A stretch of DNA of 64,000 nucleotides from Leptolyngbya sp. SIO1E4 (GTDB lineage: Bacteria; Cyanobacteriota; Cyanobacteriia; Phormidesmidales; Phormidesmidaceae). Positions 1 to 64,000 of the stretch are shown here, piece by piece; the stretch's first letter is position 1, and each line of letters begins with the position of its first letter. The notes beneath the pieces are model-generated. The model was not told the DNA's origin. It did not search any database and was given only the letters and a program-made list of their open reading frames with translations. The position numbers and the translations under genes are program-made. Location: contig JAAHFU020000002.1 of assembly GCA_010672825.2 (NCBI GenBank), forward strand, positions 756,001-820,000, read 5' to 3'.

Positions 1-1016
1 CGCGCACCAATACGTTAGGGGCCGTTTTCCGTGTCCGCAACGCCTGTGCCCAGGCAGTGCATCAATTCTTTCAAGAACAGGGGTTTTTGTGGATTCACAG
101 CCCAGTGCTGACTGCCAGTGATTGTGAAGGCGCAGGGGAACTGTTTACGGTCACCAGCTTAAATCTCAACAGGCTGCCGCTGGCTGAAGATAAAACCGTT
201 GATTTCGGCCAAGACTTTTTTGGCAAGCCCACCTACTTAACCGTCAGTGGCCAGCTAGAAGCCGAAATCATGGCCACGGCTTTTACCAATGTCTATACCT
301 TTGGGCCAACTTTCCGGGCTGAAAATTCCAACACCTCTCGTCACTTAGCTGAGTTTTGGATGATTGAGCCTGAGATGGCCTTCTGCAATCTCATCGGCAA
401 TATGGATCTGGCAGAAGCGTTTCTCAAATACATCTTTCGCTTTGTCCTAGAGCAGTGCGAAGACGACATGGCCTTCTTTAATCAGCGCATTGATGACACG
501 GTACTGGCCACTGCCAACAACATCATCGACAACGAGTTTGCTCGCATTACCTACACCGAAGCCATTGACCAGTTAAAGAAAACCGATAAAGCGTTTGACT
601 TCCCGGTGGAGTGGGGCATTGATCTGCAGTCCGAACATGAGCGATATCTGGCTGAGGAGCTTTTCCAAAAGCCCGTCATCGTGACAGATTATCCAGCCGC
701 GATCAAAGCGTTTTATATGCGGCTCAATGACGATCAGAAGACCGTTGCAGCCATGGATGTTTTAGCACCTAAGGTGGGTGAGATCATTGGCGGCTCCCAA
801 CGGGAAGAGCGGCTAGATATTCTAGAAACTCGAATTGATGAAGCCGGATTACCCCGAGATGCCTATTGGTGGTACCTCGATCTACGCCGCTATGGCACCG
901 TACCCCATGCCGGGTTTGGGCTTGGGTTTGAGCGCCTGATTCAATTCATGACGGGGATGGGCAATATTCGAGACGTGATCCCCTTCCCGCGCACCCCTGA
1001 GAATATTGACTTTTAG
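1..1016 (+). CDS. asnS: Asparaginyl-tRNA synthetase, C-terminal part (5' end outside window)
   Basis: This class II aminoacyl-tRNA synthetase charges tRNA-Asn with asparagine in the cytoplasm. The reading frame is open from base 3 and enters with [20 protein letters not shown], the conserved AsnRS segment before the catalytic core, so the gene begins outside the window and the visible GTG at 57 is internal. The class II motif 2 region ([21 protein letters not shown]-like, about 328-390) and motif 3 (GFGLGFERL, about 910-936) are both present, followed by the typical ending with FPRTP. About 337 residues are visible, lacking the N-terminal OB-fold anticodon-binding domain. The frame ends at TAG. 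The identification is firm. Confidence 0.96.
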
Positions 1017-1272
1017 CAGTGTCCTTCCCTGAATGGGAAAAATCTGGAGGAGTGTGCAGGCGTCGATCCTTCACACCTTCACAAACAGTCGCCCTGTCAC
1101 CGATGATGGGAAAAGGGGAGCACAGTTTTTGCGGGTACTCCCTATAGCGTAGAGAGACACCCAAACTCCCGCGCAAATGCTAGATAGCCTACCGAGCTAA
1201 TTCGTAGCAAGCGGTAAAATCGCGGGCACGTATGCGTCCGCCACACTTGTTAATTTCCAGAGAGCGATCGCC

Positions 1273-3960
1273 GTGACCAACAGCTTCAACGCCAAGCAGA
1301 CCCTCAGTATTCGCGGAAAAGACTACACATATTACAGCCTACCCGAGGCCGCCAAGACCCTAGGCGACATTAGCCGCTTACCGTTTAGCCTCAAAGTCTT
1401 GTTAGAAAATCTGCTGCGTCATGAAGATGGGCGCACCGTGACCGCGACTGATGTGCAGGCGATCGCAGATTGGCTCCAGGCTCAAACTTCGAGTCGTGAA
1501 ATTGCCTATCGCCCTGCCCGAGTTCTCATGCAGGACTTTACCGGGGTGCCTGCGGTGGTGGATCTAGCTGCCATGCGGGATGCCATGGTTAACCTGAAAG
1601 GCGATCCCAATCGGATTAATCCTCTTTCCCCGGTTGATCTGGTGATCGACCACTCGGTCATGGTCGATAGTTTCGGCAGCGACACCGCCTTTGGCGAGAA
1701 TGTCCAAAAAGAATTTCAGCGCAATGCCGAGCGCTACGCCTTTCTGCGGTGGGGGCAGAGCGCCTTCGATAATTTCCGAGTGGTGCCCCCCGGTACAGGC
1801 ATTTGTCACCAGGTCAACCTAGAATATCTGGCCCAGGTCGTTTGGACGAAAACAGCAGACGGTGAAGAGATCGCCTACCCCGATACCCTTGTGGGCACCG
1901 ACAGCCACACCACCATGATCAACGGGTTAGCCGTGCTGGGGTGGGGCGTTGGGGGTATTGAAGCCGAAGCCGCGATGTTGGGGCAGCCCATTTCTATGCT
2001 CATTCCTGAAGTGGTGGGCTTTAAGCTGACGGGTCAACTGCCGGAGGGGGCAACGGCCACCGATCTGGTCTTGACAGTGGTACAGATGCTGCGACAGAAG
2101 GGGGTTGTTGGCAAGTTTGTAGAGTTCTATGGGGATGGGCTGTCTCACCTGACCCTGGCAGATCGCGCCACCATTGCCAACATGGCCCCCGAATATGGCG
2201 CGACCTGTGGCTTCTTTCCCATCGATACAGAAACCCTCCACTACCTAGAACTCTCCGGTCGCGATCCCGACCGTATTGCCCTTGTGGAAGCCTATGCCAA
2301 GACCCAAGGCCTATGGCGCGAAGATACCAGCCCCGATCCGGTCTTCACCGACACCTTAGAACTCGATCTGTCCACCGTAGAGCCTTCCCTAGCGGGGCCA
2401 AAACGGCCCCAAGACCGGGTACTTCTCTCGAACCTGGCGCAGCAGTTTATGACCACTGACTTCCCCCAGTTGAGCGGGCGAGCGTCCTACGCTGAGAAGC
2501 AGTCGGTTCCCGTCGCTGGAACAGCGTATGAACTCACAGACGGGGCCGTGGTGATTGCTGCCATTACGAGCTGCACCAACACCTCTAACCCTTCCGTCAT
2601 GCTGGGAGCTGGGCTGATGGCCCGCAAGGCCCGCGCCAAAGGGCTCACTGTAAAACCCTGGGTCAAAACCTCCCTGGCGCCAGGGAGCCAGGTAGTCTCT
2701 GACTATTTAGAAAAAGCGGGCCTGCAAGACGACCTGAATGCCCTGGGCTTTAACCTGGTGGGCTATGGCTGCACCACCTGCATTGGGAACTCTGGCCCAT
2801 TACCCCAGCCGATCGCAGATGCCGTCAGTGAAAAAGACTTGGTGGTTGGTGCTGTCCTCTCAGGCAACCGCAATTTTGAAGGGCGCGTGAGCCCCCACAC
2901 CAAAGCGAACTATTTGGCTTCGCCGCCCTTGGTCGTGGCCTATGCCCTGGCGGGCAACCTGGTGATCGATTTAAAGCAAGACCCAATTGGGCAAGACCCG
3001 GAAGGTCGGCCCGTATATCTGAAGGATATCTGGCCCAGCACAGAAGAAATTCAGGCCGTTATGGCAACAGCTGTCACCCCTGAGATGTTCCGCAGTCGCT
3101 ATCGCAATGTGTTCACAGGGACACCTGACTGGCAGGAGATCGCGGCAGAGGCCAGCCAAACCTACGATTGGCAGGCGGATAGTACTTATGTGCAAAACCC
3201 CCCTTTCTTCGAGAACATGGCAACAACGGTCAATGGCAGCAGCTCAGCTAACATCACCGGAGCCCGCCCCCTCGCCATTCTGGGCGACAGCATTACCACC
3301 GACCACATTTCTCCCGCCGGTGCCATTAAGACTGATAGTCCGGCGGGTAGCTACCTGATTGGCCATGAGGTCACCGTCGCTGACTTTAATTCCTATGGGT
3401 CTCGCCGGGGCAACCATGAGGTCATGATGCGCGGCACCTTCGCCAATATCCGTCTGCGCAACGAAATGGTGCCGGGTTCTTCGGGTGGGGTCACCAAATA
3501 CATGCCCGATGGCACCGAAATGTCCATCTATGATGCAGCAATGCAGTACCAGGCCGCTGGCATTCCCTTGATTGTCATTGCCGGGAAAGAATACGGGACG
3601 GGCTCATCACGAGACTGGGCGGCCAAAGGCGTCCGTCTGTTGGGGGTGAAAGCAGTGATCGCAGAAAGTTTTGAGCGCATCCACCGCTCTAATCTGCTGG
3701 GAATGGGCATTCTTCCCCTGCAGTTTCAATCGGGATCTAACCGCCAAACGCTGAAGCTAGATGGCACCGAGACCTTCGATCTTTCGGGTCTGGGGGGCGG
3801 TGTTCAGCCAGGGATGACGGTTCCCCTGACGGTGCATCGTGCCGATGGATCTTCAGACACGGTTCCTCTTTTATGCCGCATCGACACCCTGGACGAGGTG
3901 GAGTACTACCGGAATGGGGGCATCCTCCATTATGTGCTGCGTCAGCTACTGGCAGCTTAG
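1273..3960 (+). CDS. acnA: Aconitate hydratase, AcnA type
   Basis: Converts citrate to isocitrate through cis-aconitate in the TCA cycle, using a [4Fe-4S] cluster. The 895-residue length matches AcnA/IRP1-type aconitases. Cluster ligands are visible as C434 (ITSCTN) and C500/C503 (YGCTTC). The substrate-site segment [19 protein letters not shown] and the swivel-domain segment [15 protein letters not shown] are intact. The start is a GTG (MTNSFNAKQ) aligned with the N-terminus of E. coli AcnA, and an HIP1 octamer ends immediately before it. From memory the protein tracks E. coli AcnA closely along its whole length. Cyanobacteria usually carry AcnB instead, so the gene may have been acquired from a proteobacterium. 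A heptamer-type repeat lies just downstream. Confidence 0.96.
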
Positions 3961-4020
3961 CGATCGCGGCTTCGGGATGACGCCTGGCGATTTGCATTCA
4001 GGTGCAGCATTCCAGAACAC

Positions 4021-4086
4021 CGTAGACTCCAAACCCGAGACCCTGTCTTGACCGAGATGTCCTGAACCCAACTGAATAGGGCGATA
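4021..4086 (+). repeat. Dispersed heptamer repeat family 1, copy F (partial)
   Basis: This is a truncated, diverged copy of the family described at 49951-50049. It keeps the right half: heptamer units CTCCAAA, CCCGAGA and CCCTGTC, then TTGACCGAGATGT and CCCAACTGAATAGGG. It sits between the convergent ends of acnA and the CHASE2 kinase gene. It ends in a short hairpin (GGGCGAT/ATCGCCC, 4079-4093). Confidence 0.7.
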
Positions 4087-4097
4087 ATCGCCCCTCC

Positions 4098-6482
4098 CTA
4101 AGGCGCTTCTTCAGAGCTGGCTTTACCCACTGAATTCGATTTATCCGTCGGTTTAGTCATCCAGTCAGTGGGCAAGAAACCCGTGGGCTCATCCCAAATG
4201 TCTTCGTCATCGGTGGATTGCTCCAGGGTTTTCGTCACATGATCGTTGATCAAGACTGAATCTGGTAGCGCCACAGGGATTTCTTTCAGGGCGGTTAGAA
4301 CCGCCGCTGCTGAATGATAGCGATTGGAAAAGTCATAGCGCACCATGGTGTTGAGCACATTGGCCAAGGCAGGATTGAGATCAGGCACATGATATTGCCA
4401 GATCAGCTCGCCGCGATCGTCATAGGTCATTTTGTACGGTGAAAGCCCCGTGAGCGCTTCGATCACCGTCACCCCAATGGCATACAGATCGCTGCTGAAG
4501 CGAGGCAGCCCTGCGGATTGCTCACTGGGCATATATCCCTTAGTTCCAATGCCAATCGTTGAGGTTACGTGGGTTTCAGCATCCGCTAGCTGGTTCGAGA
4601 TTTGTTTGACCGACCCAAAATCAATCAGCACCAGGCGACCATCCCCCGCCCGCCGAATGATATTGGAGGGTTTGATATCTCGATGAATCACCCCCTGGCT
4701 GTGGACAAACTCCACCACCGGCAAAATATCCAGCAAAAAGTTCATCACCCATGCTTGGGATTTAGGTTGCCGCGAGCTTAACTCAGCTTTGATAGTCGTG
4801 CCTTGTATGATTTCCTCGACCAAATAAAAGGCAGCATTGGTTTCAAAGTGGGCCAGCAGCCTGGGAATTTGGTTGTGATGACCTAACTGCTCTAGGGTAT
4901 GAGCCTCCGATACAAAGAGACGGTGAGCCAGCTGATGGGCTTGGGGATCATCGCTGACAATCTTGAGTTGCTTAACCACACAAATGGGCTGTCCGGGGCG
5001 CTGGGTATCAGCAGCGGTATAGGTTTCGCTAAACCCTCCTGAGCCCAAGACTTCCAGAACCTGATAACGCCCGCCTAAAAGACTGCCGACCACCTGGGCC
5101 TGTCGGATCTGCAACAGATCCTGAAAATCTTCTTCCTGGCTAATGATTTCTTGCACGATGGGGGAGGTCACATATTGCGCCAGGGTTTTGCGGAGTCGCT
5201 GCTTGCGAATCTGCTCTGACACTAAGCCAACAAGGATGTGACATCCCCCGACAACTAAAATTGCAGTCATAACGCTGGCAGTAGGCAGCAACAAATTGAG
5301 TGCGGCAAAACTCCCATAGCTGATGATGAGCCAACCATAACCGATGACAGCCGTCCACCCTAGGCGATGAAACGTACGCTTACTGCGCCCGAGGACCCTG
5401 GCGAACCCTACGCCAATGAGCAACACCAGCCCAGCCCTTAACCCCGAGAAAGGAATCGCTTCTCGCAGGGCATTACCAGCCCGAAGCGTCGTAATATCAT
5501 TTGCCAGAATTTCGACCCCGGCCATTGGGGTTTGGTAAAGCAGCGTTTTTGAGAATGGGGCATCGTGAAAATCCTGATGCTCGCTGGCGGTAGTGCCAAT
5601 CAGCACAATTTTGTCCTTAAAGGCCGCGCCAGAATCCAGGTAATTTTGCCAGGGGTCTGGATCTAACACATACCAAAATGGAATTTGTTGGAACGTTCGA
5701 GCTGGCCCTAGGAAATGAATGTGGGTGCCAGAGGCTTTAGCATAGGGCAGCTGGGCAGCATTCACAGTGGCTTCAGCAAAGCTGTAGACATTTTCCCAGT
5801 CTGGATCGGCTTCGCCACGGGCGTCTAACTCAGCACTGGATTGCTCGAGGGCTTGCAGATAGGTATGCCCCTGGCGATGAATACGCCCATCAATTTCTAG
5901 GGGAAAATTAATGTTGCCAAGGTGAATCCCAGTGTCCTGGAACTGGGTAATCGGCAGCGTGGGTTTGAGCAAGGATCCTTGCCGCAGTTGGCTATCCTCA
6001 TACTTCATGGCCAGGGTCACGCGATCGCCATAGCGTTCTAACACTGACGCCAGAGCCTGATCATCGGCAGGGCCATAGGTACTTTCTGTCGAAAGAATCA
6101 CATCCAGAGAAATGGCCTTGGCGCCTGCCTGCATCAAGCGTTCAATGACGATCGCGTAGGCTTCCCTTTTCCAGGGCCATCGCTGAATCGGAGAGAGGGC
6201 TGCGTATTTCTTAGGATCGCTGCGGTAGTGTTCTACCTGTGAGAGAGATTCATCATCAATGGCAAGAATGACAACGTCTTCGGGAGCTACCTGAGGCCCC
6301 CGAAGCTCAAAAAAAAGGGTCTTGGTTTGATGTTCCCACTGCTGTAAGAACGGACTGTTTAAGCCAGTTATCACCGTTACCAAGGCCAGGCAACCACGCG
6401 TCACCAAATGCTGCCAAGAAGGCTGAAACCAGCGCTTGATGGGTTCTGTTTTGGACTGGGTGGCGGTGGCGGAGTTAGGCAT
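4098..6482 (-). CDS. CHASE2 sensor domain / serine-threonine protein kinase
   Basis: A membrane receptor-like kinase of 794 residues. It has an N-terminal membrane segment (about 28-46), an extracytoplasmic CHASE2 sensor domain (about 50-345), two or three membrane helices (about 347-422), then a cytoplasmic Hanks-type kinase (about 473-735). Kinase residues are all present: glycine loop GSGGFSE (480-486), Lys504, HRD 600-602 followed by KPSN, DFG 621-623 and GTKGYMPSEQ (646-655). It should phosphorylate Ser/Thr on unknown targets in response to an unknown external signal. CHASE2-kinase fusions are common in filamentous cyanobacteria. The gene is convergent with acnA and appears to be transcribed alone. 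Confidence 0.93.
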   Translation of the reverse strand: MPNSATATQSKTEPIKRWFQPSWQHLVTRGCLALVTVITGLNSPFLQQWEHQTKTLFFELRGPQVAPEDVVILAIDDESLSQVEHYRSDPKKYAALSPIQRWPWKREAYAIVIERLMQAGAKAISLDVILSTESTYGPADDQALASVLERYGDRVTLAMKYEDSQLRQGSLLKPTLPITQFQDTGIHLGNINFPLEIDGRIHRQGHTYLQALEQSSAELDARGEADPDWENVYSFAEATVNAAQLPYAKASGTHIHFLGPARTFQQIPFWYVLDPDPWQNYLDSGAAFKDKIVLIGTTASEHQDFHDAPFSKTLLYQTPMAGVEILANDITTLRAGNALREAIPFSGLRAGLVLLIGVGFARVLGRSKRTFHRLGWTAVIGYGWLIISYGSFAALNLLLPTASVMTAILVVGGCHILVGLVSEQIRKQRLRKTLAQYVTSPIVQEIISQEEDFQDLLQIRQAQVVGSLLGGRYQVLEVLGSGGFSETYTAADTQRPGQPICVVKQLKIVSDDPQAHQLAHRLFVSEAHTLEQLGHHNQIPRLLAHFETNAAFYLVEEIIQGTTIKAELSSRQPKSQAWVMNFLLDILPVVEFVHSQGVIHRDIKPSNIIRRAGDGRLVLIDFGSVKQISNQLADAETHVTSTIGIGTKGYMPSEQSAGLPRFSSDLYAIGVTVIEALTGLSPYKMTYDDRGELIWQYHVPDLNPALANVLNTMVRYDFSNRYHSAAAVLTALKEIPVALPDSVLINDHVTKTLEQSTDDEDIWDEPTGFLPTDWMTKPTDKSNSVGKASSEEAP

Positions 6483-6974
6483 TGCATTCAGGATCTGTAA
6501 GGGCTTGTCTGGCTTTCAAGGCATGAACCGTTGCCAAAATCCGGTTAACCTGCCCACACATGTAAAGACGCCATATTGGAAAATCTGGAATCTCTACAAG
6601 AGGTCTGGAAGATTCAAACAACGGGCTATCCTCACTTCACAGTTCCCCCCCATTCGCAATGCCAAAACATTGCGCGCGCAAAGCTTGCGCCCTTTGACAG
6701 GGGGGGTGTTCAAACAGGATTTCAGATAAACCGTCAGGATTTTGGATAAGGTCTTGAGGAAAACAAGCAGATGTTGTAGATGCCTTCGTTAACCCAGCAT
6801 AACGCTAGCCGATTTCTTCGCCCTCTGTCTGTTACAATCCCATCACCCTTAGCCGCTTTACCTCATTAACCCACTGTGCCCAACCGGGGAAAATACCTCG
6901 GTTGATTTAGCAATTTTTGGGCGAAATTTTATCGATCACAGTGGCCGGGGAAGACACCACAGGGAGGCAGGGAC
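6483..6974. other. Intergenic region between divergent kinase and amidohydrolase genes
   Basis: A stretch of 492 bases between divergent genes that must carry both promoters. I see a compact hairpin, GCGCAA-AGC-TTGCGC (6676-6690), overlapping a 12-bp palindrome TTGCGCGCGCAA (6670-6681). No convincing small gene, tRNA or riboswitch is visible. Confidence 0.5.
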
Positions 6975-8213
6975 GTGCAAGTAGATTGTGTCATTGAGAA
7001 TGCCACGCTGACCGGTCGGTCAGGCCACTGGGCGATCGCGATTAAAAACGGCACGATTCTTGACGTCACCCCCACCCCGATAGCTTCCGCCCCATTCATC
7101 TTAGACGCCGCAGGCAGGCTGGTGGTACCTGGGTTTGTAGATGCCCACATTCACCTCGACAAAGCCTTCTTACTGGCAAAGTCCCCTGCCCAGAGCGGAG
7201 ACTTTTCTGAAGCCTTAGCAGAAACCTTGCGCCTTAAAGCGCAATACACTGTCGAAGATATTCAAACCCGGGCCCGGGCTGTTCTAGAGCGGGCGATCGC
7301 CTTTGGCATTACAGCTATGCGCAGCCATGTAGAAGTCGATCCGATTCTGGGGATTACCTCAATGGAAGCCCTGATGCCCCTCAGACAGGACTATGCCTGG
7401 GGGCTGACGCTGCAACTTGCCATCTTTGCCCAGGAAGGCATTACCCACCAACCAGGGACAGAAGCACTATTGAGAAAAGCCATGGCCATGGGAGGCGATG
7501 TGATCGGCTCTGCCCCCTATGTCGATCCAGACCCGCGTCGCAACATTCAAATCGTGTTTGATATCGCACAGGAATTCGATTGTGATGTGGACTTTCATCT
7601 AGACTTCCTGGATGATGATGCCCCTCTCCAGGTCCCGATGGTGATTGAGGAAACTCAAAATCGGGGTTGGCAAGGGCGCGTTTGCCTGGGGCACATGACG
7701 AAACTAGCGGGGCTGCCGCCTCAAGCGTTGGCCGAGATCGCCGCTGACCTCCACTCAGCCGGTATCTCTGTGTTGGCGCTACCGACCTCTGATTTATACA
7801 TGATGTCGCGAAAAGACACCCATAATGTTCGTCGAGGGGTTGCCCCGCTGCATCACCTGCAGGAATGGGGGGTAACGGTGGGCACCGCGACGAATAACAT
7901 CCAAAACCTGTTTACCCCCTTTGGCGATGGCGACATGCTGAAGATTGGCACCCTGCTGGCTAACGTTTTGCAGCTAGGGACAACCGCGAGTCAGGAATTT
8001 TGCCTACATACCGTCACAAAATACGCCGCCCAGGCCATCGGCATTGCCAACTACGGCGTAGCACCGGGATGTGTTGCCGATCTGGTCATTTTAGATGCCG
8101 TATCAGCCTCAGAGGCGATCGCCACCGCCGCCCCCAGCCGCACAGTCTTGAAAGCAGGCAAGGTGGTTTCTCAAACCCAAATTCAGCAAACCGTCTGGGG
8201 AAAAGGGCGATAA
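6975..8213 (+). CDS. Amidohydrolase, cytosine-deaminase-like
   Basis: A metal-dependent hydrolase of the amidohydrolase superfamily, 412 residues, resembling CodA-type cytosine deaminases. The first metal-binding motif is VDAHIHLDK (H58, H60), where HLDK is characteristic of this branch. Later conserved segments are HVEVDP, DFHLDFLDDD, GHMTKL and LPTSDLYM, the last carrying the expected metal-coordinating Asp. The start is a GTG with AGGGA about 6 bases upstream. Substrate cannot be settled from sequence; other deaminases or ring-opening amidases in this subfamily are possible. No pyrimidine-salvage gene is adjacent. Confidence 0.82.
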   Translation: MQVDCVIENATLTGRSGHWAIAIKNGTILDVTPTPIASAPFILDAAGRLVVPGFVDAHIHLDKAFLLAKSPAQSGDFSEALAETLRLKAQYTVEDIQTRARAVLERAIAFGITAMRSHVEVDPILGITSMEALMPLRQDYAWGLTLQLAIFAQEGITHQPGTEALLRKAMAMGGDVIGSAPYVDPDPRRNIQIVFDIAQEFDCDVDFHLDFLDDDAPLQVPMVIEETQNRGWQGRVCLGHMTKLAGLPPQALAEIAADLHSAGISVLALPTSDLYMMSRKDTHNVRRGVAPLHHLQEWGVTVGTATNNIQNLFTPFGDGDMLKIGTLLANVLQLGTTASQEFCLHTVTKYAAQAIGIANYGVAPGCVADLVILDAVSASEAIATAAPSRTVLKAGKVVSQTQIQQTVWGKGR

Positions 8214-8344
8214 CATCAGCCGTCAGACTCTCCCCATCTCCTTCTCCTCATTTCTCCTCGGAAATGATACATTTGAACCATATTCCGCAAGTTCCATTCC
8301 GACTCCAAGAGCGGTAAACTCACTTCAAAGCGATTGCGATCGCC

Positions 8345-9115
8345 ATGTCTATGCCAGAGGATGCTCAGCAGCTCACCTTGTTTCCCCTGAGTGATCACCA
8401 AGCCCCTTTACCGAACTACCAAGTTCGGGAGAGTGCCCGTGCCCGCCACGTATCTTTAAAAATTTCGTTTCAAGGAACCTTGGAAGTGGTCATTCCTCCA
8501 GGGTTTAACCCCCAGGAAATTCCAGATATTTTGGAGCGGCGACGGAGTTGGATTGCCAAAACGCTGAAGCGTATTGAACAGCAACGGAATACCCTGCCCC
8601 ATGACCATGCCGCCGAACTGCCCAATAGCTTGACGCTGCGATCGCGGGCTGAAACGTGGCAAGTCCTTTACAAACAGGCACGGGGAAAGACCGTTGCCCT
8701 TACCCACAGCAACCCCCATGAACTTACCCTCAGGGGCGGCATTGAAGAGACCGCAGCCTGTCGCGATCTGCTCCGCAATTGGCTCCAGCGCAAAGCCCGA
8801 ACCGAGTTAACCCCCTGGTTACAGCAACTCAGCCAACAGTGCGATTTAGCCTACAGCCGTCTGTCTGTGCGCGGGCAAACAAGCCGTTGGGGTAGTTGTT
8901 CGTCACGACAGTCTATTAGCCTCAATTACAAGCTCCTGTTTCTGCCGCCCCCACTGGTTGACTATGTGCTCATCCACGAACTTTGCCATACGGTGCATAT
9001 GAACCATTCCCAAGCCTTTTGGCAGCTGGTCAAGCGATATGCTCCTGAGTGTGACCAGGCCAAAGCAGACCTTAAACAAGCATGGCAGTACGTCCCTGGG
9101 TGGGTGGATGCCTGA
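8345..9115 (+). CDS. YgjP-like (DUF45/WLM-type) metallopeptidase-fold protein
   Basis: A 256-residue protein of the YgjP/DUF45 family. Zinc-site signature HELCH is at 211-215 with a further His at 221 (HMNHSQAFW), and the family's RWGSCSS segment is at 181-187. E. coli YgjP has been reported as a UTP pyrophosphatase, so proteolysis should not be assumed. An HIP1 octamer lies just before the start; a second in-frame ATG two codons later is an alternative. The 3' end overlaps the tocopherol cyclase gene by 8 bases, implying co-transcription and possibly translational coupling. Confidence 0.87.
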   Translation: MSMPEDAQQLTLFPLSDHQAPLPNYQVRESARARHVSLKISFQGTLEVVIPPGFNPQEIPDILERRRSWIAKTLKRIEQQRNTLPHDHAAELPNSLTLRSRAETWQVLYKQARGKTVALTHSNPHELTLRGGIEETAACRDLLRNWLQRKARTELTPWLQQLSQQCDLAYSRLSVRGQTSRWGSCSSRQSISLNYKLLFLPPPLVDYVLIHELCHTVHMNHSQAFWQLVKRYAPECDQAKADLKQAWQYVPGWVDA

Positions 9116-10184
9116 TTTGTTTTGGACGCCCCACAGCGGCTACCACTGGGATCGGACAAAGCGGCGCTTTTTTGAGGGGTGGTATTTTCGGCTAACGCTG
9201 CCCGAGAGCGGCGAAAGTTTTGCCTTCATGTACTCTATTGATGATCCGGCAGGCCAGTCTGCCCTTAGCAGCGGCGCGGCTCAGATTCTCGGCCCCGGGA
9301 AGCAGTATCTATACCGGGTTTTCCCAGCCGTGAATCAGTTCTGGGCCTGGTCTCACCGTTTGGGGCTGGGGCATTGGGGAACCGCTGTCGAACCACTGGC
9401 TCGATACCTGTCGCCTGACCGCTTTTTTGAAAGGGTTCATCAGGGGTATCAAGCCACAGCAACCCGGCATCAGGGCTGTGTGCAAGATGCAGCAACAGGG
9501 GCCATCGCCCGCTGGGACTATGCTGTTGAGCCCGTGTATGGCTGGGGCGCGCCTGCCTCTCCGCCATTACCCACGGCTGGCTGGCTATCTTACCTGCCCA
9601 TTTTTGAACCAGGTTGGCAAGTCCTGATGGCCCATGGTCTTGCAACGGGATGGGCCGAATGGCAAGACCAGCGCTATGAATTTGCCCAAGCCCCCACCTA
9701 TGCAGAGAAGAATTGGGGTGGCGCGTTTCCAGAACGCTGGTTTTGGGTGCAGTGTAATGGATTTACCCAGGAGCCAGACCTAACAATCACCGCCGTGGGT
9801 GGACGACGTCAGGCCCTAAGTCAATCCGAAACGGTCGGGCTCATCGGCCTCCACTTTCAAGGGCAATTTATAGCGCTTATTTCCCTGAACGCAGATATGA
9901 CCTGGCAAGTTGAACCCTGGGGAACCTGGCACGTGTCAGCGCAAGATCACCGCTACCGAATAATCCTGCAGGGCAAAACAGATGAGAAGCCGGTACCCGT
10001 AAGAGTACCGACTTTCAACGGTCTAAAATTCGAGTGCTGGGATACGACTCAAGGACACTTGCAGATACAAGTGTGGCAGCGATCGCCTTCTCGCCCAGAG
10101 ACCCTAGTGCTAGAAGCAACCAGTAATCTTGCAGGGCTTGAAGTGGGTGGCTCAGGCTGGCATCAACCCTGGCAATTCCCCTAA
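9108..10184 (+). CDS. Tocopherol cyclase family protein
   Basis: Resembles cyanobacterial tocopherol cyclase (the Slr1737/plant VTE1 family), which closes the chromanol ring in vitamin E synthesis. The N-terminal signature HSGYHWDRTKRRFFEGWYFR and the WGGAFPERWFWVQCN segment are typical. I chose ATG 9108 (MPDLFW) because it gives 358 residues, close to the family's usual length, and places the HSGYHWD motif where homologues have it. It overlaps the upstream YgjP-like gene by 8 bases. No other tocopherol gene is in the window. Confidence 0.9.
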   Translation: MPDLFWTPHSGYHWDRTKRRFFEGWYFRLTLPESGESFAFMYSIDDPAGQSALSSGAAQILGPGKQYLYRVFPAVNQFWAWSHRLGLGHWGTAVEPLARYLSPDRFFERVHQGYQATATRHQGCVQDAATGAIARWDYAVEPVYGWGAPASPPLPTAGWLSYLPIFEPGWQVLMAHGLATGWAEWQDQRYEFAQAPTYAEKNWGGAFPERWFWVQCNGFTQEPDLTITAVGGRRQALSQSETVGLIGLHFQGQFIALISLNADMTWQVEPWGTWHVSAQDHRYRIILQGKTDEKPVPVRVPTFNGLKFECWDTTQGHLQIQVWQRSPSRPETLVLEATSNLAGLEVGGSGWHQPWQFP

Positions 10185-10251
10185 TGTGGAAACCACGCCT
10201 GACTATCCAGCCCCTCAAGGAAAGACAACAAACTTGCTCTCCCTACTGTCC

Positions 10252-10749
10252 TTAATAATCGCCAAAGCCAGGCTGAGGTTTGGGAGTAGAACCAGTGCGC
10301 CGCCTCATGCGCTTTCGCTGGGCAACTCTTGACATCCCCTTGTCCACAGGAAACCCAGCAATAGGAATAACCTGATGCTTACGCTCCTCCTCCAGGCGCT
10401 TCAGCTCGGTGTAATCAACCCAGTGAATACAATCTACCGGACAGGTATCGATCGCCTCCTGAATCACAGGCTCAACGTCACCATCCTGGCGAATGGCTCG
10501 GGCTCTGCCATAATCAGGCTCGATATAAAAAGTATTGCGGGCAACATGGGCACAGTGCTTACAGCCAATGCAGGTAAGCTCATCCACATAAACGCCCTTC
10601 TGGCGCAAAACCCCTCCTAGCTCGGGCTCATATCCGGTGCGGTCTGCTGCACCTCTTAAATCACCCCCAAGCTCGGGCTCTAGCCCTGTAGGAGAGGCCT
10701 GCGAAACAGCATTTGCTTCTTCAGAAGCCTCATCAAATAACTGGGACAT
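10252..10749 (-). CDS. Ferredoxin-like protein with one [4Fe-4S] site
   Basis: A 165-residue protein with one ferredoxin-type cluster site: CIGCKHC (C-x2-C-x2-C) followed by CPVDC about 40 residues later. The N-terminal ~60 residues carry a 17-residue tandem duplication (GLEPELGG...R then GYEPELGG...R), seen in DNA as a 51-bp-period repeat. The C-terminus is Arg-rich (RKRMRRRTG). It is the last gene of a three-gene run after DUF2997 and Ycf35, 21 bases downstream of ycf35, a neighbourhood I recognise as conserved in cyanobacteria. A soluble electron-transfer role is likely but the partner is unknown. Confidence 0.88.
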   Translation of the reverse strand: MSQLFDEASEEANAVSQASPTGLEPELGGDLRGAADRTGYEPELGGVLRQKGVYVDELTCIGCKHCAHVARNTFYIEPDYGRARAIRQDGDVEPVIQEAIDTCPVDCIHWVDYTELKRLEEERKHQVIPIAGFPVDKGMSRVAQRKRMRRRTGSTPKPQPGFGDY

Positions 10750-10770
10750 GGGTGTCCCCCTTATGAACGA

Positions 10771-11160
10771 CTAGGCCCAACGTTGCACAACCAAACGGAT
10801 TGAACCGTCTTCAGAAGCTTGCTGCTCGGAAACTTGAAACCCTGCTTGTGCAGTTGCTTCCACGACAGCATGAAACGCATACCGCTGGCTGACCTGATTC
10901 AGGAATCCATCCACGGAGAGGGGCTGCTGCCAATACTGTAAATCAGCAATCAGCTCATACTCCTTCGTTTCAGGATTCAGCTTAAAACCAATGTCGTAAC
11001 CATTAGGCTGCTCAACCACTATTGCAGCCGTTTCTTCTTGACCTTGGTAACCGCGAACAACAGAAGATCCCGGCTTCCAATCAACGCCCACATCAGTCAG
11101 AGCAGCCTCAAGGGAGGAAAGGTTACGAATTTTAGTCCGAATTTGGCTAAAGTGTGACAT
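10771..11160 (-). CDS. ycf35: DUF1257 protein, Ycf35 homologue
   Basis: A 129-residue DUF1257 protein, also encoded in some algal plastid genomes as Ycf35. Family marks are the start MSHFSQIRTKIRNL, the central YDIGFKLNPETKEYELIADLQYW-like stretch, and the ending RLVVQRWA. No catalytic motif is evident and the function is not established. It lies 27 bases after the DUF2997 gene and 21 bases before the ferredoxin gene, so the three are probably one operon. Conservation into plastids suggests a basic photosynthetic-cell function. Confidence 0.92.
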   Translation of the reverse strand: MSHFSQIRTKIRNLSSLEAALTDVGVDWKPGSSVVRGYQGQEETAAIVVEQPNGYDIGFKLNPETKEYELIADLQYWQQPLSVDGFLNQVSQRYAFHAVVEATAQAGFQVSEQQASEDGSIRLVVQRWA

Positions 11161-11187
11161 GTCAACCGTGCATAAACGAACGTTGAA

Positions 11188-11406
11188 CTAACCCCAATCG
11201 CCATAAGAAACATTAGTTTGCGTCTCTGTCGTAGCAGTCTGCTGCACAGATTGTTGGTAAAACTCAGACGTAGTCTCACGATTGACCACATTGCCAAGTT
11301 GCTCTTCAATTCTGCGAGTAACTTCCTCACAAGAGCGACCCACAACGCCCGTCACCATCTCCTTAACGCGACCGTCGGGATAAATGATGAACTCTAAAGT
11401 TTCCAT
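11188..11406 (-). CDS. DUF2997 family small protein
   Basis: A 72-residue protein beginning METLEFIIYPDGRVKEMVTGV and containing the CEEVTRRIEEQLG helix typical of DUF2997. No function is established. It opens the DUF2997-ycf35-ferredoxin run and is probably co-transcribed with both. Confidence 0.85.
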   Translation of the reverse strand: METLEFIIYPDGRVKEMVTGVVGRSCEEVTRRIEEQLGNVVNRETTSEFYQQSVQQTATTETQTNVSYGDWG

Positions 11407-11791
11407 ACGATGTTAGGGGTAAGGGAATCAAAACCCAGCCTTAACGGCTGAGAGAGTGAATCAAGTTAAACAATCTACTTAATTCTACTAAGCATTTCTG
11501 AGGGGCAAGTAACCATGCCATCGCAAATGTTTATGCAAGTTATTGATGGTGTGAGTGCCGACCTCAACTTAGAGATAAGTGTTGCGTAAGTCACCCAAAA
11601 GCGTCAAGCAGCCGCCGTGCTTGCTAACGCCGAAAGCCTGGATTTTTCAGCCATTCACTTATTTTTTGTTGCAGTTCTTAATATCCTGTATCGTCCTTGG
11701 AAGGCAGACGCCGTTTCTTACAGGAAATTGCTGTAATGCTGCGTTGGCACCGCATTGCTAGAGACAAATCGCCCGATAATAAGGGCTTGTG
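11407..11791. other. Intergenic region upstream of the ycf35 cluster and the oxidoreductase
   Basis: About 385 bases between divergent genes. AT-rich near the DUF2997 start. No RNA gene, repeat copy or credible small coding sequence was recognised. Confidence 0.4.
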
Positions 11792-12817
11792 ATGTACACG
11801 GGAAACAGCATGGATTCTCAATACAATCGTCAACCAGGCATTGCTGTAGGGGTTCTGGGCTTTGGAGGACTGGGGCAAGCCGCCGCTCGCGTTTTGGCGC
11901 CTAAATCTGAAATGTCTTTAGTTGCAGCAGCCGATAAACAGGGGTATGTGTACAGCCCTGAAGGGCTGAATACGGCAGCTTGTGTAGCCGCCTACCGCGA
12001 TCGCGGATCCGTTGGATATGTCGAGCCCGGCGGCGTTTTGAGTCAGCAAAGTCTTCAGGATGTCATCACATCCGCCCCATCGGTGCAGGGGTATTTTCTG
12101 GCGTTACCCAACTTACCCAACACCTTTATGGCATCGGTGGTGCAGCAGTTTGTAACCTCAGGCTGGCAAGGGGTGCTTGTAGATGCCCTGAAGCGAACCA
12201 GCGCGATGGAGCAAATTTGGGCGCTGCGGGACGAGCTGAAGCAGGCTGGCATCACTTACATGACTGGCTGTGGTGCCACACCAGGGTTGTTGACGGCAGC
12301 CGCAGCGATCGCCGCCCAAAGCTATGCCGAAATCCACAGCGTCAAAATCACCTTTGGCGTCGGTATCGCTAACTGGGAAGCCTATCGCGCCACTATTCGC
12401 GAAGACATTGCCCACATGCCTGGTTATGACGTCGCCACCGCCCAGGCCATGACTGACTCAGAAGTTGAGGCCCTCTTAGACCGTACCCAGGGCGTGCTGG
12501 CCTTAGAGGGCATGGAACATGCAGACGACTTTATGTTGGAACTGGCCGGGATTTGTGATCGCGATCGGGTCACCGTAGGTGGCGTCGTCGATACCCGCAA
12601 CCCGAAAAAGCCGCTGAGCACGAACGTGCAGGTAACTGGGCGCACCTTTGAAGGCAAAACCTCTACCCACACCTTCACACTGGGGGATGAAACCAGCATG
12701 GCCGCCAATGTGTGTGGCCCAGCATTCGGCTATCTCAAAGCTGGGATTGCGCTCCACAACCGAGGGCAGCACGGCCTCTACACCGCCGCTGAAGTGATGC
12801 CTCACTTTGTACGGTAG
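11792..12817 (+). CDS. Saccharopine-dehydrogenase-like oxidoreductase
   Basis: A Rossmann-fold NAD(P)-dependent enzyme of about 341 residues, with the nucleotide-binding loop [16 protein letters not shown] near the N-terminus and a C-terminal catalytic-like region ([18 protein letters not shown] onward). It belongs to a cyanobacterial group usually annotated as saccharopine dehydrogenase-like; the real substrate is unknown and lysine metabolism should not be assumed. ATG 11792 has AAGGG six bases upstream; ATG 11810 (MDSQYN) is an alternative closer to the Rossmann strand. It stands alone, convergent with the methyltransferase. Confidence 0.82.
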
Positions 12818-13046
12818 GTTAAGCACAGCAGATCCTAGGGGTTATCGATTCAGTACGAGGTAGGTGAACTCGTGTCAGCCCCTTGGGATGAATGGTGCTC
12901 ACTTAAGCCTTCATGAATTGCCGCAAGCCTAAATATTCGATAAGGGGGCAGGGCCCACCCCTTAAGTCAGTGCCATTCAACCCTCGGATCTTTAGCCGAC
13001 CTGATCACCGAGCAAAGTCCCTAAAGAAAAGAGATTCAAAAGAGCT

Positions 13047-13877
13047 CTAATTTGGTTGGGCGATGTGAAAAGCAGAAACATAGGTCAACTGAATTGAATC
13101 ACCATTTTGCTCCAGTACCTGCCGCAATCCGTTGCATAACTGCTGTCGTTGCTGTGGCTCTAGTTTTAAATGGGGAGAATAAGAATTCAATAACAGCAGA
13201 TACTGATCGATTGAGTAATTCACTTCCACTTCAAGGCACCCAGATACCAGATTCTTAAACTGCCCTGACTCAACAGCCCTCTGCCCTAATTCATCTAGAA
13301 TGGCGGCTTGTGTGGCGCTGTCTTCATAGGCGCGATTCAGAAACGGTACCTGGGTTTTATAAACCTCTGATAGCTGCTGATAGACCTCATATTGGGGCTG
13401 GAGTTCTTTATTCCATAGCAAAATCAAGTATCCCTCTGGCGGCAAAACAGCCGATGCCTTGGGATACCCAATCTCTGGGGGAATCCAGTGAAATGAGCTT
13501 GCCGCCAGCACCGCATCAAATTTTTGGCCGTCTGATATCCATTCTTCAAACGCACAATTAGAGATCGCCACATGGGGATAAGGGTCACAGACTTGTTGTG
13601 CTAATTGATAGAAAGCAGGATTCGGTTCTAAACAAATCATTCGACAGCCTAAGCGAGCAAACATCGGGGTTGCGATCGCAGGTCCACAGCCAATTTCTAA
13701 GAGGCTGGAACTAGGCGAGAGTTGTGTAATTTCCAGAACCTGATCAATCAATTTCTGAGGGTAACGGGGCCGAGCCTGGTAGTAGGCATCGGCAGCAGGT
13801 GAATACCAATGTTTTCGATGTTCTAGATCTTTGCCGTAGCATTCACTCTGGAGAATTTGATTCAGATTTTTCATCAT
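13047..13877 (-). CDS. Class I SAM-dependent methyltransferase
   Basis: A 276-residue methyltransferase. Motif I is LLEIGCGPAIATPMFA, followed by the acidic strand end MICLEPNP and FDAVLAASSFHWIPPE at the motif post-II region. This is the Methyltransf_11/25-like fold acting on an unidentified small molecule. The start has two consecutive ATGs; I used the first. It lies 25 bases upstream of the end of nothing on its own strand and is followed by the ZIP-cNMP gene start region, so no operon partner is evident. Confidence 0.85.
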   Translation of the reverse strand: MMKNLNQILQSECYGKDLEHRKHWYSPAADAYYQARPRYPQKLIDQVLEITQLSPSSSLLEIGCGPAIATPMFARLGCRMICLEPNPAFYQLAQQVCDPYPHVAISNCAFEEWISDGQKFDAVLAASSFHWIPPEIGYPKASAVLPPEGYLILLWNKELQPQYEVYQQLSEVYKTQVPFLNRAYEDSATQAAILDELGQRAVESGQFKNLVSGCLEVEVNYSIDQYLLLLNSYSPHLKLEPQQRQQLCNGLRQVLEQNGDSIQLTYVSAFHIAQPN

Positions 13878-13902
13878 TGCCGTAGACAGACGCCTAAAAT
13901 CT

Positions 13903-15189
13903 CTAGCCCCCCATGGAAAGGGTTACCACCCAGAAGCCCACTAAAAAGCCTGCGATCGTCGAGTACGTAACGGTGCCACCGCCCAGTTCATAGGCCTCTG
14001 GCATCATCGTGCTGGACAACATCGAAAGAATTGCCCCCCCAGCCAATGCTTGGGCCGTCCCCAACACCCAAAGATTGGCAAAGCTGGTGAGAAAATCGCC
14101 CACCATGGCCATCAAGCCACTTAAGAGCACCGCACCTCCCCATAGGGTCAAAATCCGGTTAGCAGAAGTTCCTGCTTGCTTCATACCCACGGAACTCGAC
14201 AGCGCCTCTGGAATGTTAGAGATGAACACAGCCATCAGGAAAGAACCACTGAGGTGCCCGCTGCTGACATTGAAGCCAATCACTAAGGCTTCTGGAATAT
14301 TGTCCATCAAGGTGCCGATCAGAATAGCCAGCGGCGTAGAACTTTTGGCCAACTGCTGAATTTGTTGCTCTGACAGCGGGAAATCGACTTCCACACTGTC
14401 TAGAACCCGCTGCCGCCACTGTTCGTCGGGTTCTTCTCGCGATTTTGCTTTAGACTGAGTCGTCTCGCGCAGGCGTCGGGCCAGAATGCGGCTGAGACCA
14501 TTGGCAAGATGGGGCGATCGCGTCAGCATGCCATCAAAGTCAACCTTATCCAGCTCATAGAGTCGCATTGGAGTGCGGGCAACCACGCTGGCAGAACGTT
14601 CTTCCCCAGTCAGTAAGGCCATTTCCCCAAACATTTCTCCCCGCCCCAGCATGGCCACTAACTGGGGGCCCTTGTAGATGTCTGCCTCGCCACTGACAAT
14701 GGCAAACATGGCATCCCCCGGATCACCCTCTCGGCAAAGCACGGTACCGGGTTCTACAGACAGGGGCTTGAGCAGTGGAATGATGGCTTGCACCTCAGAG
14801 GGGGAGAGGCTGTGGAGCATCTCCACATGGGCAATCTGATCCAGCACCTCTGACGTGGCTTCTTGGCGATGGTGATAGAAAACCCGTCGGGAGGAGGAGG
14901 GGTGGCGGATAAAGCCCCCCTGGTCATCAATGTAATTAATGATGGCAGTAAACAAGACTCCACCCAACACGAAACCGGTTAAGATGGGCCAAAATCCAGT
15001 GGTTTCGTAGACGGGTTGAGTAATATCAAAGGCGATCGCAGCTAGCAACGTTCCGCTGCCAAATGCCATAATGGCCGCCGTCACAGCCCGACCCGGCTTC
15101 CAGTAAATCCCTAAAACAGCCCCAATCAACAGACTGGAGGCCCCTAACAATCCCTGAAGTAGTGCGTCTAAGGGCATAGCCAGTATCAT
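13903..15189 (-). CDS. ZIP-type metal transporter with inserted cyclic-nucleotide-binding domain
   Basis: A 428-residue membrane protein. Residues about 8-90 form three membrane helices, residues about 124-240 are a cNMP-binding domain (FGEMALLTGEERSASV, with the phosphate-cassette Arg198), and residues about 280-428 form the remaining helices. Helices four and five carry DNIPEA (296-301) and SNIPEAL (324-330), the positions of the HNxPEG metal motifs of ZIP transporters, but the usual leading His is Asp or Ser. It probably moves a divalent metal under nucleotide or ligand control. The rhodanese gene lies 72 bases upstream on the same strand. Ligand and metal are unknown. Confidence 0.85.
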   Translation of the reverse strand: MILAMPLDALLQGLLGASSLLIGAVLGIYWKPGRAVTAAIMAFGSGTLLAAIAFDITQPVYETTGFWPILTGFVLGGVLFTAIINYIDDQGGFIRHPSSSRRVFYHHRQEATSEVLDQIAHVEMLHSLSPSEVQAIIPLLKPLSVEPGTVLCREGDPGDAMFAIVSGEADIYKGPQLVAMLGRGEMFGEMALLTGEERSASVVARTPMRLYELDKVDFDGMLTRSPHLANGLSRILARRLRETTQSKAKSREEPDEQWRQRVLDSVEVDFPLSEQQIQQLAKSSTPLAILIGTLMDNIPEALVIGFNVSSGHLSGSFLMAVFISNIPEALSSSVGMKQAGTSANRILTLWGGAVLLSGLMAMVGDFLTSFANLWVLGTAQALAGGAILSMLSSTMMPEAYELGGGTVTYSTIAGFLVGFWVVTLSMGG

Positions 15190-15261
15190 TCACAAGCCTA
15201 CGATAAACCTGAAAGCCCCTAGAAAAGCAAGCTTTTTTTGATTTTATGGCACAACCATCGC

Positions 15262-15732
15262 TCAACGAGTTGCGATGGGAAATCCTTGCTGCCGCCAAGC
15301 CCGCATATCTCCCTGCAGCGGGATAGTTCGTTGAAATCCAGCCTGTTCCAGAACCAGGTCTGCAATGCCTGCTCGCACACCCACTTCGCAGTACAAAACA
15401 ATTTCATGGGTTTTGAAGCCATCCAGCTCATCTAGCCTGTCTGGAATCTCCCGATAAGGAATGTTGAGGGCTCCTGGAATATGCCCCTCAGCATACTCCG
15501 CTTCAGATCGTACATCTAAGATAACCAACCCCTGGGGAGAGTCCAATCGTGTCATCAAGATGTCTGGGGTGATCGTCATTGGTTCTGCCGACCACCCAGC
15601 CTGGCAAGCCACCAGCATCAACCCCAAGAAAAAAGACACCACAAGGCCCCTCAGGCTAGCAATGGGCCATCGACTCGCAGCTCTGCGACCAGACACTGAC
15701 AGGATATTTACAGCGGACAATTTTGGCATCAT
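15262..15732 (-). CDS. Rhodanese-domain lipoprotein
   Basis: A single rhodanese domain (VILDVRSEAEYAEGHIPGALNIP ... active-site loop YCEVGVRA with the catalytic Cys) behind an N-terminal hydrophobic segment ending LMLVAC, which reads as a lipobox. It should transfer or sense sulfane sulfur on the periplasmic side of the plasma or thylakoid membrane. I chose ATG 15732 (MMPKLSAVN) over a TTG 15 codons upstream, which lacks a ribosome-binding site; the length is 156 residues. It may be co-transcribed with the ZIP-cNMP gene downstream. Confidence 0.85.
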   Translation of the reverse strand: MMPKLSAVNILSVSGRRAASRWPIASLRGLVVSFFLGLMLVACQAGWSAEPMTITPDILMTRLDSPQGLVILDVRSEAEYAEGHIPGALNIPYREIPDRLDELDGFKTHEIVLYCEVGVRAGIADLVLEQAGFQRTIPLQGDMRAWRQQGFPIATR

Positions 15733-15890
15733 GGTTGCGACAGTCAAGGTTAAGGTGCAGAGGTTGCTTAAAGCCAAACCAGGCAGCAGGTATACTGTGT
15801 CTCAGAGTAAAACTCTTTTATGAGTCTTAGATTAAAGGGTGTTTTGAATGTTCAACGAGGCGTTGGGGGCCTGAGTCGCTCCTGAAAATT

Positions 15891-16454
15891 ATGGCTTCTT
15901 CTCCCCGTCGGCGACGACGTCGACCAAGACGATCGCAGTTCCGCTGGCAGATTCCCAAACCCGCTGAAGACTCTACTGGAACGCCTATCGGTTGGATGTG
16001 CCTAACCGGCATTCTTTATGCGGCTGCAGGCATTATCTTGGCTTCGTTTCCAACCCCTTACTGGATCTGGATCATGGCCCTTGGCGGAGCGCTCGCCCAG
16101 GCGCTTGCTTTAGCAGGGCCACAAGCGTTAAGGCGCTTTCGCGTTTGGGCTGCTCATGGCTTAGTCTCACTGGCCATCTTAGGCACTGGTGCCATTGTGG
16201 CCGCCCTCTCTGCAGCCTTAAACTATGTCGGTACCGATAACCTAGACCAGATCACCCCTGGGGAAGTGGCTTTTGAGGTCTTCTGGATCAGCGTGATCGC
16301 GCTTGTGGTTGCAGCGTTAGGAGCCATTGTCAGCGCAGAAACGGGCGATCGATTGTTAAAGACTTTCAACCGTCTCCAAACAACGCTGGTGTTGGCAGCG
16401 ACCTGCATTTTAGGCCTAGCGTTGGGTGGGTTTATGGGTCTGCTGGTGGTTTAA
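15891..16454 (+). CDS. Polytopic membrane protein of unknown function
   Basis: A 187-residue protein with a strongly basic N-terminus (RRRRRRPRRSQFRW) and about four or five predicted membrane helices (near 33-52, 56-75, 85-108, 128-148 and 165-187). I do not recognise a named family with confidence, though similar small membrane proteins are common in cyanobacteria. The Arg-rich start should hold the N-terminus in the cytoplasm. Its 3' end overlaps the convergent DUF3253 gene by 23 bases. Confidence 0.75.
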   Translation: MASSPRRRRRRPRRSQFRWQIPKPAEDSTGTPIGWMCLTGILYAAAGIILASFPTPYWIWIMALGGALAQALALAGPQALRRFRVWAAHGLVSLAILGTGAIVAALSAALNYVGTDNLDQITPGEVAFEVFWISVIALVVAALGAIVSAETGDRLLKTFNRLQTTLVLAATCILGLALGGFMGLLVV

Positions 16455-16698
16455 GGCGATATCGAATTGGCCCCTTAGCGGTTTGAGGATCGATGACCTG
16501 CCCTTTTTGAGTAACCACAATATCTCCAGCATTGACAAGCGTTACCCCGACAGATCGGACTCGAGGCATCAAAGTTCGCCAGTCATCTCCCCCCAGGGTT
16601 CGAGCCACTTCAGAGGGGCAAATCGTTTTGTTGGGGCCACGATCTCGAACCAGCGTTAACAAACAGGTTTGAATCGCTGCATCCGTCACAGTTGTCAT
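16432..16698 (-). CDS. DUF3253 small protein
   Basis: A small protein (88 residues from ATG 16698) with DUF3253 marks: ICPSEVAR, WRTLMPRVRSVGV and QKGQVIDPQTAKGPIRYR. It looks like a compact winged-helix-like fold; function is not established. A GTG at 16707 would overlap the upstream hydrolase stop as GTGA, so translational coupling is possible and that start is a real alternative. Its 3' end overlaps the convergent membrane-protein gene by 23 bases. Confidence 0.83.
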   Translation of the reverse strand: MTTVTDAAIQTCLLTLVRDRGPNKTICPSEVARTLGGDDWRTLMPRVRSVGVTLVNAGDIVVTQKGQVIDPQTAKGPIRYRLKPPADP

Positions 16699-16703
16699 AG
16701 ACT

Positions 16704-17588
16704 TCACAACGTCGCAACTGAGACCTCCAAGAACTCTGCCATGTATTGATTAACCAGGTCAGGATATTCCTGAGGTACCCAGTGACCACACTGGTTAATG
16801 AAGCGGAGATGAAAGTCACGCACAGACTCTTCGGTATCTTCCGCTAATGCATTTTCGAAAACGGGGTCATCTTCACCCCAAATCATTAATGTCGGAACCT
16901 CTAAAATGGGCCATTCCCTTTGCCAGAGCGGAATGTTGAGTAAATTGCGATAGTAATTCAAAGCTGACTGGAGGGCACCAGGTTTAGCGGCGGCTGTCTT
17001 ATAAGCCTGAATATCCCTTTCGCTGATAGCGCTACGGTTAACAGCCATGGCATCGAAAACTTGGGGAATGAACTGATAATCATTCATCTGCAGCACCGTT
17101 TCTGGCAACCAGGGCAGCTGAAAGAATCCGATATAGGCACTGCGCAGTAGCTGTAGGGGGGAAGACGTTAACCCATCCAAAAAGCGTTGGGGATGAGGGC
17201 AATTGAGAATGATCAGCTTTTCGACCTGATCGGGGTAATCGTAGGCCATATTCCAAGCGATCGCGCCCCCCCAGTCGTGCCCAACCAGGACGCATCGCTC
17301 GTAGCCTAAGCCTGCAATCACGCCCTTAATATCTCTGACCAGTTCTGTCATGGTGTAGGCACTGGCATCGGCGGGCTTATCACTATCGTTATAGCCCCGG
17401 AGATCTAGCGCCACCACGGTATAGTGCTCGGCAAAGACAGGAATCTGATGTCGCCAGGTGTACCAAAACTCAGGAAACCCGTGCAGCAGCAGCAGTAACG
17501 GGCCAGTTCCCTGGGTCACATAATGCAATTGGATGCCATTGGTCGTAATAAATTGGTGTTGCCAGTTAGCGGTCGGGTGTTCTGACAT
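16704..17588 (-). CDS. Alpha/beta hydrolase, epoxide-hydrolase-like
   Basis: A 294-residue alpha/beta hydrolase. Oxyanion-hole motif HGFPE is at 36-40, nucleophile D105 is in HDWGG, an acidic residue is in WGEDDPVF (about 240), and the catalytic His is H269 (QCGHWVPQE). Asp as nucleophile, rather than Ser, points to epoxide hydrolase or haloalkane dehalogenase chemistry, and HGFPE plus the sequence around it favours epoxide hydrolase. The substrate is unknown. It is directly followed by the DUF3253 gene, with touching or overlapping ends. Confidence 0.88.
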   Translation of the reverse strand: MSEHPTANWQHQFITTNGIQLHYVTQGTGPLLLLLHGFPEFWYTWRHQIPVFAEHYTVVALDLRGYNDSDKPADASAYTMTELVRDIKGVIAGLGYERCVLVGHDWGGAIAWNMAYDYPDQVEKLIILNCPHPQRFLDGLTSSPLQLLRSAYIGFFQLPWLPETVLQMNDYQFIPQVFDAMAVNRSAISERDIQAYKTAAAKPGALQSALNYYRNLLNIPLWQREWPILEVPTLMIWGEDDPVFENALAEDTEESVRDFHLRFINQCGHWVPQEYPDLVNQYMAEFLEVSVATL

Positions 17589-17670
17589 GGGGCGATCGCC
17601 AAACTCTTTTCACACTATAACCACGAAATTTTGGATGCTTGGATCGTAAGGAGATAGAGGGCAGGGGGAG

Positions 17671-17767
17671 ATATAGCCTTGTTCAGTTGAGTCCAGTACA
17701 TCCGGGTCAAGACAGGGTCTAGGGTTTGGGGTCTAGGGTGTGCTTGATTAGCCTGCATACCGCTATA
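17671..17767 (-). repeat. Dispersed heptamer repeat family 1, copy A
   Basis: A full-length copy, inverted relative to copy B at 49951-50049. Read on the minus strand it has TATAGCGGTATGCAGGCTAA, then TCAAGCACA, heptamer units CCCTAGA, CCCCAAA, CCCTAGA and CCCTGTC, then TTGACCCGGATGTACTGGAC and TCAACTGAACAAGGC. Outside the heptamers it differs from copies B and C at only a handful of positions. Confidence 0.88.
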
Positions 17768-18045
17768 GGCGGTGGGGAGCTGGCGTCTAGCCTCCTCATG
17801 CTGGCAATTTACAGTCTGTTTTTTTATTTTTAACAGATGGATCCTCCTTTATGTGGATCCCTACGCTCTTAGCATCCTTATGCTCTTAACATATGGATCC
17901 TCTCACTCGCTTGCACTTGGAACCACAAAATTCACCATCTTGTGTTATGTAAACATTTTGTTTTGCTTCTTAATGATTAGATGCGTGTAGCTGGGGTTCG
18001 CTCCTAATATCTTTAGTGAAACGGCTCAAGATTACGTCCAAGGAA

Positions 18046-18083
18046 ACTCGCCTTCGTCCAAGGGTGTATCACCCTAGGCGAGT
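18046..18083 (+). promoter_or_regulatory. Stem-loop in the infC leader
   Basis: Outer arms ACTCGCCT (18046-18053) and AGGCGAGT (18076-18083) enclose an inner hairpin AGGGTG-TAT-CACCCT (18061-18075). No T-run follows, so it is not a simple terminator. Bacterial infC is autoregulated in several phyla, so a leader-control role is possible but unproven. Confidence 0.45.
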
Positions 18084-18161
18084 CTGCTATTGACGCGTCC
18101 GCTATCGAATGCTTTAGATTGAGTTTGTTATTGATTTGGTCTTTCCTTTTTGACTCTGCGC

Positions 18162-18686
18162 ATGCGAAGCCGAAATCCTCGTAACGTTCCGCCCATTAAT
18201 GAGAACATTCGTTTTCCAGAGATTCGTCTCATTGACAGTGACGGTACCCAGCTGGGCATTTTGACCCCTCGAGATGCTATGAAGTTGGCCGAAGAAAAAG
18301 AGTTGGATCTGGTTCTTGTCAGCGACAAGGCAAGTCCTCCTGTTTGCCGCATCATGGATTACGGGAAATACAAGTTTGAGCAGGAAAAGCGAGCCCGCGA
18401 AGCTCGCAAGCGCCAACACAATGCAGAAGTTAAAGAAGTGAAAATGCGCTACAAGATTGGCGACCACGATTATAATGTGCGCGTCCAAAATGCGCAGCGC
18501 TTCTTGAAAGCGGGTGACAAGGTTAAAGCCACGGTCATGTTTCGGGGGCGAGAAATTCAGCATACAGATTTGGCTGAAGTTCTACTCAGACGCATGGCAA
18601 AGGATTTAGAAGAAGTCGCGGAAATTCAACAGGCGCCGAAACGAGAAGGGCGGAATATGATGATGATGCTGACGCCCAAGAAATGA
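18162..18686 (+). CDS. infC: Translation initiation factor IF-3
   Basis: IF-3 binds the 30S subunit and enforces initiator-tRNA and start-codon selection. The 174 residues include the N-terminal domain ([21 protein letters not shown]), the basic linker ([16 protein letters not shown]) and the C-terminal domain ([22 protein letters not shown] ... VMFRGRE). I start at ATG 18162; a TTG at 18150 is the only other in-frame option because a stop lies at 18132. There is no clear Shine-Dalgarno. rpmI and rplT do not follow; the HEAT/MFS gene begins 52 bases downstream. Confidence 0.96.
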
Positions 18687-18738
18687 TTCTAGGCGAAAGC
18701 AACACGGCGATCGCCGTCTGCTGACTCTGCTCTATCGC

Positions 18739-21700
18739 ATGAAATCTAGCCGTACTGATTCTTCTCAATTACCGTCCTGGCAGCAATGGCTGCTGCGCTT
18801 AATTAACCTGCGCCCTAACGAGGCAGAACGCACGCTTTTAATGTTTGCGTTCTACACCGCCACATCCATGGGGATTTTGTGGTTAGAGGTGAGTTCAGCC
18901 GCCCTATTCTTAGACGAATATGGGGCCTCTTCGCTGCCGTGGATTTATATCTTTAGTGCTGGCGTCGGCTTCAGCCTGAGTTTTGTCTACTCATGGATGC
19001 AGCGCATTTTCCCCTTGCGATGGGTCATCGTTTTGATTGCTGTGCTCATGGCTCTGCCGATTTTGCTCTTTCGGTGGGGCCTAGATATCGAGCCGTTATT
19101 GCCCATCACAGTTTTTGCCATAAGACTTTGGATGGAGGCCATCTACGGGCTCAACGATCTGAACGTTGCAATTACGGCCAACCAACTATTCAACATCCGA
19201 GAGATTAAGCGAACGTTTCCTTTAGTCAGCAGCGGCAACCTGGTAGCAGATGTGCTGAGTGGGTTTTCCGTTTACCTCCTGGTTTCGTTAGTCGGCTTGA
19301 AGAATGTCTTGCTGCTCTCTTTTCTCGTCATGATGGTGGGTTCGGGGATTCTCTTCTATTTGAGCCGCAACTACGAACACGCTTTTCCTGATTCTCTCAA
19401 ACGCCAGGCTGAAGCAGGGGAGGAGCCTCACTCTGCCCAGCGCCTCAGAGGATCTATGGGCAAGTACGTTCTCCTTCTGTTCAGCTTCTTTGTGCTAGCT
19501 CAAATTTTGATGTATTTGATCGAGTTTGAATACCTGAGCCAGCTAGAGCTAAATCTGGACATTGAGGAAATTGCTGCCTTTTTGGGGATTTTCAGCGGTT
19601 TATTAGGGCTGATTGAGCTTTTAACTCAATGGTTTACGTCCAGCCGTCTCATTGAACGCCAGGGGGTTTTCACCGTAACGTCCATTCTGCCATTGGCCAT
19701 TCTAGGGGTGAGTGGCCTGACCCTAGCAGGCAGCTATCCGGTTTTGTTTGGCCCGATCGCGCTCTTTTTTGGCCTGATCATCCTGAAGTTTTTTGATGAG
19801 TGGTTACGGTTTACGCTGGTTGCCAGTACACGCCCCGTGCTGTTTCAACCCATCCCAGATAGTCAGCGCACAACCTTTCAATCCCTGATTGGTGGCATTG
19901 CTGAGCCCTTGTCGATGGGCGCGACAGGGATCTTTATTCTGGTTGTCATTGCCGTTTGCGACTGGTTCGGTTGGAGCAATGAGTTCTTTAAAGCCCGCAT
20001 CTTTCTTCTATTTACGATTATTGGCGCTGTTGTCTGGCTAGGGGCGATTTTGTTCTTGCGATCGCAGTACCTGGGCCTCTTAGTCATGAGTGCCGAACGC
20101 GGGCTGCTCAGCGTTTCAGATGCAAATCTGCGGGTCTTGAAGCGGGCATTTATTGAGCAGTTAGAGCAGCCTGGTTCAGAATCCGATAAGCGATCGTGCA
20201 TTGAGTTGCTGTGTCACATTGATCCTAGGGGGGTAGGAGAAATCCTCGCGCCGATACTGCCGTCGTTATCGCCCTCCCTCAGGCGGCAGAGTTTAGAAGC
20301 GATGTTGGATTATCCCAATCGGGCCTATCTATCAGCCGTCCAGCAACTCATCCATACCAACCAACTCCCTGAGGTTTTAGCCCTGGCGCTTCGCTACGTT
20401 TGGCTGACGGAAAACAGTCCGAACATTGAAGCGTTGCGAGCATACCTGAAGCCTGAAGTTGATCCGGTTGTCCGGGGCACTGCGGCCTCCTTGATGCTGA
20501 AGCATGGCAACCCACGGGAAAAGAACGAAGCCACAAATACGCTGCGCCAAATGCTGACCCATGACCAGGAACGAGAGCGGGTCATGGGGTGTCGAGCCCT
20601 AGGTGAGGCCGATTATTTACAATCTCTGCGGCTGTATATCCCGAATTTGCTACAAGACGAATCGCTGCGAGTGCGGCGAGCTTTGTTAGAGGCGATCGCA
20701 GCAACTAACCTGAAAGAGTGCTATCCCTCTTTGCTCAAAGCATTACAGTACAAATCAACCCGTGAGGCCGCAATTCAAGCCCTGACACGGCTGGGAAATG
20801 ATGCCCTAGAGATGCTAGAGTCCCTGGCTACTGACAGCTACAAGCCGGAGATTCTGCGCACCCAGGCCTGGCAAGTCATGGGCAACATCGGCACTAACGA
20901 AGCGCTGGATTGCCTGATTGATAACCTGCTGACAGCCTGGGGAAGTAATCGCCGTACCATCCTGCGGATTCTTTTGCGGTTATTCCAAGAAACTGGACTC
21001 AAGCGATCTCAAGGCATTGATGCAGCCCTTGATCGCCTGGGTCGAGATGGGGTAGAACACTTGATTTATCAAGAACTGACCTTTATTGGTCAGATGTATG
21101 GGGCCTTAATCGACCTGTCGGTAGATGAGGTTCAGGGGCGAGAAGCCGATCTTCTGCGAGGAGCACTCCAAGATTTGCAAACGGATGCAGTTGATCGCAT
21201 GTTCATCCTACTCCGGTTCATTTCACCGCCCAGTGCCATACAGGCCGCGCAAGTGAGCTTACAAGGCTCCTCTGCCAGTCGCGCCAGAGGTCTTGAAATC
21301 TTAGACAATACGCTGGATATCCCCAGTAAGCGTGCGATCTTAACACTCCTTGATCGCCGGAGTTGGCAAGAGAAAGTTCAAGTGCTCAGCGATAGCCATC
21401 TCATCACCTACCAGCCCCTGACGCCCAGTGGGCGCCTCCGCTATCTGCTAGATTTGCGGTATTTTCTGTCTGATTGGGCTTTGGCCTGCTGCTTCCATCT
21501 GGCCCGAGATCAGCGCTGGAGCGTTACTGCCGACAATACCATTTCCTGCCTCAAGCACCCGACAGGCTTTGTGCGGGAAGCCGTATTGTCCTATCTTCAA
21601 GTCGCTTCCCCCCGTGTCTTGAGTGAACTGCTGCCGCTGATGTGCAATGATCCCAATGACCTAGTGGCTAAACAGGTCGAACATCTCATGGCAGAGTTGC

Positions 21701-21750
21701 AGGTAGCGGTGCCCTCCACTGCCTCAAACCCTGGATCCGCTATTTCCTAG
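18739..21750 (+). CDS. MFS/nucleotide-translocase-like membrane domain fused to HEAT repeats
   Basis: A 1003-residue protein. Residues about 30-450 form a polytopic membrane domain of roughly 11-12 helices resembling the ATP/ADP translocase-like branch of the major facilitator fold. Residues about 465-1000 are soluble alpha-helical HEAT-type repeats (for example RVMGCRALGEADYLQSLRLYIPNLLQDESLRVRRALLEAIAA-like units). The domain order suggests a transporter or transport-fold scaffold regulated by partner binding. Substrate transport is unproven. The gene is followed by a free-standing cNMP-binding protein, which may be a functional partner. Confidence 0.82.
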   Translation: MKSSRTDSSQLPSWQQWLLRLINLRPNEAERTLLMFAFYTATSMGILWLEVSSAALFLDEYGASSLPWIYIFSAGVGFSLSFVYSWMQRIFPLRWVIVLIAVLMALPILLFRWGLDIEPLLPITVFAIRLWMEAIYGLNDLNVAITANQLFNIREIKRTFPLVSSGNLVADVLSGFSVYLLVSLVGLKNVLLLSFLVMMVGSGILFYLSRNYEHAFPDSLKRQAEAGEEPHSAQRLRGSMGKYVLLLFSFFVLAQILMYLIEFEYLSQLELNLDIEEIAAFLGIFSGLLGLIELLTQWFTSSRLIERQGVFTVTSILPLAILGVSGLTLAGSYPVLFGPIALFFGLIILKFFDEWLRFTLVASTRPVLFQPIPDSQRTTFQSLIGGIAEPLSMGATGIFILVVIAVCDWFGWSNEFFKARIFLLFTIIGAVVWLGAILFLRSQYLGLLVMSAERGLLSVSDANLRVLKRAFIEQLEQPGSESDKRSCIELLCHIDPRGVGEILAPILPSLSPSLRRQSLEAMLDYPNRAYLSAVQQLIHTNQLPEVLALALRYVWLTENSPNIEALRAYLKPEVDPVVRGTAASLMLKHGNPREKNEATNTLRQMLTHDQERERVMGCRALGEADYLQSLRLYIPNLLQDESLRVRRALLEAIAATNLKECYPSLLKALQYKSTREAAIQALTRLGNDALEMLESLATDSYKPEILRTQAWQVMGNIGTNEALDCLIDNLLTAWGSNRRTILRILLRLFQETGLKRSQGIDAALDRLGRDGVEHLIYQELTFIGQMYGALIDLSVDEVQGREADLLRGALQDLQTDAVDRMFILLRFISPPSAIQAAQVSLQGSSASRARGLEILDNTLDIPSKRAILTLLDRRSWQEKVQVLSDSHLITYQPLTPSGRLRYLLDLRYFLSDWALACCFHLARDQRWSVTADNTISCLKHPTGFVREAVLSYLQVASPRVLSELLPLMCNDPNDLVAKQVEHLMAELQVAVPSTASNPGSAIS

Positions 21751-22075
21751 AAGGTTGGGGCAGCGCTACATTAGCCAGAGAATCAGGGCTTCGGCACCCA
21801 AACCATCGCGATTCTCCAATGTTTATGTAGAATTGACTGAATCCTTGCTGAGTCTGCTTGTATCTCTAGATCGGGCACGTTAAGGTAGGCCGGATCGATA
21901 ACAGCGAAAGGAATAGCCTTTCCTACTTCAGGTACAAGATATGGCATTGCAGAAGCAAGACGCTTTTGTGTTGATGATTCGTCCCTCACCCAAGCAAGCA
22001 GTGCTACCCATCTTTGCAGGCCAAAAACTTGCGACTTCCTCAACAGGTTTCCATCTTTGGTAACCTAACCCTATT
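21751..22075. other. Intergenic region with no supported gene
   Basis: A stretch of 325 bases. A minus-strand reading frame of 86 codons (21783-22043) opens with TTG, has no ribosome-binding site and matches nothing I recognise. It probably contains the promoter of the cNMP-binding protein gene. Confidence 0.4.
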
Positions 22076-22663
22076 ATGCTGACCAGTGTTGACAGATTAC
22101 TTTTTGTTCGAGGCGTCCCTATCTTTAAAGAGCTGAGGGACGATTTCTTAGTGAGACTCGCCTCCATTATGGATGAGCTGTCTTTTCCTAGTAACCACAC
22201 CATCTTTACAGAAGGACAGGAAGGGCGGGCACTTTATATTGTGGTTTCAGGGCGCGTCAGCGTTCATTTACGCGGGCAAGAACTTGCTAAGTTAGATCAG
22301 GGCACCTGCTTTGGCGAAATGTCTTTATTTGATGCTGAGCCGCGATCGGCCTCTGTGACAACGCTAGAGCTCTGTGATTGCCTGATGCTCACCCAGCAAC
22401 AACTCTATGAGGCGATCGATGAGACCCCAGGCATTGCTGTCAACATTATCCGCTTGTTATCGCGCCGGATTCGCGAACTCAACAACGAACTCAACGAAAA
22501 ACAGCAAGAAGTCAAGGATCTTACCCGCCAAACTGGCTTAACCTATACGTCTGAATCCCAACGGGTACCAGCAGAGCCACTCCCCCGCCCAGCCTTTGAT
22601 GAAGCTTTCTATGGTCAGGGCGATGGCAATGGCAGATTCCCTTACAGTAGTTTCCCCTATTAA
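22076..22663 (+). CDS. Cyclic-nucleotide-binding domain protein
   Basis: A 195-residue protein with one cNMP-binding domain (about 10-125). The phosphate-binding cassette FGEMSLFDAEPRSASV has the Gly-Glu pair and Arg expected for ligand binding. A helical segment (LSRRIRELNNELNEKQQEVKDL) follows and may form a coiled coil; the tail is Pro/Gly/Tyr-rich. There is no C-terminal DNA-binding HTH, so it is not a CRP-type regulator. It follows the HEAT/MFS gene and may act with it. A short terminator overlaps the stop codon. Confidence 0.86.
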   Translation: MLTSVDRLLFVRGVPIFKELRDDFLVRLASIMDELSFPSNHTIFTEGQEGRALYIVVSGRVSVHLRGQELAKLDQGTCFGEMSLFDAEPRSASVTTLELCDCLMLTQQQLYEAIDETPGIAVNIIRLLSRRIRELNNELNEKQQEVKDLTRQTGLTYTSESQRVPAEPLPRPAFDEAFYGQGDGNGRFPYSSFPY

Positions 22664-22672
22664 GGGGATTTT
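22653..22672 (+). terminator. Short intrinsic terminator candidate after the cNMP gene
   Basis: Stem TCCCCT (22653-22658) and AGGGGA (22663-22668) with a four-base loop ATTA, followed by TTTT. The stop codon TAA occupies the loop and the first base of the 3' arm. Confidence 0.5.
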
Positions 22673-22746
22673 CTCCTGAGACGATGTCCAAGTGATGTCC
22701 TTTTCGGGGTAAAACCAGTTACATATCCTCAATTTTTTAGTCTGTG

Positions 22747-23400
22747 ATGTCTGATCCTGATCGGTTTCGTGTCGTTATTTTTGGCTCTGCCCGGTTACAA
22801 GCCGGCGATTCGATTTATGAACAAGTCCAACGGCTAGCCAGACTCCTTGGGCGCGAAGGGATGGATGTCGTCACCGGTGGCGGCCCTGGGTTAATGGAGG
22901 CGGCTAACTTAGGGCATCGAGAAGGCCGAGAACATCCCCAAAGCCTGGATGGATCAAGCAAATCCTATGGCCTGAATATCAAACTTCCCTTTGAAGAAGC
23001 GGCCAATCCCCATGTAGATATTAAGCGAGAGTTCGATCGCTTCTCAGAGCGGTTAGATCACTTTATGCACCTGGCTAATGCCGTGGTCGTGGCTCCGGGT
23101 GGGGTGGGCACCTTGCTAGAGCTTGCTTACACTTGGCAGCTTATGCAGGTTGAACACATTTGCAATATCCCCATCGTGCTGTTGGGTGACATGTGGGCCG
23201 ACTTTTTGCGTTGGGTGCAGCACTGGCCCCTAGAAAAGCAGCTGATCAACCCTGAGGATTATGAAATGCTGTTTTTGGTGCAGACGTGTGACGAGGCTTT
23301 TGAAATCATACGAGAAGCCCATCGCAAATTTGGCCAAAGCTCAGAAGAAGAGCCAGAGGAATTTTGCCTCAATTATCACCAGTACAAGTTATTAGGATAA
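22747..23400 (+). CDS. LOG family protein (cytokinin riboside monophosphate phosphoribohydrolase-like)
   Basis: A 217-residue LOG-family enzyme, which cleaves ribose-5-phosphate from nucleoside monophosphates. The family motifs are GGGPGLMEAAN and PGGVGTLLE (the PGGxGTxxE site), with KREFDRFSERLDHFM between them. In plants this reaction activates cytokinins; in bacteria the physiological substrate is often AMP or is unknown. ATG 22747 is preferred; a GTG is directly before it. The preceding gene ends 83 bases upstream with a terminator-like hairpin, so it probably has its own promoter. Confidence 0.9.
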   Translation: MSDPDRFRVVIFGSARLQAGDSIYEQVQRLARLLGREGMDVVTGGGPGLMEAANLGHREGREHPQSLDGSSKSYGLNIKLPFEEAANPHVDIKREFDRFSERLDHFMHLANAVVVAPGGVGTLLELAYTWQLMQVEHICNIPIVLLGDMWADFLRWVQHWPLEKQLINPEDYEMLFLVQTCDEAFEIIREAHRKFGQSSEEEPEEFCLNYHQYKLLG

Positions 23401-23465
23401 GTGGGGGATTGCACACCGGGTCAACAGTCTGGCTGAGCTGCTACCCAAGCAATCACCTTCCATCT

Positions 23466-25307
23466 TTACTCTGGTGCCGAGTTTGGTAGGGTCTCTGGTG
23501 GAACGACAACCCCGCCTAAAGCTTGGGGTGATGAGGGTGGGATTCCTTCTAGCACGACGAGGGATTCCATGACGGTTTTAACCAGAGGTGCTGAAACCGT
23601 AGAGCCATACGTATCTGGCCCAAGTGGTTCATCGATAACTGCCAACACGGCAAAGCGAGGGGCTTCTACCGGTAAAAGACCGATAAAGCTGGTGATTAGC
23701 CCATCCCCATAATCTCCAGCGTCAGTGACTTTCTGGGCTGTACCGGTTTTACCAGCAATGCGATATCCAGGAATCTGAGCAGATTTGCCGGTGCCTTCTT
23801 CAACAACAGATTCCATCATGCTGAGGACAGCCTGTGCCGTCTCTTCTGAAAAGACTCTCCGGGGGGCTGGGCGTGGGGGCTGCCAATGAACTGTATCCAT
23901 TTCATCGACGAAACCATGGAGCACGTGGGGAGTGACCAGTTTGCCCCCATTGGCGATCGCAGCTTCAAGCTGTAATAACTTGAGCGGTGTCATTACGATC
24001 CCTTGACCAAAAGCAGCCGTCGCGGCATCTGCAGGGCTATTCACAAATTGCGATCGCGCCTTCAGGGGAGCTGCATTTTCAGCGGGCAGCTCAATGCCAG
24101 TAGGCTGATCAACCTCTAACTTTTCTAGCCAGCCATAAAACTCTGAGGCCGAAAGACGCTCCATAATGTGAACCATGCCCACATTGCTGGAATGCTTCAG
24201 CACATCGGTCAGGGTCAGCGTCCCGCGCTGACCCGTTGACTCGTAATCAGAATTTTGAATCGTCCACTTATCAATCTTGATTTGCCCTTCGTCATACACG
24301 ACATCTTCTAAGCCAATGGCTTGGGTCTCTAGCGCAATGGCAATATTGATGGGTTTGAAGGTTGATCCCGGTTCAAACACATCGGTAATCGCCCAGTTCT
24401 TAAGCCAGGACAAATCGGCATCAAAGTAGCGGTTGGGATCAAAAGTTGGTTCTACGGCAAAGGCATGGAGCGCACCGGTATTGACATCCATGACCATGAC
24501 CGTCCCCCGCTTGGCCCCAAACTGCCGTATCGTTTGTCGGAGCGCTTCCTGAACGACCCGTTGTAAGTGATTATCCAGCGTTAGCTGCAGCTGTAATGGG
24601 GCAGTCCCTGGCAGATGTGCCACTGGCAAAGCTGGTCCAGAAACGCTCGGTGTTGAAGGGGTCGGGAGCCGCAGACGATCCTGATACTGGGCTTCTAAGC
24701 CGGTCTGTGCTTCTCCCTCTAAATTGACAAACCCAACCACCTGAGAGAAAGACTCTTGCTGAGGATAAAACCGCTGTTGATTGGGCAACAGCTCTAAGCC
24801 ATCTAACCGCAGCTGTTGAATTCGCCGGGCGGTTTCCTCTGGAATCTCATCGAACAAGCGGACACCCGTCTTTTGGCGCTGCAGGCGTTGCTTCAGAGTC
24901 TCTGGCGGAATTTCTAGCAGCGGGCTCAAGGTTTGTGCCACAACTCCAATTGGCTGCCGAAAGAGTGCTGGATGTCCATACAGCGTGTAGACTAGCCTAT
25001 CAACGGCGAGCGGCGTTCCTTGACTGTCAACGATGGGGCTGCGAGATATGTTAGGCGTTGTTTCTCGGGCTTGCTGCTGCTGTGCGATCGCAGCCAGTGT
25101 TTCTCCTCTAAAAAGCTGTAATTGAGCCAGTCTCACCATCAGCCCAATGACTGCCAAAAACAGCAGGCTCCAGACAATCGCAATGCGAAACCGAGGCGAA
25201 AATCGCGGTTTGCGCCTACGTCGTCTGCTGTTGAAAGACCTGACATGCCGACCTGAAGGGGAAATGGGTGGTTTGGGCATGAAGGGGTGAGAAGTGCCCA
25301 TATGCAT
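23466..25307 (-). CDS. ftsI: Septal peptidoglycan transpeptidase FtsI (PBP3-like)
   Basis: A 613-residue class B penicillin-binding protein. A basic N-terminus precedes one membrane helix (about 41-60), then the dimerisation region and the transpeptidase domain. Active-site motifs are STFK (Ser315, Lys318), SSN (373-375) and KTG (520-522). It cross-links peptidoglycan at the septum together with FtsW and the FtsQLB complex. The FtsL-like gene lies 152 bases upstream on the same strand. Length and motif spacing are normal for the family. Confidence 0.93.
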   Translation of the reverse strand: MHMGTSHPFMPKPPISPSGRHVRSFNSRRRRRKPRFSPRFRIAIVWSLLFLAVIGLMVRLAQLQLFRGETLAAIAQQQQARETTPNISRSPIVDSQGTPLAVDRLVYTLYGHPALFRQPIGVVAQTLSPLLEIPPETLKQRLQRQKTGVRLFDEIPEETARRIQQLRLDGLELLPNQQRFYPQQESFSQVVGFVNLEGEAQTGLEAQYQDRLRLPTPSTPSVSGPALPVAHLPGTAPLQLQLTLDNHLQRVVQEALRQTIRQFGAKRGTVMVMDVNTGALHAFAVEPTFDPNRYFDADLSWLKNWAITDVFEPGSTFKPINIAIALETQAIGLEDVVYDEGQIKIDKWTIQNSDYESTGQRGTLTLTDVLKHSSNVGMVHIMERLSASEFYGWLEKLEVDQPTGIELPAENAAPLKARSQFVNSPADAATAAFGQGIVMTPLKLLQLEAAIANGGKLVTPHVLHGFVDEMDTVHWQPPRPAPRRVFSEETAQAVLSMMESVVEEGTGKSAQIPGYRIAGKTGTAQKVTDAGDYGDGLITSFIGLLPVEAPRFAVLAVIDEPLGPDTYGSTVSAPLVKTVMESLVVLEGIPPSSPQALGGVVVPPETLPNSAPE

Positions 25308-25459
25308 ACTTTTAACTTTTAAGAAGCTATGATCTCAGGCATTTCTGGCAAACCAGAGACCTGTAAGGGCAGGTCTTGCCATTGCCTGTAGAGTGCAGAC
25401 GCCTGATTCTAACTGAATCTGCCCCATAACAGACATATTTTTATTGCTAAAAAACCACC

Positions 25460-25972
25460 CTAATAGCCTTTGGGAAATACTCGTTCCTTAGGCTGTGACG
25501 GCGCAGGCGGTGCAGCCTTCTCTTCAGGAACTGCAGCCGGCGTTTTAGCCGTCTCCAAAAAAATGACATCCTTAGGATGCAGCCCATTGCTCTGCAAGGT
25601 TGTCATGGCCGTTTGAGATAGATGATTTTTGAAGACCGCATTGGCAGCCGTCAGCTGCTGCTGTTGCGTCTGTAAATGCTCTAGATTCGCCGTAGCTAAA
25701 GTCAATTTACGATTCGTATTGACTGTCAGAGCATAGGTGACCAACGTGCCTGCGATCGCAACCACGGCCATCCCACATGAAGCCCGTTGGCAAACCCCCA
25801 ACAGCTTTAACCACAGTGGATAGGGACGCCGAGTCGGGAGTCGAATTGGTAGCGTTGACACGGTCTGGTTTTTAGACGGGAGCACCGTCAGCCTACGGGA
25901 TTTTCTAGCGCGAGCAGGGATAGATGCCTGGGGATGGGAGGTAACCGCTTCAGATTTCAATACCGCAGACAT
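25460..25972 (-). CDS. Small bitopic membrane protein, FtsL-like candidate
   Basis: A 170-residue protein with a basic cytoplasmic N-terminus (RARKSRR ... RRPYP), one membrane helix (about 65-85) and a short coiled-coil-like segment (LATANLEHLQTQQQQLTAANAVFKNHL). A Pro/Ala-rich tail follows. Topology, size and position immediately before ftsI match FtsL, a divisome scaffold, but FtsL sequences diverge too far for certainty by eye. Confidence 0.7.
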   Translation of the reverse strand: MSAVLKSEAVTSHPQASIPARARKSRRLTVLPSKNQTVSTLPIRLPTRRPYPLWLKLLGVCQRASCGMAVVAIAGTLVTYALTVNTNRKLTLATANLEHLQTQQQQLTAANAVFKNHLSQTAMTTLQSNGLHPKDVIFLETAKTPAAVPEEKAAPPAPSQPKERVFPKGY

Positions 25973-26546
25973 AGACTACTCCTGGTTCAAATGCGATCTC
26001 ATAATCTCTAGGGATAGGGGACTGAGCCTCAGGCCAAACGCTAGATTACGCGCAATCCTAACGTGCCACCCTTGATTCAGCAAGTACTTTTCGGCTGATT
26101 TCGAAAGTTTGTGAGATTGGCCCCAGACAAGGCTTGAGGCAGCCCTCTTAACAGATTGCCTCCCCAGGCAACTAGAACATCAGTTCAGGACTACAAGCTC
26201 CCTTTCAAACCTCTGGAAAGACGTCTTCCTTTCGGATCTAAATCAAGGGTGATTGACTCTATTGAATCAACCAAAAGACAGAAATTTGTATCTACTTATT
26301 TCTCACGATAGATAGATGAGAATTTAGTAGAGTTCACGTTCAATGTGAGCTTAGAGAAGACATTGCTAGAAAAGATAGCCCCAAAATATGCCTTTCACTT
26401 ACTTCGTATTTATAGTTGAAAATCCTGCGATTCTCTCCCTAACTTTCACCATCAACCATTTTCAGTTCCAAAGATTAGAACAGTTTGTCAGATTTTCTTG
26501 ACACAGCAGCTCTTTGAGCTTCTCTCCTATGTAATGTGAAAACAAA
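25973..26546. other. Intergenic region between divergent ftsL-like and ktrB genes
   Basis: A stretch of 574 bases, clearly AT-richer than its flanks in the right half. I see no copy of the repeat families, no tRNA, and no features of a c-di-AMP (ydaO-type) riboswitch that could have been expected before a potassium transporter. It must hold the two divergent promoters. Confidence 0.4.
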
Positions 26547-27899
26547 ATGAGTAAGCCATCACCGCTCCGCTTTTTGATTCGTCCGTTTAGTAAATTAGGG
26601 CGATCTAACCCTCTCAGGGTTCTCCTTTGGGGTTACGGTAGCTATATCTTGGTTGCCTGGATATTGCTATGTTTACCCATCTGCTGGCAAGGAGATTCCA
26701 TTAGTCCACTGGATAATCTCTTTATTGCGACTTCGGCTGTCAGTACGACGGGGCTTATTACAGTCAATACTCCCGATGCATATAACTTTTTGGGAGAGTT
26801 TGTGGTACTGTCAGCTTTCCAAGTTGGGGGCTTAGGGTACATGACCCTAGGCTCGTTTGTATTGCTAGCTAGTAACGACTCCCTGCCACACTTTCGACGA
26901 CAGATTGGCTCCGCCGTGTTTGCAATGCCTGAAGGGTTTGACTTGAAGCTTCTAATTCGTCATACCGTTATTTTTACAGTGTTGGCAGAAGCGATTGGGG
27001 CTATTTTTCTAGCGATTCTATTTGCAGCTAAGGGGGTTGAGAATCCTGTCTGGGCTGCGATTTTTCATGCTGTTTCTGCGTTTTGTACAGCAGGTTTCAG
27101 CGTTTTTCCCAATAGTCTAGAAGACTTCCGTAACGATTTTTGGATCAATCTGGTCGTGAGTATCCTTAGCATTCTGGGGGCGATCGGTTTTTTGGTCGTT
27201 TCTGATTTTTGGCAAGGGGCAAGGGGCAGACGGCGGCGAATTGCCTTAACGACTCGTGTCATTCTCTATCTAACCAGCTGTTTTCTCATTATTGGCTTCC
27301 TCTTGCTGTTGTTGTTTGACCAGTCCCTATGGTCCCTCCCTTTCGGAGAGAGACTACTGGCAGCCTGGTTCCAATCAATGACTGCCCTGACCACAGTTGG
27401 GTTTAACACCCATCCGATCGGCTCATTAAGTGCATTTGGGGTTTTATTGACTCTGGTGCTTATGATTGTTGGCGCGTCTCCTTCTGGAACTGGGGGTGGG
27501 CTCAAATCCACAACTATTTCAGCGGCTTTAGGGGTTATGTGGAGTGCTCTCAAAGGTCGCGGAACCACCGCCTATCTGGGTCGGCGGATTCCCGAAGATA
27601 GGCTATTTGCTGCCTTTTCAGCGATCGTGTTTTACTTATTCATTTTTCTTCTAGGGGCAGGTGGGCTATTGCTGTTTCAAAGTCAGCCGTTTGAAGATGT
27701 TCTTTTCGAGGCTGCATCAGCATTGGGTACTGTGGGTCTTTCACGAGGCATTACAGGTGATCTGACTGCCATCGCTAAGCTGATTGTCATCTTTTTGATG
27801 TTTGTTGGGCGGATTGGGCCGCTTTCTTTTGGCATTGCACTGTTCTACGAGAAATCTAAGGTTCGGGCTAATGAACCTATGGAAGATCTCGCAATTTGA
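26547..27899 (+). CDS. Potassium uptake channel subunit, KtrB/TrkH family
   Basis: A 450-residue superfamily-of-K-transporters protein with four pore repeats. Filter segments are visible as TTGLIT, CTAGFSV, TTVGFNT and GTVGLSR, and the intramembrane gate loop GTGGGLKSTT is conserved. It takes up K+ (or Na+-coupled K+) across the plasma membrane and would normally pair with a KtrA/TrkA RCK-domain regulator. No such gene is next to it. Single-gene placement is common for cyanobacterial ktrB. Confidence 0.9.
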   Translation: MSKPSPLRFLIRPFSKLGRSNPLRVLLWGYGSYILVAWILLCLPICWQGDSISPLDNLFIATSAVSTTGLITVNTPDAYNFLGEFVVLSAFQVGGLGYMTLGSFVLLASNDSLPHFRRQIGSAVFAMPEGFDLKLLIRHTVIFTVLAEAIGAIFLAILFAAKGVENPVWAAIFHAVSAFCTAGFSVFPNSLEDFRNDFWINLVVSILSILGAIGFLVVSDFWQGARGRRRRIALTTRVILYLTSCFLIIGFLLLLLFDQSLWSLPFGERLLAAWFQSMTALTTVGFNTHPIGSLSAFGVLLTLVLMIVGASPSGTGGGLKSTTISAALGVMWSALKGRGTTAYLGRRIPEDRLFAAFSAIVFYLFIFLLGAGGLLLFQSQPFEDVLFEAASALGTVGLSRGITGDLTAIAKLIVIFLMFVGRIGPLSFGIALFYEKSKVRANEPMEDLAI

Positions 27900-28173
27900 T
27901 ATCTCCTCCAGTAACCACACATGGCCCCGGTGATCATGAACAGCGGACGAACCACAGAATTTGCGCAATTGATCAGAAAAACCCGGGGCTCTCCCCGTGC
28001 TTTGACAGGCTATCAGCAGCAGGCAACCGAAAAGGGCCGAGACCTCAAACATTAGACTTCCATTCTCACCGCCCAACAAGAAGCAGAAGCCTTCAGCATT
28101 CGAAGCCCGGGTCTAAAAACCAGCGCCCAGGCTACGATTCTGATTTCTCCACACTTTTTAGCGGAGAACTGAG

Positions 28174-30024
28174 TTACAGCTTTGTGCCACATTCCGGGCA
28201 AAATGCATGGCTGGAAGGGTTTTTAGCACCACAGCTGCTGCAATATATCAGCTCAATCGTTTGCACATCGGGCGATTTTTGCGGGAGCCCAATCATCTGG
28301 GCATTACTCTTACCAGGTGCCACCATTGGGTAGCAGTTTTCGTCCTTGCGCACACGGGCATCCATTAACACCGGGCCATCATAGGCCAACATTTCTGCAA
28401 CGCCTGCCTGTAAATCTTTGCGATCCGCAATCACCATGCCTTTGACACCATAGGCTTGAGCCAGCACCTCGAAGTCTGGCATGCCCACCTGCATATTCGA
28501 GGCCGAATAGCGCTCGCCGTAAAAGGTTTGCTGCCATTGACGCACCATCCCCTGCCAGCCGTTATTGATAATGACGGTTTTGACGTTGATGCCGTACTGG
28601 GCCAGCGTGCCTAATTCTTGCGGGTTCATCTGGAAACTGGCATCACCGCTAATACAAATCGTGACTTCATGGGCGCACCCTACCTGAACTCCCATGGCCG
28701 CAGGCAAGCCAAATCCCATGGTGCCGAGCCCAGCACTGGAGATCCAGCGGCGCGGGCCATTTTTGAGAAATTGAGCTGCCCACATTTGGTGCTGCCCAAC
28801 ATCAGTGGTGTAGAAGGCGTTAGGTGCCTGACGCCCCAGTTCAACGATAACCTCCTGGGGAGACAGGACATCGTCGTACGTAGGTACCACCAAGGGATAA
28901 TCTTGCTGCCAGCGTTGAATGCGATCGCGCCACGCTTGGGTTCGGGTCAGATCTACAGGTTTATCTTCTGCCTTTAGCCGCTGCAACAGCATCTGCAGCA
29001 CCTGTCGCACATCCCCCACGATGGGCACATTTGGCATCCGATTTTTGCCCACCTCGGCAGGGTCAATATCAATGTGAATGACCTTGGCTCGGGACGCAAA
29101 TTCATCGAGTTTGCCCGTCACGCGATCGTCAAATCGGGCCCCGACCGCAATTAATAGATCACATTCGCTGACCGCAAAGTTGGCATAGGCAGTGCCATGC
29201 ATCCCCAACATGCCAACCGCCAGGGGATGATGCTCATCAAAAGCCCCTTTTCCCATCAAGGTGGTTGTGACAGGGATCGCAAAATACTCAGCAAGCGTTT
29301 GAATCTCTTGATGCGCTGCAGCCGTAATTGCACCCCCCCCCACGTACAGCAGCGGTTGCTTTGCGGCCCTCAATAACCGAATCGCGTGACCAATCTGACG
29401 CGGATTGCCTTTGACCGTCGGCTTATATCCTGGCAAATGAACATCCCCAGGTTGCACCGGGACATAGTCAAATTCCTCCAGCCCAACATCCTTTGGGACA
29501 TCGATGAGAACCGGCCCTGGTCGCCCACTGCGAGCAATGTAGAAGGCCTCAGCAACAATCCGAGCCATATGTCGGGGATCGCGCACGACATAGGAATGCT
29601 TCACAACGGGCAAGGTAATGCCAAAAATATCCGTTTCTTGAAAGGCGTCACTGCCAATCGCAGCCCGGGTCACCTGCCCTGTAATCACCACCATTGGGAT
29701 AGAATCCATTGAGGCCGTGGCAATGCCTGTGACCAGGTTAGTTGCCCCCGGCCCCGAAGTTCCAAAACAAACGCCCACTTCTCCGGTCGCGCGCGCATAT
29801 CCGTCGGCAGCATGGGCAGCCCCCTGCTCATGCCTGACTAGAATGTGCTTTACGCCACCCGCTGCTTCAGCTTTATAAAGCTCGTCATAAATGGGGAGAA
29901 TTGCCCCGCCAGGATAGCCAAAGATGTGGCTAACGCCATGGCGCTGCAGACTATCAATTAGTGCAAATCCACCCGTAACTCGCTGAGCTGTAACCTTATC
30001 TTGTGCTTGAACAGAAGATGTCAT
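28174..30024 (-). CDS. ilvB: Acetolactate synthase large subunit with C-terminal zinc ribbon
   Basis: A thiamine-diphosphate enzyme forming acetolactate or acetohydroxybutyrate, the first common step of branched-chain amino-acid synthesis. Cofactor-activating Glu66 lies in [18 protein letters not shown]. The ThDP/Mg site is [14 protein letters not shown], and the FAD-binding middle domain is intact. After the usual end, residues 595-612 add a CxxC-x10-CxxC zinc ribbon (CSSCG ... CPECG). The small subunit (ilvN/ilvH) is not in the window. The gene is convergent with ktrB. ATG 30024 gives the normal N-terminus. Confidence 0.93.
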
Positions 30025-30265
30025 GGGATCTTAAAAAACACGCGCGACGAATGAGCAAAGATACCGTCTTTGTTTAACTATCATGCCTTGAAAGGCGACG
30101 ATCGTCCTTAGGTTTTTCATATTACGAGATTAATCTGAATTCAATCCCTCTATTGTCATCTTCCTCCCCGGCATTTCCATCGCTGCTTTCTATCTCTTTC
30201 ATAGCTTCAGAAACGTCTCGCCTTAGCCCCTCGTTCTGTAACCGAGACGATGACAGCTCGATTGC

Positions 30266-30835
30266 TCACAGACTGACCAGCGCCTGGGGATGCTGTTTGA
30301 GGCAAGCACTCAGAAACTGTAGCGCCGTTATCGGCGGCCTCCCAGAATGCCCTACAGCCGGGAACTTCCCGACTTGCTGACCGGTTACCTGGGCTGGGCT
30401 ACACCATAGCTGTTGATGGGAAACAGGGGGATCTGCATAGAAGCTGGCTTCCCCTGCACCCAAGTAGGTAGAGGTGTGATGGGTAAAGGCATCATGGCTG
30501 ATCCGATATCTGTGATAAGGCCCAGCCATCGGGACACCCCAACCATCGAGCGCCACAACTGCAAGCACAGGCCGCCCCTGCTGGGCCCAGTGCGTGGCAA
30601 TGCTCGCTGCGGCAACACAGCCAGCGCTAAAGGCCACAAACACCAGTGGCGTTGCCGGGGCGATCGCCTGTGTCTCTAGAAATGATCTCAGGGCATAGGG
30701 CGACCAGGGGTTGCCTGACTGCACCGGAAATACCCGGCGAGATCGTTTTCCTTCTGGCAAATGCTCGTCCAACTGGCGTAAAAATTGCGTCGTCCACAAT
30801 GCAGGGTGAACCCCCGGACAAATCACCAACACCAT
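30266..30835 (-). CDS. Small alpha/beta-hydrolase-like protein
   Basis: A 189-residue protein with an N-terminal strand (MVLVICPGVHP), a nucleophile-elbow-like FSAGC segment (about 70) and a late His (AVGHSG). The arrangement suggests a compact alpha/beta hydrolase, smaller than most. No substrate can be assigned, and there is no operon partner; ilvB ends its promoter region about 240 bases away on the same strand. Confidence 0.7.
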   Translation of the reverse strand: MVLVICPGVHPALWTTQFLRQLDEHLPEGKRSRRVFPVQSGNPWSPYALRSFLETQAIAPATPLVFVAFSAGCVAAASIATHWAQQGRPVLAVVALDGWGVPMAGPYHRYRISHDAFTHHTSTYLGAGEASFYADPPVSHQQLWCSPAQVTGQQVGKFPAVGHSGRPPITALQFLSACLKQHPQALVSL

Positions 30836-31369
30836 CTAAAGCCATTCCCGCTTGCTGGGGCAGAGCAGAGTAATCGTAACACCCGTGTGACAAGAAATTG
30901 TGACAGTGAATTTAGATGTCGCTCTGTTGAGAAACGCAACCATTTCGCCTTCTCTCAAGACAAGAAAAGAGAGAGTTTTTAAAACAGAAATAGGTCGATT
31001 TAGTTTCATCTCCGATCATTATGGGGATCTTTACGGTGAAGTCTTTTAAATAAACGAGAATTGACGTCCTTAGCTGAACGCTTTCATTAGCTTTGCGATC
31101 GTGAAATCTTGAATTTATCGTCATAATGTCTTGATCCCTAGCCTTTAATCAATGGATGTGCCAAATCTTTTTTGAGCAGGTGTGTCCTCCTTGAATTTGG
31201 ATAGCCCCCTAACCGCACCTCTGATAAATCGAGATCTTGAGACAGAATCTACCTATATTACTGGCCTCGAATCCATTGGCCTCAAACCCATCATTAAGAA
31301 TAGAAGCAGCCTTCATTAAGCCCTCATCCACAACATCCGGTATCAGCGTTTGAATGGGAGTCGATAATC
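30836..31369. other. Intergenic region between divergent hydrolase and ComFB-like genes
   Basis: A stretch of 534 bases, AT-rich in its centre. A direct repeat of GTGACA (about 30887 and 30901) is seen, but in direct rather than inverted orientation, so it is not a CRP-type site. No RNA gene or small ORF is supported. Confidence 0.4.
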
Positions 31370-31726
31370 ATGACTCAAGCAATTGTTAATTTAGCCGTCC
31401 CCGTGATCACGGGCAAAGTTGATGAAGTTTTAGGCACCTACCCCGTGTCACCTTGTCAGCAGGTGTTTGCCTCAAAGACAATGCGTGAAAAGTTGATTGC
31501 CTATGTCCTCAGCCGTGTGCCTGCCCGATATGCCACTCTGGAGACAGTAAAGACTTGCTCCGCCGAGATGCCTGCCAGTTGCTTTTCTTGCGAGCAACAA
31601 ACCCAGATGGATAGGCTCATTCATCTAGGAATTGAGCATTTGATGACCCAGCAACAGACCTGGGAAACCGCGGCTCAAACGGCATCAGTGGCCAGAAATC
31701 TGTCTCCTTCAACCTGGTTTGGCTAG
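31370..31726 (+). CDS. ComFB-like (late competence development) protein
   Basis: A 118-residue protein resembling cyanobacterial ComFB-family members: MREKLIAYVLSRVPARYATLE is the core helix pair, and the C-terminus SPSTWFG is typical of this cyanobacterial group. A Cys-rich patch (CSAEMPASCFSC) lies between. A Synechocystis ComFB-family protein (CdgR) has been described as a c-di-GMP receptor, so nucleotide second-messenger sensing is a reasonable inference. It lies 143 bases before a histidine kinase gene on the same strand. Confidence 0.75.
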   Translation: MTQAIVNLAVPVITGKVDEVLGTYPVSPCQQVFASKTMREKLIAYVLSRVPARYATLETVKTCSAEMPASCFSCEQQTQMDRLIHLGIEHLMTQQQTWETAAQTASVARNLSPSTWFG

Positions 31727-31869
31727 GAACCCGCTCTTACAACGTTCGGTTCTACCCCTGACTTCGGGTGCGCCTTTCCAGTAGCCTCTAAATAGCGAGG
31801 CAAAGGATTTTTGCCAGCCGTTAGCAAACTCAACCGTTTCGCTAATGGAAGCAATGCCGGGAGGCGACT

Positions 31870-33444
31870 GTGAATACGGCACCCCAACTCAGTTTGAGTG
31901 ACATTCTACGCAATGCGGATGGTCTCGCACGCCCTTTAGATCAGCAAGGGGATCAGGCTGTCCGGAGTAAAGCGACGCTACTGGCAGCAGAGGCTGAGTG
32001 GCGAGCCGCGATCGCGGCCATTGGTTATGTGCTCAAGACCCTACCCCGCCCCACAGGGCCAGAGACAGTACCCGATATGGGGACAGACATCGGGTCAGCT
32101 CAGCACCCCCAGGGGGTAATCCTTTCAGGGCCATTACCGGTTCTGAATGAGGCTGATTTAGGGCAGCCCTTAGAGACTTGGGTCGTTACCCCCCAGCCCT
32201 TGGCAGATGCCTTAAACGGACGACACTCCCTGTTGCCCTCGTCGGCCCCTCCTGCGCAACAGCCAGCCCTGCGAACCATTCAGGCTTTACCACTCAACTT
32301 GCAGAATCCGTTACTGAAAGAGCGGTTTTGCCTGGTCATGACCCCCCCCTTCAGTGTCGGGCTGGTCTTGGGACACCCAGCCGGGGAGACACCCAGCCTT
32401 CAATATTCCTTTGACCCACAGGTGTTGCTAACGCTGTGGCAGCATATTCGAACACACATTTCGGAGACGGTTACAGACACCCTTAATGGGTTAGATAAGC
32501 AAGTGCCGCAGATCATCGCAGCACCAGACTATCGCTTAGTGACTCGGTTTACCCAAGCGCTCCTGGCTCACTTACCCCATCGCTTTAATGACGCTGCCTT
32601 AACGTGGGAAGAGCGGGGCAATGTCCGGTTAGCTCATTGGTCAGAAACCCAGCGGAAATCGGTTAGTAGCCACGGGCAACCTCCTGAGGCAACGCCGACA
32701 GCGCGAGAAGAAACGCCGCGTACGACCAGGAGACAAGATACCGAACTTCTCCAGGCCATGGCCCATGAAATTAGAACGCCATTGACCACCATTCGCACCC
32801 TGACCCGATCGCTCCTGCGCCGCAAAGATGTCTCGGCAGAGGCGCGCAAACGGTTAAGTCGTATCGATCAAGAATGCACCCAACAGATTGATCGCTTTAA
32901 CCTGATTTTCCGGGCAGTTGAGTTAGAAACCACTCACCGCGATCGCCCCCCTTCGGCCCTGACGCCCATTGCCCTGACGCAAATATTTCAGGACTCGATT
33001 CCCCGCTGGCAGCAACAGGCCCGGCGGCGGAACTTAAGTCTGGATGTGGCCTTGCCCCCAAATTTACCGCGCATTACCAGCGATCCCACGCTATTGAACG
33101 AGGTGCTGACCGGTGTTGTGGAATGGTTCACTCAATGCCTACCAGCCCAGAGCCATATTCAAATGCGCGTGATGCTGGCGGGGCATCAGCTTAAGCTTCA
33201 GTTTGAGGCCGAACCTCAAGGGGTGGCGTGCCCCCTTAACGGCAAAACCGACACGAGAAGGCAACCGTTGAAGTCGCTGGGGCAACTTCTGACGATTGCC
33301 CCTGAAACCGGCGGGCTCAGCCTAAATCTAGATGCCACCAAAAACCTTTTTCACTTTTTAGGGGGCAAACTCATCGTTCGTCAACGACCTGAACAGGGTG
33401 AGGTTCTAACCGTGTTCTTGCCCTTAGAGACGCGGGAAATTTAG
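31870..33444 (+). CDS. Histidine-kinase-like protein with degenerate ATPase domain
   Basis: A 524-residue soluble protein. Residues 1-250 form an uncharacterised sensor region with no membrane helix. A HisKA domain follows with the phospho-acceptor H299 in MAHEIRTPLTTIRTLTRSLL. The expected HATPase_c region (about 385-520) lacks a clear N-box Asn (the site reads DPTLLNEVLTGVVEWFTQ) and lacks the G1 DxGxG motif. It may therefore be unable to bind ATP normally and act as a phosphorelay partner or scaffold. The start is GTG with GGGAGG about 9 bases upstream. Confidence 0.8.
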   Translation: MNTAPQLSLSDILRNADGLARPLDQQGDQAVRSKATLLAAEAEWRAAIAAIGYVLKTLPRPTGPETVPDMGTDIGSAQHPQGVILSGPLPVLNEADLGQPLETWVVTPQPLADALNGRHSLLPSSAPPAQQPALRTIQALPLNLQNPLLKERFCLVMTPPFSVGLVLGHPAGETPSLQYSFDPQVLLTLWQHIRTHISETVTDTLNGLDKQVPQIIAAPDYRLVTRFTQALLAHLPHRFNDAALTWEERGNVRLAHWSETQRKSVSSHGQPPEATPTAREETPRTTRRQDTELLQAMAHEIRTPLTTIRTLTRSLLRRKDVSAEARKRLSRIDQECTQQIDRFNLIFRAVELETTHRDRPPSALTPIALTQIFQDSIPRWQQQARRRNLSLDVALPPNLPRITSDPTLLNEVLTGVVEWFTQCLPAQSHIQMRVMLAGHQLKLQFEAEPQGVACPLNGKTDTRRQPLKSLGQLLTIAPETGGLSLNLDATKNLFHFLGGKLIVRQRPEQGEVLTVFLPLETREI

Positions 33445-33492
33445 GTCATTGCTGGGAAAAAGGCAAGTTTGACCAAAAGCCAGCACACATCC

Positions 33493-34545
33493 TTACCGAG
33501 AAATTCGTCGCACGCGCCAGCCAGTGTAGGTCAATAACCCGGTCGCGCACACTGCATAAACGACCCCAATCCCGGCAAAGGCTAACGCAAGGCTCCCCGC
33601 CCACAGGGTTAACGCGTAGATAAACAACACGGCCCAGCGATGGGAAAGACCCGCTTTCAATAGGCGGTGATGTAAGTGTCGTTTATCAGCCACGAAGGGC
33701 GATGCCCCGCAGCGGATGCGGTCTAAGATAACCGCTGACATATCCAAAATGGGGACTGCCAAAATCAAATAGGGTAGCAGCACGGCCACTGTCGTCACAC
33801 TTTTAACCAGGCCAATCACACCAACCCCAGCCAGGGTAAAGCCCATAAAGTATGACCCCCCATCTCCCATAAAAATCTTGGCGGGGTTGAAGTTGTAGCG
33901 CAAAAAGCCCAAAGCACCCCCGGCAAGGGCCGCAGCAATGAGCGCAGCAGCGGGCTGCTGCATGAAGAGACTCACCACCAGCATAATGATGGCTGCAATG
34001 CCCGAAACCCCTGCAGCTAAGCCATCTAGGCCGTCAATCCAGTTAATGGCATTCGTCATCCCCACTAACCAAATAATCGTGACTGGAAGACTGACCCAGC
34101 CCGGCAAAGACACCAGCCCGACAAAGGGAACGGTTAAAAAATCAATACTGACACCCACATACCAGGCAATGCCGGAGATCGTGGCTTGCATCAACAGGCG
34201 GCTAGAGGCAGACAAGCCGAATAAATCGTCCAGTAGGCCAATCAAAAAGAAGGCCAAGCCCCCTAAGGTTACGCCCCAAATGGCATATTCATCGGGAGGG
34301 CTTAAGTATTGCCCGCTAGCATCAATAAACCCACCGCTCCACCAGACTGTGAGCAATGAAATCAGGGTTCCTAAAAAAATAGAAATCCCGCCTAAGCGCA
34401 CCATCGGCTGACTATGAACTTTGCGCCCCCCTGGCAAATCTACTCGACCACTTTTAAGACCAATGCGACGAACAATGGGAGTTGCGACCAGTACCACCGC
34501 ACCCGAAATTAAAAAGGCCAAGACATGATAAAGCTGAAAAGGCAT
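33493..34545 (-). CDS. Undecaprenyl-phosphate sugar-1-phosphate transferase, WecA/TagO type
   Basis: A 350-residue polytopic membrane enzyme of the MraY/WecA superfamily. It transfers a sugar-1-phosphate, probably GlcNAc-1-P, from UDP-sugar to undecaprenyl phosphate to start polysaccharide synthesis. Visible motifs are GRKVHSQPMVRLGG near the N-terminus, LLDDLFGL, NAINWIDGLDGLAAG, KIFMGDGGSYFMGF and the basic DKRHLHHRLL loop that marks the WecA/TagO branch rather than MraY itself. No other polysaccharide gene is adjacent. Confidence 0.9.
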   Translation of the reverse strand: MPFQLYHVLAFLISGAVVLVATPIVRRIGLKSGRVDLPGGRKVHSQPMVRLGGISIFLGTLISLLTVWWSGGFIDASGQYLSPPDEYAIWGVTLGGLAFFLIGLLDDLFGLSASSRLLMQATISGIAWYVGVSIDFLTVPFVGLVSLPGWVSLPVTIIWLVGMTNAINWIDGLDGLAAGVSGIAAIIMLVVSLFMQQPAAALIAAALAGGALGFLRYNFNPAKIFMGDGGSYFMGFTLAGVGVIGLVKSVTTVAVLLPYLILAVPILDMSAVILDRIRCGASPFVADKRHLHHRLLKAGLSHRWAVLFIYALTLWAGSLALAFAGIGVVYAVCATGLLTYTGWRVRRISR

Positions 34546-34997
34546 AAAGCATCCTTCAACCGCGTTGAAGTTCAGCGATCGACATCATCGAAAAATCTAT
34601 AACAGAGTTAGGGGATCCGTCATAGTCGGTAAATCCTTGAGAACCCAAACTGAACTAGATTCTCAAAGCCCAGAAAGCCTTGCAAAAATATAAAGCTCAA
34701 TGAAGGATAGGACAGATTGAGGGGGTTGTCTACTGCCACATGCCTCAAGGCAATTTAGCAGTGGGGGGACGGCAGGCAGTTTTGAGCAAAAAGATACCCG
34801 TATGATTCGAGCCAGCATAGCCAACTCAACTGCTTACACCCAATGGATACGCGCAAAATCTGCAATGACAGGAACTTTTTAGCTGAAAGTCTCAGCACCG
34901 AATAGCGGGTATAGAAATTCCCGTTTATTATCGACCCCCGAACAAACAGGGGCCTGGCAGCGCCAAGCCCCAACCGGGATCAGGACTCAGCACCGCT
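34546..34997. other. Intergenic region between glyA and the WecA-like gene
   Basis: A stretch of 452 bases containing the end of the glyA transcript and the promoter of the WecA-like gene, both on the minus strand. No known repeat, RNA gene or supported coding sequence was found. Confidence 0.4.
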
Positions 34998-36290
34998 TTA
35001 TGCCATTGCAGGCTCAGGCAACGTCAGGTGGGGATAGAGCGGAAAGCGATCGCACAACTCAGCCACCCGACAACGACAGTTTTCGGTTACGGCCTCATCC
35101 TCAGGGCGAGTTAAACGATCCGCAATGATGTCAGCAATTTCGATGAACTCAGCGGCACCCATCCCCCGTGTGGTCATTGCTGGAGACCCTAATCGCAGAC
35201 CACTGGTTACAAAGGGTGATTCGGGATCAAACGGCACGGTATTTTTGTTAGCCGTGATATTCACTTCACTCACTAGCTGATCGGCCCGTTTACCCGTGAG
35301 GTTAACAGAGCGTAGATCGACTAACACCAAATGGTTATCCGTGCCCCCCGATACGATTTTGAGTCCTCGCTGCTGTAAGCGATCGCCCAGGGCCTGGGCA
35401 TTCTCAATCACCTGAGCGGCATAGGCTTTAAAGTCGGACTGTAGCGCTTCACCAAAGGCAACAGCTTTGGCCGCAATCACGTGCTCTAAGGGGCCACCCT
35501 GGCTGCCTGGAAACACGGCTTTATCAAATTTTTTGCCCAGTTCGGGATCCCGCGTCATGATCAGGCCACCCCGAGGCCCTCGCAGGGTTTTGTGGGTGGT
35601 GGTGGTAACCACGTCACAGTGGGGAAGCGGATTGGGATGTAGCCCGGCTGCAACCAGCCCTGCAATATGGGCAATATCTGCCAGGAGATAGGCACCCACT
35701 TCGTCAGCGATCGCCCGGAACTTTTCAAACGGAATAATTCTTGGATAGGCCGAATACCCACAAATAATGAGCTTAGGCCGATGCTCTAGCGCTAAAGCAC
35801 GCAGTTGGTCAAAGTCTAGCGTCTCAGTTTCTCGATTGACGCCATACTGATAAACCTGAAACCACTTCCCAGAAACATTGACCGGTGAACCATGGGTCAA
35901 ATGCCCCCCATGGGATAAATCCATCCCCAAGATGGTATCCCCAGGTTTCAAGAGCGCCAAGAAAACCGCAAAGTTGGCCTGGGCCCCCGAATGGGGTTGC
36001 ACATTGGCATGGGCTGCCCCAAACAGCTCTTTGACACGCTCAATGGCCAGAGTTTCAACCTGGTCTATAAAGTCACAGCCCCCGTAATAGCGCTTACCGG
36101 GCAAGCCCTCAGCGTATTTGTTCGTTAGGACTGACCCCTGGGCAGCCATCACCGCTGGAGAAGCAAAATTTTCACTGGCAATTAGCTCTAAATGTTCTCG
36201 CTGCCGCTGCAATTCTCGCTGTACCATGCCCGCTACCAGCGGGTCGTTGTGCTGAAGTATTTCTAAACTTGTTTGCGTCACAACCGTCAA
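34998..36290 (-). CDS. glyA: Serine hydroxymethyltransferase
   Basis: A PLP enzyme interconverting serine and glycine with tetrahydrofolate, central to one-carbon metabolism and photorespiratory glycine handling. The 430-residue protein has the signature region [16 protein letters not shown] with the PLP lysine K234, the N-terminal [10 protein letters not shown] motif and SGAQAN at about 101-106. Length and motifs are normal. It is a single-gene unit with long flanking non-coding regions; no glycine riboswitch was recognised upstream. Confidence 0.97.
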
Positions 36291-38346
<2,056 letters not shown>

Positions 38347-38473
38347 AGAAACCCAGCGATGATAGTCGAATTGTCCTGGGTTTACCGTATTCTGTGAAAG
38401 GAAGCCAGTCGATCACTGGCGGCCTCAAAGCGCTGTAATCTGATATGTTTCGAGTTTCCAGCTTTAGAGATTG

Positions 38474-39403
38474 ATGCTGCAATTGTCTAACTCGCCGCAG
38501 TTTAAGCAATTGGCTTCCGTGGAGGATGCCTATGAAATCTGCCGTCAGATTACAGCAGAGTATTCCAAAACATTTTATCTAGGCACCCTCCTGATGACCC
38601 CGGAGAAGCGCCGGGCTATCTGGGCGATTTATGTTTGGTGCCGCCGGACTGATGAGTTGGTGGATGGGCCTCAAGCGGCTCTGACGACGGAAGAAACCCT
38701 CGACCGTTGGGAAGAGCAACTTGAATCTCTTTTCCGAGGGCACCCCATTGATGAGACCGATGTGGCCCTGGTTGACACCCTCAATCGGTTTTCCCTAGAC
38801 ATTCAACCCTTCAAGGACATGATTGAGGGGCAGCGCATGGATCTTTACCGCTCGCGGTATGCCACCTTTGAAGAACTCGAACTCTATTGCTATCGAGTTG
38901 CGGGCACCGTCGGGTTAATGTCTACGACGGTGATGGGTATCGACTTTGAGCAGCACACAGCCCCCTGGCGACGGTATGGGCCGCTACCCAATCCAGCGAA
39001 GGAGGCTGTTGCCTTAGGGATTGCGAATCAGTTAACCAACATTCTGCGAGACGTGGGTGAAGATGCCCGTCGAAAGCGCATTTATCTACCCTTAGAAGAT
39101 TTAGCCCTGTTTGATTACACCGAAGAAGACCTCATGAATGGGGTTATCGACGATCGCTGGCGAGCTCTGATGCAATTCGAGATCCAGCGGGCCCGGAAGT
39201 TCTATCGAGAAGCACAAACCGGCATCAGTCAGTTGAGTCCTGATGCTCGCTGGCCCGTTTGGTCGGCACAGGTGCTCTACAGCAAGATTTTGAGTGTGAT
39301 TGAAGACAACGGCTACGACGTCTTCAATAAGCGAGCCTATGTGCCGACGCTCCAGAAGCTTTGGTGTCTCCCAGGAGCGCTCGTTCGCTCTCGGATGTTG
39401 TAA
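38474..39403 (+). CDS. crtB: Phytoene synthase
   Basis: Condenses two geranylgeranyl diphosphates to phytoene, the first committed carotenoid step and the substrate supplier for the upstream crtP product. Both Asp-rich Mg-diphosphate motifs are present: DELVD (in CRRTDELVDGP) and DVGED (in NILRDVGEDARRKRIYLP). I use ATG 38474; a TTG is directly before it. The length of 309 residues is normal. The dipeptidase gene begins 11 bases after the stop. Confidence 0.96.
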   Translation: MLQLSNSPQFKQLASVEDAYEICRQITAEYSKTFYLGTLLMTPEKRRAIWAIYVWCRRTDELVDGPQAALTTEETLDRWEEQLESLFRGHPIDETDVALVDTLNRFSLDIQPFKDMIEGQRMDLYRSRYATFEELELYCYRVAGTVGLMSTTVMGIDFEQHTAPWRRYGPLPNPAKEAVALGIANQLTNILRDVGEDARRKRIYLPLEDLALFDYTEEDLMNGVIDDRWRALMQFEIQRARKFYREAQTGISQLSPDARWPVWSAQVLYSKILSVIEDNGYDVFNKRAYVPTLQKLWCLPGALVRSRML

Positions 39404-39414
39404 GAGCCCTGAGC

Positions 39415-40110
39415 GTGAAGCCCTATCAAAGCATCCCCATTCATGAGTGTGGTGAGCCGCTGGTGCCGCTTCCCCTTGAACAAATCTCTGTGGTGACGCC
39501 CCATCCCTATCAGGTGCTGGGGGCTCCTTACGGCGATCGCTCCCCTTACTGGCTGAGGGCCTCGGTTGCTGCCGCACTGCTACAGGCTCAGAGTGCACTC
39601 CAACAGGTACAGCCCGGCTGGCAGATTCAAATCTTTGATGCCTATCGTCCCATTGCCGTGCAGCGGTTTATGGTAGATTATACCGCCCACGAACTGGCGC
39701 GACAGCAAGGGCAGGTGTTTGAGCAGCTTTCTGATCGCGCACAGCAGGCTATTTGGGCCGAGGTCTATCAGTTTTGGGCCTTGCCAAGCGATGACCCCAG
39801 CACCCCGCCCCCCCACAGCACAGGGGCGGCTGTCGATATCACCCTGATCGATGCAGACGGGCAACCCGTCGACATGGGCTCTCCTATTGATGAGGTCTCG
39901 CCGCGATCACATCCTGACTATTTTCAGCCGTTCTCTGATGCAATCTGCCAACGCATTCATCGCCACCGCTGCCAGTTGCGTCAGGTACTCTCAGCCGCAG
40001 GATTCAGACAACACCCAAACGAGTGGTGGCATTTCTCCCAAGGCGATCAGCTATGGGCCTGGCTGTTGAGCCAAGAAAGCGGCCAGCCCCACACCGCACG
40101 CTATGGCTAG
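39415..40110 (+). CDS. D-alanyl-D-alanine dipeptidase (M15D, VanX-like)
   Basis: A 231-residue zinc peptidase of the VanX/DdpX family. Zinc and catalytic motifs are HSTGAAVD (SxHxxGxAxD type) and EWWH, with the substrate Arg in DAYRP. It hydrolyses D-Ala-D-Ala released from peptidoglycan precursors; outside vancomycin-resistance clusters this usually means cell-wall recycling. No vanH or vanA partner is present. I chose GTG 39415, 11 bases after crtB, over a start at 39361 that would overlap crtB by 43 bases. Confidence 0.87.
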   Translation: MKPYQSIPIHECGEPLVPLPLEQISVVTPHPYQVLGAPYGDRSPYWLRASVAAALLQAQSALQQVQPGWQIQIFDAYRPIAVQRFMVDYTAHELARQQGQVFEQLSDRAQQAIWAEVYQFWALPSDDPSTPPPHSTGAAVDITLIDADGQPVDMGSPIDEVSPRSHPDYFQPFSDAICQRIHRHRCQLRQVLSAAGFRQHPNEWWHFSQGDQLWAWLLSQESGQPHTARYG

Positions 40111-40574
40111 CCATCCTGCACAGACATTTCCTCAGAAGGGGTCGCCACATAGCAGTCTGGCGGCAATTTAGTCTGGAGTCTGAGGCAATTTTGCTGTCCC
40201 TGAATTTTGACCTGGTAGTCAACTTTATCCATCAGGCGATTTAAAATTAGCCAGCCATAGCCGCCTTCCTGCTGGGCTTTCGGGGAGGGTGGCAAATAGT
40301 TATTCAAATCAAACCCGTTGCCCTGATCCCAAACTTCTAGGCAGAGGAGATCCGATCGCAACTCTAGCCGGAACACGACTGGAATATCGGGCCGATCATG
40401 ATGGGCATGGCGCACCACATTCGAATAAGCCTCTGTCAGTACCAATCGCAGCCGGTTTTCCAATTTGGGCCAGTCGGACCAAGCGCCCAATTCTAGACGG
40501 AGCGACTCCAACATCCACGTTTCAATAATGGAGAGAAACTTCAAGTTACTGGGAATGCGTAGTTCTGTCTGCAT
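40107..40574 (-). CDS. Anti-sigma-factor kinase, RsbW-like
   Basis: A 155-residue GHKL-type ATPase. The N-box is LVLTEAYSNVVRHAHH and the G1 box is WDQGNGFDL; a later GGYGWLIL matches the G2 region. RsbW-like proteins either hold a sigma factor or phosphorylate an anti-sigma antagonist. It begins 2 bases after the RsbU-like gene ends, so the two form an operon and probably a partner-switching module. No STAS antagonist or sigma gene is in the window. Its 3' end overlaps the dipeptidase gene by 4 bases. Confidence 0.9.
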   Translation of the reverse strand: MQTELRIPSNLKFLSIIETWMLESLRLELGAWSDWPKLENRLRLVLTEAYSNVVRHAHHDRPDIPVVFRLELRSDLLCLEVWDQGNGFDLNNYLPPSPKAQQEGGYGWLILNRLMDKVDYQVKIQGQQNCLRLQTKLPPDCYVATPSEEMSVQDG

Positions 40575-40576
40575 GA

Positions 40577-42253
40577 CTACATCACCTCCAGTGCAAGAAC
40601 AGTTTGGTCATCCTCCAGCTGCGTCCGCTTGCCTTGAATGGTCTGTAGCAGCACATCGAGATCTAGGGGGGGCGGCTGTTGCTGAATCAATCGCCAAAGC
40701 CCAGCCTGACGCAGCATGCCAGCCTCTCCTGACTGAGTATCCGCCTGGACAGTGGCCTCCGTTAAACCGTCGCTCGCCAGCAGCAGCGTATCCCCGGCCT
40801 GTAAAGTCAACATGCCTGCTGCTGCCTTCCAGTCCGCCAAAATCCCTAGCGGAACACCCCGAGTCTTCAGGTAGGTTGGCTCAGCCTGTGCCGCAGTCCC
40901 CATTGCAGCAGACCAGACCAGGGGGTAAATGTGTCCCGCATTGGCATAAAGCAGTTGGTGTGTGGCGGGGGTGTAGCGCACCAGCACCATCGTAATAAAG
41001 CAGTTATTGCTCACCAAGTCATCTAACAGACCTTGGTTCAAGCTCTGCATTACCTTTTCTGGGGAAGGGGGGGTTTCCTGAGAAAGTTCTCGCCGCAGAA
41101 CAGAGATGGCGCTGGCCATGAATAAAGCCGCTGGCACCCCCTTGCCAGACACATCGCCCACCGCTAGCCAAATATCCCCGTGAGGATGGGCAAAGACTTC
41201 AAAGAAATCTCCGCCAACTTCACGGGCGGGTAAACATCGCGCCTGGATGCGAACGTTCTCTACCTCTGGCAGGGTTTGCCGCAGCAAGTTGGTTTGAATT
41301 TGACGGGCCACTTCTAGCTCTGCCCGCATCTGCAAGGTTTGCTCTTGAATGCGCTGGTACAGCTTGGCTTGGGAAATTGCCAGGGCAATTTGTTCAGCGA
41401 CCCCCTCTATGAGAGATAGCGTTTCCTCTGACCAGTCCTCTTCACCATTGGTTCGATAGAGGGTCACAACCGCCAGCACCGTCTGTTGATAAACCAGCGG
41501 GAGCGTTAGCGCACTCAGCGGTGAGGGCTGGTCGGTGAGGATATCTTGCTTGCGATCGCCAGTTTCTAGCACCCATTGCCCCATGGACAAACTGTGCTGC
41601 ACTAGGGAGTCGGTATCCGCCCCTAGCCCCCGGCCTGAGGAATAGGTAAAGGCTTTATCCAGCTCAACGGTAGAGGAGATTTTATCGGTAGACTCCACCG
41701 CATTCAGGATCACACTATCTGCTTCAAAGGTTTTCCCCAACGTTGTCGCGATCGTCTGGAGCATGTTGTTATAGTCCAGGGATTCACGAATCGCGCTCAT
41801 GACTCGATGGAAAAACGATTCTCGTTTGAGCGCCTGAGTGAGGGTGTGTGTCCTATGTTTGACAACGCGATAGGTTTCGGCGGCCTGCATGACAACAGAC
41901 CTGAGCTGATCAGGGTTCCAGGGTTTGGTGATGTACTTAAACACCTTCCCAGAGTTGATGGCTTCTACCAGATCCTCCACATCTGTATAGCCTGTGAGCA
42001 CAATGCGGATCGTGTCTGGAAACTGATCAACGGTACGGCTGAGAAACTCCGTTCCATTCATCCGGGGCATGCGCTGGTCCGAAATGATGACCGCCATTTC
42101 CCCTTCTTGGGCGAGCAAGTCTAAAGCTTCGAAGCCGTTTTCGGCCTTAAAAACCTCAAATTCTCTTCGAAAGGTACGGTACAACAAGTCCAGGTTATCT
42201 GGCTCGTCATCAACCACCATCAGTTTAAGGGTGTCGTCATCTCCCCAGGTCAT
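40577..42253 (-). CDS. Response regulator-GAF-PP2C (RsbU/SpoIIE-type) phosphatase
   Basis: A 558-residue signalling protein. Residues about 10-125 form a receiver domain with D15/D16, phospho-acceptor D59 and K110. Residues about 165-305 are a GAF domain. Residues about 340-558 are a PP2C-type Ser phosphatase (VGGDFFEV, VGDVSGKGVPAALFM, ANAGH, LLASDGLTEA). It should dephosphorylate an anti-sigma antagonist when its receiver or GAF domain is engaged. The adjacent RsbW-like gene 2 bases downstream is the likely opposing kinase. Confidence 0.93.
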   Translation of the reverse strand: MTWGDDDTLKLMVVDDEPDNLDLLYRTFRREFEVFKAENGFEALDLLAQEGEMAVIISDQRMPRMNGTEFLSRTVDQFPDTIRIVLTGYTDVEDLVEAINSGKVFKYITKPWNPDQLRSVVMQAAETYRVVKHRTHTLTQALKRESFFHRVMSAIRESLDYNNMLQTIATTLGKTFEADSVILNAVESTDKISSTVELDKAFTYSSGRGLGADTDSLVQHSLSMGQWVLETGDRKQDILTDQPSPLSALTLPLVYQQTVLAVVTLYRTNGEEDWSEETLSLIEGVAEQIALAISQAKLYQRIQEQTLQMRAELEVARQIQTNLLRQTLPEVENVRIQARCLPAREVGGDFFEVFAHPHGDIWLAVGDVSGKGVPAALFMASAISVLRRELSQETPPSPEKVMQSLNQGLLDDLVSNNCFITMVLVRYTPATHQLLYANAGHIYPLVWSAAMGTAAQAEPTYLKTRGVPLGILADWKAAAGMLTLQAGDTLLLASDGLTEATVQADTQSGEAGMLRQAGLWRLIQQQPPPLDLDVLLQTIQGKRTQLEDDQTVLALEVM

Positions 42254-42938
42254 TGGGAAATTCCTAATATGGACATCGGTTGAAGCAAGGACTCCCCTAA
42301 ACGCCTACGGTATATACACATCTCGGCTTAATCACCAATCTTTTGAAGGATATTGCTACATCTGAAGGATATCCCTACATTTCTGTCGATCAAGCGAAAC
42401 TCAAGGAACCTAAGCCGGTTGGGGCAAACCTGCCCCTCTAAAATCAGTCATTGAAAGCCAGTCGCTTAAAGTCAACCACACGTGTACACACAGCAGCCAC
42501 TCGCAAGAGAGGCATCAACATCAAAAATTCCTGATCTACTTAGCACCCCAATCGTAACCCTAAGGTTATTTGCACAAGAAGAGCCGTCATCAAGGGCATC
42601 TCTAATCCAGACTCAGCCCTTACAAAATATACCTAATGTAAGATAACTGCTTATCTTCTTGATCAATATCTACGGTGTTCACTTACTCAGTTCTGGCACA
42701 AATTATTCAATCTGGAACCAAGCCCTCATTTTTTAGCAAAAAGGAACGCTTAATTTTGTGATCTAGCCGCAGCTTTTAGGCACAATAGGGCGTGATCATC
42801 AAGCCATTTGGCAAAAAGTCATTGATAGAAAAAAAGTCATTGATAGAAAAAGATCGATGGAACGCGATTGACACAGCGTTAACAAGCGGTAGTGAACAAG
42901 ATGACAGGGGTTGGCAGCGCTAGTAGGGTAGGCACATC
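42254..42938. other. Long intergenic region with short tandem duplications
   Basis: A stretch of 685 bases between divergent genes. It holds an imperfect 19-bp-period duplication (42345-42380) and a perfect 18-bp tandem duplication (42813-42848). No RNA gene or credible ORF was recognised. Confidence 0.5.
42813..42848 (+). repeat. Perfect tandem duplication of 18 bp
   Basis: The unit AAAAAGTCATTGATAGAA occurs twice in a row with no mismatch, about 90 bases before the PPC-like gene. Confidence 0.95.
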
Positions 42939-43865
42939 ATGATTTTGAGGATGGGGATCACAGTTCCACTGGGAATCACAGTTCCACTACTGGGTGCTGC
43001 CCTAGGGCTGATTGGGATGGCCAGGGTGGCAGCCGCAACCCCGATTGAAGTTTTGCATGGAGACTTGCAGCGGGCAGTATGCCTCAATGACTGGGAGGGG
43101 GCGATCTCCCTGGTTAATCCAATGATTGCCGTCCCGAACTTAACCAACACCTACCGCCAGTCGTTGGTAGACTTGCGAGATCAGCTCACTGAATTTGCCA
43201 AAGTGGGTACCGTTATCCCTGACATTGACCAGTGCGAGTCAATGTTGCAGCGCTATGTCCCCGCTGGTGCCGTTGCAAACACCCCTTCAGAAGGGCCAGC
43301 AGCAGGGATCGCTTTCCTAGACTTAGAGGGAGCCTCCTCCCCCGGGAGCCAAGCCGACAGGCAGCAAGAAGCTGTGGCAGTCGCTGGCTTAGAGAGACTG
43401 GATCGATACGACGTACCAGCCCTCTCAGCGGCATTGTTTATCGATATGCAGACGGGTTCAGCCGTCTCAGCTGGTGCAGTCAGCGGAAACGCTCAAATTC
43501 ATACCTTCTTTGGGGGGCTCAGCGATCGCGTCACCCTGGATGTGGATGTAACCCGTATTTTGCCTGGGGCGATCGCCCAAAACGACGATACTCAGCTATT
43601 TCTCTTTGATGCCACCGGCACCCTGATCGCCGCCAACAATGACGATGCAGACGGGCTCCAGTCCAAGCTAGAGGACATCCTGCTGCCCCGCACCGGGCGC
43701 TATTACGTCGCTGTGACCACCTACGACAATGCCCCCATTTTGGATGAGACTGACCGCATCTTGGGCTGGACGCTGGCCGGAGGCAGCGCAGTGGAATATA
43801 CGCTCACCATTCGTGGGGTAACCCCAAGCGCGAATTTAATTTTGACCAACTATGGCCCACAGTAA
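42939..43865 (+). CDS. Secreted protein with PPC-like domain
   Basis: A 308-residue exported protein. The signal peptide ends near AAAT (about residue 33). A helical region (about 35-100) is followed by a low-complexity linker. The C-terminal beta domain (about 180-300) matches pre-peptidase C-terminal-type domains: DDTQLFLFDATGTLIAANNDD and LPRTGRYYVAVTTYDN. The signal peptide contains an internal duplication (GITVPL twice) from an 18-bp tandem repeat at 42953-42988. The role is unknown; a cell-surface function is likely. A downstream ATG (42951) could also serve as start. Confidence 0.78.
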   Translation: MILRMGITVPLGITVPLLGAALGLIGMARVAAATPIEVLHGDLQRAVCLNDWEGAISLVNPMIAVPNLTNTYRQSLVDLRDQLTEFAKVGTVIPDIDQCESMLQRYVPAGAVANTPSEGPAAGIAFLDLEGASSPGSQADRQQEAVAVAGLERLDRYDVPALSAALFIDMQTGSAVSAGAVSGNAQIHTFFGGLSDRVTLDVDVTRILPGAIAQNDDTQLFLFDATGTLIAANNDDADGLQSKLEDILLPRTGRYYVAVTTYDNAPILDETDRILGWTLAGGSAVEYTLTIRGVTPSANLILTNYGPQ

Positions 43866-43891
43866 AGCAGGCCCACAGTAGAACAGAGCAG

Positions 43892-44779
43892 CTAACAGCG
43901 CTCTGCTACACGCAGTTTGGCAGAACGAGCCCGAGGATTGGCCCGGATTTCTTCCTCGGTTGCGATCAAGGGCTTTTTCGTGATGATTTTGAGGCGATCG
44001 TCACCCCGAAAGGCACGTTTGACAATACGGTCTTCCAGGCTGTGGAAACTAATCACCACCAATCGCCCACCGGGCACTAACCAATCAGGGGCTTGGGATA
44101 GAAACGTCTCCAGCACGTCTAGCTCGGCATTGACTGCAATGCGGAGAGCCTGAAAGCTGCGGGTAGCTGGGTGAATGCGCCCGTGACGATAGCGAGCGGG
44201 GACACATCGGGCGATCGCCTGGGCCAGGTCTGTAGTGGTCTGAAACGGGCGCTGAGCCACCACAGTGCGGGCAATGCGCCGGGACAGACGCTCTTCCCCG
44301 TAGACGAAGAAAATGCGGGCCAGTTCGGCCTCCTCCCAGTGGTTAATGATCTCCGCTGCGGTCAGGTCTTGACGCTGATCCATACGCATGTCGAGGGGGG
44401 CCTCATGGCGAAAACTAAAGCCCCGCTCTGGCAAATCGAGCTGGGCTGAGCTAACGCCCAAGTCGGCCAGAATCCCATCAAAAAAAGTGCCCTCAGGCCT
44501 AAATTCAGCAAAATTACTGTGCTGAAAGGTCACGCGATCGCTATACGGCGCCAATCGGCTTTGAGCCGCGTTGAGAGCCAGCGCATCCTGGTCTACGGCG
44601 ACGAGCTTAAGGGTGGCATCCATGGCTAACAGCTCAGCACTATGACCACCGCCCCCCACGGTGGCATCCAAATATTGCCCCCCCGAGACGATCTGCAGCC
44701 CCTCTAAAACAATCTGCGGCAGAACAGGGACATGGTGAAAGGGGATTTGGGAGTCGGAGACTGTCGGGTTATCAACCAT
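43892..44779 (-). CDS. rsmH: 16S rRNA (cytosine-1402-N4)-methyltransferase
   Basis: RsmH (MraW) methylates N4 of C1402 in the decoding centre of 16S rRNA. Motif I is [16 protein letters not shown], and later segments [13 protein letters not shown] and [13 protein letters not shown] are characteristic. I chose ATG 44779 (MVDNPTV), giving 295 residues, rather than an extension of 11 codons. In many bacteria rsmH opens the dcw cluster next to ftsL and ftsI; here it is about 18 kb away from them, as is usual in cyanobacteria. Confidence 0.95.
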
Positions 44780-44982
44780 AGGAAAGGCACTGATATAGGC
44801 TGCAACAATCACAACCCAAAGCTTACGGTATAGAATTCTCTGGCTTTTCTGAGTGCAGACCTTTTATATTAATTAAGGCAGCGTGAATAGGGTATCGGGC
44901 GGCAGCGTTCGATTCCTGATTGGTTGAGGCAATTGCCCAGTCGGGCGGTTTGCATCCGTAGACATCATTCTCTGGCGTATTC

Positions 44983-46167
44983 ATGACCCGCATTGAAACT
45001 AAAACCGAACCCATGGTCATTAACATGGGGCCGCATCATCCCTCTATGCACGGGGTACTGCGTCTCATTGTGACCCTGGATGGCGAAGATGTAATTGACT
45101 GTGAACCGGTCATTGGCTATCTCCATCGCGGCATGGAGAAAATCGCTGAAAGCCGTACTAACGTTCAGTTTGTTCCCTACGTCAGTCGATGGGACTACGC
45201 TGCGGGCATGTTCAACGAGGCCATTACGGTCAATGCGCCAGAACAGTTGGCTGACATTGAGGTACCGAAGCGAGCCAGCTACATCCGCGTGATCATGCTG
45301 GAACTTAATCGCATCGCCAATCACCTCCTTTGGCTCGGGCCGTTTTTGGCCGATGTCGGGGCACAGACCCCCTTCTTCTACATCTTCCGAGAGCGGGAAA
45401 TGATTTACGACCTGTGGGAAGCAGCCACAGGATCTCGCTTAATCAACAACAACTATTTTCGCATTGGAGGGGTTGCAGCTGACTTACCCTACGCCTGGAT
45501 TGATAAGTGCCTCGACTTTTGCGATTACTTTCTGCCCAAGGTCGATGAGTATGAAAAGCTGATCACGAATAATCCCATCTTCCGCCGTCGGGTAGAAGGC
45601 ATTGGGGTTATCTCGCGGGAAGATGCGATCGCATGGGGGCTCTCTGGCCCGATGTTGCGGGGTTCTGGGGTGAAGTGGGATCTGCGCAAAGTCGACCACT
45701 ACGAGTGTTACGACGACTTTGATTGGGACGTCCACTGGGAGACAGCTGGGGATTGTCTGGCCCGCTACACGGTGCGCGTTCGTGAAATGCGGGAATCCGT
45801 TAAAATCATTCGCCAAGCCTGTGCTCAACTGCCTGGTGGCCCCTATGAAAATCTGGAAGCTAAGCGAATGGCTGAGGGGCCCAAGTCGAAATGGAACGAT
45901 TTTGAGTTCCAGTTTGCGGGTAAGAAAATCCCCCCAACCTTCAAGATTCCAGCAGGGGAACACTACGTTCGCCTAGAAAGCGGCAAAGGCGAATTGGGGG
46001 TCTTTATCGTTGGCGATGACAACGTCTTTCCCTGGCGCTTTAAGATTCGTCCGCCTGATTTCAACAACCTGCAGATCTTGCCCGAGTTACTGAAGGGCGT
46101 GAAAGTTGCCGATATTATGGCAATTCTTGGCAGCATAGACGTCATTATGGGCTCGGTGGATCGATAG
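44983..46167 (+). CDS. ndhH: NAD(P)H-quinone oxidoreductase subunit H
   Basis: A 394-residue 49-kDa-type subunit of the cyanobacterial NDH-1 complex, in the peripheral arm at the quinone site. It acts in respiration, cyclic electron flow around photosystem I and, in some isoforms, CO2 uptake. Family marks include [30 protein letters not shown] and the C-terminal end IMGSVDR. The start is ATG 44983. A strong stem-loop follows the stop codon. It is transcribed alone here. Confidence 0.97.
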
Positions 46168-46200
46168 AGACCGGGTCGCATTCATCCCTAATATTCAGTG

Positions 46201-46238
46201 AGCGAGTCAGGGACTATTCTCTGGCTCGCTATCATTTT
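46201..46238 (+). terminator. Stem-loop terminator after ndhH
   Basis: Arms AGCGAGTCAGGGA (46201-46213) and TCTCTGGCTCGCT (46218-46230) pair over 13 positions including two G-U pairs, with loop CTAT, followed by ATCATTTT. The weak T-run makes it a moderate candidate. Confidence 0.65.
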
Positions 46239-46279
46239 GAGGCCATTGGAGATCTCATCGGAGTCCATGACTAGCGCCT

Positions 46280-46690
46280 ATGAATCCCTTCTTTAGCCTA
46301 TTCCTCAGCCTGCTACTGGTCGCGAGTTTGAGCCCGCAAGGGCTTACGGAAACCGCTATCTTGGCCAATGTTCCAGTCACTGACCCTCTTGCTAATCCCC
46401 GCAAAGATATTCCTACCCGTCTGAGCGAGTCAGAAATTCGCCAGCGCATGCAGGATCTGCCTGACGACTGGACGACCGATGGCCAGACCCTGTTTTATAC
46501 CATCACCTTTACAGATTTTGTGGCCGCGATCGCCTTTGTCAATCGACTGGTAGACCCTGCTGAAAAACTCGGCCATCACCCAGACATCACGATTACCTAT
46601 AATCGCGTCTCACTTCAGCTTACGACCCATGATGCTTCTGGATTAACCGATTTAGACTTTCAACTCGCCCAAGAAATCTCACAGCTTTGA
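46280..46690 (+). CDS. Pterin-4a-carbinolamine dehydratase with export signal
   Basis: A 136-residue protein. Residues about 45-136 are a complete PCD/DCoH domain: EKLGHHPDITITYNRVSLQL then TTHDASGLTDLDFQLA, with the catalytic His pair. The family recycles 4a-hydroxytetrahydrobiopterin, normally in the cytoplasm. Unusually, residues 1-30 read as a signal peptide (MNPFFSLFLSLLLVASLSPQG). The start could be misassigned, but the hydrophobic stretch continues in frame to the domain with no other good Met start nearby. Confidence 0.85.
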   Translation: MNPFFSLFLSLLLVASLSPQGLTETAILANVPVTDPLANPRKDIPTRLSESEIRQRMQDLPDDWTTDGQTLFYTITFTDFVAAIAFVNRLVDPAEKLGHHPDITITYNRVSLQLTTHDASGLTDLDFQLAQEISQL

Positions 46691-46846
46691 GGAGTGCTTC
46701 ACAGAAGCTTTACAGAATCTCTCAGTAATTTACACGACCTTCAAATTCACTTCAGATCACCCTCAGGAAACTTTCATGGATGCTTCAGGCCACCAAAGGT
46801 TAATGACACACGGGTACATTCCCGTCGTTTATGAGCAAAGACCTTT

Positions 46847-47716
46847 ATGTACATGCATAAGATTGGCCTCAATCGCTCCTTCATGGCAGCGTTGCTAGCA
46901 ATCGGTTCTTTAACCACCCTGGCATCTTCCGTGTCAGCAGCGACGCTCAGAGTTTCTGTGGAAAACTTAGCCCCAGAAAATGGAACTCTCCTAACACCTC
47001 TGTGGGTCGGTTTTCATGATGGAGGTTTTGATATTTACGATCGCGGCGTCTCGTTAGATTTATTCCCCGGGACCGAAAGCCTGGTTGAAGATGGCGAAAC
47101 TGAGCAAATCTCCGCTCAGTTTGATACCGTTGGCGCGGGTGAAGTGCAAGGCACCATTCTAGGCTTAGAAGGAGCAACGCCTGGCCCTATTGATTCGGGT
47201 GAAGTCGCCTCACTCTTATTTGAGGTCGATGCAAGTCTGCCCAGTAGCCAATATTTCAGCTATGCGTCCATGATAATACCGAGCAATGACGCGTTTATTG
47301 CCAATGGAGACCCCTTAGCCTTCCAAATTTTTGATGATGAAGGTAACTTTCTAGGGGCCGACTTTACCGTGAGCGGCGCTCAAGTTCTGGATGGGGGAAC
47401 AGAAGTCAACGACGAATTTCCAACCAACACTGCCTTTTTCGGGCAGACAGTGCCTGATACAGGTGTTGAGGAGAATGGGGTAGTAGACCTTCACCCTGGC
47501 TTTAACCCCGTGGGAAGTGGCGGCATTTTGGATGATCCAGCCTTTGTGAATGCTGACTTTTTAGCTGACGGTTTCCAAGTTGCCCGCATTAAGGTCGAAC
47601 TTGTAGACGATAACGCCCAAGACGTGCCTGAAGCAGGCACCGTGTTAGGAGTAATGGCGATCGGAGGAATCTTGGGGTTGAAGCGCCGTCAATGGAGTCA
47701 ATCTAAAAGCACTTAA
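46847..47716 (+). CDS. Spondin-domain protein with PEP-CTERM-like sorting signal
   Basis: A 289-residue secreted protein. A signal peptide (about 1-32, ending SVSAA) is followed by a spondin-like domain (VENLAPENGTLLTPLWVGFHDG, about 37-190), which resembles cyanobacterial spondin proteins. The C-terminus has VPEAGTVLGVMAIGGILGLKRRQ, matching PEP-CTERM architecture (motif, hydrophobic helix, basic tail) with Ala in place of the second Pro. It is probably sorted by an exosortase to the cell envelope or exopolysaccharide. A strong terminator follows. Confidence 0.83.
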   Translation: MYMHKIGLNRSFMAALLAIGSLTTLASSVSAATLRVSVENLAPENGTLLTPLWVGFHDGGFDIYDRGVSLDLFPGTESLVEDGETEQISAQFDTVGAGEVQGTILGLEGATPGPIDSGEVASLLFEVDASLPSSQYFSYASMIIPSNDAFIANGDPLAFQIFDDEGNFLGADFTVSGAQVLDGGTEVNDEFPTNTAFFGQTVPDTGVEENGVVDLHPGFNPVGSGGILDDPAFVNADFLADGFQVARIKVELVDDNAQDVPEAGTVLGVMAIGGILGLKRRQWSQSKST

Positions 47717-47732
47717 TCCCCCTCCTTAAAGA

Positions 47733-47846
47733 CATATTGCACCTGAAGTGCTGGTTAGGACAGTCGGATTTCCTGGAATCCTTATGCAGCAAGGTTTTGA
47801 TTTCTGCCTTCTGCCTTCTGTCTTCTGATTTCTGCCTTTTGCTATA
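47733..47846 (-). repeat. Dispersed repeat family 2, copy 1
   Basis: An inverted copy of the element at 61124-61238. On the minus strand it has six heptamers made of GGCAGAA, ATCAGAA and related units (47793-47841), then AACCTTGCTGCATAAGGATT, CCAGGAAATCCGACTGTCCT and AACCAGCACTTCAGGTGCAA. The non-heptamer part differs from the other copy at only about five positions. It lies between the spondin gene and its terminator. Confidence 0.9.
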
Positions 47847-47898
47847 CGGATTAATCTGACAAGATTTTTCAGCCACATCCAGCACCCTATCAATCACG

Positions 47899-47936
47899 AA
47901 AGCTTCGACTTGGCTCCCAAGCCGAAGCTTTTTTGC
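47899..47936 (+). terminator. Strong intrinsic terminator after the spondin gene
   Basis: Fifteen-position stem (47899-47913 with 47917-47931) having a single A-C mismatch, three-base loop CTC, and a T-run TTTTTT at 47929-47934. It can also serve the convergent DUF1400 gene in the other direction because the 5' flank is A-rich. Confidence 0.88.
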
Positions 47937-47978
47937 CATAACTTGAGTTCGACGGAACCGTTCTGACTGCGTTTATCC

Positions 47979-49589
47979 CTATTCCGCAAGCGTTAGTTCA
48001 CGAACCAGCGCAATGGGCAGATTCGATTGACTCAGCACCGCCGCATAGGACGGATCTAAATACTGACGATAGGCATTATCCCCAGCCAGATGGGTTTTGA
48101 AAAAAGCTAAACTCATCACCTTCACATAGTGCTGTGCCAACTCAGGGCTAGGCCCAATCACCACCTCAGGCAGCGCTACCGCCTCGGCAGCTTGTGGATC
48201 ATAGATGGTTGAAAAGTGGGTGCCCCCCTCCATGAGCAACAGATAGCGCTCGGGAGATTCTAGCCAAGTAAAGGGGCGAATTTGCTCGGCCAGGGCTGGG
48301 GTGACCGTATCTTCGCTGCCTGAGACAACCATAATTGGCACCGTAATATTCGCCAGCCCCTCAGGGCCAAATACAGCACTATTCAAGGGGTTGATTGCAA
48401 ACGCAGCCTGCACACGACTATCTTGCAAGGCTGGCAACGGCTGGGCCAGGGACGGCACCAAGCATTGCAGCAGTAGCGACAAATTGAGCTGGATAATCTG
48501 GGGAGGGCAGGTTTCCCCTAACACATCAAGGTCAACGGTGGCCCCGGCCAGGGCGAGGGTCGTATAGGCCCCCATCGATTGCCCCAAAACCCCCACTCGT
48601 TGCAGATCTAGACGATTTCTTAAAGCCGGATTACGCTGCACTGCGACCTCTAGCTCATCTAAGAGGCCTTGAATAGCGGTTGGACGGCGAATCATGTCTT
48701 CAGGCTCAACAGCTTCTCGGGCAGCCCCTCCCAACAGCTCAGTGAGCTGAGCAGCACTGCTGCCAGGATGCTCTACCACAGCCACAGCAAACCCATGGGA
48801 GGCCAGATGCTCAGCCAGGTAAGCGAACGTGGCAAGATTGCCGCCGAGCCCGTGGGAAATGACCACCAATGGTAGATTCCGCCCCTGGGGCAGATAGAGT
48901 TCGGTGAGTAAAGGAGCAGGTTCAAAGGTTTGCTGACTCCAGCGATAAGGCCCGCTTGAAGCCAGCACAACTGAAGTATTTAGGGAAAAATCGTTTTCGG
49001 ACTCTATGGCTATTTGGGCTGACTGTTCGCGAATTTGAGCCGTAGTTTCGTAGGTCCGGTTAATCTCTGTGATCACCGCCCTGGCCACGACCAAAAGTCG
49101 CTGCAAATCGACCCGTGCCCCTTGGGTCGGAAAATGCTTTAGCACATTTAGCACGTTGAGCCCACCGTCAGGGTCTGCTGCTGCCAGGATCACCGCACCT
49201 CGAATTGCCCGTGCCCCATTTTGCCGCCCCGCCGTTTGAATCACCCCCCCAAGCCACTGCAAAATCGCTTCGCCCTGGGACGTATAGAGAAACTGAGAAA
49301 CCGTGACGACATCCAAATCAGCACTAATTAGCAGGCCGCTACGAAATTGCTCAAGCTGCTCGGGCGTGAGATAGCGACCGTAAACTTTGAGTTCATCAAC
49401 GAGTTCGCCTGTGCGGGCATAGGTTTCGAGGGTATCGACGGAGATAGAGCGCTCAATCGGCCCAAAGCTAGCGAAAATACGCTCGGCACTCAAACCTGGC
49501 AAGGCTAGCAAAAGAGATTGGAGCAGGCCAACCCCCAGGGAGCCTACTAGAATTCGTGCTCTACGATTTTTCCAAAATCTGATCGGCAT
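47979..49589 (-). CDS. DUF1400-alpha/beta hydrolase, exported
   Basis: A 536-residue protein. From ATG 49589 it has a basic start and signal peptide (RRARILVGSLGVGLLQSLLLALPGLSA), then a DUF1400 region (about 30-150) found almost only in cyanobacteria, then an alpha/beta hydrolase domain with the nucleophile elbow GQSMGAYTTLA and a late His (GGTHFST). It resembles platelet-activating-factor acetylhydrolase/dienelactone hydrolase-like enzymes. Substrate unknown. I reject a TTG start 12 codons upstream for lack of a ribosome-binding site. Confidence 0.87.
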   Translation of the reverse strand: MPIRFWKNRRARILVGSLGVGLLQSLLLALPGLSAERIFASFGPIERSISVDTLETYARTGELVDELKVYGRYLTPEQLEQFRSGLLISADLDVVTVSQFLYTSQGEAILQWLGGVIQTAGRQNGARAIRGAVILAAADPDGGLNVLNVLKHFPTQGARVDLQRLLVVARAVITEINRTYETTAQIREQSAQIAIESENDFSLNTSVVLASSGPYRWSQQTFEPAPLLTELYLPQGRNLPLVVISHGLGGNLATFAYLAEHLASHGFAVAVVEHPGSSAAQLTELLGGAAREAVEPEDMIRRPTAIQGLLDELEVAVQRNPALRNRLDLQRVGVLGQSMGAYTTLALAGATVDLDVLGETCPPQIIQLNLSLLLQCLVPSLAQPLPALQDSRVQAAFAINPLNSAVFGPEGLANITVPIMVVSGSEDTVTPALAEQIRPFTWLESPERYLLLMEGGTHFSTIYDPQAAEAVALPEVVIGPSPELAQHYVKVMSLAFFKTHLAGDNAYRQYLDPSYAAVLSQSNLPIALVRELTLAE

Positions 49590-50078
49590 GAGAGGTGATT
49601 TGTACACAGTGTGAACCAGAGTCAATTAAGAGCGCTTTCACCAGGCAGTAGAAAGATATCAGTCTGATCGCTACTGCTCTTGCATGATGGTTAATTGCAA
49701 GGGCTTCAAGAGGCCCTTCTCAAGTTAGCGCTTAGTGGTGTTAGTGGTAACCAATAAACTGTTTGCATAAGACTTTTATCTATTTAAGAGTGACTTCTAA
49801 TTCAGATCTTAGACAGTGGAGAAGCTTTAGAGGCGATCGCGTCCCTAGTTCAACTGAACAGGGCAATCGCGACGGCTCAGGATGGCTAACCCCAGATTCC
49901 TGGTAAACAGCAACATCGGGTTTGAGCAGTTGAACCCAGAAGCTAGGGGCCTATAGCGGTATGCAGGCTAATCAAGTACACCCTAAACCCCAAACCCTAG
50001 CCCCTGCCTTGACCCAGATGTACTGGACTTACCTGAACAAGGCTGTATACAGGGCTAGGGGAGATTCAACGAGGAGCG
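49590..50078. other. Intergenic region with repeat copy B
   Basis: About 490 bases between the DUF1400 promoter side and the end of devA. It contains full repeat copy B (49951-50049) and, at about 49848-49870, a short partial match to the repeat's right end (TTCAACTGAACAGGGC). No other element was seen. Confidence 0.5.
49951..50049 (+). repeat. Dispersed heptamer repeat family 1, copy B (reference orientation)
   Basis: A full copy of about 97 bases. The left block is TATAGCGGTATGCAGGCTAA then TCAAGTACA; the heptamer block has CCCTAAA, CCCCAAA, CCCTAGC and CCCTGCC; the right block is TTGACCCAGATGTACTGGAC then TTACCTGAACAAGGC. The segments AGTACA and TGTACT flanking the heptamers are complementary, so the RNA could fold the heptamer array into a loop. 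Confidence 0.88.
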
Positions 50079-50783
50079 TTACGGGGTTGCCGCCAGCTCT
50101 GGCTGCCTAGATAAGCGCCCGTCCTCCATGTGGACGATGCGATCGGCAATATCCAGAATGCGATTGTCGTGAGTGACCAGTAAGATCGTGCAGCCTTGCT
50201 GTTTAGCCAGGTCATGCATGATATCGACGACATCTCGCCCTGATTTTTTATCAAGGGCAGCGGTGGGCTCATCAGCCAGCACAACTTTAGGGCAACTGAC
50301 CAGAGCACGGGCGATCGCGACTCGCTGTTTTTGCCCCCCTGACAAGTCAGCTGGCAGGTAATGGATGCGATCGCCTAAACCCACTTGCTCCAGCATTTTG
50401 GTAGCTCGATGGTGGCGCTCTACCTTAGGAAAAATGCCATGCACTTCTAAGCCCATTTGTACATTTTCGAGTGCGGTCAAGCTGCCATGCAAGTTATGCG
50501 CCTGAAAGATATATCCATTATTTCGCCTTGCTTTAACCAGGGAATTTTCATCGGCTTGGCAAAGTTCATGTCCCACAACGTTTAGACTGCCTGTTTGAGC
50601 CGAACGCAAGCCCCCTATCAGGGTCAGAAGGGTGGTTTTACCAGACCCCGAAGGCCCAGTCATTATGATGATCTCACCAGGGAAAATCTCCAGATTAATA
50701 TCGAATAACACCTGTTTTCGGAGCTGTCCTGACCCGAAGTAGTGGTTGAGTTGGTGAACAGAAATAACGGGTTGATCGGTCAT
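50079..50783 (-). CDS. devA: DevA-type ABC exporter ATPase
   Basis: A 234-residue ABC ATPase of the MacB/LolD-like class. Walker A is GPSGSGKTT, the signature is LSGGQKQR, and Walker B is VVLADEPTAAL. MTDQPVISVHQLNHYFGSGQ is the typical DevA start, so ATG 50783 is chosen over an extension of 23 codons. DevA powers the DevB-DevC-TolC exporter, which in heterocystous species exports envelope glycolipids. Here devC is separated from devA by a DUF2235 gene, though all are on the same strand. Confidence 0.92.
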   Translation of the reverse strand: MTDQPVISVHQLNHYFGSGQLRKQVLFDINLEIFPGEIIIMTGPSGSGKTTLLTLIGGLRSAQTGSLNVVGHELCQADENSLVKARRNNGYIFQAHNLHGSLTALENVQMGLEVHGIFPKVERHHRATKMLEQVGLGDRIHYLPADLSGGQKQRVAIARALVSCPKVVLADEPTAALDKKSGRDVVDIMHDLAKQQGCTILLVTHDNRILDIADRIVHMEDGRLSRQPELAATP

Positions 50784-51171
50784 GATTTCGAGGGATTTAG
50801 TCGTGCAGTTAGGGGTTAAGGATTGGGAGTTGGGTTTTATACCAGTTCTCATTTCTAAAGCGACAGATCAGCCCCCTCCCAGTCCCCCCTTTCCAAGGAG
50901 AGGTGCCGCAGGCGGTGAGGCAGCGCTATGTAGCGCTGTTTTGGAGAATTAGGTTTAGGAATGGATCTTTCATTAAAGGAGAAAGGGTCTTTTTATTCAG
51001 AGGAGATGTCTGCCTTCAGTCAGAAAGATTTGGCAAGAAAGCCAGAAGCCGGTACAAGAATGGATTTTAAATTTTGGCATCTGGCTTCTACTTTCAGGAT
51101 GATTTCTCCTCTTCAAAAACATGCCAGGAAATTTATCTCCAGGGCATTTTTTGCTTTGGTGAGACTCAATT
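50784..51171. other. Intergenic region between DUF2235 gene and devA
   Basis: About 390 bases, unusually long for the inside of a devBCA operon. It contains a hairpin CAGCGCTA-TG-TAGCGCTG (50921-50938). A plus-strand reading frame here (50961-51206) has no recognisable family and partly overlaps the DUF2235 gene; I do not support it. Confidence 0.45.
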
Positions 51172-52197
51172 TCACTGAGGAAGCCCGTAGAGTTTGTTGT
51201 AGATAGATTGGGTGTCAGGATACTTGGCAGACAATTCAGGGGTTAGCTGGAGTAATCGCGGCTCTGACAGTTGAGGTTCATTTGAGACTTCTTCGATGAC
51301 AAGTTGACTACGTTCAGGTAGGGGCACACAGCCAGGAAACTCAATCACCTGTTTCGCTTCGTCAAAAAATGAATAGTGAAAAACATCATGGTTACGATGC
51401 TGTCGAGAAGGATCGTCATCTAAATTGTTTTCATCGATCACAACAGGAGCATGGATATCTATCGGATAGTCAAACGTCTCTTTGAGGTTTATGCCTACTG
51501 CCCTGGCTTTCTGTAACATAAAAACCAAGGCAAGATTGGTTCTATTCCGATTGGGCAAACCGTTGCTTAACTCTGAATTTCCACCAATGTCACCATGTCC
51601 TCCTCTAAACCAAACTTCTAGGACATTCTCTCCATAGGCTCTATCAAGCCCAAAGCCAGCTCTTCTGACATCCAATGCCATGGCATGGAAAGTATTTTGA
51701 GCAGATATGGGAATCCGTTCTTGAAAGAAAAGCTCTGTATCATTGAGGGGCATTCCGAAGGATGCCACCGTATCAAACAGTCCAATAAATCTTATGTCTG
51801 GTGGCCCGTTCAACGGTTTTCCCGTTTTATCGACCAGCTCGCTGTAATCTTTGAAGGTTTTATCGGCAAAGGCCCTTGCTAAGGCTGCTCCTCGGCTGTA
51901 GCCAATAATGTCAATGGTTTGATCACCGCTTTTGAAGTGATCTTTCAACTTACGAAAGGCAGCGTTGATGACCCCGGATGCCCCGGCCCCAAACGCGCCT
52001 CCAACGATACGATCCGTTATGCTCACTGAGGAACCCACACCGGGGAAATATTCAGCCTGCATCCCAGCTTTAAGGTATTCGGCATAAAAGAAGACAACAT
52101 TGGTCAGATAACGCCCGTTTTTCGTCTTCGTGGTGGCTGTGATGGGGGACTGAGCATCCCAACGATCGCCGGTTCCATCAAATGCATAAAGTGCCAT
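51172..52197 (-). CDS. DUF2235 alpha/beta hydrolase (phospholipase-like)
   Basis: A 341-residue DUF2235 protein, the family that includes T6SS lipase effectors (Tle1-type) and many uncharacterised bacterial hydrolases. The nucleophile elbow is DIIGYSRGAALARAFA (GxSxG); then come FIGLFDTVASFG and WFRGGHGDIGGN, the usual Asp/His-bearing segments. It lacks a signal peptide. It interrupts the devC-devA order. By eye it is AT-richer than its neighbours and has no complete HIP1 octamer inside, hints of late acquisition. No immunity or T6SS gene is near. Confidence 0.87.
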   Translation of the reverse strand: MALYAFDGTGDRWDAQSPITATTKTKNGRYLTNVVFFYAEYLKAGMQAEYFPGVGSSVSITDRIVGGAFGAGASGVINAAFRKLKDHFKSGDQTIDIIGYSRGAALARAFADKTFKDYSELVDKTGKPLNGPPDIRFIGLFDTVASFGMPLNDTELFFQERIPISAQNTFHAMALDVRRAGFGLDRAYGENVLEVWFRGGHGDIGGNSELSNGLPNRNRTNLALVFMLQKARAVGINLKETFDYPIDIHAPVVIDENNLDDDPSRQHRNHDVFHYSFFDEAKQVIEFPGCVPLPERSQLVIEEVSNEPQLSEPRLLQLTPELSAKYPDTQSIYNKLYGLPQ

Positions 52198-52424
52198 AGT
52201 TTACCCGAAAGAAAATTATGAACAGACCTAATTTGAATCTAGGGGCTGTCATCAATTCGCGACCCAATCCTCTTACAGCCAAGGGGGCAGCCCCGAGTCT
52301 GTTGAGTTAGCGTGGGCGTGGTCAGGCTTATGCTCAAGGTTTCTGCGATTAACTGATGACACACCCCAGGAACTGTAGAACGCGTTGACTGGATGAAAGT
52401 TTGGGGAATACCCCCGTCACTACC

Positions 52425-53609
52425 CTAGAAAATATCCGCTGGATCGGCAGCTTGAAGTCGGCGGGTGGCGATCGCACCCGAGGCACCACACATGACAAAC
52501 GTGAGAAAGAGAACAAAGACCCCTCGACTCAAAGGCATTGCCAGGGGCAATGCTGTGGCTATAGCTGTCAGCTGATAAGCCCCTAAGGCAATGACCAAAC
52601 CGGGGATAAACCCTAGCACCGATAAAATGAGCGCTTCCTCAAAAATCACCCCGAGTAGATAACTATTGCGATAGCCCATGGCCTTGAAGGTGGCATATTC
52701 TGCCAGGTGACTATTCACATCCGTTGAAAGCACCTGGTAAACAATCACCATCCCCACGATGAAGCCCATGGTTGTCCCCAAACCAAAGACAAAGCCAACG
52801 GGTGAATTCCCTTGGATTTCATTGATTTCAAAATCGACGTAGCCTTGTTTGGTCAGCACCAGCACATCTGCAGGCAATCGAGTGGCTAAGGTCGTTCTTA
52901 CCAGCTCTGGATCATAGCCCGGCTGCAGATGAATTAGCCCGATACTCACGGCCCCCGCTTCACGCCCGGGAAATAACCGTAAAAAGTTTTGGTCGCTGGT
53001 AATCAGGGCACCATCATCTGCAAAGGAGGCCCCTACTGTGAATAGTCCGGCGACGGTCACGGTTCGCAAGCCAATTTCCGTCGTCACGGATTCCCCTTGG
53101 TTAACCTGGGCGATCATCTCCTGATAGTCTCCGCGTGAGGCTTGATCAAACAAAACATGATCTGGTAGGTGAATCGCGTTTAGCTGCTGGTTGACTTCAG
53201 GCAGGGTGAGCGCCGGTCGATGAGGGTTTTGCCCCACAATCAACATTGAGGTCTCTTTACGGGTTTGGGGATTTCGCCAGTCTACGGAGCCGACGTAGAG
53301 GGCATCAGCAGCGGCCACCCCTGGCACATCTTGGGCCTGATAAAGTCGCCGCCGGGTAAAGGTTCGCAGTTGCCCAAAGTTTTTAGCCTGATTACTGATG
53401 AGGATGATGTCTGCTTCTATGCTGCGGGGATATTGAGTGTTGGTGGTGAAGAGCGCATCGGCAAAGCCTAGCTGCATAAAAATTAAAACGTCGGCAAAGG
53501 TAATGCCTGCGATCGCAGTCAGTAGCCGGATGGGGTCATGCTTTAACTGCAGCAGCCCCAAGGCCGTGCGTTCTTGTAGGGTTTTGAATGTTTGGACGAA
53601 GCCCAGCAT
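52425..53609 (-). CDS. devC: DevC-type ABC exporter permease
   Basis: A 394-residue MacB/FtsX-like permease with an N-terminal helix (about 25-48), a large periplasmic domain (about 50-270) and three C-terminal helices (about 280-375). The stretches LQERTALGLLQLKHDPIRLL and SHLAEYATFKAMGYRNSYLL are characteristic of DevC. It works with the membrane-fusion protein DevB encoded 15 bases upstream and with the ATPase DevA. The DUF2235 gene lies 227 bases downstream, between it and devA. Confidence 0.93.
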   Translation of the reverse strand: MLGFVQTFKTLQERTALGLLQLKHDPIRLLTAIAGITFADVLIFMQLGFADALFTTNTQYPRSIEADIILISNQAKNFGQLRTFTRRRLYQAQDVPGVAAADALYVGSVDWRNPQTRKETSMLIVGQNPHRPALTLPEVNQQLNAIHLPDHVLFDQASRGDYQEMIAQVNQGESVTTEIGLRTVTVAGLFTVGASFADDGALITSDQNFLRLFPGREAGAVSIGLIHLQPGYDPELVRTTLATRLPADVLVLTKQGYVDFEINEIQGNSPVGFVFGLGTTMGFIVGMVIVYQVLSTDVNSHLAEYATFKAMGYRNSYLLGVIFEEALILSVLGFIPGLVIALGAYQLTAIATALPLAMPLSRGVFVLFLTFVMCGASGAIATRRLQAADPADIF

Positions 53610-53624
53610 GGTGGCTATTTCCCA

Positions 53625-54830
53625 TTAGTTGGTTTGAACGGTGACCGTAACCTGTAAATTAGTGAGCCCTGCAACGATTTGGCTAGAAGCTGGATCAAGG
53701 CGAACATGAACCTCCACCACCCTGGCATCCAGGTTGGCAGCGGGGTCTTCGTCAACAACCTGCTGCTGCTCGACTTGTAAGCCAATGCGTTCAACCGTGC
53801 CCTGAAGGGAATCGGGAATAGCGGTTGCGGTAATGGTGGCAGATTGACCGACTTCAATCTGGGAAATATCGCTTTCGTAGATCTCAGCGATCGCCATCAT
53901 TTGCCCAGTCTCTCCCAGGGTGGCAATGCCCTCATCACCAACGATTTCACCCGGGCGGGTATGAATGTCAATGATTTGGCCTGCAAGCGGTGATTTCACC
54001 GAAGCCTGATCTAGATTGGCCTGAGCTTCAGCCACCGCTGCGATCGCAGATTGCACTTCTGCTGCCGCCGCTGCCACATCTACCGGACGCACCTCCGCAA
54101 TTTGCTCGAAGGTGGCTTCAGCCTGCTGAATTTGTTGTTGGCTGGTCGTTTCAATCCGCGATAACTCCGCTTGCGCCTCTTGCCGTCGCCGTTCAGCCGT
54201 GGTGTAGGTCAACTTGTTGGTGTCTCGCTCAGAGGCGGAAACAGCCCCCTGCTGATAGAGCGATTCATAGCGGCTATATTCAACGCGGGCAGTTTGTTCT
54301 TCAGCCTCTAACCGAGCCACAGTGGCGCGTTGAGCCTCTAGCTGAGTGGTGCGATCTGCTCGCAGTCGGGCAATTTCAGCCTCCTGAGCGTCTAATTCAC
54401 CCGTCTGTGCACCCGCTTCTACCTGAGCGAGCTGTGCCTGGGCCACGCGCACTTGCTCTTCAGCGCGTTGCAAGGCGGCCTCTAAGAGGGCGCGGTTGTC
54501 CAAAATGGCGACGACCTGACCGGCTTCAACGCGATCGCCTTCCTGCACCAACAGCTGATCGATGCGGCTTTCTTGCACTGAGGTGGGCGGTGTGAGCTCA
54601 ATCATCTCCCCTGCGGGTTCTAAACGCCCCAGTGCAGTCACCGTTGAAATTTCAGACGCCAAAGCAGCCGCAGCTTCCGCCTCTGTCTCTTGCACTTGCA
54701 TGATTCGAAATTGTCGGATCCGCCAAGCGGCAAAGCCCGTGATGCCGAGGATAACGACGCCTGCGATCGCCAGCCAACGACGGGGCGATTTCGCCGAGGA
54801 TGCTTGATGGGTCAGCACATCTCCATTCAT
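53625..54830 (-). CDS. devB: DevB-type membrane fusion protein (HlyD family)
   Basis: A 401-residue periplasmic adaptor. One N-terminal membrane helix (about 19-36) is followed by a lipoyl half (GRLEPAGEMIELTPP), a long coiled-coil hairpin (about 110-260, rich in Glu/Ala/Gln) and the second lipoyl/beta-barrel part (SPLAGQIIDIHTRPGEIV). It bridges DevC to a TolC-type outer-membrane channel. It opens the devBC operon and is preceded by a near-consensus promoter embedded in a long inverted repeat. Confidence 0.93.
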   Translation of the reverse strand: MNGDVLTHQASSAKSPRRWLAIAGVVILGITGFAAWRIRQFRIMQVQETEAEAAAALASEISTVTALGRLEPAGEMIELTPPTSVQESRIDQLLVQEGDRVEAGQVVAILDNRALLEAALQRAEEQVRVAQAQLAQVEAGAQTGELDAQEAEIARLRADRTTQLEAQRATVARLEAEEQTARVEYSRYESLYQQGAVSASERDTNKLTYTTAERRRQEAQAELSRIETTSQQQIQQAEATFEQIAEVRPVDVAAAAAEVQSAIAAVAEAQANLDQASVKSPLAGQIIDIHTRPGEIVGDEGIATLGETGQMMAIAEIYESDISQIEVGQSATITATAIPDSLQGTVERIGLQVEQQQVVDEDPAANLDARVVEVHVRLDPASSQIVAGLTNLQVTVTVQTN

Positions 54831-54858
54831 AGGCTTTTCCCAGAGAAGGATTGCTTAC

Positions 54859-54913
54859 GCTTATCATACTAAACCGTTCAGTATTGTCAACCGAACGGTT
54901 TAGTATGATAAGC
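54859..54913 (-). promoter_or_regulatory. Promoter of devB inside a 21-bp perfect inverted repeat (likely TetR-type operator)
   Basis: Arms at 54859-54879 and 54893-54913 are exact reverse complements, separated by 13 bases; core arm sequence is TTATCATACTAAACCGTTC. On the minus strand a -35 TTGACA (54890-54885), a 16-base spacer and a -10 TATGAT (54868-54863) lie within it, so a protein bound to the arms would block RNA polymerase. Two ACCG-N2-type half-palindromes (ACCGTTCAGT and ACCGAACGGT) resemble TetR-family operators. Confidence 0.8.
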
Positions 54914-54980
54914 ATCTGAATTTTATGGAGGGTTATGAAGGGGTGGGCTGTCCCAGACTCTTCAACTCCCCGCCCTTCTT

Positions 54981-55074
54981 GTAGCGGTATGCAGGCTGAT
55001 CAAGTACACCCTAGACCCCAAACCCTAGACCCTGTCTCAGCCAAGATGTACCGGACTCAACTGAACAGAGCCAT
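54981..55074 (+). repeat. Dispersed heptamer repeat family 1, copy C
   Basis: A full copy in the same orientation as copy B: GTAGCGGTATGCAGGCTGA, TCAAGTACA, heptamers CCCTAGA, CCCCAAA, CCCTAGA, CCCTGTC, then TCAGCCAAGATGTACCGGAC and TCAACTGAACAGAGCC. It lies between the devB control region and the end of the GH13 gene. Confidence 0.88.
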
Positions 55075-55216
55075 AACTCTGGAATAGCGTTCGCCTACGT
55101 CTTTTACGTAGATGTCCAGATGTTTGAGACGACAAAGCTCACATGATTCGACAGTTGCTGGAGACGGCCAAATTCGTTATCCCAAGCAGCACCCCGCAGA
55201 CTCATCTCAATGAAAT

Positions 55217-57088
55217 CTATCGAGCAACCATCTGTTCTAATTCAGTAAACGGAATCAGCCAGGCAACGTCATAGGGATGGAGGTTTACGATAAGGGTTTC
55301 ATCCTTCGCTAACCAGCCCCGTTGTTTTACCAGGTCATACCATTGAGTTTCCATACAGACCAAATCCACGAGGGAGATGGCCAGCGAAATTTCCCTATTG
55401 GTCACGTTGGTCAACGTTAAGATGTGCTGGTCTTCGTTTGGGGAAACACGCCACACGGCAAAAACCTCGGGCGCCAACATCAGAATTTCCTGGCGGCCAT
55501 TGGGATGAAAGGCAGCATATTGTCTCCGCAGGAACAGCAAGTTGCCAAACTGGTGGGTAATTTGCCACACTTTTGACTTGGGATTTTGGCCCATTTCAAT
55601 CAGGTCTTGAGCCACAAGGGCGGGTCGATTAATATCGCGCTTTGTTTTGGTCTGCAAAACCTTGGCCACATCATTACTGGTACCCATAAGGCCATGGAAG
55701 TAGATGCCAGGCACCCCCCGTAGAACCAGCGCAATGGAGCGAGAGGCAACATATCGTTTGACTTCTAAAGTCAGAGTTTCGGTACCGTTCCCCAGATTTA
55801 GCGCACTAAACCAGGTCGTGTTCATTTCGTAGGCTTCCTCTTGACCGCTTTGCCCGGTTTTATAAGAGATGAAGGCTCCATGTTGGCGGGCCGTTTGAAT
55901 TAAAAAGTCAATTTCTGCTTGAGGCAAAACATTCTTAATGCCCATGAGCCCAATGCCATCGTGGGTATCCAGAATATTGAAGAAGGTCGTGGTGGAAGAA
56001 GGATACTGCAGATTCTTTGCCCAGTTGCTCAAGGCCGTCGTATTGCTGCGGTAAAAGGTATAAAGCACCAGTGGCGGCAGCGCAAAGTTGTACACCATTT
56101 GCGCCTCATCGGTTCCATCTCCAAAGTAAGAGATGTTTTCCTCGTGGGGCACATTTGTCTCGGTGATGATGGCAACTGCAGGTGCCACAACTTCCAAAAC
56201 TTTTCGAAAAAGTTTGACCACTTCGTGGGTCTGCTCTAGGCTCGCACATGAGGTGCCTGGCTCTTCCCATAGGTAGGTCACAGCATCTAAACGAATGATG
56301 TCGGCCCCGTGGCGAACATAAATCAGCAGCGTTTCAAGCACATAAAGCAATACCTGAGGATTACGGAAGTTGAGATCAATTTGGTCCGGTGAGAACGTCG
56401 TCCAGACCCAAATTGGACCATCAATAGACTGGAATTGCGTCAATACATCTGATGTTCTAGGGCGAACAATCAGGGCTCGCTGTTCGGGCGTCAACTCGTC
56501 AGGAGAGCGATAAACGGTAAACGTATCTTCATACAAGGGGTTGCCATTCAACATTTCTTGAAAGGCTTCACTTTCAGCTGAGACGTGGTTGAAAACCGCA
56601 TCAAACATAAGCTGAAATTTCCCATTCAGCGCTTCAATGTCTTGCCAAGAACCTAGTTTAGGATCGACAGCTCTAAAGTCTTGAACTGAGAACCCACGGT
56701 CAGATGAGTATGGGAAAAATGGTAAAATATGTAGGGTATTAATAATTTCTCTAAGCTTTGGAAGCGTATTCAGAAAATTAGCCAATGTTTCTAAAGGATG
56801 AGAGTCTTTTCCTTGTAGTAAGTCTCCATATGTGATGAGGATAATATCTTGTTCGGTAAAGCGATTTTCGGGATTGAGTGTTCGTTCTGCCTCGATGAGT
56901 TCTGGAGGTTTAAAGGCCCAGTGAACGGTCATAATGCGCTTTAACTCTGGCATCCAGTGGGCAGCAGTCTCTTTACCGTAGAGTTTATGCAGGCAATCAA
57001 AGATCGCTTTCTCGATCTCTGAGGAGAGCTGAAACTGAGGTCGCGTGTAATCTGGTTTCGTACTATAGGGAATAGAAAATATATTCAT
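55217..57088 (-). CDS. GH13 subfamily 18-type sugar phosphorylase (sucrose/glucosylglycerate/glucosylglycerol phosphorylase-like)
   Basis: A 623-residue (alpha/beta)8 glycosidase-fold enzyme close to sucrose phosphorylases. Catalytic residues are the nucleophile D268 (IIRLDAVTYLW), acid/base E310 (ITETNVPHEEN) and D377 in DTHDGIG. HILPFFPYSSDRGFSV and DEAQMVYNFALPPL are hallmarks of the GH13_18 group. Such enzymes split an alpha-glucoside with phosphate; in cyanobacteria the likely substrates are sucrose or the compatible solutes glucosylglycerol and glucosylglycerate. Specificity cannot be set by eye. Family 1 repeats flank it on both sides. Confidence 0.9.
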   Translation of the reverse strand: MNIFSIPYSTKPDYTRPQFQLSSEIEKAIFDCLHKLYGKETAAHWMPELKRIMTVHWAFKPPELIEAERTLNPENRFTEQDIILITYGDLLQGKDSHPLETLANFLNTLPKLREIINTLHILPFFPYSSDRGFSVQDFRAVDPKLGSWQDIEALNGKFQLMFDAVFNHVSAESEAFQEMLNGNPLYEDTFTVYRSPDELTPEQRALIVRPRTSDVLTQFQSIDGPIWVWTTFSPDQIDLNFRNPQVLLYVLETLLIYVRHGADIIRLDAVTYLWEEPGTSCASLEQTHEVVKLFRKVLEVVAPAVAIITETNVPHEENISYFGDGTDEAQMVYNFALPPLVLYTFYRSNTTALSNWAKNLQYPSSTTTFFNILDTHDGIGLMGIKNVLPQAEIDFLIQTARQHGAFISYKTGQSGQEEAYEMNTTWFSALNLGNGTETLTLEVKRYVASRSIALVLRGVPGIYFHGLMGTSNDVAKVLQTKTKRDINRPALVAQDLIEMGQNPKSKVWQITHQFGNLLFLRRQYAAFHPNGRQEILMLAPEVFAVWRVSPNEDQHILTLTNVTNREISLAISLVDLVCMETQWYDLVKQRGWLAKDETLIVNLHPYDVAWLIPFTELEQMVAR

Positions 57089-57418
57089 GTTGCGATCGCG
57101 CTGAAATGTGATTTTATCCTGTCAATATTTATTTTTTTTGGCAAAATTTATCCGCTGTTATAGAGGCACCTTTAAGCACCTTTAAAGTCTTTTTGTGGCA
57201 ATTTTTAAAGTCAAGATAATTCCTATTGGAAAAGTCAACAAGCTTACTGTCAAATATTTAGTGATATACAAGATATTGGGGGAATAAGTTGAAAGGACAC
57301 CCTCAGATTTGGCAAACTCAATTTGCACTTTACACTATGACGTTTGTGTTTGGGCGTTGGGCGATCGCATCCTTTACAGACAATGGATCCAATCCTCTTA
57401 TTTGGGGCTGGATATCCT

Positions 57419-57512
57419 TTGAGTCCAGTACAGCTTGGCCGAGACCGGAGCTAGGGTCTGGGGTCTAGGGTCTGGGGTCTAGGGTGTAGTTGATCCGAAT
57501 GCAGGCCGCTCT
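57419..57512 (-). repeat. Dispersed heptamer repeat family 1, copy D (expanded heptamers)
   Basis: An inverted, more diverged copy. On the minus strand the heptamer block contains five units alternating CCCTAGA and CCCCAGA, two more than the usual array. The left block (GCGGCCTGCATTCGGA, TCAACTACA) and the right block (TCGGCCAAGCTGTACTGGAC) are recognisable; the distal end is missing. Confidence 0.82.
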
Positions 57513-57544
57513 CTAGTAGACCTCTTCCCCGAATAAAATGAGGC

Positions 57545-57580
57545 CCCCCTAAATCCCCCAATGCTGGGGGATTTAGGGGG
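57545..57580. repeat. Perfect palindromic hairpin with C-rich arm
   Basis: Arm CCCCCTAAATCCCCCA (57545-57560) and its exact reverse complement (57565-57580) enclose a four-base loop ATGC. This matches a C/G-rich palindromic element that I recall as widely scattered between genes in filamentous cyanobacteria. No T-run follows. Confidence 0.9.
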
Positions 57581-57781
57581 CGTTTAGGATTGATGCAAGC
57601 GGTTTATTGAAGGGTTAAAGCCGCTGAGATCACAGCATCCTTTCTAGATAATGAACCTCAACCGAATGCGCTACCGATGATTAAACCAGTGATTAATACA
57701 ATCAGCATTGGCTCGCGGGCTTTCTTCGCCTGACGATTAGACTTGAGAGAGCCTGCTCGCGTGCTTGATGGAATCTGCTAC

Positions 57782-58453
57782 ATGAATTTTTCAGCCCAAC
57801 CGAAGTCGTTCGAACAATCCAGCCACAGTAAACCAGACAAAGCAAAGATTATTCTGGCAGGGGCATTGGAAGTATTTATCACCCATGGATACTCGGCTGC
57901 CAGCATGGATCGCATTGCATCGGCAGCGGGGGTGTCTAAATCAACGCTATATAGTTACTTTCAAGACAAGGAGCGGCTATTTGTCGCGGTTATTCAGCAA
58001 TTTACCCTGAACAACCATCAAATAATGTTCAGTTTGCTGACGGATCCGGATTTGCAAGATCCGCCTGAAAAAGTGCTGCATCAGATAGCCACTTCGGTTC
58101 TCAAAGGGTTTGCGGAAAACCGACCACTCCCAACGTTGATGCGATTAGTTATCGGCGAGTCTGAGCGGTTCCCTGAATTAGCACAGACATTTGTGCGTGA
58201 AATTCAAAAACCCCTGTTGGAACAACTCAGCGGGTACCTGGCCTCTCAACCTCAGCTCAAATTGTCTGACCCCATGGTGACAGCCAGGATGTTTGCAGGA
58301 TCGCTGGTGCATTACCTCATTGTTCAAGAAATTATGCATGGCAGCGAGATTGTCCCCATGGAACGAGAGCGCATGGTGGATGGCCTAGTGAGCCTGATCA
58401 CGACCGTAGACAGAAGCGATCGCAAAGATGATGGCCATTCGGTTAAGGCTTAG
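57782..58453 (+). CDS. TetR/AcrR family transcriptional regulator
   Basis: A 223-residue repressor-type protein. The helix-turn-helix lies at about 17-60 of the mature frame (KIILAGALEVFITHGYSAASMDRIASAAGVSKSTLYSYF), followed by an all-helical ligand-binding C-terminal domain. I start at ATG 57782 (MNFSAQ) rather than 13 codons upstream. The protein is a plausible regulator of devBC, whose promoter about 3 kb away is buried in an inverted repeat with TetR-type half-sites; this pairing is inference. The 3' end overlaps the response regulator gene by 4 bases, tail to tail. Confidence 0.9.
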   Translation: MNFSAQPKSFEQSSHSKPDKAKIILAGALEVFITHGYSAASMDRIASAAGVSKSTLYSYFQDKERLFVAVIQQFTLNNHQIMFSLLTDPDLQDPPEKVLHQIATSVLKGFAENRPLPTLMRLVIGESERFPELAQTFVREIQKPLLEQLSGYLASQPQLKLSDPMVTARMFAGSLVHYLIVQEIMHGSEIVPMERERMVDGLVSLITTVDRSDRKDDGHSVKA

Positions 58454-59142
58454 TCACCCTTACCGGGACGAGGACTCCGCAGGCGATAGCCCATCCCTCT
58501 CACCGTTTCAATGTAGTCGCTGCCAAGCTTTCTCCGTAAATGCCGGATATATACCTCAATAATGTTGGAACCCGGGTCATAGTCATAGCCCCAAACCCTG
58601 TCCAGGAGCTGCTCTTTGCTCATCACCTGCATGGGATGCCTGAGCAGCACCTCTGCCAGGGTAAACTCACGGGCCGATAATTCCACCATGCGGGTGTCGA
58701 CCCAAGCCTGCCGAGTAATCAAATCGAGGGTTAAGTTGCCAACTCTTAATAAGGTCTCTGACGGGCGTTGTTGATTCCCATGGCGATCGCGCAGCTGCAC
58801 GCGGATGCGAGCCAGCAATTCTTCAAAACGAAAGGGTTTGGTCATGTAGTCATTGGCCCCCCCTTCCAGTGCTGTGACGGTATCATCTACCCCGTCACGG
58901 GCTGTTAGCACAATCACCGGCAGCAGGTCGCCTTGGCCCCGCAGTTCTTGCAGTACCGCTAAGCCATCTTTACCCGGCAGCCCTAAATCTAAAATCATCA
59001 GGTCAAAGTCATCGCTGTGGGCTAGTTGTGCTGCTTGATGACCATCCTCAACTGCCAGGGTGGTAAACCCGTGAGCCTTCAGCCCGGTCTTCAGGAAGTC
59101 GATGATGTGAGGGTTGTCCTCGGCGATAAGAATGCGATTCAT
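58450..59142 (-). CDS. OmpR/PhoB-family response regulator
   Basis: A 230-residue two-component regulator. The receiver domain has D9 and phospho-acceptor D52 (MILDLGLPG) with K102-region TKPF, followed by a winged-helix DNA-binding domain (ELSAREFTLAEVLLRHPMQVMSKEQLLDRVWGYD ... VYIRHLRRKLG). It is the last gene of the DoxX-kinase-regulator operon. Its first 95 bases overlap the kinase gene in another frame, so translation is probably coupled. Target genes are unknown. Confidence 0.93.
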   Translation of the reverse strand: MNRILIAEDNPHIIDFLKTGLKAHGFTTLAVEDGHQAAQLAHSDDFDLMILDLGLPGKDGLAVLQELRGQGDLLPVIVLTARDGVDDTVTALEGGANDYMTKPFRFEELLARIRVQLRDRHGNQQRPSETLLRVGNLTLDLITRQAWVDTRMVELSAREFTLAEVLLRHPMQVMSKEQLLDRVWGYDYDPGSNIIEVYIRHLRRKLGSDYIETVRGMGYRLRSPRPGKGD

Positions 59143-60577
59143 GACCGTCGGTCTCCAACCGTTCTATCGGGGGTTCTAAAGGAACAATCAGGGTAAATGT
59201 TGCCCCCTGTCCTAACTCACTGCAAAGCTCAATCCGCCCACCATGGGCTTGCACAATGGCGCTCACAATGGAAAGACCGAGCCCGGCACCTTCAAACTGG
59301 CGATTATTGTTAGTCGCCCGCGTAAATCGCTCAAAAATTCTGGCTTGATCTGCGGGTGCAATGCCCTCTCCCGTATCCCGCACCCAAAATCGTAGATACC
59401 CATCAGACACGACCGAGCCCAGGGCGATCGTGTCTCCCGGTTGCGTGTGACGAACTGCATTTTGCACCAGATTCATCACCGCCTGAGAAAACCGCTGCCG
59501 ATCCATGATGGCTGGGTACAGCCCCTTCGCTTCTAGCCGCCAATCACGCTCACTGGTGAGCGATCGCGCCTTAAAGTAAAGCTCTTCCGTCAGCCAGTCG
59601 AGATCTTCAGGCTTCAGAATCAAAAAATCAGGCCGCTCGGCTTTGGTCAACAGCAGCAAATCATTCACCAGCCGATTCATCTGATCTAATTCATTGAGGA
59701 TGATAGCGATCGTTTCTGGCTGTTTCTCAGGTCGATAGGGAAGCAGCTCAAGCTGCCCTTGAATGACGGTAATGGGGGTGCGCAACTCGTGGCTCACATC
59801 CTTTAAAAACTCCTGCTGGCTATCGAAAGAAAATTGGAGCCGATCTAACATTTCATTGAACGTCGCCGCAGTCTCTGTGATTTCATCAGACCCCCGGATG
59901 GGAATGCGCTGGGTCATGTCAGATTCTGTGATTTTGCGCGCCGTCTGATTCATCAGGCGCAGCGGCATCAAAATGCGTCCAGCCATAACCCAGGCAATCA
60001 CAAAGAAGCCTCCCAACACAGCCGCTGACACCCTGAGCACTAAACTCATCACCTCAGTGCCTGATTGATAGGCCGTTGTCGAATCATGAATGGCCACAAA
60101 CACGCCCTGAACGCCGTTTTCAGTGACCAGAGGTTCTGCAATGTACAAGAATCGATAATCTGCGCTGCTCAGTCGGCGGCGCTGTGACACTTCGAGACTA
60201 GACCACTGACTCATCAAGTCAGGGTAGCGCTGCAAGATTTCAGGCAAAGGCTGGCTGGCTTTGTAGAGTTGGCCGTCGATAAAGGTGAAAACAGATTCAT
60301 TTTCGGTGGGCACATAGCTCGTCAAAACCTGATCAAACAGCTCAGCCACGTCACGGTCTAGAGGCTGATCGGTGCTGAGCTGTTCTGCCGCTAACTGGAA
60401 TCGCCCAACCTCTCGGACTAAGGAGGCTTCAGCCTGAGCATCAATACGGTTGCAGTAAATTTGGCGAGTAATCCAAACGGCGACTCCAGTCGTGCAAACC
60501 GCTAACAAAAAGTACCAAACCAACAGGCGAATGCGGATATTGCGAAACTGCATGACCCGATCAAAACCGAGTTTCAT
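59048..60577 (-). CDS. Sensor histidine kinase with HAMP domain
   Basis: A 509-residue membrane kinase. Two membrane helices (about 17-38 and 178-200) flank a periplasmic sensor, followed by HAMP, HisKA with H263 (VSHELRTPITVIQG) and an intact HATPase (NLVQNAVRH, DTGEGIAP, GAGLGLSIV). I use ATG 60577, preceded by AGGAG. The natural end of the catalytic domain is near VPLEPP; the last ~31 residues are read from the response-regulator gene out of frame. It is 2-5 bases downstream of the DoxX gene. Confidence 0.92.
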   Translation of the reverse strand: MKLGFDRVMQFRNIRIRLLVWYFLLAVCTTGVAVWITRQIYCNRIDAQAEASLVREVGRFQLAAEQLSTDQPLDRDVAELFDQVLTSYVPTENESVFTFIDGQLYKASQPLPEILQRYPDLMSQWSSLEVSQRRRLSSADYRFLYIAEPLVTENGVQGVFVAIHDSTTAYQSGTEVMSLVLRVSAAVLGGFFVIAWVMAGRILMPLRLMNQTARKITESDMTQRIPIRGSDEITETAATFNEMLDRLQFSFDSQQEFLKDVSHELRTPITVIQGQLELLPYRPEKQPETIAIILNELDQMNRLVNDLLLLTKAERPDFLILKPEDLDWLTEELYFKARSLTSERDWRLEAKGLYPAIMDRQRFSQAVMNLVQNAVRHTQPGDTIALGSVVSDGYLRFWVRDTGEGIAPADQARIFERFTRATNNNRQFEGAGLGLSIVSAIVQAHGGRIELCSELGQGATFTLIVPLEPPIERLETDGHESHSYRRGQPSHHRLPEDRAEGSRVYHPGS

Positions 60578-60582
60578 CACGC

Positions 60583-60999
60583 CTACTCCTCAGAATACTG
60601 AGCGGTTGTAGTTGAGGTAACTGGGCGATCGAGACTCACAGGCCCAGACCCATAGGCAACGACCATCAGCAACCCTCCGATGATGGCTAAATTTTTCATA
60701 AACTGGATCATCTGGGTTGGATCAGCAATGGGATTGTGAAACATCAGGGTGGCTGGAATCAGAAACACCAGCAGTAGCACGCCACCGATGCGAGCTTTGT
60801 ATCCCACAATCAAGGAGATGCCGCCTGCCACCTCAAACACAATGGTAAATACGGTCACGAGGGCCGCCAAAGGAATCCCAACGCTGGCAATCTGCTGCTG
60901 CGTATCGGCAAACCCCGTGAGTTTGCCAATGCCGGTATGAATAAAGATCACGGCTAAGAAGGTTCTCGCAATCAGGGGAATGAATTTTTGAGCATTCAT
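60583..60999 (-). CDS. DoxX family membrane protein
   Basis: A 138-residue four-helix membrane protein with DoxX family marks: ARTFLAVIFIHTGIGKLTGF, VFEVAGGISLIVGYKARIGG and PTQMIQFMKNLAIIGGLL. ATG 60999 has GGAG 8 bases upstream and is preferred over an upstream extension. DoxX-like proteins are linked to redox or membrane stress, but most have no defined reaction. As the first gene of an operon with a kinase and regulator, it may be a target or accessory of the same response. Confidence 0.87.
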   Translation of the reverse strand: MNAQKFIPLIARTFLAVIFIHTGIGKLTGFADTQQQIASVGIPLAALVTVFTIVFEVAGGISLIVGYKARIGGVLLLVFLIPATLMFHNPIADPTQMIQFMKNLAIIGGLLMVVAYGSGPVSLDRPVTSTTTAQYSEE

Positions 61000-61056
61000 G
61001 GAAATTTTCTCCAATTGTAAAGAAGTCACTATCAATCAACTCGGATGTGGGAAAAA

Positions 61057-61119
61057 CCTCAAACCCTAGACCCTGTGGTCTTGAGCCAGCTGTATTGAGC
61101 TCAATTGAACCGGGTGATA
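61057..61119 (+). repeat. Dispersed heptamer repeat family 1, copy E (left-truncated)
   Basis: Retains heptamers CCTCAAA, CCCTAGA and CCCTGTG and the right block (CTTGAGCCAGCTGTATTGAG, TCAATTGAACCGGG); the left block is absent. It lies immediately beside family 2 copy 2, in the promoter side of the DoxX operon. Confidence 0.75.
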
Positions 61120-61123
61120 TCTG

Positions 61124-61238
61124 GTATGGCAAAAGGCAGAAATCGAAAGGCAGAAATCAGAAGGCAGAAATCAAAACTTTGCTGCATAAGGATTCCAGGA
61201 AACTCGACTGTCCTAACCAGCACTGCAGGTGCAATATC
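61124..61238 (+). repeat. Dispersed repeat family 2, copy 2
   Basis: Six heptamers at about 61134-61175 alternate GGCAGAA with ATCGAAA, ATCAGAA or ATCAAAA. The conserved tail follows: CTTTGCTGCATAAGGATT, CCAGGAAACTCGACTGTCCT and AACCAGCACTGCAGGTGCAA. It is nearly identical to copy 1 at 47733-47846, which lies in the opposite orientation. Confidence 0.9.
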
Positions 61239-61260
61239 TGGCAATCTGGTAGGGCCGCCG

Positions 61261-62568
61261 CTATTGCTCACCCAAGATGAGAGGACTATTGGGCGGGGGT
61301 AAGGGCAGAGGCCGCGGATGGTGACAAGAGGCCGCGGATAAAATCAGGCGCACGGCGCGATCACCCAGCCCATAGCCATGCAGCCAGCTCAGCAGCACCA
61401 GCAACCGATTGCGAAACCCAGGCAAATAGATTAAATGCACGCTGAGCCACATTAGCCAGGGCAAAAACCCCGTGAGCTGCAGGGGGCCAACCTTGCCAAC
61501 CCCTGAGTAACAGCCAATGATCGCCAGACGACCCTTATTGAGATAGTTAAACGGTTTGGGCACCTGCCCCCGCAGCTGTCTGCGAATGTTGCGAGCCACC
61601 GCAACGCCCTGCTGTAACGCTTCTGGGGCGACCCCTGTGAGCGGTTTGCCCGCCTGTTCAGCATGGGCTAAATCACCAATGGCGTATACATTGTCATGGT
61701 CATTGAGCTGCAGCGTAGATCGAACCTTAATCTTTTGCTTGCGTTCCCTTTGGGGGGCTACAGCCATTTCAGGCACGGCGGCTTCGAGCCCTGCGGCCCA
61801 AATCACAGTTGCCGCTGGCAGAGACGAACCATCCTGAAACTCAACGGCCTCCTGAGTGACGCGACTCACTCGGGTTTGAAAATGCACCTTCACCCCAAAC
61901 TGGCGAAGTTTTCGGGTCGTATAGCGGCCCAGGCGCTCTGGCAAGTTGGCCAAGAGACTATTGCCCGACTGCACTAGGATCAGCTGCATTTCTTTGAAAT
62001 CAACACTGGGGTAGTCTTTCTTGAGCACTTGCTGCAGCTCAACCAGGGTACCTGCCATCTCAACCCCCGTTGGGCCACCCCCAACAATGACGACCGTCAA
62101 TAGCTGTTGACGTCGCACCGGGTCAGGCTCTCGGGCTGCTTGCTCAAAGCGTTGAAAAATATGGTTACGCAGCGCCACTGCCTGGTCTAAAGTTCTGAGT
62201 GGAAAGGCATATTCAGCGGCACCAGGGACCCCGAGAAATTGGGTCTGGCTACCGGTTGCGAGCACCAGATAGTCGTAAGGAATAGCGGCGGCATCAGTTT
62301 TAACGACTTGCTGGGTAAAGTCGACCTGCTTGACCTCAGCTCTCAAAAAGTGCGTCTTGGGCGCACGCCGTAGGATCGTACGAATCGGATAGGCAATGAT
62401 TTCAGGTTCAATTTGAGCGGCTGCAACCTGATAGAGCAAAGGGATAAAGGCGTTGTAGTTATTGCGGTCAATCAGTAAGACTTCGGCCCCGCTCCTCGAC
62501 AACGATTGTGCGGTTTGCATTCCTCCGAAGCCTGCACCGATCACAATGACCCTTGGGTGTTTTGACAT
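61261..62568 (-). CDS. Type II NAD(P)H dehydrogenase (NDH-2)
   Basis: A 435-residue membrane-associated flavoprotein that passes electrons from NAD(P)H to quinone without proton pumping. It has two dinucleotide-binding motifs: VIVIGAGFGGMQTAQ for FAD at the start and VIVGGGPTGVEMAG for NAD(P)H. I start at ATG 62568 (MSKHPRV), directly before the first motif; an upstream extension of 60 codons has no conserved content. The C-terminus has the hydrophobic stretch LPWLMWLSVHLIYLPG for membrane binding. Cyanobacterial NDH-2 proteins are thought to act partly as redox sensors. Confidence 0.92.
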   Translation of the reverse strand: MSKHPRVIVIGAGFGGMQTAQSLSRSGAEVLLIDRNNYNAFIPLLYQVAAAQIEPEIIAYPIRTILRRAPKTHFLRAEVKQVDFTQQVVKTDAAAIPYDYLVLATGSQTQFLGVPGAAEYAFPLRTLDQAVALRNHIFQRFEQAAREPDPVRRQQLLTVVIVGGGPTGVEMAGTLVELQQVLKKDYPSVDFKEMQLILVQSGNSLLANLPERLGRYTTRKLRQFGVKVHFQTRVSRVTQEAVEFQDGSSLPAATVIWAAGLEAAVPEMAVAPQRERKQKIKVRSTLQLNDHDNVYAIGDLAHAEQAGKPLTGVAPEALQQGVAVARNIRRQLRGQVPKPFNYLNKGRLAIIGCYSGVGKVGPLQLTGFLPWLMWLSVHLIYLPGFRNRLLVLLSWLHGYGLGDRAVRLILSAASCHHPRPLPLPPPNSPLILGEQ

Positions 62569-62790
62569 TGCTTTAAGTGCTCTGAGTTGCTTTACACTTC
62601 TCAATGTTGCAGGCACCTTAGCAAGCTTCCATGAATCTAAGCTGAAAAAAAATTCAGCTTGCTGAAACTGCGGCTGGTGTCTTTTACAGTGCGGGCGATC
62701 GCTGAGGATTTTGCCCCACTCAGACCTCATCAGAAGTCTTTGTTCCACTAGACTGGAGACCTGTCATCTTTACACGCTCACGTCATTCGA

Positions 62791-64000
62791 ATGGCCGATC
62801 TGATTCAACACTTGATCCAGGAATTTGCCCTTCAGCGCAGTCATATTGAAAATGCCCTAGACCTATTTCAATCCGGGGCGACGGTCCCCTTCATTGCCCG
62901 TTACCGCAAAGAGCGTACCGGAGGGATGGATGAGGTGCAGTTGCGATCGCTGCAGGAACGGCATCTGTACTTAACCGAACTGGCAGAACGGAAGCAGGCT
63001 ATCCTCAAGTCCATCGCAGATCAGGGCAAGTTGACTGAAGCCCTGCAGGCCAAAATCGAAGCCTGCTTGCAAAAGACCGACCTGGAAGATCTGTACTTGC
63101 CCTATCGACCAAAGCGCCGCACCCGAGCGACGATGGCGCGCGAGAAGGGCCTAGGCCCGCTGGCAGAGTGGATTGCAGCTCAAAATCATCCCCAATCTGG
63201 GCCAGTTGACTTGGAGCCAGCCGCGGCTGCTTATGTCAACGCTGATGCTGGCGTTGACACCGCTGCAGAGGCCCTACAGGGGGCTGCCGATATCCTGGCT
63301 GAGTCCGTGGCAGAGCAGGCCGACCTGCGAGCCTGGATCCGCGACTACTTTATGCGATCTGGGGTGTTTAGCTCTCGCATCAAGCCAGATATTCCTGAAG
63401 GCAGCACCAAATTTGAGCTGTACCGTCGCTATGAGATTCCGGTGCGCCAGGTGGCACCCCATAATCTTTTAGCCCTGTTGCGGGGCCAGCGGGAGGAGAT
63501 TTTAACCCTGGAGTTGAGCTTTGAAACCGATGAGGTGCTGCATTATCTGGAGTCCCAGGTGATTCGCACTCGGAACCCAGAGCTGCGGGCATTCTATAGA
63601 GCGCTGATTCAAGATGCCTTTACCCGGTTAATGAAAACCTCCTTGCTGAACGCAGTGATTGCGGAGAAAAAAGCCTGGGCTGATGGGGAATCCATTGAGA
63701 CCTTTGAGGCCAATCTACGGGATTTGTTGTTAGCGGCTCCGGCAGGCATGAAACCGACCCTGGCGATCGACCCAGGATTTCGCACCGGGTGTAAGGTGGC
63801 GGTGGTTGACCAAACCGGTCAGTTTTTGCACTATCAGGCCATTTTTCCCCATCAGGCGGCAGCCCAGCGAGACAAGGCAGCCCAAACCCTGAAACAGCTT
63901 ATTCAAGCCCACACCATTGAGTTAATCGCCATTGGCAATGGCACCGCTGGGCGAGAAACCGATGCCTTTGTCGCTGAGGTGTTGAAAGAGCTGCCTCAGA
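62791..64000 (+). CDS. Tex family RNA-binding protein, N-terminal part (3' end outside window)
   Basis: A Tex/YhgF-type transcription accessory protein. About 403 codons are visible, open to the window edge. The N-terminal helical domain includes ATVPFIARYRKERTGGMDE and the LPYRPKRRTRATMAREKGLGPL segment. A YqgF-like RNase H domain begins near base 63745 (TLAIDPGFRTGCKVAVVD). The S1 RNA-binding domain should follow beyond the window. Tex binds nucleic acids and affects transcription and expression of various genes. The gene diverges from NDH-2 across 222 bases. Confidence 0.94.
   Translation, partial: MADLIQHLIQEFALQRSHIENALDLFQSGATVPFIARYRKERTGGMDEVQLRSLQERHLYLTELAERKQAILKSIADQGKLTEALQAKIEACLQKTDLEDLYLPYRPKRRTRATMAREKGLGPLAEWIAAQNHPQSGPVDLEPAAAAYVNADAGVDTAAEALQGAADILAESVAEQADLRAWIRDYFMRSGVFSSRIKPDIPEGSTKFELYRRYEIPVRQVAPHNLLALLRGQREEILTLELSFETDEVLHYLESQVIRTRNPELRAFYRALIQDAFTRLMKTSLLNAVIAEKKAWADGESIETFEANLRDLLLAAPAGMKPTLAIDPGFRTGCKVAVVDQTGQFLHYQAIFPHQAAAQRDKAAQTLKQLIQAHTIELIAIGNGTAGRETDAFVAEVLKELPQ

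Follow-up and report, generated by a model that had tools for sequence, protein, structure and literature searches.

The 64,000-nt stretch of DNA analysed here (the window) carries on its minus strand a cluster of ABC exporter genes comprising devB (membrane fusion protein; 53625..54830), devC (permease; 52425..53609) and devA (ATPase; 50079..50852). The three proteins, encoded close together on one strand, score above the curated NCBIfam cut-offs for a DevBCA exporter (TIGR02971, 345 bits with a cut-off of 129; TIGR01185, 452 bits with a cut-off of 290; TIGR02982, 361 bits with a cut-off of 296, respectively). In the window devC and devA are separated by a Tle1-like gene (51172-52197, minus strand) whose product has a hydrolase domain of the T6SS phospholipase type (PF09994), whereas in the relatives G009 and G046 these two genes are close together. 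The probable last gene of the cluster (47979..49625, minus strand) encodes a DUF1400-type alpha/beta hydrolase with homologues at other loci that contain the operator described below. It is 66% identical to a protein of G055 (locus L185) that has an exact operator upstream, and in G046 (L180) a homologue is located directly 3' of devA. The occurrence of homologues with their own operator, or behind devA, supports the inclusion of the window DUF1400 gene in the same regulon.

On the plus strand, at 57779..58453, is a gene for a TetR-family regulator, the proposed repressor of the cluster. Its ATG at 57779 bears out the original prediction, which had noted a TetR gene 2.9 kb from the inverted repeat considered here. 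The protein contains the N-terminal helix-turn-helix of the family (TetR_N, PF00440; 64.9 bits, cut-off 24) and an AefR-like, ligand-binding C-terminal domain (TetR_C_7, PF14246; 49.9 bits, cut-off 22). Among its close relatives none was found to be solved or characterised, the best PDB match (6g87, E value 4.5e-18) covering part of the protein.

The inverted repeat and the devB promoter

Upstream of devB, at 54859..54913 (no strand assigned), is an inverted repeat with 21-bp arms (54859-54879 and 54893-54913) that match each other exactly as reverse complements across a 13-nt spacer; when one mismatch is allowed the arms lengthen to 24 nt and the spacer is reduced to 7 nt. No other perfect inverted repeat in the window is as long, the runner-up being 16 bp, and in ten dinucleotide-shuffled versions of the window the maximum length of perfect arms was 9-12 bp, with none exceeding 12 bp. 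A promoter consensus search identified, on the minus strand, a -35 box TTGACA (54885..54890) and a -10 box TATGAT (54863..54868) separated by 16 nt. This devB promoter, predicted by consensus only, displays 11 of 12 consensus matches and is the sole promoter-like match in 54700-55220, where 0.6 would be expected. Transcription is predicted to start near 54856, some 7 nt below the -10 box, and the first base of the devB start codon is 54830 on the minus strand. The original prediction had described the exact 21-base arms and 13-base spacer, a minus-strand promoter lying fully inside the element and a predicted transcription start just outside it, and on each of these points the present analysis agrees. 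A mirror copy of the -10 box, TATGAT in the opposite direction (54904..54909, plus strand), is possibly a relic of a divergent tetR promoter, the regulator gene being divergent from devB in relatives.

Although the original prediction regarded the element as one large site, it is better read, from the word shared with related promoters, as two 15-bp palindromes with the consensus ACTAAAC-N-GTTTAGT. The predicted promoter-proximal operator, ACTGAACGGTTTAGT (54868..54882, minus strand), has one mismatch to ACTAAACNGTTTAGT, fills the spacer between the -35 and -10 boxes and touches the latter. The predicted promoter-distal operator, ACTAAACCGTTCGGT (54890..54904, minus strand), has two mismatches to the same word, and overlaps the -35 box by a single base, the last of the operator and the first of the box; the centres of the two operators are 22 bp apart. 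In each operator the outer half is intact and the inner half degenerate, and TATGAT is present at both outer ends of the pair, so that the pair resembles a single long perfect repeat. The ACCG-type half-sites initially proposed belong to the inner, degenerate part of the pair, in the wrong register with respect to the word conserved across relatives. The 10-mer TAAACCGTTC, which had been suggested as a key for searching the genome, occurs at 14 places in 8.2 Mb compared with 36 in the reversed control; the sequence is not rare and is therefore a poor search key. A second search word, AAACCGNNCNGTNT, also in the wrong register, was rejected as it returned hundreds of matches, with the control higher. 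The entire 55-bp element occurs once in its own genome, and a search with it across the family matched only the window because the long arms are not conserved.

Conservation of the site with tetR-devB pairs

A search for the DevB and TetR proteins covered 95 whole genomes of relatives, and 43 DevB hits were compared. A divergent TetR homolog was present on the same contig as devB in 30 of these hits, the window's included. The closest relatives encode both proteins with 55-67% identity to those of the window, mostly with 127-310 bp between the two genes, and their intergenic regions share one common word, ACTAAAC-N-GTTTAGT. Indeed the site, with no more than two mismatches, was found in all 29 TetR-linked devB loci examined besides that of the window. 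It is usually double, with centres 21-22 or ~29-35 bp apart, approximately two or three helical turns; one locus (L147, G083:C368) contains four exact 15-mer copies between tetR and devB. A related-locus search returned four loci, and in one of them, L063, devB is preceded by an exact site. When the best match to the 15-mer was taken in each promoter, the mean number of mismatches was 0.65 in 23 linked promoters and 5.4 in shuffled promoters, only 0.13% of the latter reaching two mismatches or fewer. The site was absent from devB promoters without a linked TetR (5-6 mismatches), these four promoters being the sole negative control. It should be emphasized that the relatives are not independent samples in these comparisons.

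The position of the site is also conserved. In the window and its close relatives an operator lies inside the 16-nt spacer of a promoter with 9-11 of 12 consensus matches, and the order -35, operator, -10 is constant, while the long arms are often imperfect in relatives and the 15-mer is kept. The computations show a pair of operators placed on the devB promoter, and conservation of the site both with tetR-devB pairs and with tolC. The palindrome is conserved with the regulator gene and overlaps the promoter, as is typical of TetR operators; adjacency or autoregulation of the regulator, which is usual and not required, is seen in the relatives and not in the window. The central claim of the original prediction, a TetR operator that encloses the devB promoter, is therefore supported by the conserved divergent pairs, by the presence of the site in every linked promoter examined and not in the four unlinked ones, and by its recurrence at a TolC-like gene.

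The distance between tetR and devB in the window, 2949 bp, compares with ~1.8 kb in G091 and G013, where an FAD monooxygenase gene is the first of the operon, and 127-661 bp, mostly 127-360 bp, in the others. It reflects an intervening sucrose-phosphorylase-like gene of the alpha-amylase family (55217..57088, minus strand), which is not at this position in the relatives examined and is flanked by two copies of a dispersed repeat identified by repeat search, the left at 54983..55060 and the right, inverted relative to the left, at 57419..57510 (no strand assigned to either). This repeat, ~80-100 bp long, is present in the genome in some 40 or more copies. From the adjacency of the two genes in relatives, and with no intermediate seen, the sucrose-phosphorylase-like gene looks as if it was inserted between devB and tetR. 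Ancestrally, tetR was adjacent to devB and probably autoregulated. No operator is left at the window tetR itself, the site having stayed with devB. A perfect 16-bp inverted repeat, CCCCCTAAATCCCCCA / TGGGGGATTTAGGGGG, is present upstream of tetR at 57545-57580.

Proposed repression and competing explanations

The element is most probably a double operator of the TetR encoded at 57779-58453, placed over the devB promoter such that bound dimers would repress devBCA and a ligand would induce it; the binding itself, repression, the involvement of two dimers and their release are all inferred. In this model one TetR dimer would occupy each 15-bp palindrome, with both operators filled. As the proximal operator lies between the -35 and -10 boxes and the distal operator abuts the -35 box, RNA polymerase would be kept off the promoter, and its exclusion would silence devB, devC and devA, and probably also the DUF1400 hydrolase gene. 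A ligand, presumably the exported compound or a precursor of it, would release the TetR and switch on export, and the pump and a TolC-like exit duct may be induced together.

The identity of the protein that binds the site is informed by the relationships among the TetRs. The window TetR falls within a supported clade of 19 devB-linked TetRs, each of which adjoins the site except the window's own. It could be argued that the main protein at the site is another TetR, or that both bind, such that the window TetR is a partner or a leftover. An example is the RNase III-linked paralog in the window's genome (C2:13304; 42% identical), whose recognition helix is similar; the clade of this paralog neighbours an autoregulating one with the same site at its own promoters, and cross-binding is thus possible. 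Some genomes with the site before tolC, moreover, contain the paralog-type clade and no devB-linked TetR. The membership of the window TetR in the devB-linked, site-adjacent clade, however, argues against this proposal, as does the absence of the site from the own promoters of RNase III-linked TetR paralogs in six of six cases, and we consider it unlikely, although it deserves some weight. A further clade, with the different recognition helix KITIYKHF, has a variant of the site, ACTATACGGT(A/G/T)TAGT, at its own promoters, which in five related sequences is ACTATACGGTATAGT or close to it. The combination of a different helix with a variant site links the protein to the site, as expected if both change together, and this apparent co-change is suggestive.

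Repression, rather than activation, is deduced from the position of the sites and the habit of the family. Some TetR proteins activate transcription, and the best NCBIfam match of the window TetR is to the activator FasR, though with a score far below the cut-off. The operators, however, lie between and over the -35 and -10 boxes, where binding normally hinders the polymerase, and a role as activator or dual regulator is accordingly very improbable. The perfect 21-bp arms might also be thought to form a DNA cruciform, an RNA hairpin or a terminator. Such a structure is scarcely plausible, since the element is upstream of the predicted transcription start, is followed by no run of T, was not called as a terminator, and the long arms are often imperfect in relatives in which the 15-mer persists. 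A chance palindrome or the end of a mobile element, for which the dispersed repeats nearby might be invoked, has next to no likelihood, as no shuffled sequence reached 13-bp arms, the genome contains the complete element only once, and conservation at orthologous positions refutes it.

A probable wider regulon and known efflux systems

Across the 95 genomes the exact 15-mer was found 54 times, in 38 of them, compared with 6 times for the reversed control. When these sites were sorted, by fetched loci or, for sites not fetched, by coordinates alone, 24 flank tetR and/or devB and 19 precede a gene for a TolC-like outer-membrane efflux protein (OEP). A DUF1400 hydrolase gene follows two of the others and a response regulator another two, and the remaining seven are elsewhere. 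At a tolerance of one mismatch, the window's genome has only three matches (we estimate ~1 by chance; the reversed control gave 0). These are the devB operator, a site in the intergenic region of a TolC-like OEP gene and its DUF512 neighbour (L128), and a third located ~410 bp ahead of the gene for a group 2 sigma factor. The positions of the devB and TolC-like sites are conserved in other genera, and the TolC-like OEP gene that carries the site repeatedly adjoins the DUF512 gene, in the window's genome included. The palindrome near the sigma-factor gene (L296, 2241-2255) recurs ~360-480 bp upstream of it in five genomes (the window's and four relatives), but its surroundings are also conserved more widely, which makes this site weak evidence. 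A weaker, two-mismatch site is found 70 bp before a devB paralog in the window's genome, and the orthologs in G022 and G036 have one mismatch. Another two-mismatch site precedes an AcrA-AcrB-type operon (C2:1514311); the other two-mismatch sites in this genome were rejected as operators, being mostly in or near unrelated genes and probably due to chance.

The regulon is thus likely, judging from these sites, to include the TolC-channel gene and the devB paralog, and to be wider than the original prediction, which considered devB alone. The presence of the operator before both genes suggests joint induction of the pump and its exit duct. We lean, with modest conviction, towards a broader scheme that spans many genera, where TetR proteins act through the operator ACTAAACNGTTTAGT to coordinate devBCA with the DUF1400 hydrolase, a second devB-type exporter, a common TolC-like channel and perhaps the group 2 sigma factor. 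The open literature searched contained no description of the operator, or of a TetR regulon that joins devBCA with tolC; subscription journals and RegPrecise, which were outside its scope, may do so.

Control of efflux through a palindromic operator is of a standard kind, exemplified by TetR/AcrR-family repressors of efflux genes such as AcrR, QacR and TtgR. The system described here resembles these in its TetR_N helix-turn-helix, in the palindromic operator over the promoter and, in relatives, in a regulator divergent from the export operon. It differs in that the window's tetR lies apart from its operator. The word ACTAAACNGTTTAGT was not found in connection with TetR in the open papers searched.

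DevBCA-HgdD exporters, in which HgdD is the TolC partner, are known from Anabaena sp. PCC 7120, where the heterocyst glycolipids are exported by devBCA and paralogs have a role in drug resistance (PMC8277102, PMC6161253). The window's DevB, DevC and DevA, assigned by their NCBIfam scores, are similar, and a gene for a TolC-like partner is present with a common operator. The window exporter is assigned to the family by score, and its substrate may differ from the glycolipids of Anabaena. None of the open papers searched describes control of devBCA by a TetR. In Synechocystis, PrqR is a TetR repressor of the multidrug efflux gene prqA (PMC5007503), and thus also a cyanobacterial TetR at an efflux gene; in contrast, PrqA is a pump of the MATE type, and the predicted PrqR site, ATTTGTTTTTTCATA, is unlike ACTAAAC-N-GTTTAGT.

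Little is known of how this widespread family of cyanobacterial exporters is controlled outside heterocysts, and the present study provides a concrete candidate operator for it, together with the prediction that induction of the pump is accompanied by that of the outer-membrane channel. A search for the inducer, and thence for the exported substrate, could make use of this operator, which may possibly also find application in cyanobacteria as a regulated promoter part. A gene for an FAD-dependent monooxygenase heads the devBCA operon directly behind the operator pair in G091 and G013 (L177, 2954-4507; L178, 5246-6835), and its presence there may be a hint that the inducer is aromatic or drug-like.
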